From IMG/VR virus record IMGVR_UViG_3300023176_004491, positions 1 through 33,875 of that record: DNA of 33,875 nucleotides. One strand, 5' to 3'. Within the stretch, counting starts at the first letter, position 1; each line of letters begins with the position of its first letter. A program made the translations under genes and the position numbers. The notes beneath the pieces were generated by a model. That model was not told the origin of the DNA. It was given only the letters and a program-made list of their open reading frames with translations, and did not search any database. The stretch is from a virus. Shown here one piece after another: positions 1 through 33,875 of the stretch.

Positions 1-88
1 GGTGGCCGCGCGTGTGCATAAAAACGCTAGCGAGTGGCGTCTGCATTTAGCTTCTTGCGCCACCTATTACGATGAGAGCGTAAAGTGA
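1..88 (+). CDS. 3' end of an upstream gene (partial)
   Basis: The frame beginning at base 2 is open from the window edge to a TGA at 86-88 and encodes 28 codons ending in ATYYDESVK. Its stop overlaps the GTG start of the next gene as GTGA, the same coupling used at many junctions in this window. That junction, rather than any recognisable motif, is the reason for calling it coding. The product cannot be identified from this fragment. It lies directly upstream of the terminase small subunit, so it belongs to the same transcription unit. An 8-bp perfect palindrome (CGCTAGCG, 25-32) lies inside it and has no evident role. Confidence 0.5.
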   Translation, partial: VAARVHKNASEWRLHLASCATYYDESVK

Positions 89-576
89 AACTTACCGTGA
101 CCGAATATGCGGAGTATCGTAAGAAGAAAGGGTGGCGCGGTACGTCGCGAAGGGCCGTCTACGATGCCATTGACAAAGGATGGATAAAGCGCGGTCGCGA
201 CGGCCGGATTGATGTTGAGGCGGCAGACCGGCAATGGGCCAGCCAAAGCCGTTCAAGAAGCGACGGACAGAGCGTTGGTTCTGATGCCGTCGAAGCGGCC
301 GACCTTAACTACCACCGAGCACGCAAAGAGAAAGAGCTCGCTGACAAAGTGGAGCTTGAGAACGCCGAACGCCGTGGCGAGCTGGTAGAGCGGAAAGCGG
401 TTGAGTCAAAGTGGTTCGCACTCGCGCGCGCGACCCGTGACCGAATGCTCGGCTTGGCTGACCGATGTGCGGGCCAGGTGGCGATGATGGCAAGTGAGCA
501 CGAATGCCGCGTCTTTCTCGAACGCGAGATACGCGATGCGCTTCGCGAGCTCGCAGAGACCCTTGCCGATGAGTGA
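85..576 (+). CDS. terS: Terminase small subunit (Nu1-like DNA-packaging protein)
   Basis: This 163-residue protein probably recognises the packaging site and recruits the large terminase. Residues 1-50 look like an excisionase/Nu1-type winged helix: a segment around EYAEYRKKKGW, then a basic turn and GWIKRGRDGRID. A helical, highly charged central region follows (KEKELADKVELENAERRGEL, about 82-101), then a hydrophobic helix pair near ARATRDRMLGLADRCAGQVA, as is usual in phage small terminases that precede GpA-type large subunits. The GTG start at 85 is chosen because an in-frame stop lies just upstream (73-75) and it overlaps the preceding stop as GTGA. The ATG of the next gene overlaps its 3' end. 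The family assignment rests on pattern and position, not on a search. Confidence 0.8.
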   Translation: MKLTVTEYAEYRKKKGWRGTSRRAVYDAIDKGWIKRGRDGRIDVEAADRQWASQSRSRSDGQSVGSDAVEAADLNYHRARKEKELADKVELENAERRGELVERKAVESKWFALARATRDRMLGLADRCAGQVAMMASEHECRVFLEREIRDALRELAETLADE

Positions 577-754
577 GCAAAAGTGCTGGCGGCCTGGGTG
601 CGATAAACCGGCAACGCATCGCGTTCAATGGACCGAAGGCGGCACGGTTGGCGATGCTTTCTTGCAACTCTATTGCACAGCTCACGCGGTGGAATATCTA
701 AGCGCTCAACCCTGGCAGGCTGGAAAGCCAGAGGTAAGCCGTGGCGACGAATGA
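569..754 (+). CDS. Small zinc-ribbon-like protein between the terminase subunits
   Basis: A 61-residue protein starting at ATG 569, which overlaps the terminase small subunit stop. Its end overlaps the large subunit start by 14 bases, so it is translationally embedded in the packaging operon. It carries CWRPGC near the N-terminus and a C-T-A-H element near residue 36, a possible Cys3His zinc site, plus a central VQWTEGGTVGDAFLQLYC strand-like segment. An upstream in-frame start at 494 would add 25 residues but lies inside the small subunit gene, so 569 is preferred. Function is unknown. Position suggests an accessory to packaging, or simply a moron gene; neither is proven. Confidence 0.65.
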   Translation: MSEQKCWRPGCDKPATHRVQWTEGGTVGDAFLQLYCTAHAVEYLSAQPWQAGKPEVSRGDE

Positions 755-2642
755 CACCAGCGACCTGGCGCAAGCCTTCTGCAAAGGGCTTGACACGCCA
801 CCGCTTCAGACCGTTACGGAGTGGGCAGAGGCCAATCGCTTTCTTGACAGCCGGACTAGCGCGGAGCCTGGCAGGTATCGGCCAGACCGGACACCGTATG
901 CCGTTGAGCCTATGGACAAACTGAGCGCGCACGATGACACCGAACAAGTGGTGCTGATGTGGGCAGCGCAGGTGGGGAAGACAGAGATAGGCAACAATTG
1001 GCTTGGCTCCATCATCGATTACAGCCCCGGACCGACCTTGGCCGTTCAATCGACGGTTGACCTGGCCAACGACTTCAGCAAGCAACGGATCGCGCCGATG
1101 ATTGAGCTCTCGCCGGCTCTTCGGGATAAGGTAGCGCCACCGCGCTCAAGAGACTCAAGCAACACGCTCCGCAACAAAGAGTTTGCCGGTGGTGCGCTGT
1201 ATATCGTGGGGGCCAATGCGCCAGCCGGTCTTCGCTCAAAGCCCATTCGCTTTGTGTTCTTCGATGAGGTTGATAGTTATCCGCTGGATGCCGGTGGTGA
1301 AGGCGATCCGATTGACCTAGCCATGAAGCGGACCGCGACCTTTCGCAATCGAAAGATTCTGATGACGAGCACGCCAACCATCAAGGGTGAATCACGCATC
1401 GAAGCGGCCTTTGCGGAAAGCGACCAGCGGCGGTATGAAATCCCATGCCCACGTTGCGGAACCTTTCAAGCGCTGGTCTGGAAGCAAGTCAAGTGGCCCA
1501 AAGACCGGCCGGAAGACGCAAGTTATCAATGCATTGAGTGTGAAATGCTCATCAATGACGCGGAGAAGGCCAAGGCATTGGCGCAAGGTCATTGGCAGGA
1601 AACGGCCGAAAGCGCGCGCGGTATCGCCGGCTATCACCTTTCGGCGCTCTATTCGCCATGGGTCCGTTTTGGCGAGCTGGCCAAAGAGTTTCGGGCGAGC
1701 GCCAAAGACCCCGTTCGCCTTCAGGTCTTCGTCAACACGCGGTTGGCAGAGACCTTTGAAGACCAAGGTGAAGCGGTGGACGGTCACAGCTTGCTTGGCA
1801 GGCGTGAGCCTTTCGGCGTGGAGGCCAAGCGGACCGGCAAGGGTCCGGAAGTGCCGGCTGGCGTGCTCTGGCTAACCTGCGCGGTCGATACCCAAGACGA
1901 CCGGCTTGAAGCGCTGGTGGTCGGCTGGGGGGCTGGCGAAGAGTGCTACGTGATTGACCACCGGGTGTGGTACGGAGACCCGGCCGCGCATTCAGGCCAA
2001 TCGCCAGAGGGGGTATGGGCAGAGCTCGACATCTACCTTGGCCGGGAGTGGCTCCACGAGGGCGGAAACCTGATGCGGCTGCAAGCCACTTGTGTCGATT
2101 CAGGTGGGCACCACGCTTCAGCCGTTCGGACCTTCGCCAAACAAAGGGCAGGCCGTAACGTGTGGGCCATCGTGGGAAGCCGCACCAGTACAGACCCGAT
2201 ATGGCCAAAGAAGCCGAAAAAGACCAAGGTCGGGCTTTTCTATCGGGTCGGCGTAGGTGAAGCCAAGTGGAAGGTGTACCGCCGCTTACGGATACCGGAG
2301 GCCGGCGCGGGGTATGTTCACTTCAGCGATTCGCTTGACGGTGCATGGTTTGAGCAGCTCACCGTGGAGAAACGCCGGACGCGATACGTCAAAGGCCGGC
2401 CGGTGCATTATTGGTGGAAGCCGGACCATGCGAGGAATGAAGCCTTTGACCTGATGGTGTATAACGTCGCAGCGCTTCACGGTCTCTATCTTGGCGGGCG
2501 CAATCTCGAGCAAGCGGCCAAGCGCGCGGCGAGCGCCAGCACCAAGAAACGGACAAAAGCGAAGGTGGCCGACATCCGCCCAAAGTACAGCGAGCAAGCG
2601 TCCAAGAGAAGGCCGAAGCGGGGCGGCTACTTGAGGCGCTAG
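741..2642 (+). CDS. terL: Terminase large subunit, GpA family
   Basis: The 633-residue ATPase-nuclease that translocates DNA into the prohead and cuts the genome. The N-terminal ATPase has a GpA-type Walker A (WAAQVGKTE, about 74-82), Walker B with catalytic Glu (RFVFFDEVD, 170-178) and the coupling motif MTSTPT (208-213). A four-cysteine element (C236, C239, C264, C267) may bind zinc. The C-terminal nuclease shows acidic residues in AVDTQDDRLE (D383, D386) and CVDSGGHH (D453), with a conserved late NEAFDLMVYN segment. Length is close to lambda gpA (641 residues). The start is GTG. GpA-type enzymes are typical of lambda-like cohesive-end packaging, but no cos site was identified here. Confidence 0.96.
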   Translation: MATNDTSDLAQAFCKGLDTPPLQTVTEWAEANRFLDSRTSAEPGRYRPDRTPYAVEPMDKLSAHDDTEQVVLMWAAQVGKTEIGNNWLGSIIDYSPGPTLAVQSTVDLANDFSKQRIAPMIELSPALRDKVAPPRSRDSSNTLRNKEFAGGALYIVGANAPAGLRSKPIRFVFFDEVDSYPLDAGGEGDPIDLAMKRTATFRNRKILMTSTPTIKGESRIEAAFAESDQRRYEIPCPRCGTFQALVWKQVKWPKDRPEDASYQCIECEMLINDAEKAKALAQGHWQETAESARGIAGYHLSALYSPWVRFGELAKEFRASAKDPVRLQVFVNTRLAETFEDQGEAVDGHSLLGRREPFGVEAKRTGKGPEVPAGVLWLTCAVDTQDDRLEALVVGWGAGEECYVIDHRVWYGDPAAHSGQSPEGVWAELDIYLGREWLHEGGNLMRLQATCVDSGGHHASAVRTFAKQRAGRNVWAIVGSRTSTDPIWPKKPKKTKVGLFYRVGVGEAKWKVYRRLRIPEAGAGYVHFSDSLDGAWFEQLTVEKRRTRYVKGRPVHYWWKPDHARNEAFDLMVYNVAALHGLYLGGRNLEQAAKRAASASTKKRTKAKVADIRPKYSEQASKRRPKRGGYLRR

Positions 2643-2681
2643 CGATTGACAACGAGCGCCTTGAAGCATATTGTTAGGCCT

Positions 2682-2867
2682 ATGTATACAGCCGAAGACC
2701 TGGCCAACTTGGAAGCCGCCATCAAGAAAGGCGTGACCCGTGTTCGCATTGGCGATCAAGAGGTTCAATATCAAAGCCTGTCCGATATGCGCAAGCTGGC
2801 ATCGCGTATGCGGCGCGACATCGCCAAGACTCCGCGCGTTTACCGCGCCAGACCTTCAAGGGGCTGA
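2682..2867 (+). CDS. gpW-like head-tail joining protein
   Basis: A 61-residue protein with the gpW pattern: an N-terminal helix (YTAEDLANLEAAIKKG), a beta-hairpin (VTRVRIGDQEVQYQ) and a second helix (SLSDMRKLASRMRRDI). Lambda gpW is 68 residues and sits between the terminase large subunit and the portal, exactly this position. In lambda, gpW is added after DNA packaging and stabilises the head before tail attachment. The ATG at 2682 is preferred to a TTG at 2646 because it begins just before the conserved helix. The stop overlaps the portal start as TGATG. Confidence 0.85.
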   Translation: MYTAEDLANLEAAIKKGVTRVRIGDQEVQYQSLSDMRKLASRMRRDIAKTPRVYRARPSRG

Positions 2868-4387
2868 TGATGTGGCCATTTAAGAAGCGCGATAAGAAGC
2901 CAAGCAAAGCCGCAGAAAAGCAAGCGTATGCGCTAGGCTTTGCGGAAGGCCACAAGCGGACGTACTACAACGCGGCGAAGGCTGGCAGGCGTACGTCGAA
3001 GTGGGGGGAACGCGCGAGCTCTGCTAACGCCGTGACCAGCGCTAACGGGCGAAAGCTCCGCGAGCGGGCGCGGCATCAGATTCGCAATAGTCCGCACGCA
3101 AATAAAGCGAAACTGATGTTTGTTTCATCGGTGGTGGGCGAAGGCATCCGGCCGCAGGTGCGGACAGGCAACCCGGAGCTCGACATTGAAGCCGAACGGC
3201 TTTGGCATGAGTGGACGAAAGTGTGCGATGCCGATGGCCGGCATGACTTCTACGGGCTTCAGCGGCTCATTGCCGGCACCATTCCCGGCGATGGCGAATG
3301 CCTGATACGGCGAAGGCCGCGCCGGACCGAAGATGGCATGTCCGTGCCGCTTCAACTTGAAGTTCTCGAGGCCGATTACCTAGACGAAAGCCGGACCGAT
3401 ATGGTGGGTCGTGGTCGCATTGTTCAAGGCGTGGAGTTCAACGCGCTAGGGCGGCGGGTGGCATACTGGCTCTTCAAGTACCATCCGCACGATGTGAGCA
3501 GCCCAAGCAATTCGATGATGGGCATCACATCAAGCCGAATCCGCGCGAGCGAGATTGCCCACGTCTACTATTGCGACCGACCTGGCCAAGCTCGAGGCGT
3601 GCCTTGGCTGGCACCGGTCATGATGCTCTTGGAAGACCTTGAAGCATACGTTGACGCGGAAGTGCTCCGCAAGCGCGTGGAAGCCTGCATGGTGGGTATC
3701 TACAAGGGAGATCTTCAGCATTGGGCGCCGGCCTATGACGGTGAGACCGGAGACATTGAAAGCGTCCAACCGATTCGCGATGCCGATGGCGTGCCGATGG
3801 GCGATCTCCAACCTGGCGAGATTTACCACATCGACCACGAAGCGGACCTGAGCATTCACCAACCATCGGTTGTGACAGGTATTGAAGAGTTCTTACGAGT
3901 CACGCAACGGAGCATCGCCACCGGGCTCGGTATGACGTATGAACTTTTGGCCGGCGACTTGTCCAAGGTCAACTTCTCGAGCATCCGCGCCGGAAACATT
4001 GAATGGCGCCGCTTGGCGCGCCAGCTCGCGCAAGGTCTCATCGTGCGTCAGGTATGCGAGCCGGTGTGGCGCTGGTGGCTATCGATGGCCATTGCTTCCG
4101 GTGCTTTGCCCGAGGGCGTTGAATATCGGGTTGATTGGATTGCGCCGCATCATGAAGAGATCGACCGCGTGAAAGACCTCCAAGCCGACGTGCTTGGTCT
4201 TTCTAGCGGTCTCTACACCATGAGCGAGACGCTGAAGCGACGTGGGAAAGACTTTGACCAACATGTTGAGGAATTGGCCAATGAACGCGAGCGCCTTGGC
4301 GCCGATGGCGTGGCTTTGGATTGGCTACCAGAAGAAGAGCCACCGGCCGAAGACGCTGCGGTAACGGCCATCGAAGGCGTGGCATAG
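2867..4387 (+). CDS. Portal protein, lambda gpB family
   Basis: A 506-residue protein, close to lambda gpB (533). It forms the dodecameric ring at the capsid vertex through which DNA enters. The N-terminus is basic and tyrosine-rich. The family signature around residues 60-90 (RARHQIRNSPHANKAKL) is followed by VVGEGIRPQV. The central part carries DGECLIRR and the late stem region has GMTYELLAGDLSKVNFSSIR, a strongly conserved lambda-type portal motif. The C-terminus is acidic (EEEPPAED), as in gpB, which is trimmed in lambda; trimming here is only a possibility. The gene is coupled upstream to the gpW-like gene and its TAG overlaps the GTG of the next gene. Confidence 0.95.
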   Translation: MMWPFKKRDKKPSKAAEKQAYALGFAEGHKRTYYNAAKAGRRTSKWGERASSANAVTSANGRKLRERARHQIRNSPHANKAKLMFVSSVVGEGIRPQVRTGNPELDIEAERLWHEWTKVCDADGRHDFYGLQRLIAGTIPGDGECLIRRRPRRTEDGMSVPLQLEVLEADYLDESRTDMVGRGRIVQGVEFNALGRRVAYWLFKYHPHDVSSPSNSMMGITSSRIRASEIAHVYYCDRPGQARGVPWLAPVMMLLEDLEAYVDAEVLRKRVEACMVGIYKGDLQHWAPAYDGETGDIESVQPIRDADGVPMGDLQPGEIYHIDHEADLSIHQPSVVTGIEEFLRVTQRSIATGLGMTYELLAGDLSKVNFSSIRAGNIEWRRLARQLAQGLIVRQVCEPVWRWWLSMAIASGALPEGVEYRVDWIAPHHEEIDRVKDLQADVLGLSSGLYTMSETLKRRGKDFDQHVEELANERERLGADGVALDWLPEEEPPAEDAAVTAIEGVA

Positions 4388-6306
4388 TGGCTGACTGTAT
4401 CGAAAGCAGCATCGTGGAAGTTCCGGTGGTAGTGTCCACCGTGGGCAAGCCGGTGGTGTGCTCTTCGGTACAGGTGGCCGGTGGCCCGGTTGCGGTTGGA
4501 ACGGTTGGCGATACCACAAGCAAGGTCATCGTGGACCGCTACGTGGTGAACTACACGCAACCCGGACCGGTTTATGCTGGCACCGGATTGACCAAGACCG
4601 GCAGCACCATCGATGTCAATGCGGCCAACGCTTCAATCATCGTCAACCCTGACGATATCGAAGTGGGCTACGGTGGCACGCTTGATGTCCAGCCGCTTGG
4701 AGCGGTGGACGCTGGTGCGAACGACCAGGCCGCGCGCATCGACCATCGCCACAACCACGGCGACCTAAGCGCGGAGCTCGCCACGCATCATACGGCAAGC
4801 CAAGTATCGGTATCTGGCACATATCCCGAGATAGGAAGCCCCGGCGACGTTGAAGCCGCGCTGGCGCAGATTGACCTTGTGGCCGGCAGCATCGGCCAGA
4901 CTGACACGGTGGCCGGTGCTAACGGAGTGCAAAACACCGGCAATGATGTCAATGCGGTTATTGAGCCGATTTATGGCACAACCGCGAACACGGTTACCGA
5001 AGGCAATGACCCAAGGCTAAGCGACGGGCGAGCTCCGATCGGGCCGGCTGGTGGCCAGCTCGCCGGAACGTATCCGAATCCCACGGTGGTTGATGGTGCT
5101 GATGGTTCGGCCATCCACGATGACATAGCGGGCGAGATTGCGGCTATTGCGTTGAAAGCCGTGCCAGGCGCTTCGGATGTGCTAGTCATCGAAGACGCTT
5201 CAGCGGCGAACGCAAAGAAGCGCATCACCATTGGTTCGCTTCCAACTCCCGCGCCAGGGGGCCAGACGGATACCGTGACCGGTGCCAATGGCGTCCAAAA
5301 CACCGGCGACAACATCAACGCCGTGCTCGAGCCAGTCTTTGGCGCGGTGGCTAACACCGTGACCGAGGGCAACGATCCAAGGCTAAGCGATGCCCGTATT
5401 CCCACCGGGGCAGCCGGTGGCGAGCTCGCCGGAACGTATCCGAACCCGACGGTGGTGGATGGCGCCGATGGTTCGGCCATCCATCGGAACTTGAGCGGCG
5501 AAATAGCGACCATACCGACCAAGGCCACGCCAACCGGCGCGGACCTTTTAGTGATTGAAGACGCGGCAGCGGCGAACGCAAAGAAGAGCATCACGCTTGC
5601 TTCTTTGCCGTATCCAGCGCCAGGCGGCCAGACCGATACCGTGGCCGGCGCCAATGGCATAACGAATAGCGGCGACAACATCAACGCCGTGCTCGAGCCG
5701 ATTTATGGCTCAACCGCTAACACGGTCACCGAAGGCAATGATGCCCGGTTGAGTGATGCGCGCATTCCCACCGGTCCGGCTGGTGGCCAGCTTGCCGGCA
5801 CGTACCCTAATCCCACGGTGGTAGATGGCGCCGATGGTTCGGCCATCCACGATGACATTGCGGGTGAGATTGCAGCTATCGCGACCAAGGCTACGCCTGT
5901 GGCGGCTGATCTTCTCATCATCGAAGACAGCGCAGCCGGCAACGCAAAGAAGGCCATCACGGTCGGCTCTTTGCCTGGTGGCGGTGGTGGCATCACGGAG
6001 CCGCAGCACAAAGCGCTTCGAGACCTCATCCATTTCATCGACGATGGTCCGGCTGACGGGTTCCCAAGCGGAGCGGTTAAGGACGTAACTTACAGCGGAG
6101 CTTTCCCCACCGGGGTCGATTGGTGGGAAGACGCCACGCGCACGCAACGTATTGTTGACCTGGCCATCACGTACAGCGGCGCTTTCCCCACTTCGGAGCA
6201 GTGGCGCATGTATGACACTGATGGCGTGACTGTGTTGGTGACGCTGACGGATGCCATAACGTATGCCGGCGCTTTCGAGACCTCCCGAACCAGGACGTGG
6301 GTGTGA
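4387..6306 (+). CDS. Repeat-containing fibre-like structural protein
   Basis: A 639-residue protein starting at GTG 4387, which overlaps the portal stop. Residues 1-169 hold an N-terminal head with RIDHRHNHGD, a histidine loop common in phage fibres. Residues 170-535 are three tandem modules of exactly 122 residues, each with NTVTEGND-RLSDAR, GGQLAGTYPNPTVVDGADGS and VIEDAAAANAKK-type motifs. Residues 536-639 carry three short TYSGAFPT-like strands ending in ETSRTRTWV. NTVTEGND-RLSD and AGTYPNPT are recurrent in phage tail and neck fibres. The place between portal and capsid genes is not the lambda or Mu position of a tail fibre, so a head- or neck-attached fibre is inferred. No catalytic domain was seen. 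Confidence 0.8.
   Translation: MADCIESSIVEVPVVVSTVGKPVVCSSVQVAGGPVAVGTVGDTTSKVIVDRYVVNYTQPGPVYAGTGLTKTGSTIDVNAANASIIVNPDDIEVGYGGTLDVQPLGAVDAGANDQAARIDHRHNHGDLSAELATHHTASQVSVSGTYPEIGSPGDVEAALAQIDLVAGSIGQTDTVAGANGVQNTGNDVNAVIEPIYGTTANTVTEGNDPRLSDGRAPIGPAGGQLAGTYPNPTVVDGADGSAIHDDIAGEIAAIALKAVPGASDVLVIEDASAANAKKRITIGSLPTPAPGGQTDTVTGANGVQNTGDNINAVLEPVFGAVANTVTEGNDPRLSDARIPTGAAGGELAGTYPNPTVVDGADGSAIHRNLSGEIATIPTKATPTGADLLVIEDAAAANAKKSITLASLPYPAPGGQTDTVAGANGITNSGDNINAVLEPIYGSTANTVTEGNDARLSDARIPTGPAGGQLAGTYPNPTVVDGADGSAIHDDIAGEIAAIATKATPVAADLLIIEDSAAGNAKKAITVGSLPGGGGGITEPQHKALRDLIHFIDDGPADGFPSGAVKDVTYSGAFPTGVDWWEDATRTQRIVDLAITYSGAFPTSEQWRMYDTDGVTVLVTLTDAITYAGAFETSRTRTWV
4894..5991 (+). repeat. Three tandem 366-bp in-frame repeats
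   Basis: Units run 4894-5259, 5260-5625 and 5626-5991. Each begins GGCCAGAC and is exactly 366 bp, so no codon has been gained or lost among the copies. The encoded copies are very similar in the AGTYPNPTVVDGADGSAIH core and more variable in the segment just after it (DDIAGEIAAI against RNLSGEIATI). Synonymous differences are scattered throughout, so this is not a very recent duplication. The rigid length suggests that each module is a folding unit of a fibre shaft. Unit number could vary between relatives by recombination. Confidence 0.9.
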
Positions 6307-6572
6307 TGAGTCGCGGTCCCGCTAGCGTGCTGGTCGATGCCGATGGGAACGTGGTTGGCGTTGTGCAAGATGGCGAAGTCTATCGCGTTCAAGTGCAAGC
6401 GACCGTGGCGAGCTCGGACGGTGCAACCGCTGAAGTCAACACGGATGGAAGCCGGCAAGCGCTGGCCATCGCTCAACCTGAGCTTGTGGCTATAGCCTAC
6501 CGAATAGAAGCACAAATGGATGAGCTTTTGCGCCACATGCGCAGCATCACCGGAGAGGAAGACCCGTTATGA
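6306..6572 (+). CDS. Small protein of the capsid-fibre cassette
   Basis: An 88-residue protein of unknown function. ATG 6306 overlaps the previous stop as TGATG; a GTG nine bases upstream is possible but less likely. The first half is beta-rich (SVLVDADGNVVGVVQDGEVYRVQVQATV) and the second half is a predicted helix (VAIAYRIEAQMDELLRHMRSI). A small strand domain followed by a helix suits a trimerising adaptor between a fibre and the particle, but this is inference from shape only. Its stop overlaps the following gene. Confidence 0.7.
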   Translation: MSRGPASVLVDADGNVVGVVQDGEVYRVQVQATVASSDGATAEVNTDGSRQALAIAQPELVAIAYRIEAQMDELLRHMRSITGEEDPL

Positions 6573-7168
6573 GTACATTGCTGAAAGACGGCACTGGCGG
6601 CGGGTTTCTCGCCAAAGTGACCGCCAACAATCGCTTGGCCAGCGAGGCCATCGTCATTACCGGCGAAGACGACTCTATCCGCGTTGGCGATGGGTGGCAG
6701 ATATCAAGCAAGCCGGTTTCGTTTACCAGCTCGACCGCTTCAGCCATCCTCTACATCAAAAATGGCGACTCCAGAAACTTCGTGCTTGACCGGGCGGTGC
6801 TCGTTTTGGGAACGGCCACCGGTGGTTCTGGCGATTGGACATTTCGCGTCATGCGCAACCCTGAAGAGACTGGAACGATTGTTACCAATGCCTTGACGGC
6901 TGGGATTAGCAATTCAAATCACGGCTCAAGCAAACAGCCGAGCGGCCTTCTCTATCGCGGTGTTCAGGGGGATACGGTAGACCTGGCTGGCATTGCGGGT
7001 GGTGCTCCCTTGCCAATCCAGCAAGCATCGAATCGAACGATTTTTCCGCTTGGTAGGCAACTGCCTACAGGCACCAGCATAGCGTTTGAGCTTACGCCAC
7101 CGGCAGGCACAACGGCCGCGACAGCCGTCTTGGTCACGCATTGGTACTATGACGTTGCGGGGCTTTAG
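6569..7168 (+). CDS. Candidate capsid decoration/fibre protein, copy 1 of a module family
   Basis: A 199-residue, beta-rich protein with no recognised enzyme motif. The first 28 residues (LLKDGTGGGFLAKVTANNRL) match the starts of the next two genes, defining a shared module of pattern K-D-G-x-G-x-G-x-x-A-x-V-x-x-x-N-x-L. The remainder alternates short strands with Gly/Thr/Ser-rich turns and ends LVTHWYYDVAGL, consistent with a jelly-roll or immunoglobulin-like tip. It starts inside the previous stop (TATGA) after a purine-rich GGAGAGGAAG. A structural role is inferred from composition and position. Confidence 0.75.
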   Translation: MSTLLKDGTGGGFLAKVTANNRLASEAIVITGEDDSIRVGDGWQISSKPVSFTSSTASAILYIKNGDSRNFVLDRAVLVLGTATGGSGDWTFRVMRNPEETGTIVTNALTAGISNSNHGSSKQPSGLLYRGVQGDTVDLAGIAGGAPLPIQQASNRTIFPLGRQLPTGTSIAFELTPPAGTTAATAVLVTHWYYDVAGL

Positions 7169-7177
7169 GAGTTAATC

Positions 7178-7750
7178 ATGGCAAAAATACAAGACGCTAC
7201 CGGCAACGGCTTTGAAGCCGGGGTGGATTCAACCAACCGGCTATTGGTTGAAGCCGTCAACTTGGTTGTCCGTGAAGAGGCGGTTTTGCTTGGCGCATCT
7301 TTTGAGCTTGGCACGCTTCAGACGCTTACGGTTGACACTGAACTAGGCTTGATCTTCGTTAAGAACAATGGCGACCGAACCATCATCATCGACCGTTTCG
7401 AGTTTAGCGGAACGGCTTCAACCGGTGGTGCAGGCTCCACGATGCTCTTGACGCTTTACAAAGGTGCGGCGTTGACTAATGGAACAGCGAGTGCAGCGGT
7501 AAACGCCAATTTTGCCTCAGCTTTGACGCTTGACGCCGACATTGAAACCGGCAACGGCTCGACCAGCACGGTGAGCGGTGGGACGGCGTTTGGCTCCAGC
7601 TATATCGCCTTTGAAGGTGAAAGCACTTTCGACGGGCCGTGGGCTTTGCCGCGTGGCTCGCAAATTGTCATGGCTGCAACGCCACCTTCCGGTAATACCT
7701 CGATGGGCTTCACGGTGCGAATCTTGACGCACTTGCAGCGTTCTGAATGA
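7178..7750 (+). CDS. Candidate capsid decoration/fibre protein, copy 2
   Basis: A 190-residue protein preceded by a clear TAGGAG ribosome-binding site. Its start (KIQDATGNGFEAGVDSTNRL) matches the N-terminal module of the genes on either side. The rest is strand-rich (GLIFVKNNGDRTIIIDRF, then STMLLTLYKG and SSYIAFEGESTF). Its middle (FVKNNGDRTIIIDRFEF) resembles the equivalent stretch of the previous gene (YIKNGDSRNFVLDRAVL), so these two appear to be full-length paralogues. Its role in the virion is inferred, with no catalytic residues apparent. Confidence 0.75.
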   Translation: MAKIQDATGNGFEAGVDSTNRLLVEAVNLVVREEAVLLGASFELGTLQTLTVDTELGLIFVKNNGDRTIIIDRFEFSGTASTGGAGSTMLLTLYKGAALTNGTASAAVNANFASALTLDADIETGNGSTSTVSGGTAFGSSYIAFEGESTFDGPWALPRGSQIVMAATPPSGNTSMGFTVRILTHLQRSE

Positions 7751-8394
7751 GCCTAAAAACGACCATCAAGGACGGCAAAGGCACCGGCCGCACGGCATCT
7801 GTGACGGATGCCAATGCTTTGCTCGTTTCGGTCTTGCCGCAAACATCCAAGGGCATACCACCGGATGATTTGGCGTCGTTGCGGCAGCTTCGGGAGTTTT
7901 TTGTTGATAGCGTGGGCAGCGAGGACCAGCGCGTTGATGGGTCTGTTTCGGCCGTCGAGTTCTCTGTGAGTGCACAGCTTGGCATTACGCGCTGGGTGAC
8001 CGGCTTTCGGTTGATTATTCAAGGCCAGAATACCGATATGGGAAGCAATGACTTTCGGCGGTATTCTGCCACATCGGGCGGCTTGACTAACGGTGTGGAG
8101 ATTGAAGCCGTTCAAAGCGGTGTGACGACGGTTATCACAGGAGCCGGAGCAGTAACCGATATGGGGCAGTACCTGCGCTATGCTGATGACTTCCTAAACA
8201 TCATCTCGGCTATATCAGCCAACGTAGACTATCTGCATTTTGACTTCAGCTTTGACCAGCCGGTTGTTTTGACGGAGGGCACAAGCGATAGGCTGGTCAT
8301 CCGCATCAATGACGACCTCACGGCCGCTTACACAACACCTTCAACCGATACCGCACAATTTGCCGTAGCTCGAGGATATCAAGAAAGCGTATGA
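7747..8394 (+). CDS. Candidate capsid decoration/fibre protein, copy 3 with a different C-terminal domain
   Basis: A 215-residue protein whose first 25 residues (TIKDGKGTGRTASVTDANAL) carry the same module as the two genes before it. The rest is unlike them: a helix near PPDDLASLRQLREFFVDS, then a strand-rich domain with FRLIIQGQNTDMGSNDFRRY and YLHFDFSFDQPVV. This looks like one anchor sequence attached to a different outer domain. It overlaps the neighbouring genes on both sides by four bases, so the set is probably made from one transcript. No family was recognised for the outer domain. Confidence 0.75.
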   Translation: MSLKTTIKDGKGTGRTASVTDANALLVSVLPQTSKGIPPDDLASLRQLREFFVDSVGSEDQRVDGSVSAVEFSVSAQLGITRWVTGFRLIIQGQNTDMGSNDFRRYSATSGGLTNGVEIEAVQSGVTTVITGAGAVTDMGQYLRYADDFLNIISAISANVDYLHFDFSFDQPVVLTEGTSDRLVIRINDDLTAAYTTPSTDTAQFAVARGYQESV

Positions 8395-8801
8395 CGACCA
8401 TCTATCGGCCGGTAGAAAGAAGCGCGCCCTATGCAACTGGCGCCGATGGCGAGCGGGCTGAGTTCTGGGGCTTCCTTTACGGGGTGCCAGGACAAGGAAC
8501 ATACAGCTTCGACGAACGGCTAGACGAAGACATCAAGCTAAATGGTGGTTTCCATTGGTGCCGGGGTGCCGAAATAGGTGACACGGTGAGCTTTTCAATC
8601 ATCGACAAAAGCCAGCCACAGGAAGTGGTTTTGGCCGAATATGTCCAAGAGATGCCGCTTGCGCCTTGGGACCATCAAGCCGACCTTACCGCGCCAACCG
8701 TGGCCAGCCTTCCGGCCGGAGTGTTCCTGCGGCTCACGGTAAAACATGCGGCAGATACCCCAATGGTTTTGGGGGTGACTTATAAGTGCTTCGTTCAATG
8801 A
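8391..8801 (+). CDS. Beta-rich hypothetical protein at the end of the decoration cassette
   Basis: A 136-residue protein that lacks the shared N-terminal module. It contains EFWGFLYGVPGQGTYSFDER, then a run of strands around GDTVSFSIID and PAGVFLRLTVKHAADTPMVL, with two cysteines far apart. The composition is that of a small beta-sandwich. It is coupled to the previous gene by ATGA and is the last gene before the capsid gene. A structural role is likely from context only. Confidence 0.65.
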   Translation: MTTIYRPVERSAPYATGADGERAEFWGFLYGVPGQGTYSFDERLDEDIKLNGGFHWCRGAEIGDTVSFSIIDKSQPQEVVLAEYVQEMPLAPWDHQADLTAPTVASLPAGVFLRLTVKHAADTPMVLGVTYKCFVQ

Positions 8802-8831
8802 TTGACCTTGCACGGGTTTGGTGAGTAGATT

Positions 8832-10793
8832 ATGGCAATGGAAAACCGCAAAACATTGGCTTTCGATATGCTCGCGCGTTTCGCGCCTGAGTCTTACGAT
8901 TCAGCGGAGAACACGGTGGACCTTATTTGGTCAACTGGTGCGCGCGGATTGCGAAACTCTTGGACTCGAGGCGACTACTATGAATCGCTGAGCATGGAAC
9001 CGGGAGCAGTGCGGCTTGAACGGCTGAACCGTGGCGCACCTTTGCTTGAAGCGCACGACGGCGGAAGCAACGCAAGCGTCATCGGAGTTGTCATTGAGGG
9101 CAGCGCGCGCATCGAAGAGGGCACCGGGCGTGCCACTGTGCGGCTAAGCACGGCTCCAAGCGCAGCCGATACGGTCCACAAGATTCGCGAAGGTGTTCTG
9201 AAGAACGTATCGGTGGGATATCTGGTTCACCAATATGAGATTGAGCAGCGCGACGATGGGCCAGATGAATACATGGCCATTGATTGGGAGCCATATGAGG
9301 TTTCAATCGTACCTATGCCGTTTGATGCTGCGGCGCAGGTACGAAACTTTGAAAGCATCACACCGGAAAAGCCGGAAACATCAACCAAAGAGCGGAGGTT
9401 AGGCTCAATGAAAGAGCAGCAAGAGCACAACGCTGAACCGGCCGAAACGGTGAACGTTGTTGATATTGAAAAGCGGGCAGCGGTGCGCGAGCGGTCGCGT
9501 ATCGCGAACATCCGAGCGGCAGCGGCCAAGCTTAACATCGAGGGCGAATCCGTTGAGAAGCTGATTGCCGATGGTGCCAGCGAAGACGCAGCGCGGGCGG
9601 CGTTGATTGACCTCCATGTCGAGGCTAATGAGCGCAATGAGCCGGAGACCAGCCAGCACATCAGCGGCGGTGGGCTTGACGAGCTCGACCACCGCGTTGG
9701 AGGCATCGCGGATGCGCTCTTGCATCGCTGCAAGCCTGGCAAATTTGAGCTTTCTGAGCGGGGCAAGGCATACCGCTACAGCTCGCTGATGGACATCGCC
9801 ACGATGGCGGCGGAAGCCAGCGGCCAGCGCACGGCCGGATTGAGCAAGCAAGAAATTGTGGCTCGAGCTCTGAAGACCCGTGGCGCCTTTGCCACGACCG
9901 ACTTCGCTGACCTGATGGTCTCCACGGCTCGCCGCATTTTGCGTCAAGCGTATGTGGAAGCCCCGGCAAACTATCAGATGCTTGCCGGCCGTCGCGTCTC
10001 GCCTGACTTCAAGGCAACCCGCGAGCTCATCTTTGGCGGCATGGGCCAGCCGCAAGAGATTCGAGAGGGTGGTGAGTTCCGCCACGCCACCGAGACCGTT
10101 GAGGGGGCTGAGTGGTCGCTTTCGACTTACGGCCAAAAGATGAACCTGACTTGGCAAGCCATCATCAATGACGACCTTGAAGCCTTTGCGCGCAAGACCG
10201 CGCAATTCGGCGCGGCGGCTCGACGGCTTGAGAATTCGCTTTTTTATGATCTGCTTTTGAGCAATCCGGTTGCCTACGATGGCGCGCCCATGTTCAGCGC
10301 AGCTCGCGGAAACGTCCTGAGCTCGACCACCACGCCGGCAGCGGCAGATCCGAGCAAAGACCAGTATGGCTTCATGCGTTCGATTCTTGGCCGACAGACC
10401 GGCCTTGATGCGAACGAAGACCTTGAGCTTGAGCCCCGATATGTGGTGTGTGGTTTCGACCAGGCCACCAACGTCGAAAGCCTCACGCTTCAGACGGTGC
10501 CGGATACGGTCCAGAATGCCATCCCCGGCGCCTTCCGGAGCTATATGCCAGTGGTGAGCGCGCGTATCGACCGGACCGATGGAGACGTGTACTTCTTCGC
10601 CGCTGACCCCATGCAGATTGAGTCTTTCATCTATGCCCACCTTCAGGGCATGGAGAATGGGCCAATCGTCGAAGAGATGGACAGCTGGAACACGCTGGGC
10701 GTCGAGTGGCGTTCTTACAATTGCTTTGCAGTGGCGTGCATCGACTTCCGTGGCTGGGTCATCAATGACCAGAACTCGACCATCGTACCTTAA
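8832..10793 (+). CDS. Prohead protease-scaffold-major capsid protein fusion
   Basis: A 653-residue polypeptide. Residues 1-172 are an HK97-type prohead protease: the catalytic His lies in LLEAHDGG (H75), the Ser in KNVSVGY (S127), and the acidic partner is probably in DWEPYEVSIVPMPFD. Residues about 175-290 are charged and helical, suiting a scaffold or delta domain. From about residue 300 a major capsid protein of the HK97 fold follows (SLSTYGQKMNLTWQAIINDD, then RRLENSLFYDLLLSN), ending with an E-loop-poor C-terminal domain. In HK97-type assembly the protease removes the scaffold and itself. Protease-capsid fusions are known in Mu-like phages. An internal start (separate entry) could supply capsid without protease. 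Confidence 0.93.
   Translation: MAMENRKTLAFDMLARFAPESYDSAENTVDLIWSTGARGLRNSWTRGDYYESLSMEPGAVRLERLNRGAPLLEAHDGGSNASVIGVVIEGSARIEEGTGRATVRLSTAPSAADTVHKIREGVLKNVSVGYLVHQYEIEQRDDGPDEYMAIDWEPYEVSIVPMPFDAAAQVRNFESITPEKPETSTKERRLGSMKEQQEHNAEPAETVNVVDIEKRAAVRERSRIANIRAAAAKLNIEGESVEKLIADGASEDAARAALIDLHVEANERNEPETSQHISGGGLDELDHRVGGIADALLHRCKPGKFELSERGKAYRYSSLMDIATMAAEASGQRTAGLSKQEIVARALKTRGAFATTDFADLMVSTARRILRQAYVEAPANYQMLAGRRVSPDFKATRELIFGGMGQPQEIREGGEFRHATETVEGAEWSLSTYGQKMNLTWQAIINDDLEAFARKTAQFGAAARRLENSLFYDLLLSNPVAYDGAPMFSAARGNVLSSTTTPAAADPSKDQYGFMRSILGRQTGLDANEDLELEPRYVVCGFDQATNVESLTLQTVPDTVQNAIPGAFRSYMPVVSARIDRTDGDVYFFAADPMQIESFIYAHLQGMENGPIVEEMDSWNTLGVEWRSYNCFAVACIDFRGWVINDQNSTIVP
9394..9410 (+). 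promoter_or_regulatory. Internal Shine-Dalgarno and in-frame ATG inside the capsid fusion gene
   Basis: GGAGGT at 9394-9399 is followed after eight bases by ATG at 9408, in frame with the fusion gene (codon 193). It falls exactly between the protease domain and the scaffold-like region. Initiation here would give a 461-residue scaffold-capsid protein beginning MKEQQEHNAEPAE. The six-base match to the 16S anti-Shine-Dalgarno is among the best in the window. The arrangement parallels lambda Nu3, which starts inside gene C in the same frame. Use in vivo is inferred. Confidence 0.7.
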
Positions 10794-10805
10794 GGAGCGA
10801 CAAAC

Positions 10806-11144
10806 ATGAGCACCAACCAAGTACAGAAAGGCGAAGTCATTGAAGTGACGGCGCCGTATGCGCTGACCGGCAACGATGGTTGCCTTGTGGGGGTCTGCCT
10901 TTTTGGCGTGGCCGTCACCGATGCGGCCATTGCAACCCAGGTGAGCTTGTGCGTCACCGGTGTCTTCGACATCGCTAAGCAAGCGGCACTTGCCATCAAT
11001 GCCGGAGATCCCATCTACTGGGATGACGCGGCTCGCGAGTGCGACACCACCAACACCAACCTTCTGGTCGGTGTGGCGATTGCGGATGCGGCGGGAGCCG
11101 ACACCACCGTGCGCGTTCGCCTCTACGGCGCTGGCCATCCGTAA
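10806..11144 (+). CDS. Capsid decoration (cement) protein, DUF2190-like
   Basis: A 112-residue protein with a strong ribosome-binding site (TAAGGAG) just before it. It has the DUF2190 pattern: an N-terminal strand start (QVQKGEVIEVTAPYALTGNDG), a middle GVAVTDAAIATQVSLCVTGVF and a late INAGDPIYWDDAARECDTTN, followed by LLVGVAIADAAGADTTVRVRL. Members of this family sit directly after major capsid genes and stabilise the mature shell. The strong binding site agrees with a protein needed in hundreds of copies. Confidence 0.85.
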   Translation: MSTNQVQKGEVIEVTAPYALTGNDGCLVGVCLFGVAVTDAAIATQVSLCVTGVFDIAKQAALAINAGDPIYWDDAARECDTTNTNLLVGVAIADAAGADTTVRVRLYGAGHP

Positions 11145-11154
11145 AGGCTGACCA

Positions 11155-11499
11155 GTGACCTGGGTTGACACCGTAACGCCGGAAAACGGCATCGCTGATT
11201 GCGTGTATCGTGCAACGCGCGACACCTTTGGCGATGCTGTGAGCTACACCCCGTGTAGCACCGGCGTTGCGGAGTCAATCCAAGCCGTCTTCTTTGAATT
11301 GCCGGTTGATGAGCAGCTTGAAGCGCTTGGCGTTGAGCAATCGGCCAGCGGGCCGATGTTGCGGATTCGCGGTGGAGACCTCACGGTTGAACCGCAACGC
11401 GGCGACCGCGTTGAGCTTCGCGGAAAGCGTTTTGAAGTGGTGGAGGCTGAAGACGATAACCGTGGCGGCTTCAAGGCCATACTTCTCTTGGTGAGCTGA
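11155..11499 (+). CDS. Head-tail completion/stopper-type protein
   Basis: A 114-residue protein starting at GTG 11155. It has a small beta-barrel pattern: LRIRGGDLTVEPQRGDRVEL followed by GKRFEVVEAEDDNRGGFKAI. This resembles the lambda gpFII/ATP-binding Gifsy-2-type head-tail joining proteins. Its position, after the decoration protein and before a terminator-like gene, is where lambda-like and Mu-like phages place head completion proteins. The exact family was not confirmed. The stop overlaps the next start as TGATG. Confidence 0.65.
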   Translation: MTWVDTVTPENGIADCVYRATRDTFGDAVSYTPCSTGVAESIQAVFFELPVDEQLEALGVEQSASGPMLRIRGGDLTVEPQRGDRVELRGKRFEVVEAEDDNRGGFKAILLLVS

Positions 11500-12065
11500 T
11501 GAGTCTTTACGTGTGGGAGACTCGGCAGCAAATTGTCAAGCGGCTGCAAGGCTTGCCGGCTATCGCTGGAAAGCTCGCGCTTGGCGCTGGCTCGGTGTTC
11601 GACTCCCGGCCAGACAATGACCCACTGGCTGACGAAGAGCTTCCGGCCATCGTGGTGGATACGCCACAAGACACTTGGCAACCCAAGAGCATTCAGGTGC
11701 CGACTTACGAAGGCAAGACCAATGTGGTGATTGAGCTTCACCTAGCAGAGACCGGAACCATAAGCCGGCCGCAGGTGGCCAAGCTCCGCGATGAGCTCAC
11801 TGATGCGATAGCTGAAGCCGTCATTGGTGACTGTGACATATGGGATGAATACGAAAAACCCGATACTGTCACCATCAGCCGGACGATGAGCATTCAAGGC
11901 TCAATGCGAGCTGGCTCGCAAATAGTCTTTACGCTCACCACGACGCAAGAGATACAGTTGGATTATGGTACGCCGACGCCACTTGATGGCATCGATGCGA
12001 CCGTTGAGCTAATAGACCCACCACAGGGCGACGCACCAAACATTCAAGCCAATTGGGATGTATAG
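11499..12065 (+). CDS. Probable tail terminator/minor tail protein (gpU-like)
   Basis: A 188-residue protein with an N-terminal helix (YVWETRQQIVKRLQGLPAIA), an ELPAIVVDTPQD strand region, a central IELHLAETGT strand, a long helix (VAKLRDELTDAIAEAVIGDC) and later QIVFTLTTTQEIQLDYGTPT. This alpha-beta order suits tail terminator proteins such as lambda gpU and the equivalent protein of Mu-type phages. The place, between head-tail completion and DUF2635/sheath genes, supports that role. The family assignment is by fold pattern and context. Confidence 0.65.
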   Translation: MSLYVWETRQQIVKRLQGLPAIAGKLALGAGSVFDSRPDNDPLADEELPAIVVDTPQDTWQPKSIQVPTYEGKTNVVIELHLAETGTISRPQVAKLRDELTDAIAEAVIGDCDIWDEYEKPDTVTISRTMSIQGSMRAGSQIVFTLTTTQEIQLDYGTPTPLDGIDATVELIDPPQGDAPNIQANWDV

Positions 12066-12067
12066 CG

Positions 12068-12385
12068 ATGGCGAAAGATAAGATTTATGTAATACCGGTT
12101 GCGGGCCTGGCGGTGGTCAAGCCAGGCAACCGCGCCATGGCTGACCGGATGATACGGCCCGAAGGCGAATACGTTCCAGCGGTGAGCTATTACCTGCGAG
12201 CCGTGCGCGATGGCGCGCTCAAGATTGGCGAGCCACCGAAGCCAAAGCCGAAGGCCAAGCCGGCTTCAAAGCCGAAGGCCGAAAAGCCAAAAGCCGAAAA
12301 ACTCCCAGCATCCAAGACGGCCAAAAGCAAGGCCAAAAGCTCAAGCAAAAAGAGCGAATCAAAAACTACCAGCCCGAAGGAATAA
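12068..12385 (+). CDS. DUF2635 family (Mu gp38-like) protein with a Lys/Pro/Ala-rich tail
   Basis: A 105-residue protein. The first 55 residues match DUF2635: VKPGNRAMADRMIRPEGEYV followed by SYYLRAVRDGALKIGEP. Mu gp38 and relatives lie immediately before the sheath gene, as here, and their function is not well defined. From about residue 58 the sequence becomes a low-complexity tail of repeated KPK, KAK and KSK elements with serine and alanine, ending TSPKE. Such a strongly basic tail is unusual for the family as I know it and may be disordered or bind DNA. The ATG at 12068 is preferred to an upstream TTG at 12053. Confidence 0.75.
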   Translation: MAKDKIYVIPVAGLAVVKPGNRAMADRMIRPEGEYVPAVSYYLRAVRDGALKIGEPPKPKPKAKPASKPKAEKPKAEKLPASKTAKSKAKSSSKKSESKTTSPKE

Positions 12386-12388
12386 CCC

Positions 12389-13861
12389 ATGGCGCTTGAC
12401 CCTAGTTTCAAAACTCCCGGCTGGTATGCACAGGTTGACGCCAGCCAGAACATCAGCTCGGCCACCGGTGAGCCCCGGCTTATCTTCGGCCAGAAGACGG
12501 CGGCCGGTGCTGCAACCGCAGACACCCCGGTGCTGGTGACGAGCGAGAGCTCGGCCATCACGCTATTTGGCCAGGGCTCGCAAGCGCATTTGATGTGCAA
12601 GCGAGCACTCGCGAACAATCGCACCATCCCGCTTTACGTCATCCCGCTCGACGATGACGGTGGAGCGACTCAGGCTACCGGAACCATCACGGTGAGCGTG
12701 ACCACAGCGGAGGCCGGCACCATCGCTCTGTATGTGGCCGGCCAGAAGGTGAGCGTTGCGGTTGCCGATGGCGATGCAGATACCGCCATCGCGAGCGCGA
12801 TTGAATCGGCCATCAATGCCAACAATGACCTTCCCCTAACGGCTTCGGCTGCGCTTGCGGTGGTCACCCTGACTGCGAAGAACGCTGGCACGGTTGGCAA
12901 TGAGCTCGACCTTCGCCAAAACTACTTCGGGCTCGCCGGTGGAGAATCCACCCCGGTTGGCGTATCGCTCGCCATCGTGGCCATGGCTGGCGGGGCAACG
13001 GACCCAAGCCTGACCAATGCCATCGCATCGATGGGCGACACGGGCTATGATTACATTGCGTTTCCGTACACCAGCGCAACCGAGCTCAACGCGATCGGCG
13101 CGGAGCTTGACGACACGGATTCGGGCCGGTGGGGCAAACTGCGCCAGGTATACGGTCACGCTTTCGCGTGCAAGGTTGACAGCCTGGCCAACCTGACGAC
13201 CTTCGGAGCTACGCGCAACGACCAGCACGTCAGCGTGCTTGGCTTGGCTTCATGCCCGTCGCCATCCTTTGAGGTTGCAGCGGCTCTGATGAGCGTAGCG
13301 GCTGGCTCGCTTTCGGCGCGTCCCGCCAACCCCATCAGCAAAGCGGCGTTCGCTGGCATCCTTGGACCGTCGCAAACGGACCGATTCACGGCCACGGAGC
13401 GCAATACGCTCTTGAACAATGGCCTTGCTTCGGCGCTGGTAAGCACCACTGGTCAAGTCTCGGTTGACCTATGCGCGACTACCTATCAGCAGGACGCGCT
13501 TGGCAACGATGATGACGCTTACTTCCAGGTTCAGACCCTTGCCACCAACCAAGCGCTTCTTCGGGTGTGGAAGCAGCGCAGTGCCAAGTATGCTGAATTT
13601 AGCTTGGTGAGCGATGACAAGCGGCTTCGCGCGGGTGTGTCCAAGGTCACAACCGCCAAGAAGGTGGTTGGCGATGTGCTCATCGGTGGCTATCGCGAAG
13701 GCATCCGAAACGGCTGGGTGGAAGATATGGACGGATTCGTTGAGCGGCTCAACTGGTCGCTTCAAGGCTCGCGTATCGTGGTGAGCGAGCTCCCAGCCGA
13801 CCTGGCCAACCCACTGAGGCAATGGGATGTGACCCTTGCCTTCCAACTCGACTTCTCATAG
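12389..13861 (+). CDS. Contractile tail sheath protein (Mu gpL-like)
   Basis: A 490-residue protein, close to Mu gpL (495). It opens SFKTPGWYAQVDASQN, typical of Mu-type sheaths, and contains a central immunoglobulin-like insertion (about residues 90-190: GTITVSVTTAEAGTIALYVA, then TLTAKNAGTVGNELDLR). The conserved core begins around DTGYDYIAFPYTSATELNAI. The C-terminal part includes DVLIGGYREGIRNGWVED and ends in a strand-rich LANPLRQWDVTLAFQLDF, the piece that links neighbouring subunits in sheaths. Its presence establishes a contractile tail. The tube gene follows 11 bases later. Confidence 0.95.
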   Translation: MALDPSFKTPGWYAQVDASQNISSATGEPRLIFGQKTAAGAATADTPVLVTSESSAITLFGQGSQAHLMCKRALANNRTIPLYVIPLDDDGGATQATGTITVSVTTAEAGTIALYVAGQKVSVAVADGDADTAIASAIESAINANNDLPLTASAALAVVTLTAKNAGTVGNELDLRQNYFGLAGGESTPVGVSLAIVAMAGGATDPSLTNAIASMGDTGYDYIAFPYTSATELNAIGAELDDTDSGRWGKLRQVYGHAFACKVDSLANLTTFGATRNDQHVSVLGLASCPSPSFEVAAALMSVAAGSLSARPANPISKAAFAGILGPSQTDRFTATERNTLLNNGLASALVSTTGQVSVDLCATTYQQDALGNDDDAYFQVQTLATNQALLRVWKQRSAKYAEFSLVSDDKRLRAGVSKVTTAKKVVGDVLIGGYREGIRNGWVEDMDGFVERLNWSLQGSRIVVSELPADLANPLRQWDVTLAFQLDFS

Positions 13862-13872
13862 GAGCTTAGACA

Positions 13873-14241
13873 ATGGCTGTGAAACTTGCAGGGACCCTGA
13901 GCTTCGACCTTAACGGCCGAATCGCGAGCATCGGCGCAAGCTGCACGGTGCAGGCTCAACGCGCCGTCAACGAGGGCAAAGTGGGCCAAAGCGGTCGCGG
14001 TGGCTTCATTGAGCGGCCTTCTATCCCGTTTATCGAAGCAGAGCTTCTGACCGATGATGTTGAGATGGAAGACTATCTGGCCGGCCTGACCAATGGCACC
14101 GTTCAGATTGACCTTGCCAACGGCGAGTCATGGGTCTTCAACAATGCCTATGCCGCTGGTGAGCGTCCGGCCGATGCGGTCGAAGGTACGCGCACCATCC
14201 GGATTGAGTGTATGCCGCAGGACCTTGACCGGAACTTCTAA
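13873..14241 (+). CDS. Tail tube protein (Mu gpM-like)
   Basis: A 122-residue protein with a clear AGGAG ribosome-binding site. Mu gpM is 118 residues. The sequence is strand-rich with the expected SFDLNGRIASIGASCTVQAQ start, the loop GGFIERPSIPFIEAELLTDD, and a NGTVQIDLANGESWVFNNAY hairpin used in ring stacking. It forms the inner tube around which the sheath contracts. The stop overlaps the next start as TAATG. Confidence 0.92.
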   Translation: MAVKLAGTLSFDLNGRIASIGASCTVQAQRAVNEGKVGQSGRGGFIERPSIPFIEAELLTDDVEMEDYLAGLTNGTVQIDLANGESWVFNNAYAAGERPADAVEGTRTIRIECMPQDLDRNF

Positions 14242-14543
14242 TGCCTCGAGGATACATACCACCAAAGAACGCGGTGGCATCATGCCGTCTTCGCAAGCCC
14301 ATCATGGTCTACGGTGAAGAAGTGCATGAGCTCTTTTTCAAGACGGCCACGCTGCGGGATGTGAAAGGCGTGGATATGGGGGCCATTGAGAAGGGCAACC
14401 TTGACGCCATGGCCACGCTCATCGCGCGGCTTGCGGACGTTCCAGAGCCTAGCGCGGAGAACATCGCCGTTGCAGATATCGAAATGTGCGCGGAGCCTAT
14501 CGGGGTGGCTCTTAACCCTTTCGCGCAATCTGGCTCGAGCTAG
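14241..14543 (+). CDS. Tail assembly chaperone, short form (gpE-like N-terminal part)
   Basis: A 100-residue protein between tube and tape measure, the place of the P2 E/Mu gp41 tail assembly chaperone. The sequence has KPIMVYGEEVHELFFKTATL followed by DVKGVDMGAIEKGNLDAMAT, the usual pattern of phage tail chaperone E domains. These proteins coat the tape measure during tail assembly and are normally made in two lengths by ribosomal frameshifting. The slip site lies seven codons before the stop (separate entry). Confidence 0.88.
   Translation: MPRGYIPPKNAVASCRLRKPIMVYGEEVHELFFKTATLRDVKGVDMGAIEKGNLDAMATLIARLADVPEPSAENIAVADIEMCAEPIGVALNPFAQSGSS
14516..14543 (+). promoter_or_regulatory. Programmed -1 ribosomal frameshift site with stem-loop
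   Basis: The heptamer CCCTTTC (14516-14522) reads C CCT TTC in the zero frame, a perfect X XXY YYZ: CCT re-pairs as CCC (Pro) and TTC as TTT (Phe). The -1 frame is open from 14516, just after a TAA at 14513-14515, so the window for slipping is narrow. After a seven-base spacer, CTGGC (14530-14534), loop TCGA and GCTAG (14539-14543) form a five-pair stem with one G-T pair. It contains the zero-frame stop. Confidence 0.85.
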
Positions 14544-14680
14544 GAGAACGCCAACTAGACCAGAGCATAGCAAATATGGTGCGGTTTTGGGGCTGGTCGC
14601 CGCATGATGTCTTTGATATGACGGCCAGTGAATTTTTGTTTTGGATGCGGGAGACCTTGAGGATTGCCAAAGAAACTTGA
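14522..14680 (+). CDS. Frameshift extension of the tail chaperone (gpE'-like domain)
   Basis: After slipping, translation continues in the -1 frame for 52 codons from 14522 to a TGA at 14678-14680. The segment reads RAIWLELGERQLDQ and then FWGWSPHDVFDMTASEF-LFW. The W-x-W-S-P-x-D/E-x-x-x-M-x-x-x-E-x-x-x-W pattern is that of the P2 GpE/E' family. The fused protein would be 146 residues, against 142 for the P2 E+E' product. It has no good start of its own and overlaps the tape-measure start at 14664. Product and ratio are inferred; the family pattern and slip site are seen directly. Confidence 0.85.
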   Translation, partial: RAIWLELGERQLDQSIANMVRFWGWSPHDVFDMTASEFLFWMRETLRIAKET

Positions 14681-16130
14681 AATAAGTGGGGTTCTCAAGG
14701 CGCAAGATAAGGCATCGACGCCACTGCGACGGGCAGCGGCTAAGATTCGGCGCTCGATGGGTCGCACGATGCGGTCCGTTGGTGGCGCGGTGGCCGACGT
14801 TGGCGCGAAGCTCACTGGCTTGGTGGCCAAGGCTGGCATGCTTGGAACGGGTGCGGCCATCGGAGGCGTCACAGCTTGGACCAAGAGCTATGTTGACGCC
14901 GGTGACGAGCTCAACAAATTCAGCCGCACCATCGGCCTAAGCGCTCAACGGCTTCAAGAGTTCGAGTTCATCGGTGGTCGGCAGGGTGTCACGGCTCAAG
15001 AGCTTCGCGCGGCCTTTCAGAAGCTCAATATGTCGATGGGCAAGGCACGCGCCGGAACCGGCGAGCTGGCCGAAGGGCTGAAGAAGGTTGACAAGGGCCT
15101 TCTAAGGCAGGTTCAAGGCGCGAAGAACACAGAGCAAGCCATTGACATCGTGCTTGGCGCCATGGCGAAGGAGACCGACGCTTTCAAGCGTTCGGCCATC
15201 GCTCAAGCGGCTTTTGGCGAAAGCGGGGTAAAGCTGGCGCGCATCAGCGAGCTTGGCGCGGAAGGCATCGAAAAGCTCGCGAAGGAGGCACGCGAGAGCG
15301 GCGCGGTAATGAGCGGCAAAGCGCTCAAGCAAACCGAGCAGATGAGCGACGCGATACAGCGGCTCAAAGAGCAGTTCAAGGCCACCACCAACACAGTGAT
15401 GAGTCAGCTTTTGCCCGTGCTCGAACCACTGATACGGCGCTTTGGTGAGTGGCTAAAAGTGGCAGGCAATCAAGAGAAGATTGCGCGGTATGTGAAAGAC
15501 TTTGTGCAGGCTGTGATTGATGGGGTGCCCAAGGTGGTCGCTTGGGTCAAAGAGGCCATCGGGACAGTCAGTAAGTTCATTGATGACATGGGTGGCTTGA
15601 AGACCGTGGCCATTGCGCTGGGCGTGGCGTTGGCCGGTCCAATCCTGGCCAACTTTGCCAAGTTCGGCATTGGCGCGGTCGCGGCGCTGGGTCCGGTAGG
15701 CGTGGCCATCGCCGGCCTGACGGCTGCGGCGGTGTATTTCAAAGACACCATCAAAGATGCTTACGACTTCGCGACCGGAAGAGACCCCGTGGCCGAAGCT
15801 CAACGCAAGACGGGCGCGGTTGCGACCATCACGGAAGATTACTCTGATCCCATGGGCTTATTTGCCGGTGAGCGAACGGCAGGCCGGCGCGCACGAACAA
15901 AAGCCCAAACTGAAGCGGCAGGCGGAACCTTTGTAGACCCTGGAGACTGGGCGGCTGAGCTTTTAGCCTTTGAGCAACGAAAGGCTCGCATGAAGGCTGA
16001 AGAGATGAAGGGCACCGTTGATGTCAACGTGAAGGTTGACGGTGGAACGGTGACGAGCACGGTTGCGAAAGGCTCACCGCGTTTGGCCGTTAGCGGCAAG
16101 GCCAAAGGCCAGCGCAAGGCGGCTCAATAG
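14664..16130 (+). CDS. Tail tape measure protein
   Basis: A 488-residue protein starting at TTG 14664, inside the chaperone extension. The N-terminus has the tape-measure pattern ISGVLKAQDKASTPLRRAAA, then basic and Gly/Ala-rich helices and GRTIGLSAQRLQEFEFIGGR followed by GVTAQELRAAFQKL, as in Mu-type tape measures. A hydrophobic double segment at about 312-359 (VAIALGVALAGPILANF and onward) is the usual membrane-like part. The basic C-terminus ends KGQRKAAQ. At roughly 0.15 nm per residue this predicts a tail of about 70 nm, shorter than Mu. The first ATG in frame is at codon 32, after the conserved start, so TTG is preferred. Confidence 0.88.
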   Translation: MPKKLEISGVLKAQDKASTPLRRAAAKIRRSMGRTMRSVGGAVADVGAKLTGLVAKAGMLGTGAAIGGVTAWTKSYVDAGDELNKFSRTIGLSAQRLQEFEFIGGRQGVTAQELRAAFQKLNMSMGKARAGTGELAEGLKKVDKGLLRQVQGAKNTEQAIDIVLGAMAKETDAFKRSAIAQAAFGESGVKLARISELGAEGIEKLAKEARESGAVMSGKALKQTEQMSDAIQRLKEQFKATTNTVMSQLLPVLEPLIRRFGEWLKVAGNQEKIARYVKDFVQAVIDGVPKVVAWVKEAIGTVSKFIDDMGGLKTVAIALGVALAGPILANFAKFGIGAVAALGPVGVAIAGLTAAAVYFKDTIKDAYDFATGRDPVAEAQRKTGAVATITEDYSDPMGLFAGERTAGRRARTKAQTEAAGGTFVDPGDWAAELLAFEQRKARMKAEEMKGTVDVNVKVDGGTVTSTVAKGSPRLAVSGKAKGQRKAAQ

Positions 16131-17290
16131 TGGCGTGGCGCGACCAGCTAAGGCCAGCCAGCTTTCGCGGTGTGCCGTTCGAGACCGAAAGCGCAAGCGC
16201 TGAGTTCGGGCGTGACGGCGTGCTCCAAGAGCCGGTTGGTGATGATGGCGTTTACTTCGACGACCTTGGGCGAAAGACGCGCATTTATCGATTATCAGGC
16301 TTCATCATCGCTCAAGATGCCGATGCCAACGATTACAGCCGGCGAAGGGATGCGCTCATCGCAGCGGTTGAAGAGCGGGGCCCTGGAACGCTGGTCCATC
16401 CAACCTTTGGCACCCTTACCGCGCAACTGCTTTCATGCTCAATCAATGAGACGATTGACGAAGGCAGAGCGGCCACCTTCGAGCTCGAGTTTGCCGAAGT
16501 GGGTGGCCAGCGGCCGTTCCCAGCGCAATCGGTTGACCAGCCGGCCATCGTGGGCCAGAAAGCAGACCAGCTCCAAACGACATCCGTTACCGAATACGAA
16601 GCGAAGTACAGCACCACCGGGCCGGATTACGTGGGCCAAGCTGGCCAAGACGCCAAGAGCGAGCAAAGCACGCGCATCATTGATGCCGTTAGGGCATCGC
16701 TTAGCAGCGCGCAAGATAGCGCGGAAGCCTTGCGGCTGGCTTCAACGCTGACAACGGCCGAAAGTTTCCCAGGCACATTAGCAAGCATTGGCGATGCCAT
16801 CGGGGACCGCGCGACGCTTCAAGGCATAGTGGCAAGCATTGAGCCGACCACGTTAAGCGCTACCGGCACAACGAACGAGCGCCAAGCTCAACAGAACGCG
16901 CGCATTGTAGATATAGTGACGCGCACGGTGCTCTTTGCAGCCGCGTGCGATGCTGCGGCGAGCGAGACGTTCACGGCTTTTGATGATGCGGTGGCAGCGC
17001 GTGACGAGCTCGAGGCGCTGGCCGATGCCGACGAAGCGCGCGACGATGTGCTTGATGAGCTTCATGCGGCCATCCGTCAAATGCGCTTGGCGATGTGGGA
17101 TGACCTGACCAATCGAGCGTTGCAGCTTCCAAGGGTGGTGACGTATACGCCACCGGGGGTGACTTCAGCGATGGAGATTGCTCAATTTCTCTATGGTGAC
17201 GGCTCGCGAGCGGATGAGATTATCGCCCGCAATAACATCCCTCATCCCGGCTTTGTGTCGCCTGAGCCGCTGCAAGTGTTGAGCGAATGA
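16130..17290 (+). CDS. DNA circularisation N-like tail protein (Mu gpN family)
   Basis: A 386-residue protein beginning MAWRDQLRPASFRGVPFETE, the diagnostic start of the DNA_circ_N family, with SGFIIAQDADANDYSRRRDA and LSCSINETIDEGRAATFELE. Mu gpN lies directly after the tape measure and before gpP, as here; it is a baseplate hub component despite the family name. A long Ala/Glu-rich helical second half and a C-terminal LysM-like end (GDGSRADEIIARNNIPHPGF) complete it. It starts at GTG overlapping the tape-measure TAG, and its stop overlaps the next ATG. Confidence 0.9.
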   Translation: MAWRDQLRPASFRGVPFETESASAEFGRDGVLQEPVGDDGVYFDDLGRKTRIYRLSGFIIAQDADANDYSRRRDALIAAVEERGPGTLVHPTFGTLTAQLLSCSINETIDEGRAATFELEFAEVGGQRPFPAQSVDQPAIVGQKADQLQTTSVTEYEAKYSTTGPDYVGQAGQDAKSEQSTRIIDAVRASLSSAQDSAEALRLASTLTTAESFPGTLASIGDAIGDRATLQGIVASIEPTTLSATGTTNERQAQQNARIVDIVTRTVLFAAACDAAASETFTAFDDAVAARDELEALADADEARDDVLDELHAAIRQMRLAMWDDLTNRALQLPRVVTYTPPGVTSAMEIAQFLYGDGSRADEIIARNNIPHPGFVSPEPLQVLSE

Positions 17291-18471
17291 GCGTCATTAC
17301 GCTTCATGTTGCAGGGGTGGAGCTTGGCGGGTGGACCTCGATACGGGTAAGCGCATCGCTCGAAAGCGCGGCGCGCACCTTTGGCTTCGAGCTGGCTACG
17401 GCTGATGAGTTCAAGCTGGCGAGCGGATGGGTCCGGCCAGGGACCAAGGCCGTGGTAAAGATTGACGGTGAGCCAGTGGTCACCGGCTACGCCACCGGAT
17501 GCGACTATAGCTATGACAAGCGAAGCACCACCTTCACGGTTGAAGGTGCTTCGAAGACGATTGACTTGGTGGAATCGGACATCATCACCAAGCCGAATCG
17601 ATGGCGCCGGCGCACGCTGAAGCAAATCATCTTGGGATTGATTACCATTCACGGCATCGAGCTTGTTATTGATTCGACGGTTGACGGCAACACCAGAGTT
17701 CCACGCTTCAAAGTGGCGCAAGGCTCAAAGGTGTTCGATGCCATTGATGATTTGGTTGAAGATTACGGCCTTTTGGTTACCGATGACGAGCAAGGCCGGC
17801 TGGTGTTAACGCGGGTGCTCGAGGATGACCCACCGAAGCGGGCAGAAGACGACATCCAGCTTGGCACGGGTGGCAATGTCTTAACCGGCTCTTTCCGGGC
17901 GGATGGCTCCGGCCTGTTTTCTGATTATGTATGCCGTGGCCAGCAAACTCCGGCCGATGGCCTAAAGGCCGATGGCATCGCGCTGGTCTCTGGAAGCGTC
18001 ACAGACCAAACGATTGGCCGATACCGGCCGTTACTCATCCGACCTGAAAAGGGTATCGACCGAAAGCGCGCTCTTGAGATGGCGCGCTGGCGCGCTGCTA
18101 ACGCTTCGGGCACGGCTGCGCTCGCTACCTATACCGTCGGCGGTTGGAGGCAAAGCAACGGGGAACTCTGGAAGCCTGGCCAGCTCGTCACGGTGGACGA
18201 TGAACGTTGCGGCATCTTTGCAGAGATGTTGATCGTCGATGTCGATTACCTCAAAGACCGCTCGAGCGGCGAAGTCTGCCAGATGCAGCTAAGGCCACCG
18301 GCCGCATATGTGAGGCTGGGTCCAGATGAGCGAAAGGCCAAGCGGAGCAAGGCGAAACGCCGAAAACTCCCAGCATTAGCGGACACCGTTACCTTGTATG
18401 TCGATGCCGACGACAAGCGGCGGCAGCAAGTTTTGGCCGATGCGCCAGCCACGGTGAAGCGGGTGGAATGA
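17287..18471 (+). CDS. Baseplate hub protein (Mu gpP/gp44 family)
   Basis: A 394-residue protein of the gpD/gp44/gp27-like hub fold, the base on which the tail spike stands. Typical features are an N-terminal strand domain with WTSIRVSASLESAARTFGFE, the VVTGYATGCDYSYDKRSTTF segment, and VFDAIDDLVEDYGLLVTDDE. The region GIDRKRALEMARWRAANASG is a well conserved gp44 feature. The C-terminus is basic (KAKRSKAKRRKLP), then a Val-rich end. Length matches Mu gp44 (379). Confidence 0.9.
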   Translation: MSVITLHVAGVELGGWTSIRVSASLESAARTFGFELATADEFKLASGWVRPGTKAVVKIDGEPVVTGYATGCDYSYDKRSTTFTVEGASKTIDLVESDIITKPNRWRRRTLKQIILGLITIHGIELVIDSTVDGNTRVPRFKVAQGSKVFDAIDDLVEDYGLLVTDDEQGRLVLTRVLEDDPPKRAEDDIQLGTGGNVLTGSFRADGSGLFSDYVCRGQQTPADGLKADGIALVSGSVTDQTIGRYRPLLIRPEKGIDRKRALEMARWRAANASGTAALATYTVGGWRQSNGELWKPGQLVTVDDERCGIFAEMLIVDVDYLKDRSSGEVCQMQLRPPAAYVRLGPDERKAKRSKAKRRKLPALADTVTLYVDADDKRRQQVLADAPATVKRVE

Positions 18472-19037
18472 TGCGCGAGATGATGAATGCCTATGTGGCC
18501 AAGCTCAAAGGCTTGATTTTGCGGGCGGTGGTTTCGCGCGTCGATGAAGGCCACCGCTTCAGGTTGCTTCAATTGCAGATTCTTGCAGACGACGAAGACG
18601 ATGAGGTTGAGCACCTTGAGCCTTACGGATACAGCGCCCGCCCGGTTGACGCGGATGCCGATGGCTCACCGGAAAGCATTATTGCCGCATTGAGCGCCAG
18701 CGCGGATCAAAACGTGGCGCTGGTGGTGGCCGATAGACGCTACCGGCCGCAAAACCTACAACCGGGTGAGGTTGTGATGTATGATGCGAGTGGCCAGGTG
18801 GTGAAGCTCATGGCCGACCGAGTTGAGCTAGATGGCGCGGGCAACGAGATTCATCTCGGCGCGGGAGCAACAAAAGGCGTGAATCGAGAGGGTGACAACG
18901 TGTTAAGCAATGGAGCGATTGACCCGCCGTTTTTCGCCTGGGTCACGGCCGTCGCATTGGCCACCAGCACAACGGCGCCGACATCATTGACCAGCCGGAC
19001 ACAAGCCGGCTCGAGCATCGTGAAGGCGGTTGACTGA
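18468..19037 (+). CDS. Baseplate spike/puncturing protein (Mu gp45 family)
   Basis: A 189-residue protein against 197 for Mu gp45. It begins with helix and OB-like strands (AVVSRVDEGHRFRLLQLQIL), has VEHLEPYGYSARP, and then QNVALVVADRRYRPQNLQPG, strong family marks. The C-terminal part (VKLMADRVELDGAGNEIHLG and onward) is the beta-helical spike expected to form a trimer that pierces the outer membrane. I do not see the paired-histidine apex motif of the metal-tipped spikes clearly. ATG 18468 or 18471 may be used. Confidence 0.88.
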   Translation: MMREMMNAYVAKLKGLILRAVVSRVDEGHRFRLLQLQILADDEDDEVEHLEPYGYSARPVDADADGSPESIIAALSASADQNVALVVADRRYRPQNLQPGEVVMYDASGQVVKLMADRVELDGAGNEIHLGAGATKGVNREGDNVLSNGAIDPPFFAWVTAVALATSTTAPTSLTSRTQAGSSIVKAVD

Positions 19038-20020
19038 TGGCCGAATACCCTGGAAGCGCTTACACCCCGAACCCGCAGAGCACGGCGAACGATAGCCCTG
19101 GTGATGCGACGGTGGCGAACGGTGCCGATTACAATAAGCACGATGATGAGATACAGGCCATTAGCGATGACTTGCGGGGTGCGATAGCGGCTGCTACCGG
19201 CGCGAACATCACCGAGGTTGTCACCAACCTGGCCGCATCGGCGCTCACCACTCCGGGGGTGGGAAACACTACACCGGGAGACTTGGCGCTTTGGGACGAT
19301 GCCGATGGCACGGCGCTGCGCCAGGGCAACCAAGTCTTCAACGGTATCCGGGTGGATAACCAGAGCTCCAACCCGTTGAGCATTGGCGAGAACACCGGAG
19401 AGATTAACTCTACTAACGGCAACCTTTCGGTGATTGCCGACAATGCGCTCTTTCTTCAATCGAACGGCGATGACCTTTACCTCGATGCCGGTGGCTTTAT
19501 CCGCATCACCGATGCGAATAAAGGCGGCTCCACCTATGCCGGTAGCTTCAACCTAAGCGATTCAGACCAAGAGTGGAGCGACTACGAAAGCGCTTTTGGA
19601 GAGGTTACGCTTCTGGCCGGCATCCTGGCCGCTGCGGCTCCAGAGCAGCAACAGCAAATTGCCTCGAATGAAGTGGTTGAGAACCCTTCCGGCACCGTCA
19701 CCATCGGCCAATTCGCCTTCGATGCCAGCCTTTACGAAGACCGGTACAGCACGTTCCGCCTTCGCGTGGTGGCTTCGGTGAGTGCGGCCGTCACCGGCAC
19801 CGTTACGCTATACAACCTGACCGATGCGGAGACGGTTGCGACCATCGGAACTATCACCAGTACGGCTCCAACCAAGTACGATGCAACGCTGACCGTGGGG
19901 GCTTTGGCCGGCAATCTCAAGCAAGCTGAAAAGATTTACGAAGTGCGGGCCAGCGTCACTGGCTCGACTAGTGCAGACATCATCACCGTAGGCGGGGCTT
20001 TCATGTCCCTCAGTGCATAG
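19037..20020 (+). CDS. Fibre-like structural protein inserted between gp45 and gp46
   Basis: A 327-residue protein. The first part (NGADYNKHDDEIQAISDDLR) is a fibre-base pattern common in phage fibres, followed by an unwinding strand-rich stretch (SIGENTGEINSTNGNLSVIA, FLQSNGDDLYLDAGGFIRIT). The last 110 residues look like a jelly-roll tip (VTIGQFAFDASLYEDRYSTF, then AVTGTVTLYNLTDAETVATI). Mu gp45 is followed directly by gp46, so this gene is an insertion relative to Mu. A baseplate-attached side fibre is inferred. Confidence 0.7.
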   Translation: MAEYPGSAYTPNPQSTANDSPGDATVANGADYNKHDDEIQAISDDLRGAIAAATGANITEVVTNLAASALTTPGVGNTTPGDLALWDDADGTALRQGNQVFNGIRVDNQSSNPLSIGENTGEINSTNGNLSVIADNALFLQSNGDDLYLDAGGFIRITDANKGGSTYAGSFNLSDSDQEWSDYESAFGEVTLLAGILAAAAPEQQQQIASNEVVENPSGTVTIGQFAFDASLYEDRYSTFRLRVVASVSAAVTGTVTLYNLTDAETVATIGTITSTAPTKYDATLTVGALAGNLKQAEKIYEVRASVTGSTSADIITVGGAFMSLSA

Positions 20021-20028
20021 GAGCAATC

Positions 20029-21003
20029 ATGGCAACCGTAGGAAGAGGCATCCCCGTTGCAACCGTTGAAGACGTTATGCACGCGATATGGGACGAACTA
20101 ACCAATGACCCCATTTCGACCGGATGGGCAAGCGCTGGCATCACCATTGTAGACGACGGTGGTACGCCAGCCGTGAGCTTGAACGGCTCCACGCCAAGCG
20201 GAGCCACGCCCACGGGGCCTAGCGACTGGCTTGATGGCAGCTATCTGGTCATCACCGGACCGCACGCCGCAGGCGGCGCCTGGCAATGCGAGATATCGAA
20301 GACGACCGGCGATGATTTGAACTATCGCTTTGCCTTCCGGGGTGGATGGGCGAACGCCACCGAGTTCGCCAGCGCGACCAACACCGTGAACGCAACGCCA
20401 ATCCGGTGGAACGATAGCCTTGACCCTGGCGCTGGCTCAACGCTCGAGCTCTTTGCTACCAATGATCCGACCTTTGGCGTAGCGCCAGGACCGACCGGCC
20501 AAGCGCTCACATCGTTTGGCGCTCGCATTGTGCTATCAACGGGAGTGAGCGATAGCGGGTTGCTTTGCGGTGGCATTTATCGACCAGTGCGCCAGGATGG
20601 CGTTGGCGCGGACCCGGATACGCACCCGTGTGCGGTGCTTGGTGGCCAACCGAGCATCATCAACCAAACATCAACCAACACCTGGGGCTATGCTACGCCT
20701 GGATCCAGCTGCCTAAGCCGTTGCGCGGTAGAAAACGCCCACACTACGGCCGACACTTCAACGGCTGGATATGCCGCGTTGCGCGGCAATTCGGATGTCT
20801 TCAACGGCTCAACGCCAAACTTTGTAGACTTCAACGGCAACCACTTAACGCAAAACCTGGTTCTTTGCCGTTCTGACTTTAACGGAGCCCAAGGCGAGAT
20901 ATGCCCCGAAATAGCCACCGGCATCGATGACTCGGCCGATGTCGATGGCGCCACCAGCGCCGGCTATCAAAAGGCCGACCAGATCATTCTTCGTAAACCA
21001 TAG
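20029..21003 (+). CDS. Hypothetical structural protein of the baseplate insertion
   Basis: A 324-residue protein with a clear AGGAG ribosome-binding site. It begins with a helix (PVATVEDVMHAIWDELTNDP) and then is strand- and turn-rich with many Gly/Thr/Ser/Asn residues. It includes WLDGSYLVITGPHAAGGAWQ, FAFRGGWANATEFASATNTV and a cysteine-bearing GSSCLSRCAVENAHTT. No family was recognised. Composition and surroundings suggest a virion protein; the cysteines could pair. Confidence 0.7.
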   Translation: MATVGRGIPVATVEDVMHAIWDELTNDPISTGWASAGITIVDDGGTPAVSLNGSTPSGATPTGPSDWLDGSYLVITGPHAAGGAWQCEISKTTGDDLNYRFAFRGGWANATEFASATNTVNATPIRWNDSLDPGAGSTLELFATNDPTFGVAPGPTGQALTSFGARIVLSTGVSDSGLLCGGIYRPVRQDGVGADPDTHPCAVLGGQPSIINQTSTNTWGYATPGSSCLSRCAVENAHTTADTSTAGYAALRGNSDVFNGSTPNFVDFNGNHLTQNLVLCRSDFNGAQGEICPEIATGIDDSADVDGATSAGYQKADQIILRKP

Positions 21004-21011
21004 GATAGGTT

Positions 21012-21248
21012 ATGGCTTTCACATTCCGAACCGGATTGGCTTCCGGCTACTATAGCAGCTCTTGGCGCGTCATTTTGCCCGTGGCCGCTGGCTCTTCGGA
21101 TGTGTACTTCAACCGCAAGTTTCACAGCCCCAGCGGAACTTATCACTATTGGCAGACCGATGCGCCGGATCCCACGATGGCGCAAACGACGCCACCAAAC
21201 CCGGTGGCCCAGTACACCGATTATGTCATCCTTGAGGTTAGGCGATGA
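21012..21248 (+). CDS. Small aromatic-rich hypothetical protein of the baseplate insertion
   Basis: A 78-residue protein beginning MAFTFRTGLASGYYSSSWRV, rich in Tyr, Trp, Phe and Pro (DVYFNRKFHSPSGTYHYWQT). It is preceded by AGGATAGGTT, which could serve as its ribosome-binding site, and its stop overlaps the gp46 start (ATGA). It contains no enzyme motif. An all-beta structural or adaptor role is possible, but nothing firmer can be said. Confidence 0.65.
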   Translation: MAFTFRTGLASGYYSSSWRVILPVAAGSSDVYFNRKFHSPSGTYHYWQTDAPDPTMAQTTPPNPVAQYTDYVILEVRR

Positions 21249-21754
21249 GGTGGGGCGGTGGCTGGGGTGGCCTTTGGGGCCTTTTGACTCCTGAGCGTTT
21301 TGAACCGCTCCAAGAGTCTTTCGATTCATCGCTTGACGGTGGAATCATCGACGGCGAAGCCTGGGAAATTTTCCCGCATCGGCGCGATGACCGGTTGCGG
21401 ATGAGCGCTCTTATCTCGCTTCGGTGCGACCGGCGAGCGGCTGACGATGACGAGCTCGGGGTGGCCGACGACGACCGGCGCGGATGGTGGGCGGATGGCT
21501 TCGGCCAACGCCAGATTGGCTCGCGGTTGTGGCTTTTGGAGTCACGGAGCGTTAACGCTGAATCCGCTAGGCTTGCAAAAGACTATATTTATGAGGCTCT
21601 TGAATGGATGATTGAAGATGGCTTGGCAGATGCGCTCGACGTGTCCACCGGTTATGCTGGTGGACGGTTGACCGTCTCGGTGGTTGTCATCAAGGCCGGC
21701 GACGCAACCCCCATCTTTGAAGAGCAAGACCTTTGGAGCATCTTCAATGGCTGA
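21245..21754 (+). CDS. Baseplate protein, Mu gp46 family
   Basis: A 169-residue protein with the central mark RRGWWADGFGQRQIGSRLWL, diagnostic of GP46/gpW-type baseplate proteins. A helical RLAKDYIYEALEWMIEDGLA and a strand (GGRLTVSVVVIKAGD) follow. Mu gp46 is about 145 residues; the extra length is at the N-terminus, which is Gly/Trp-rich (MRWGGGWGGLWG). The protein links the hub to the wedge. The following gene begins eight bases before its end. Confidence 0.9.
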   Translation: MRWGGGWGGLWGLLTPERFEPLQESFDSSLDGGIIDGEAWEIFPHRRDDRLRMSALISLRCDRRAADDDELGVADDDRRGWWADGFGQRQIGSRLWLLESRSVNAESARLAKDYIYEALEWMIEDGLADALDVSTGYAGGRLTVSVVVIKAGDATPIFEEQDLWSIFNG

Positions 21755-22838
21755 TACCGGATATACACCACCTACCCAAAGCGAGCTCATCGCGCGCATT
21801 GAAAGCGATTACAACGCGAAGACGAACAATGAAGACGCGCGGGTTGAGTTTTCGCCTGGCTGGATATTTACCCGAGTTTTGGCCGGCGCCGTGCGCTCGC
21901 TTCATGACGCGGTGGCGTATGGATATGAGCAAATCCTGCCGACCACGGCCGCTGAGTTCTGGCTTGGCGAGCACGCAAAGATTCGCGGTGTGTCGCGCAT
22001 CGCTGCAACCTTCGCGAGCGGTGACCTTGTTTTCACGGGCACGAATGGGACCACGTTGCCGGCTGGAACGGAAGTGCAGCGGGTTGAAGATGGGGTGTCG
22101 GCCACGGTGACCATTGGTGGAACGGTGGTGGCTGGTACGGTCACGGTCACGGTGCAGGCCGATGAAGCCGGGGCGGCTCCGAATAGCGTGGCCGGTGTCA
22201 AGTGGGAGCTCGCCGGCACGGTGGCCGGCATTGATGCGGAGGGCGAGGTTGACGCCACAACTCCCATCACGGGTGGCCAGGACGAAGAGAGCCTTGAGGA
22301 TTGGCGCGAGCGAATCCTTATCGCTTGGCGGCAGCCGCCTGGAGCTGGCACGGTGGCTGACTATGAACGATGGGCGCGCGAAGTATCTGGGGTTGATCGC
22401 GTCTTTGTAGAGCCGTTAGAGTTCGGAGCCGGGACAGTCGGCGTGCGCTTTGTGGTCGATGGGGATGGGGTGGACAGCAACACCATCATTCCATCACCGG
22501 CAGAGATTGCAGCGGTTGAAGCGGCGATTGATGCGAATCGACCCGTGACGGCTGCGGTAACGGTGACGCCCGTTGTATCCAGCCAAGTGAACTTCACTAT
22601 TCAAGTTCAGCCTTCCGGCCTGGCAAGCGTTGAACAAGCCATTGAAGACGAGCTTAACCAGATGTTTATCCGCCTCGCTGCACCGAGCTCGAGCGGTTAC
22701 ATCATTCAAGCGTCACAAATAAGCGCAGCCATTAGCAGTGCTGAGGGCGAAGAATATCACATTGTAACAAGCCCAGCGGGAGCCGTGGCGGCTTCGTCCA
22801 ATGAAGTGTTGACGCTTGGAACGGTGACCTTCGTATGA
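21747..22838 (+). CDS. Baseplate J-like wedge protein (Mu gp47 family)
   Basis: A 363-residue protein starting at ATG 21747. A start at 21684 would add 21 residues inside gp46 and is less likely. Marks include PTQSELIARIESDYNAK, AEFWLGEHAKIRGVSRIAAT and the ITGGQDEESLEDWRERILIA segment, with ADYERWAREVSGVDRVFVEP, all typical of baseplate J. The C-terminal part (FTIQVQPSGLASVEQAIEDE) closes the wedge. Mu gp47 is about the same length (360). Confidence 0.93.
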   Translation: MADTGYTPPTQSELIARIESDYNAKTNNEDARVEFSPGWIFTRVLAGAVRSLHDAVAYGYEQILPTTAAEFWLGEHAKIRGVSRIAATFASGDLVFTGTNGTTLPAGTEVQRVEDGVSATVTIGGTVVAGTVTVTVQADEAGAAPNSVAGVKWELAGTVAGIDAEGEVDATTPITGGQDEESLEDWRERILIAWRQPPGAGTVADYERWAREVSGVDRVFVEPLEFGAGTVGVRFVVDGDGVDSNTIIPSPAEIAAVEAAIDANRPVTAAVTVTPVVSSQVNFTIQVQPSGLASVEQAIEDELNQMFIRLAAPSSSGYIIQASQISAAISSAEGEEYHIVTSPAGAVAASSNEVLTLGTVTFV

Positions 22839-23410
22839 GCGGGCCCGGTGGCTATACCGCGCTAACGGCGGATGACTACCTGACGCTATTGCGGCGGCTG
22901 GGGCCGTCGGCTCGGTTGACGGCTTCGACGGCTGGCACGCGCTTTGACCAATGGCTTCAAGCGGCTGCGGAAGAGCTTGCGCGCGTTCATGCGGTCATGG
23001 TTGCGGCGGTCTATGCCGAAATGACACCAGAGACCGCAAGCCGAATTATTGAAGGATGGCTTGAAGCGGTGGGCATACCGGATGACTGCGTGCCCGAAAT
23101 ACCGGCAACGCTTGGCGAGCAACAAGCCGTGGCGTTGGCGCGCTGGCTAGCCACGAACGGAGGCACCCCGGCTTTCTTTGAAGAAGTGGCGCTGAATCTT
23201 GGCTTTATCGTCACCGTCACTGAAAACCCGTATTCGGCCTTCCGAGTGGGCACCAGCCGCGCCGGCCAGCGACTTGGCCAAGCTGACCTTATTTACTATT
23301 GGCAGGTAGATGCCAGCGCAACGCTCACCGCTGAAGAGCGGGCGCTCTTGGAGTGCGAGATTAACCGACTAAAGCCGGCTCATACCGTGGCCGTCTTCGT
23401 TTATAGCTAG
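22835..23410 (+). CDS. Tail protein of the DUF2313 (Mu gp48/YmfQ) family
   Basis: A 191-residue protein. YLTLLRRLGPSARLTASTAG, followed by RIIEGWLEAVGIPDDCVPEI and a WLATNGGTPAFFEEVALNLG element, is the usual DUF2313 order. The C-terminus, LLECEINRLKPAHTVAVFVY, is the most conserved part of the family. These proteins connect the baseplate to the tail fibre. The gene overlaps gp47 and is followed seven bases later by the fibre gene. Confidence 0.9.
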   Translation: MSGPGGYTALTADDYLTLLRRLGPSARLTASTAGTRFDQWLQAAAEELARVHAVMVAAVYAEMTPETASRIIEGWLEAVGIPDDCVPEIPATLGEQQAVALARWLATNGGTPAFFEEVALNLGFIVTVTENPYSAFRVGTSRAGQRLGQADLIYYWQVDASATLTAEERALLECEINRLKPAHTVAVFVYS

Positions 23411-23417
23411 GTGAACC

Positions 23418-24509
23418 ATGTATCGAACCGACGCCACCGATAACACGGCCATAAAGCCAGCCAAGACCCCGATTGGGACCGCTGGCTTTTATCAAGACAG
23501 CTTGCCCGGTCAAGGCACCATCGTTGATGCAGAGCATATGAACACGATGATGGATGAGCTTGCGGCGCTGGTAGAGAACGCCGGCTTGACGCTGGATAAG
23601 GCCAATGATGCTCAAGCGTGGGATGCCATCGGTGGCGGTGCAGCGGCCAAAAGCGATGCCGCAAGCACGGGAAGCGTTACCACGAACCACACGCGAGCCG
23701 TGGTAGCTTCAACCACTTCGCTCGCATCCGGTGGGAGCTCGGCCGTTCTGGCAAGCCAAGCGGCTGAAGTGACCTCGCCACGCTCTACCGTCATCGCATC
23801 AGTCAACACCAATGTCGATGGTGGCTCGCCGCTTTACGATTGTTCGGCCACCATCGCCTATGACGCAAGCGTGGCCGGCTTTGTGCCGACCAATCAAGGC
23901 AAGGCTTCGGCCATCATCGGTTGCAAAAGCACCAGCGGTGGAGAAGTCACGGTGAGCACCGATGCGGTGGCCTGCGTGGCGCTTGCTAGCGGCTCTGGTT
24001 TGGTCCAGATGGCGCTAGGCGCATCGTCATCTTACAATGCCGCAATCGCCTGCACCGGTGGCACGGTGGCCGGCTCAACGGCTTCGGCCATCATCGCCAG
24101 TGGTGCCGATTCGGTGAGCGCTTTGGCGCGACCACGGCTTGATGCGTGTGAGTTCTCCACGTTTATCTCTTGCGATGGTGACGCGGATGTGACTGCTGAC
24201 AACGTGGTCGTCCTGGCTTCGAGTTTCGGCGCCGGTCCTGGCCCCACCTTGGCAGACCCCAACACCGTCAACCTATACGATGGCAGTGGCAACCTCACGG
24301 TGAAGATGAAGGCCGGCACCGGGAAGCTCGAATGCGGCGACATCGAGCCAAACAACGCGACTCAAGCGCCTGGCGGTGGTGCTGCGGCGACGCTTGCCAC
24401 CGTTGGCGGTCTTGGTCCGGCTGGCGCTGGCCAGGTGCAATGGTTGCAACTTCAGATTGGGCCACCGGGCGGCGTGAAGACGCAATACTTTATCCCGCTT
24501 TGGCAGTAG
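23418..24509 (+). CDS. Tail fibre protein
   Basis: A 363-residue protein. The N-terminal anchor TIVDAEHMNTMMDELAALVE and AGLTLDKANDAQAWDAI is the common start of fibres in Mu/P2-like phages (compare the pattern TVVDADWLN-x-x-x-EL). Residues about 85-300 are strand-rich Ser/Ala/Val repeats of the kind SSAVLASQAAEV and STVIASVN, a likely beta-helical shaft. The C-terminus is Gly/Pro-rich and ends QYFIPLWQ. It probably decides host binding. No chaperone gene is seen after it. The next gene faces the other way and its stop codon abuts this one. Confidence 0.85.
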   Translation: MYRTDATDNTAIKPAKTPIGTAGFYQDSLPGQGTIVDAEHMNTMMDELAALVENAGLTLDKANDAQAWDAIGGGAAAKSDAASTGSVTTNHTRAVVASTTSLASGGSSAVLASQAAEVTSPRSTVIASVNTNVDGGSPLYDCSATIAYDASVAGFVPTNQGKASAIIGCKSTSGGEVTVSTDAVACVALASGSGLVQMALGASSSYNAAIACTGGTVAGSTASAIIASGADSVSALARPRLDACEFSTFISCDGDADVTADNVVVLASSFGAGPGPTLADPNTVNLYDGSGNLTVKMKAGTGKLECGDIEPNNATQAPGGGAAATLATVGGLGPAGAGQVQWLQLQIGPPGGVKTQYFIPLWQ

Positions 24510-25100
24510 TTACTTCGCGGTTTTCAGCGCTTTGACCATGGCGCGGAGCTGATTGCGCTCCCAGTTCTTTTTTACGGCTATCCAGACCTGGATATCAAAA
24601 GGCCAATTCTTTTCCACCTTGAGCGTCTTGCGAAGCACATACATGAGCTTTGGCGGCTTGCGCTTGTAGATGCGAAAGACGCCTTTGTCCCCGCTCTTCA
24701 GGTCTAAAACGATGTGGTTGCCTTTGGCAATCAAGCGGCCTGGCCATCGGCTTTGCGTGGTCTTTTGGGCTTTGGTTTTTCGGATGGCGCGCGGGATGGC
24801 AATGCTCCCCGCGTTCAATCCCGTCTTGATGCCGCCATGGCCCTGGCGCTCCATGAAGGCATCGCGAGAGCCGACTTCAGCGGTGAGCGTCTTTTTGTTC
24901 GCTCGAGTCACAACGATACCCTTCGACACCCACCTTGACCGGATGGTGAAATAGTGCGGCAGGTCTTCGCGTAGCTGGTCGCGCGCATCGTAAGCGGTCA
25001 TATTAAGCGCGGTAGACATCGCAAAGGGTATTTGCTTGGCGATGCGCTTGGTGCGACGGTCAAAGCTGGCAGTATCGAACTTGAGGTTGACAAGCATCAT
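24510..25100 (-). CDS. Minor tail Z (gpZ)-like protein on the opposite strand
   Basis: A 196-residue protein. KRIAKQIPFAMSTALNMTAY and HYFTIRSRWVSKGIVVTRAN match the prophage minor tail Z/HK97 gp10-like pattern, in which IPFA-x-A-x-A-LN-x-TA precedes an FT-x-R segment. It is basic throughout and continues SRDAFMERQGHGGIKTG and SGDKGVFRIYKRKPPKLMYV. Related genes are usually in the head-tail connector region on the late strand, whereas this one is reversed and has zero bases between its stop and the fibre stop. AAGGG precedes the tandem ATGs (25097 or 25100). Function is not established. Confidence 0.75.
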   Translation of the reverse strand: MMLVNLKFDTASFDRRTKRIAKQIPFAMSTALNMTAYDARDQLREDLPHYFTIRSRWVSKGIVVTRANKKTLTAEVGSRDAFMERQGHGGIKTGLNAGSIAIPRAIRKTKAQKTTQSRWPGRLIAKGNHIVLDLKSGDKGVFRIYKRKPPKLMYVLRKTLKVEKNWPFDIQVWIAVKKNWERNQLRAMVKALKTAK

Positions 25101-25126
25101 AGACCCTTGGGTGGTGCTGGTATATT

Positions 25127-25903
25127 ATGCACGGCATGTTAATCGAACGCACCTACTTGAACGCATGGGGCCGCATCGCCAACCCGAACAATCGGAAACT
25201 TCGCGAGCGCTACGCGGAGCTCTGCACGGATGTCATCATCAACTTGAATGATGGGAACGCGCGCGAAACGTGGTTTACGTTTTACCAGCTCGACGACTAT
25301 GCGAACGCCGTCGATGAGCTCGAGGACCTTGGTTGCCACGTTCACTTCATGACGTGGGTGCGTCCGAAGGCGCCATGGCTTAACGGCATGATTGATGATT
25401 GCCTTGAGCTACTCGACCGGACGCAAGCCAGAAGTCTGCTATGCGACCTTGAAGGGCCTTGGGCAAGGTCTAAAGCATCCGAGCGCGAAGATGCGGCGGA
25501 AGCCATCGGAGAAGCCTTTTGCGGCCGTGATTGGGGCTTTACAGACGTTCCCATGGTGAAGTGGTCTAAAGTGGCGTCGATAGCAGAGCGCGCAGCTTAT
25601 TGGATGCCACAGTGCCACACTTTTGGCCGCCGCAATGGCATCAAGCCCCGGCCGTGGTATCGGACACCGGGCAAGCTCGAGCGGTGGACCCATAAAAAGT
25701 GGGGCAAGCGGCTAGAAGTCGGCCAGCGCATCATCCCTCACCTGGCGGACTACAACGTTGGCTCTTACCGGCAGACGGCGCCAGGGCTGCGGGAAAGCAT
25801 CGCAACGTGCCATGAGCTTGGGTATACTGAGATTGCGGCATGGTGCCCGTTGAAAGGGCCAAAAAACCCCCAGGTATGGAAGGGCTTGAAGTATGAGCGA
25901 TGA
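25127..25903 (+). CDS. TIM-barrel-like protein, candidate endolysin
   Basis: A 258-residue protein in the lysis position. Regularly spaced strand ends rich in acidic or aromatic residues suggest a TIM barrel of glycoside-hydrolase type: CTDVIINLND, GCHVHFMTWVRP, SLLCDLEGPW (D107, E109), VPMVKWSK, IIPHLADYN and GYTEIAAWCPLKG. The D-x-E pair at the end of a central strand recalls GH25-like lysozymes. No other endolysin candidate is present in the window, so cell-wall cleavage is inferred from context, not from a recognised family. It has no signal peptide. It opens after a short divergent gap and overlaps the next gene by 11 bases. Confidence 0.7.
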   Translation: MHGMLIERTYLNAWGRIANPNNRKLRERYAELCTDVIINLNDGNARETWFTFYQLDDYANAVDELEDLGCHVHFMTWVRPKAPWLNGMIDDCLELLDRTQARSLLCDLEGPWARSKASEREDAAEAIGEAFCGRDWGFTDVPMVKWSKVASIAERAAYWMPQCHTFGRRNGIKPRPWYRTPGKLERWTHKKWGKRLEVGQRIIPHLADYNVGSYRQTAPGLRESIATCHELGYTEIAAWCPLKGPKNPQVWKGLKYER

Positions 25904-26174
25904 CGGCGGATGGCTTCGGGCGAATGTCGGGACGGTGGTTGGCTGGTGTCTCACGGTCCTTGCGGTGGCCAGCTTTGCCGGCACACTCTATGCGGATGTG
26001 AACCATATGGCGTCCGAAGTGGCCGACAATAAGAAGCGCCTAGAACGCTATGAAGAGCGCTTGCGGCCGGTCGAAACATTGGTTGTGCAGCTCGCCTCGC
26101 TGCGAGAAGACCTGCGGCAGATGCGGTCCGAGCTTGCAGAGATTAGGCGGCTTCTGTTAAAACAACGGCAATGA
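25893..26174 (+). CDS. Membrane protein with coiled coil (lysis cassette)
   Basis: A 93-residue protein with one transmembrane segment near residues 14-34 (VVGWCLTVLAVASFAGTLYA) and a charged coiled coil after it (NKKRLERYEERL, then LASLREDLRQMRSELAEIRR). Small proteins of this layout often sit beside holins and have been called holin-associated or i-spanin-like. With a second candidate of the same layout downstream, its own role is uncertain. It overlaps both neighbours. Confidence 0.7.
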   Translation: MSDDGGWLRANVGTVVGWCLTVLAVASFAGTLYADVNHMASEVADNKKRLERYEERLRPVETLVVQLASLREDLRQMRSELAEIRRLLLKQRQ

Positions 26175-26359
26175 AAGCACTTTTAGACAAGGCGCTCGGC
26201 AAGTTTGCGAGCCGAAAACTCATCGCGTTCGGGGTGTCAACCGCTGCGCTCTTCGGTGGCCATCTCGAGGGCTCTGAATGGGCCAATATCGCCATTGCCT
26301 ACGTGAGCAGCCAAGCCGTGGTTGATACGGCCATCGCAATGATTAAGGCGCGAAAATGA
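26171..26359 (+). CDS. Holin-like small membrane protein
   Basis: A 62-residue protein with a basic N-terminus (KALLDKALGKFASRK), a hydrophobic LIAFGVSTAALFGG, a short polar break and a second hydrophobic stretch (WANIAIAYVSSQAVVDTAIA), ending KARK. Two segments with charged ends in under 65 residues, within a lysis cassette, fit a class II holin that would release the lysis enzyme. The call is from topology and position, as holins share little sequence. Confidence 0.65.
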   Translation: MKALLDKALGKFASRKLIAFGVSTAALFGGHLEGSEWANIAIAYVSSQAVVDTAIAMIKARK

Positions 26360-26706
26360 TGGCCGGTGTGGCCGGCGCACTAAAGAAGGCCGGTGGCTGG
26401 CTTTTGGGCGTGGTGCTCATCGTGCCAACCACTATCGCGCTTTATCTTTGGGGCCGGTCCTGGCGCAGCAAAGCGCAAGGCTACCGCAAGCACATTGAGA
26501 CCCTTCGCGGTGCCATCGAAGCCGCTGAAGAGCGGGCCAAGGCTCAAGCCGAAGCGGCTGGCAGGTATGCGGAGCAAGCCAAAGCGCTCGAAGAGCGAAC
26601 GGCGAAGCTCTTGGAGAACATCAAAGCCGCTGAAGCGGACATCGACGCCATTGAATCGACGGCCGGCAAGGTCAACGCGGCTTTTGGGCTCGATGATGCG
26701 GACTAG
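26356..26706 (+). CDS. Inner-membrane spanin-like protein
   Basis: A 116-residue protein with one N-terminal transmembrane helix (about 13-34: GGWLLGVVLIVPTTIALYLW) and a long helical, heptad-like stretch (RGAIEAAEERAKAQAEAAGR and AKALEERTAKLLENIKAAEA). This is the layout of Rz-type i-spanins, which join the inner to the outer membrane during lysis of Gram-negative hosts. The next gene starts inside its 3' end in another frame, as spanin partners often do. Confidence 0.65.
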   Translation: MMAGVAGALKKAGGWLLGVVLIVPTTIALYLWGRSWRSKAQGYRKHIETLRGAIEAAEERAKAQAEAAGRYAEQAKALEERTAKLLENIKAAEADIDAIESTAGKVNAAFGLDDAD

Positions 26707-27094
26707 GGTGGTGGCGCTGGTGGCGCTGGCGAGCGTCTTGATGGCGTCCAAGCCATGCCCACAAGCCTTTGAACTGAGCGAAGGCGCTGCGGCACCTTGC
26801 ACGGGCGTGCTTTTCCCTGAGCGCGTGGCGGTTGAATGCGTACAGCTCAAGGTATCGGTCTTGCCACGGCTTGAGCTTGAGCTTAAGCACGAAAAAGACG
26901 CAAGCCGGCTCGAGCTCCAAAAGGCAGAAGCGCTGGCCGGTGCATATCGGACTGAAGCCGATAAGCTCCGAGAGCTTTTGAAGCAGCGCCAGCCAGCGGT
27001 TGAGCCGTTGCCAGCGTGGGGCATTGCGACGATTGGCGCGGCCGTGGGCGCGGTGATAGTGGGGGCGGTGTGGCTAGCAGTGGAGCTCCGATGA
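26693..27094 (+). CDS. Possible second spanin or membrane protein with both-end hydrophobic segments
   Basis: A 133-residue protein overlapping the end of the previous gene. ATG 26693 or 26696 gives an N-terminal signal-like stretch (RVVALVALASVLMASKPCPQ) with a cysteine that might be lipidated, though the residues before it do not make a good lipobox. It continues LSEGAAAPCTGVLFPE, a pattern seen in phage lysis-region proteins, then a helical KHEKDASRLELQKAEALAGA and a C-terminal transmembrane segment (WGIATIGAAVGAVIVGAVWL). The C-terminal membrane helix argues against a classical Rz1 lipoprotein. It overlaps the next gene as ATGA. Confidence 0.65.
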   Translation: MMRTRVVALVALASVLMASKPCPQAFELSEGAAAPCTGVLFPERVAVECVQLKVSVLPRLELELKHEKDASRLELQKAEALAGAYRTEADKLRELLKQRQPAVEPLPAWGIATIGAAVGAVIVGAVWLAVELR

Positions 27095-28320
27095 CACTGG
27101 AAGAGCTAAAGGCTTCAGAGCATTACGCCATTGTAGGTCGCAACGCTCGCAACTATCAGCACCAGCGAACGGCTTCAAAGCTGGGCATCACTAATGAGCA
27201 AGCCAAAGAGCTTCACCAAGCCATCCGCGATGAAGGCAAGCCGGCGCCGGTGGAAGAAAGCCCCGGCCTTGATGAAGTCGAAGCGACCGGCATGGCCGAT
27301 GAGCTTCGCCAGCTCAAGAGCGCTTTAAAACAAAGTCGTCGAAGTCAATTTGAGCGGCGCAAGCTCCGCAAGCTCGCCTTCAAGCTGGCCGAAAAGCCGG
27401 CCAAGGCTCCACGATGGGTCCACCAAGCTAAAGCGATACGGGGCAGCGCTGGCACGCCAACGCTTTTGCTGAGTGACCTGCATTGGGGCGAAGTGGTTCG
27501 CGAGTATGAGGTCTTCGGCTTGAATGCGTATGATGTGGACATAGCTCGCGAGCGGTTGAAGCGCGTTATCAAGGGAACCATCGATCTTCTACGGTCCCAC
27601 ATCGTAAGCCCTGGCGGCTACCCCGGCATTGTGGTTGCGCTTGGTGGTGATATGGTCTCCGGTGGCATACACCCTGAGCTCTTGGCGACCGATGAGATGC
27701 CACCGATTGCGGCGACGCTTGACCTTCGTGATCACCTAGTGGCCGGCTTGCGTTTACTAGCTGACGAATTTGGTAACGTCTTCGTTCCTTGCGTCGATGG
27801 CAACCATGACCGGAGCACCAAGCGCACCTTTGCCAAGGCCAGGGCAGAGCATAGCTATGGCTGGATGCTGTATTGCTTGCTTGAGCGGGAGTTTGCCAAC
27901 GATGACCGCATCACGGTCCAGGTGAGCGAAGAGACCGACCTTCTTTATGATTGCGCGGGGCTTCGCTACCTTTTGACTCATGGCGATTCAATGGGGGTGA
28001 AGGGTGGCAACGGCATCATTGGTGCGCTTGGCCCCATCATGCGCGGCTATAAGAAGACGGCCGCAAGCATGGCGGCGGTTGGGCGTGGCTTTGATGTCAT
28101 TGTGATGGGCCATTGGCACCAATATCTTGCGCTTCGGGATGTGCGCGTCAATGGCACGCTGAAGGGTTATGACGAGTACGCACGCCAGCAACGCTTCCAC
28201 TATGAGCCACCGTCCCAAAGCCTTTGGCTGACGCATCCAAAGCACGGCATCACGCTATCTATGCCCGTCCTGGCCGATGAGCCAAGAAAGGGCGCGCAGG
28301 GCTTCAACAGCAATCTCTGA
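27091..28320 (+). CDS. Calcineurin-like metallophosphoesterase with N-terminal HTH-like region
   Basis: A 409-residue protein. The metallophosphoesterase core has all five motifs in order: SDLHWGE (D129, H131), GGDMVSGG (D187), DGNHDRS (N238, H239), THGDS (H297) and GHWHQY (H341, H343), enough to hold two metals. Residues 1-50 include ASKLGITNEQAKELHQAIRD, which looks like a helix-turn-helix, followed by a charged linker. Substrate is unknown; relatives act on DNA ends, nucleotides or proteins. ATG 27091 overlaps the preceding stop as ATGA. Confidence 0.88.
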   Translation: MTLEELKASEHYAIVGRNARNYQHQRTASKLGITNEQAKELHQAIRDEGKPAPVEESPGLDEVEATGMADELRQLKSALKQSRRSQFERRKLRKLAFKLAEKPAKAPRWVHQAKAIRGSAGTPTLLLSDLHWGEVVREYEVFGLNAYDVDIARERLKRVIKGTIDLLRSHIVSPGGYPGIVVALGGDMVSGGIHPELLATDEMPPIAATLDLRDHLVAGLRLLADEFGNVFVPCVDGNHDRSTKRTFAKARAEHSYGWMLYCLLEREFANDDRITVQVSEETDLLYDCAGLRYLLTHGDSMGVKGGNGIIGALGPIMRGYKKTAASMAAVGRGFDVIVMGHWHQYLALRDVRVNGTLKGYDEYARQQRFHYEPPSQSLWLTHPKHGITLSMPVLADEPRKGAQGFNSNL

Positions 28321-28559
28321 TGGCTTCCAGCTCATATCGGATGCCTGACATCCTGCTAAGCGTTGCAGCGTACTGCCTGCCCATGGGGCAGACAGTAGAG
28401 ATTGAATGCACGCCGTGCTACCTGAAGGGCAACAGCCACCACATATGGGTGGGCAGGTGCGCCAAATGCGGTGACATCTTAGCAAGCTGCGATGACTCGG
28501 ATTGCTTTTACAACATCGAATGCCGGTGCTTGATTAACAAAGCTCGCGAATCTGAATAA
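28320..28559 (+). CDS. Cysteine-rich zinc-ribbon-like protein
   Basis: A 79-residue protein with EIECTPCYLKGNSHHIWVGR, then CAKCGDILASCDDSDC and IECRC, giving enough paired cysteines for two zinc sites or one zinc site with disulfides. It is coupled to the metallophosphoesterase (TGATG). Its last 26 bases overlap the 3' end of the opposite-strand gene. Function is unknown; nucleic-acid or protein binding is the usual role of such ribbons. It is the last plus-strand gene of this block. Confidence 0.65.
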   Translation: MASSSYRMPDILLSVAAYCLPMGQTVEIECTPCYLKGNSHHIWVGRCAKCGDILASCDDSDCFYNIECRCLINKARESE

Positions 28560-28875
28560 CGCCACTGTGATAGGTGCGCCATCCTTCACCCGGTGGCCGA
28601 ACCCGGAACTGATGCGGATGCGTGCCAATGGGCTGGCCGGTGCTATCCCATGAAACTTGCCACCGGCCGGCCGCTTCTTCCGTGGCGTCGATGGTTCCAA
28701 GCACCACCGTGCTTGCTTCCTGGTCGATGCATATGCGCCATTCGACATCATAGCCGGTGCCATCCACGGGCGTTCCGGCGCTGTCTTCGTAGAGCTCGAA
28801 GGTGAACTTGGCCACATCTTCGGTGAAAAACCAATCATCAACACCAAAGTTCAAAGGTTGCGCGCGCGTCGTCAT
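28534..28875 (-). CDS. Beta-rich, baseplate-type hypothetical protein in the reverse operon
   Basis: A 113-residue protein with a small beta-sandwich pattern: DVAKFTFELYEDSAGTPVDG, then YDVEWRICIDQEASTVVLGT, GRWQVSWDSTGQPIG and HQFRVRPPGEGWRTYHSGVI. This order resembles the N-terminal domain of phage baseplate upper proteins (BppU-like), but no search was possible. It is the last gene of the minus-strand early block, an odd place for a virion protein. Its stop lies within the convergent plus-strand gene. Confidence 0.6.
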   Translation of the reverse strand: MTTRAQPLNFGVDDWFFTEDVAKFTFELYEDSAGTPVDGTGYDVEWRICIDQEASTVVLGTIDATEEAAGRWQVSWDSTGQPIGTHPHQFRVRPPGEGWRTYHSGVIQIRELC

Positions 28876-29099
28876 TGTGTGTCATCCTCGAGGCTGGTGA
28901 GCCACGCTTGAAGGTTGCTATGCGTTAGGTGAAGCCGCCACGGCTTGCTTGGCATCATAGCGGCTTTGGCTTCGAGTGCCACCAAGAGCTTCTTTGCGTG
29001 GTGGACCAATGCCGTGCATTCAGCATCGCAAAACACGCGAGGGCGACCCCGGCCTGGCTTGGCCGGTGGTAGCTTTTGCTGGCAGGCTTTGCAGCGCAT
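28872..29099 (-). CDS. Zinc-ribbon protein (GRPRVFC type)
   Basis: A 75-residue protein from ATG at 29099. Four cysteines, C3-x2-C6 and C24-x3-C28, flank a basic linker ending in GRGRPRVFCDAEC; this form is frequent in small phage proteins of unknown role and implies zinc binding, with DNA contact possible. The tail is helical (AKKLLVALEAKAAMMPSKPW). It overlaps the gene before it as TGATG and the gene after it by four bases. Confidence 0.65.
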   Translation of the reverse strand: MRCKACQQKLPPAKPGRGRPRVFCDAECTALVHHAKKLLVALEAKAAMMPSKPWRLHLTHSNLQAWLTSLEDDTQ

Positions 29100-29479
29100 C
29101 AAGCGGCTTGGCCGGCTTCAACAAGGTCAAGAGCTTCATGCGCGAAGCACATAATCGCTTCATTGATGAGCCAATGGACGGCCAAAAGCTCTTTGTCGTC
29201 CAGCTCCCAGGTATCAAGCTCGCAACCATCCTCATCATAAAGCTCGGACGGAAGCGCTCCCCATGGGTTGGACTTAACGCTTTGCTCTTTGACATATGCG
29301 TTGAGGGCTTCACCGTGCTCGCGGTACAGCTTCAGCGCGTCTTTACTGTTTGGGCTTAGGCATGGGCAACGCAGCTTGCGCCAATCGCTTGAAGGTCCTA
29401 AGCAAAGCAGCGAATCAAGGAAGGTGGCGCAGCTCCAATCGTAGCTTCCGGGCATCCATTCAGGTTGTTGAATTGTCAT
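29099..29479 (-). CDS. Hypothetical protein
   Basis: A 126-residue acidic protein with the start ATG at 29479 chosen because GGAG lies eight bases upstream; a longer form from 29539 lacks such a site. It begins MTIQQPEWMPGSYDWSC and includes helical stretches around DALKLYREHGEALNAYVKEQ and WLINEAIMCFAHEALDLVEA, with several scattered cysteines (CLGPSS, RCPC). No family was recognised. It follows the only clearly AT-rich gap of the window. Confidence 0.6.
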   Translation of the reverse strand: MTIQQPEWMPGSYDWSCATFLDSLLCLGPSSDWRKLRCPCLSPNSKDALKLYREHGEALNAYVKEQSVKSNPWGALPSELYDEDGCELDTWELDDKELLAVHWLINEAIMCFAHEALDLVEAGQAA

Positions 29480-29580
29480 TTTTTGGGCTCCGTGTCCGTG
29501 TTGATGAATCAACTGTACGCGCCTGGGCCCATATTGCAACTATTATTTTAAAAAAAATAAGACTCAATGAAGGCGGAGCC
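29480..29580. other. AT-rich intergenic region with possible minus-strand terminator or promoter
   Basis: A 101-bp gap holding an A/T tract at 29541-29560 (TATTATTTTAAAAAAAATAA) that stands out from the GC-rich surroundings. On the minus strand, just past the nuclease stop, AAGGC-TCC-GCCTT can form a hairpin (29570-29582), but the T-run starts about 11 bases after it, so it is a poor classical terminator. The tract could equally be the UP or -10 region of a promoter for the three downstream minus-strand genes. I cannot fix a -35/-10 pair with confidence. Confidence 0.4.
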
Positions 29581-30717
29581 TTATGGCCTTTTCACTTTGC
29601 TTGAAACCAACCGCTGGTACGGCACTCTATCAGCCAAGCAATCAAGCACTTCGCGCAGCTCTTTATCTTCTTTAGTGAGCTTCCCGAGCTTGGTGGTGCT
29701 GAAGGTGGCATACCGGTCAAAGACATCGCCAAGCAGGGTGCTGGTGCGCTCTGCGATGGCTTGCGCGGTCTCCATTGGTGGGAAGACTCGCTTGGTGCTG
29801 GTGCTCAATCGATACGTCCGGCCACCGGCCGTCCATTGGCCATCCGGCTCGAGCTCAAGCCTTTGCTTGATGGCGCCATCCAGCTCCCGCTTTCGGCCGT
29901 CAAGTATCTTGATTCGCGCGGCGATGTCTTCGCGCTGGCTCGCCAAGTCTTCCGGCTTTTCAAGGTCTGCCCATGCCACCGGCTCACCACCGGCTAGGAC
30001 GGCTTGATAGGCTTGGCAACGCGAGCGGTAACCGCACCAGCCGCAGAGCGTTGATAGCTCCGCAGGTGTGGCAATGTCCTGGCCATCGTGGAGCGCGAGA
30101 AGCCGCTTGCCCGTCGCCAGGAGGAAGCGCTTGGTGCGCTCTGCATCTTCAGCCGTCTTCATGACGCTGATGAGCACGTCATGCCGTAGCAGGTGAAAGG
30201 TCAACTTCACCGTCTTGGCCCATGGGTAGAGCTGGCGCACGGCGAGATTGTAGACCTCCATCTGCAAACTATCTTCAGCTTCCTTGCGGCTCATCAACGC
30301 TTGATTGGTTTTATAATCGACGACTTCAACGGTATCAGAGTCAAGGCTATCGATGCGGTCGATGAAACCGACCAGCGCCAGGCGTGCGGCCGGTCCGCTA
30401 TCGCCAAGCGCAACATCAAAAGCGCGTTCAACGCCGATGATATCGCGCCCGTCGATGTGGCGCTTGGCCTTAGTGACCAGCGCGCCAAGCTCGTCAATCT
30501 GCCGGTGGTCGCGAATGCCGGCATTGGCTGCAAACTCCTCGAGCTCACCAAGTGGCCGGCCGAGCGTGTATGCCTCGAGCGCAGCATGGACCGCTTTGCC
30601 GAAGTCAAGCGCGCCCGTGCTCGGCTCTTTGAGCCGGTCAAGGTAGCGGTAGCGGTAGGCTTTGGGACATCGGACCCATTTATCAACGCGGGAAAACGAA
30701 AGGTTGAGCTTCAACAT
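29581..30717 (-). CDS. Cas4-like PD-(D/E)XK nuclease with iron-sulfur cysteines
   Basis: A 378-residue protein. The nuclease core has FGKAVHAAL (H44), GFIDRID (D120), EVVDYKT (D134, K136) and SLQMEVYNLA (Q152, Y156), the full RecB/Cas4 set. Four cysteines, C17 in VRCPKAYRY and C225, C228, C234 in CGWCGYRSRC, match the 4Fe-4S arrangement of Cas4 and AddB. Such enzymes resect DNA ends to make single strands for recombination. The C-terminal 130 residues add a helical region (ARIKILDGRKRELDGAIKQR) not seen in short Cas4. ATG 30717 follows GGTGG; a GTG at 30726 is an alternative. No cas1 or CRISPR array is near, so an adaptation role is unlikely. Confidence 0.88.
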   Translation of the reverse strand: MLKLNLSFSRVDKWVRCPKAYRYRYLDRLKEPSTGALDFGKAVHAALEAYTLGRPLGELEEFAANAGIRDHRQIDELGALVTKAKRHIDGRDIIGVERAFDVALGDSGPAARLALVGFIDRIDSLDSDTVEVVDYKTNQALMSRKEAEDSLQMEVYNLAVRQLYPWAKTVKLTFHLLRHDVLISVMKTAEDAERTKRFLLATGKRLLALHDGQDIATPAELSTLCGWCGYRSRCQAYQAVLAGGEPVAWADLEKPEDLASQREDIAARIKILDGRKRELDGAIKQRLELEPDGQWTAGGRTYRLSTSTKRVFPPMETAQAIAERTSTLLGDVFDRYATFSTTKLGKLTKEDKELREVLDCLADRVPYQRLVSSKVKRP

Positions 30718-30726
30718 GCCGGCCAC

Positions 30727-31215
30727 CTAGAACGGCACGTCTGAGTCATCATAGCGGGCCGGCTGCGGCTGCGGCGGGAGTGGCCTACCGCCACCCTGCG
30801 GCCGGTGCTGGCGCTCGCGTTGCGATGTTGCGGCGCGGTATCCCTTCACCGTGTTCTGCGGTCCATATTGCGGGCTGCGCTCGATGCCCACCAATATCTT
30901 GCACGTGCCGTTGGCTAGCTCTTCGGGGCGGTCGAAGCCCTTGCGCTTCAGCGCGGTGCATAGCTCCGCTAGGTTTTGCCGGCCGATGTCTTGCGCGATG
31001 GGGTTTTGATGTTGCCACGTCACGTTGCTAAAAATGACGCGGTTGGTGTGCGACGGTCCAAGGATGCGCCAGCGAAACTTGAAAAAAGAGCCGGTGTTGC
31101 TTCGGTTGTCGCGGAGCTCCACGGATTCAATCTGCGCATCGTAGACCGCTGGCGGTAGCGGCTCAAACTTGTCTTGTTTGTTGGCTTTGGGCTTAACGTC
31201 TTCAACTCTAAACAT
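30727..31215 (-). CDS. DUF669-like, probable single-stranded-DNA-binding protein
   Basis: A 162-residue protein from ATG 31215, after GGGGGA. The strand-rich core has LPPAVYDAQIESVELRDNRS, TGSFFKFRWRILGPSHTNRV and TCKILVGIERSPQYGPQN, as in the DUF669 family of phage proteins with an OB-like role. The last 40 residues are disordered (Gly/Pro/Gln-rich) and end DDSDVPF, very close to the acidic DDDIPF tip of bacterial SSB that docks partner proteins. It overlaps the Sak4-like gene by eight bases. Binding to ssDNA is inferred from the tail, family and neighbours. Confidence 0.8.
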   Translation of the reverse strand: MFRVEDVKPKANKQDKFEPLPPAVYDAQIESVELRDNRSNTGSFFKFRWRILGPSHTNRVIFSNVTWQHQNPIAQDIGRQNLAELCTALKRKGFDRPEELANGTCKILVGIERSPQYGPQNTVKGYRAATSQRERQHRPQGGGRPLPPQPQPARYDDSDVPF

Positions 31216-31906
31216 CGGTCTTTCCCCCGTTAATTTTGCGGTAAATGGCTGCGAGGTTGGCCGGCTCATGGAGCCCAAGCCGGCCGCTTCGGTCCTTTGC
31301 GGTGTAGCTTGAATCAGGGTGGCATTGAAGATAGGGCTTCATCTGGCCGGTCTCTTCGTCCTGGTTCGGGATGAGCGCCAAGACTTCATCCACCAGATAT
31401 GGGATGGCCTGGCTTAGTCGCTTTCCAGGGAATGAAGGCGCGTAGAGCATCCGGCCTTGGTCATCCTGCAAGCGCTCTTGCTTGGCCAGCAACACCACGT
31501 TGCAAGGAAGCGACCGTACAGCGCGCACGAAGCGAACCACGCTGTCTTGCATTTCGCCGTAGGCTTGCCGTGGGTCTCGGCTTTGCTCTTTTAGGTTGTT
31601 TAGCAGGCTTTCAGCGAGCTCGCTGATGCTATCGACAATGACCCATGTGTATGGTTGCGGCTTTTGCTGCGACAGCCATCCGAACATCTGGCGGAGCTCT
31701 TCCCATCCGCCAAGCTCAACCGCTGCAATCTCGACATCTCGAAGCGATAGCAAGCCGTTTTCAACGCTCAAGATAAGCGTGCTTTCAGTCTGGCCGGTGG
31801 TGCGGCTCAAGTATGTCTTGCCGGCACCACTAGGTCCGTGAATGACGGCCGTGATGTGGGCGTCTTGACGGCCTAAAGTGGTGGTTATCTCAAAGGGTGG
31901 TTTCAT
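31208..31906 (-). CDS. Sak4-like RecA-fold ATPase (recombination/annealing)
   Basis: A 232-residue NTP-binding protein. Walker A is HGPSGAGKTYLS (residues 23-34), Walker B is WVIVDSISE (88-96), and NVVLLAKQERL carries a conserved later strand. The size and lack of extra domains match Sak4/AAA_24 phage proteins, the single-domain RecA-like recombinases that aid annealing together with an SSB. The neighbouring SSB-like gene agrees with that. AAGGA precedes the ATG. Confidence 0.85.
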   Translation of the reverse strand: MKPPFEITTTLGRQDAHITAVIHGPSGAGKTYLSRTTGQTESTLILSVENGLLSLRDVEIAAVELGGWEELRQMFGWLSQQKPQPYTWVIVDSISELAESLLNNLKEQSRDPRQAYGEMQDSVVRFVRAVRSLPCNVVLLAKQERLQDDQGRMLYAPSFPGKRLSQAIPYLVDEVLALIPNQDEETGQMKPYLQCHPDSSYTAKDRSGRLGLHEPANLAAIYRKINGGKTDV

Positions 31907-31922
31907 GCGTTTTTATCCTTGT

Positions 31923-32294
31923 TCAATGATGTTCGCAGACCATCAGGCCGTCTATTAGTGCTTTAGCCTCGCTATCGACCCATCGGCCGACCGGTGTGAC
32001 ACCACTAAAGACGCGGAACTTGTTGGCGCGAAGCCGGCAATGAAGCCGTGGGTCGTCGTTTTCTTGCCTCACGAGCGCCAAAAGACATCCCAGCGTGGCG
32101 GGGTCGGAGAAGTCTGGCCAAGGCTGCAACAGCTGTTCAGCCTGAGCGGTTAGCGACATTGATGAGTGAAACTCTCGCAAGCGCATCCAAGCCGGGTTTT
32201 TAGTGGTTGGGTCGAATCCGCGCACCAGCATCCCCGGCATCCAGCGCCACCGCTTTCGGTTGGTAGCGTATCCGCCTAATTGCTGATAATTCAT
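31923..32294 (-). CDS. Hypothetical protein of the recombination operon
   Basis: A 123-residue protein without a recognised motif. It is basic and Trp-rich at the start (YATNRKRWRWMPGMLVRGFD), then has DPATLGCLLALVRQENDDPR and LRANKFRVFSGVTPVGRWVD, and ends in VCEHH. Its start overlaps the previous gene by four bases, and it lies 16 bases before the Sak4-like gene, so it should be made together with it. An accessory role in recombination or regulation is possible, but there is no direct evidence. Confidence 0.65.
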   Translation of the reverse strand: MNYQQLGGYATNRKRWRWMPGMLVRGFDPTTKNPAWMRLREFHSSMSLTAQAEQLLQPWPDFSDPATLGCLLALVRQENDDPRLHCRLRANKFRVFSGVTPVGRWVDSEAKALIDGLMVCEHH

Positions 32295-32596
32295 GCCGTT
32301 TCATCCTCGCTCTTGATGTGGTCGATGCGCTCGAGCATCAACGCGGTGATGGTCCGAAGCGTGGAGACGGCATCGGCCAGATTCATCAGTTCAAGCGGCG
32401 CGGGTGCATAGTCCCGGCCAGCGGCGCGAAGGGCGATGTTGACATCGGCCAAGCTATACTCAAGCTGGTTGTAAATGTCGGCGCGCTGTTCGCTCATGGG
32501 ACGCTTGTGGCTCTCGAACCACTGAAAGAGATGGGCGGCCGTGGCCGGTGCATCGGTAAGCCCCATGGCAGCATCTATGCGGTCATACATCGTCAT
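32291..32596 (-). CDS. Hypothetical helical protein, first gene of the minus-strand operon
   Basis: A 101-residue protein that is almost all helix (ADIYNQLEYSLADVNIALRA, then LMNLADAVSTLRTITALMLE). GCAGGAG lies nine bases before the ATG, a good ribosome-binding site. As first gene after the divergent control region it could be an early regulator, but no DNA-binding motif was seen. The family is unknown. Confidence 0.65.
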   Translation of the reverse strand: MTMYDRIDAAMGLTDAPATAAHLFQWFESHKRPMSEQRADIYNQLEYSLADVNIALRAAGRDYAPAPLELMNLADAVSTLRTITALMLERIDHIKSEDETA

Positions 32597-32767
32597 GATA
32601 GGTCACTCCTGCGGTCGCTGTATCGCGTCCGTGTCTAGTCGGTTATCCTGACCCAACGGTGAAGCGTCATTCCTGGCGCGTCAACATTTTTTTCACCTTT
32701 TGAGCTTGCCTTTCTCGAATGCTTTGGCGGTTACTACGTGAGCCGCCCATGGCGGTGGAGTGTTTTA
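32597..32767. promoter_or_regulatory. Divergent control region between early operons
   Basis: A 171-bp gap between minus-strand recombination genes and plus-strand replication genes, so promoters for both are expected here. A T-tract (32687-32693) lies in the middle. On the minus strand, AAGGTG six bases before an ATG (32687) would start a six-codon frame MLTRQE closed at 32667, a conceivable leader peptide. TTGACG on the minus strand (near 32681-32686) is a -35-like sequence without a good -10. No operator repeat was firmly seen. Confidence 0.5.
32726..32760 (+). promoter_or_regulatory. Two mutually exclusive hairpins before a ribosome-binding site
   Basis: GGCGG (32726-32730) can pair with CCGCC (32743-32747), extended by two further pairs (T-G and T-A). 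The same CCGCC can instead pair with GGCGG at 32751-32755 across the three-base loop CAT. The second arm runs into the ribosome-binding site GGTGGAG (32754-32760) of the gene at 32768. Switching between the two forms could open or hide that site. It is a short signal in GC-rich DNA and may be chance. Confidence 0.35.
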
Positions 32768-32941
32768 ATGGATGACCGTAAACAGACACAAAAGCGCGTG
32801 GTTGAAGCCACAGAGCCGCGTTGGTTCGTTTGCTGCGTGGTGTGCAGGACGCACGCAGCGTGCGCGAGCGATGGCGGTTGCGTGCTCGGATTTAGCGAAG
32901 CCCAACGTGCGCTAATCAGTACCAAACTTGGGGAAGCATGA
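32768..32941 (+). CDS. Small cysteine-rich protein ahead of the primase
   Basis: A 57-residue protein starting at ATG 32768 with GGAG seven bases before it. Five cysteines (CCVVC-x-x-x-x-x-x-C, then C near GGC) suggest a zinc site; the rest has a helical GFSEAQRALISTKLGE. A longer reading from 32738 would pass through the hairpin region and is less likely. Its stop overlaps the primase start as ATGA, so the two are coupled. Function is unknown; a small regulator is possible. Confidence 0.6.
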   Translation: MDDRKQTQKRVVEATEPRWFVCCVVCRTHAACASDGGCVLGFSEAQRALISTKLGEA

Positions 32942-33875
32942 CGATATTTGGAAAAGCGGCAGAGACGTACGCCACCATGGGGTGGCGGGTGTTCCCATGC
33001 GAGCCACGCGGCAAGCGTCCGGCCGTTGTGGACGGCCAGCGGATACGATGGACGGAGCAAGCCACCGATGACCTTGAGACGGTGCGCGCATGGTGGCAAG
33101 CCATGCCGGATGCCAACGTGGGGTTGGTGACGGGGTGGCCTGGGCCTGGCGTGGTTATTGACATCGATGACCCGGAGCTGATGACGGCCGTTGATTGGCC
33201 TGAAACGTTGACGGCCAAAACGGGAAGCGGGGGCTTCCATCTGTACTATCAGCCGCGCGAGACCTTGAGCAATAAGACCGGCAATTTGCCCAAAGGCATC
33301 GACGTTCGAGGGTGCGGGACCGGCTACGTCATCGCGCCACCTTCGATGCACGCGAGCGGTGAGCCTTATGAATGGCTGGAGGCTGGCGGCTCTAATCGGT
33401 TGGATGATTGCAACATGGATGATTGGTGGGTGGCGCTGATGCCAAAGTGGCTCACCGATTGCGTGCAAGGTCGCGGCCCGTGGCCTGGGGAAAAAACCTC
33501 TTCGCAAGCGCTATCCTTTAGCGTGGATGAAGTTCAACCGCGCTTGCCACTGGCCATTGAAGAGCGCGCAAGCCGATGGCTTGAAAAGGCAGAGCCAGCC
33601 ATCCAAGGCAGCAACGGCCAGACGACGCTTTTCGAGGTGGCGAGCCACCTTTGCGGCTTTGGCCTACCTTTGGGCGAAGTGCAAGACATCCTATGGCGTG
33701 AATATAACCCGAGATGCGTGCCACCGTGGGCGCCGAACGAGCGCGGTCAGTTCGAGCGGCACGTTCGCGAGGGTTACATCAAGGGGCCGGTCCCGATTGG
33801 CGACAAACTTGATGACGCAACGCCGGCCGTCGGGGTAAGTATGGATTCGCCACCGGTCGCTACTGGCGATAACGG
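32938..33875 (+). CDS. Bifunctional primase-polymerase (prim-pol), 3' end outside the window
   Basis: An open frame of 312 codons that runs off the window. The archaeo-eukaryotic primase fold is marked by the N-terminal AETYATMGWRVFPCEPRGKR, the metal-binding VIDIDD (D75, D77), TGSGGFHLYY (H101) and the GIDVRGCGTGYVIAPPSMH block (D122), the order of the prim-pol N-terminal family. After about residue 200 a helical region (SNGQTTLFEVASHLCGFGLP, then RHVREGY) resembles PriCT-type primase C-terminal domains, which often lead into a helicase. It would prime and perhaps extend phage DNA. Whether a helicase is fused or separate cannot be seen. Confidence 0.9.
   Translation, partial: MTIFGKAAETYATMGWRVFPCEPRGKRPAVVDGQRIRWTEQATDDLETVRAWWQAMPDANVGLVTGWPGPGVVIDIDDPELMTAVDWPETLTAKTGSGGFHLYYQPRETLSNKTGNLPKGIDVRGCGTGYVIAPPSMHASGEPYEWLEAGGSNRLDDCNMDDWWVALMPKWLTDCVQGRGPWPGEKTSSQALSFSVDEVQPRLPLAIEERASRWLEKAEPAIQGSNGQTTLFEVASHLCGFGLPLGEVQDILWREYNPRCVPPWAPNERGQFERHVREGYIKGPVPIGDKLDDATPAVGVSMDSPPVATGDN

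Follow-up and report, generated by a model that had tools for sequence, protein, structure and literature searches.

The 33,875-nucleotide viral DNA stretch analysed here (the window) carries a single 653-residue open reading frame (ORF) at positions 8832–10793 of the plus strand, in which a prohead protease, a scaffold-like segment and a major capsid protein are fused. The sequence evidence makes it very likely that this is a two-product gene, encoding a probably scarce 653-residue protease-capsid fusion and a nested, probably abundant 461-residue scaffold-capsid protein predicted to start at an internal in-frame ATG (9408–10793, plus strand). That internal initiation splits the fusion into two products had been proposed in an earlier note on this DNA, and the proposal is supported by the conservation of a Shine-Dalgarno (SD) sequence and ATG in the linker, by constraint at synonymous sites and by agreement with the start positions of separate capsid genes in split relatives.

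The fusion gene is a member of NCBIfam NF045541 (prohead protease/major capsid fusion), scoring 544.9 bits over residues 22–645 against a cutoff of 525, and it matches PHROG 4523 (phrog_4523) with an E-value of 3e-162. Membership of the ClpP-type fusion family NF045540 was rejected (214 bits against a cutoff of 475), with the window protease being of the S78 type. Pfam places Peptidase_S78 (PF04586) at residues 80–171 and Phage_capsid_4 at residues 347–644, and in an AlphaFold model with a mean pLDDT of 85 the S78 (HK97-type) protease domain spans residues 11–167 (8862–9332, plus strand as for all segments that follow), with its His/Ser pair, H75 and S127, invariant in the homologue alignment, in keeping with NF045541. 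A single long disordered linker follows at residues 168–205 (9333–9446; pLDDT <50), which is non-conserved, with high entropy except at the SD codons and the Met, and this leads into a helical delta/scaffold-like segment at residues 209–268 (9456–9635) with helices at 209–233, 238–246 and 251–268. Residues 269–280 (9636–9671) form a second low-confidence segment in the model (low pLDDT at 270–280) and are a possible maturation cleavage region. The remainder, residues 281–653 (9672–10790), is an HK97-fold major capsid domain (PF25209, E-value 2e-37), for which Foldseek matched encapsulins and HK97-fold capsids in the PDB. Upstream of the gene, six ORFs (4321–8801) separate it from the portal gene, whereas portal and fusion are adjacent in most annotated homologues; the first of these encodes 661 residues, in which a GGxLAGTYPNPTVVDGADGSAIH repeat occurs three times, and has tail-fibre/minor-tail PHROG matches, and no PHROG match was found for the other five. 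On the minus strand, a 606-residue open frame (9405–11225) lies antisense to the capsid gene, and is probably a codon-usage effect.

Within the linker, GGAGGT at 9394–9399 (plus strand) is followed by an 8-nucleotide spacer, TAGGCTCA, and then by ATG at 9408–9410, which is in-frame codon 193 of the 653-residue ORF. The earlier note had given this arrangement exactly, and its placement of the signal at the boundary between protease and capsid was also correct, with Peptidase_S78 ending at 171 and M193 falling within linker 168–205 of the AlphaFold model. The nested segment downstream of this ATG is covered by phrog_4523 and phrog_133 matches, and a separate gene begins here in split relatives. 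With SD strength measured as the energy of the duplex formed with the 16S tail ACCUCCUUA, the SD of ATG 9408 reached -10.2 kcal/mol, which is the top value among 1186 window ATGs on both strands and is attained by none other. The fusion's own start at 8832 is far weaker, at only -4.3 kcal/mol, and the next SD in strength at an in-frame ATG within the gene is -6.3. Synonymous resampling of the eight codons upstream of ATG 9408 produced an equally strong SD in 1/300 trials. A second GGAGG-N8-ATG occurs in the same gene at 9699–9714 (ATG 9712, -9.3 kcal/mol), in the +1 frame, and the window ORF list holds no ORF of ≥80 residues starting there.

Searches of phage, IMG/VR and GTDB collections returned 175 fused ORFs, and the recovery of fused loci from three collections rules out a sequencing error or artificial fusion. 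These were reduced to 81 non-redundant homologues (<80% mutual identity, mostly ~30% identical), in which the linker was scored over 55 codons and an SD was counted at ≤ -5 kcal/mol. An in-frame ATG is present in the linker after the protease in 80/81, and an SD accompanies 72 of the 93 in-frame linker ATGs (77%). The share is 9–19% for control ATGs, at 57/655 for the capsid region, 19/101 for the protease and 14/84 for linker ATGs in the +1 frame. Counted by homologue, an SD-ATG is found in the linker in frame in 67/81, and in the other frames in 13/81 and 2/81 (Fisher p ~4e-18 for frame 0 versus +1, although kinship of the homologues overstates their independence, the linker itself being non-conserved). 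The earlier note had named homologues with no conserved binding site or ATG as evidence that would speak against internal initiation; among these 81 the ATG is near universal and SD-associated. The few exceptions also fit with initiation as judged by sequence, with L029, L168 and L169 carrying GTG with a good SD instead of ATG, and L167, from a Chitinophagaceae genome (Bacteroidota MAG), having an ATG behind an A-rich leader without SD, as does its tree neighbour L053. The absence of an SD in L167 is consistent with initiation because Bacteroidota rarely rely on SD sequences. Among IMG/VR neighbours from a single-protein search, no variation in the gene was found, the only ones being L002 and L003 with an identical protein. 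Separately, the fusion gene of a Rhodobacter MAG (L165:3659-3661) has an in-frame stop inside the capsid domain, reflecting either a pseudogene or an assembly error.

Linker length and sequence are highly variable among the homologues, and when they were aligned on the internal Met, entropy was clearly lower only at the SD codons (-4 and -3) and the Met. Such a pattern might arise by chance where purine-rich Lys, Glu and Arg linker codons lie beside a Met, as Lys/Glu codons at -4/-3 readily yield SD-like sequence and, when the eight upstream codons were resampled synonymously across homologues, the mean was already -5.2 ± 0.24 kcal/mol. However, the observed homologue mean of -6.9 kcal/mol was matched in 0/300 trials, and chance accounts neither for the frame bias of the SD-ATG carriers nor for a valley in synonymous divergence, which at codons -5 to -2 is 2.1% compared with 20% upstream and 24% downstream (shared residues in 176 closer-homologue pairs, which are non-independent). 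This valley spreads somewhat to both sides of the SD, as in ordinary start regions. Chance is thus contradicted by resampling, by frame controls, by synonymous divergence and by the ClpP-type fusions (40/42, see below), leaving it a practically negligible probability and bearing out the earlier note, which had called it unlikely and had proposed the synonymous-site comparison. The comparisons demonstrate that, as a sequence element, the internal start signal is under purifying selection and conserved among very distant relatives.

Predicted mRNA structure has its minimum right at the internal ATG, at -11.2 kcal/mol per 60 nucleotides versus about -18 nearby, which composition explains in part (GC 0.58 versus 0.62). 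Ribosome pausing at SD-like sequences has been proposed in the literature to help folding, and the SD here does lie directly after a folded domain, where it could stall elongating ribosomes and aid folding of the protease without any initiation. None-the-less, this leaves unexplained the in-frame ATG at start-codon spacing, the GTG codons with SD noted above, the low mRNA structure at the ATG and the match to the starts of separate genes, and we consider it extremely improbable.

Seventy-eight split relatives, Faecalibacterium phage FP_Epona and Dulem virus 34 among them, have a capsid gene of their own that begins, with a strong SD, at the matching position, ~28–47 codons past the protease domain, while the internal ATG of fused homologues is mostly 12–48 codons past the same domain end. 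One fused gene, L269, is nested among split ones in the capsid-domain tree and keeps GAGGAGG-ATG at +36; this is a fast tree with some long branches, and the window itself sits on a long branch, making its exact place unsure. The matching start positions of split relatives and fusions, including L269, indicate that the nested start is equivalent to that of the unfused capsid gene.

ClpP-type fusions have the same arrangement, with an in-frame SD and ATG after the ClpP domain in 40 of 42 non-redundant genes, as opposed to 16/42 and 4/42 for the two remaining frames, and with an SD on only 20/409 in-frame ATGs of the capsid part. The internal start residues are M221 in Gifsy-2, M220 in F10 and M188 in mEp460. 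In the enterobacterial subset the protein motif around the start is itself conserved, so the ClpP-type evidence is carried by the divergent members L299, L301, L305, L316, L322 and L337. The capsid-domain tree intermixes ClpP- and S78-fused genes, with at least 6–7 forced changes on this fast tree, and this mixing suggests that the protease module preceding the capsid gene has been swapped repeatedly while the nested start stays in place. By capsid domain, the ClpP-fused L303, L309 and L337 cluster with the S78-fused L006, L009, L062 and L094. Likewise, Microbacterium cluster EE fusions, whose capsid family is apparently unrelated to that of the window, carry GAGAGGAC-ATG right after the protease, and this is retained while the linker changes. 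At one ClpP-type locus (L311:2358-4529) protease and capsid lie in separate open frames where relatives are fused, either through a frameshift or as a genuine split.

These comparisons also bear on whether only the full-length fusion is made, with proteolysis parting its domains and the SD and ATG being a vestige of once-separate genes. Split relatives do exist, loss of a stop codon would leave just such a relic, and L269 resembles a recent joining. A relic should decay, yet the signal is kept in fusions that are ~30% identical and across exchanged protease types, and its SD codons are under strong synonymous constraint, making a vestige very unlikely.

We therefore return to the two-product model, in which protease and capsid genes are joined in frame and selection retains the ribosome-binding site of the capsid gene. 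Ribosomes starting at 8832 would make the 653-residue protease-linker-scaffold-capsid fusion of ~72 kDa, and those binding GGAGGT at 9394 would initiate at ATG 9408, giving a 461-residue scaffold-capsid protein of ~51 kDa, an HK97 gp5-like precursor. The short protein would probably be the bulk shell subunit, with a minority of long fusion subunits probably co-assembling via their capsid domains and so bringing the protease into the prohead, where it would cut the scaffold segments and release itself. We infer translation from 9408, dominance of the short product, co-assembly and cleavage from the features described above. Elongating ribosomes could block the internal site, which counts against the model, as do the weak SDs at the linker ATGs of L056, L058, L072 and L089. 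Furthermore, although the internal SD is stronger than that of the best conceivable upstream start in 48/76 homologues, it is weaker in 27/76, so SD strength alone gives no universal excess of the short product. These 27 would also fit an internal start that is real but minor, with the shell built mainly from the fusion and the nested product only tuning spacing or stoichiometry. In the window, however, the internal SD is much the stronger of the two, and a protease on every shell subunit would presumably crowd the prohead; we regard such a minor role as unlikely.

Several known systems resemble this gene in part. Fusions of NF045541/PHROG 4523 are of the same family, domain order and length, and are annotated as a single protein, with no second start recorded in the annotated homologues examined. 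In lambda, an in-frame internal start in protease gene C gives Nu3, a nested C-coterminal product without the protease. The earlier note's comparison with Nu3 is apt in principle, judging from the in-frame start with a ribosome-binding site inside a protease gene and the predicted C-coterminal product, but the lambda nested product is scaffold only and capsid protein E has a separate gene, whereas that of the window includes the HK97-fold capsid (Pfam, AlphaFold). HK97 gp4/gp5-like split genes, as in FP_Epona and Dulem virus 34, likewise have a protease, a scaffold-capsid protein and a similarly placed capsid start with strong SD, but a stop codon lies between them and there is no protease-capsid fusion. 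The Gifsy-2 type ClpP-scaffold-capsid tripartite gene (NF045540) combines the same three functions in one gene and has the SD and ATG after the protease, although its protease fold differs from S78. In herpesviruses, UL26.5 is an abundant nested in-frame product sharing the C-terminus of the UL26 protease-scaffold fusion; it comes from a separate transcript and is scaffold rather than shell, while the nested product of the window includes the shell protein.

Fusion genes of this kind and internal initiation within a protease gene, as in lambda C/Nu3, are thus already known. Protease-scaffold-capsid fusions occur in small actinobacteriophages (PMC7302621), and in the passages of that description examined no second start is mentioned. 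Likewise, the open literature searched yielded no report that such fusions initiate the major capsid protein internally, although an earlier description, for instance in work on Gifsy-2, may exist. On sequence evidence, nested starts are typical of a known fusion family as a whole, which goes beyond what the earlier note had claimed for one gene. More broadly, it is likely that tailed-phage protease-capsid fusions, spanning two or more unrelated protease folds and hosts of several phyla, are generally two-product genes, with a nested start for the shell subunit and with the fusion serving, in a Gag-Pol-like manner, as a minority subunit that directs the protease to the prohead.

Fused genes pose a stoichiometry puzzle, as each shell is built from hundreds of capsid subunits but should in principle require few proteases, and a conserved internal start would solve this simply. 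The internal start also gives a testable model for how proheads receive the protease and in what dose. Occurrence of the same solution with two proteases and in unrelated actinobacterial phages suggests that protease-capsid fusions require the nested start and do not carry it by accident. Annotations across a large family probably give the wrong N-terminus and mass for the main capsid precursor, which touches proteomics, structural work and annotation pipelines, and if the model is true generally, annotating these capsid genes with a single product would leave a systematic gap.
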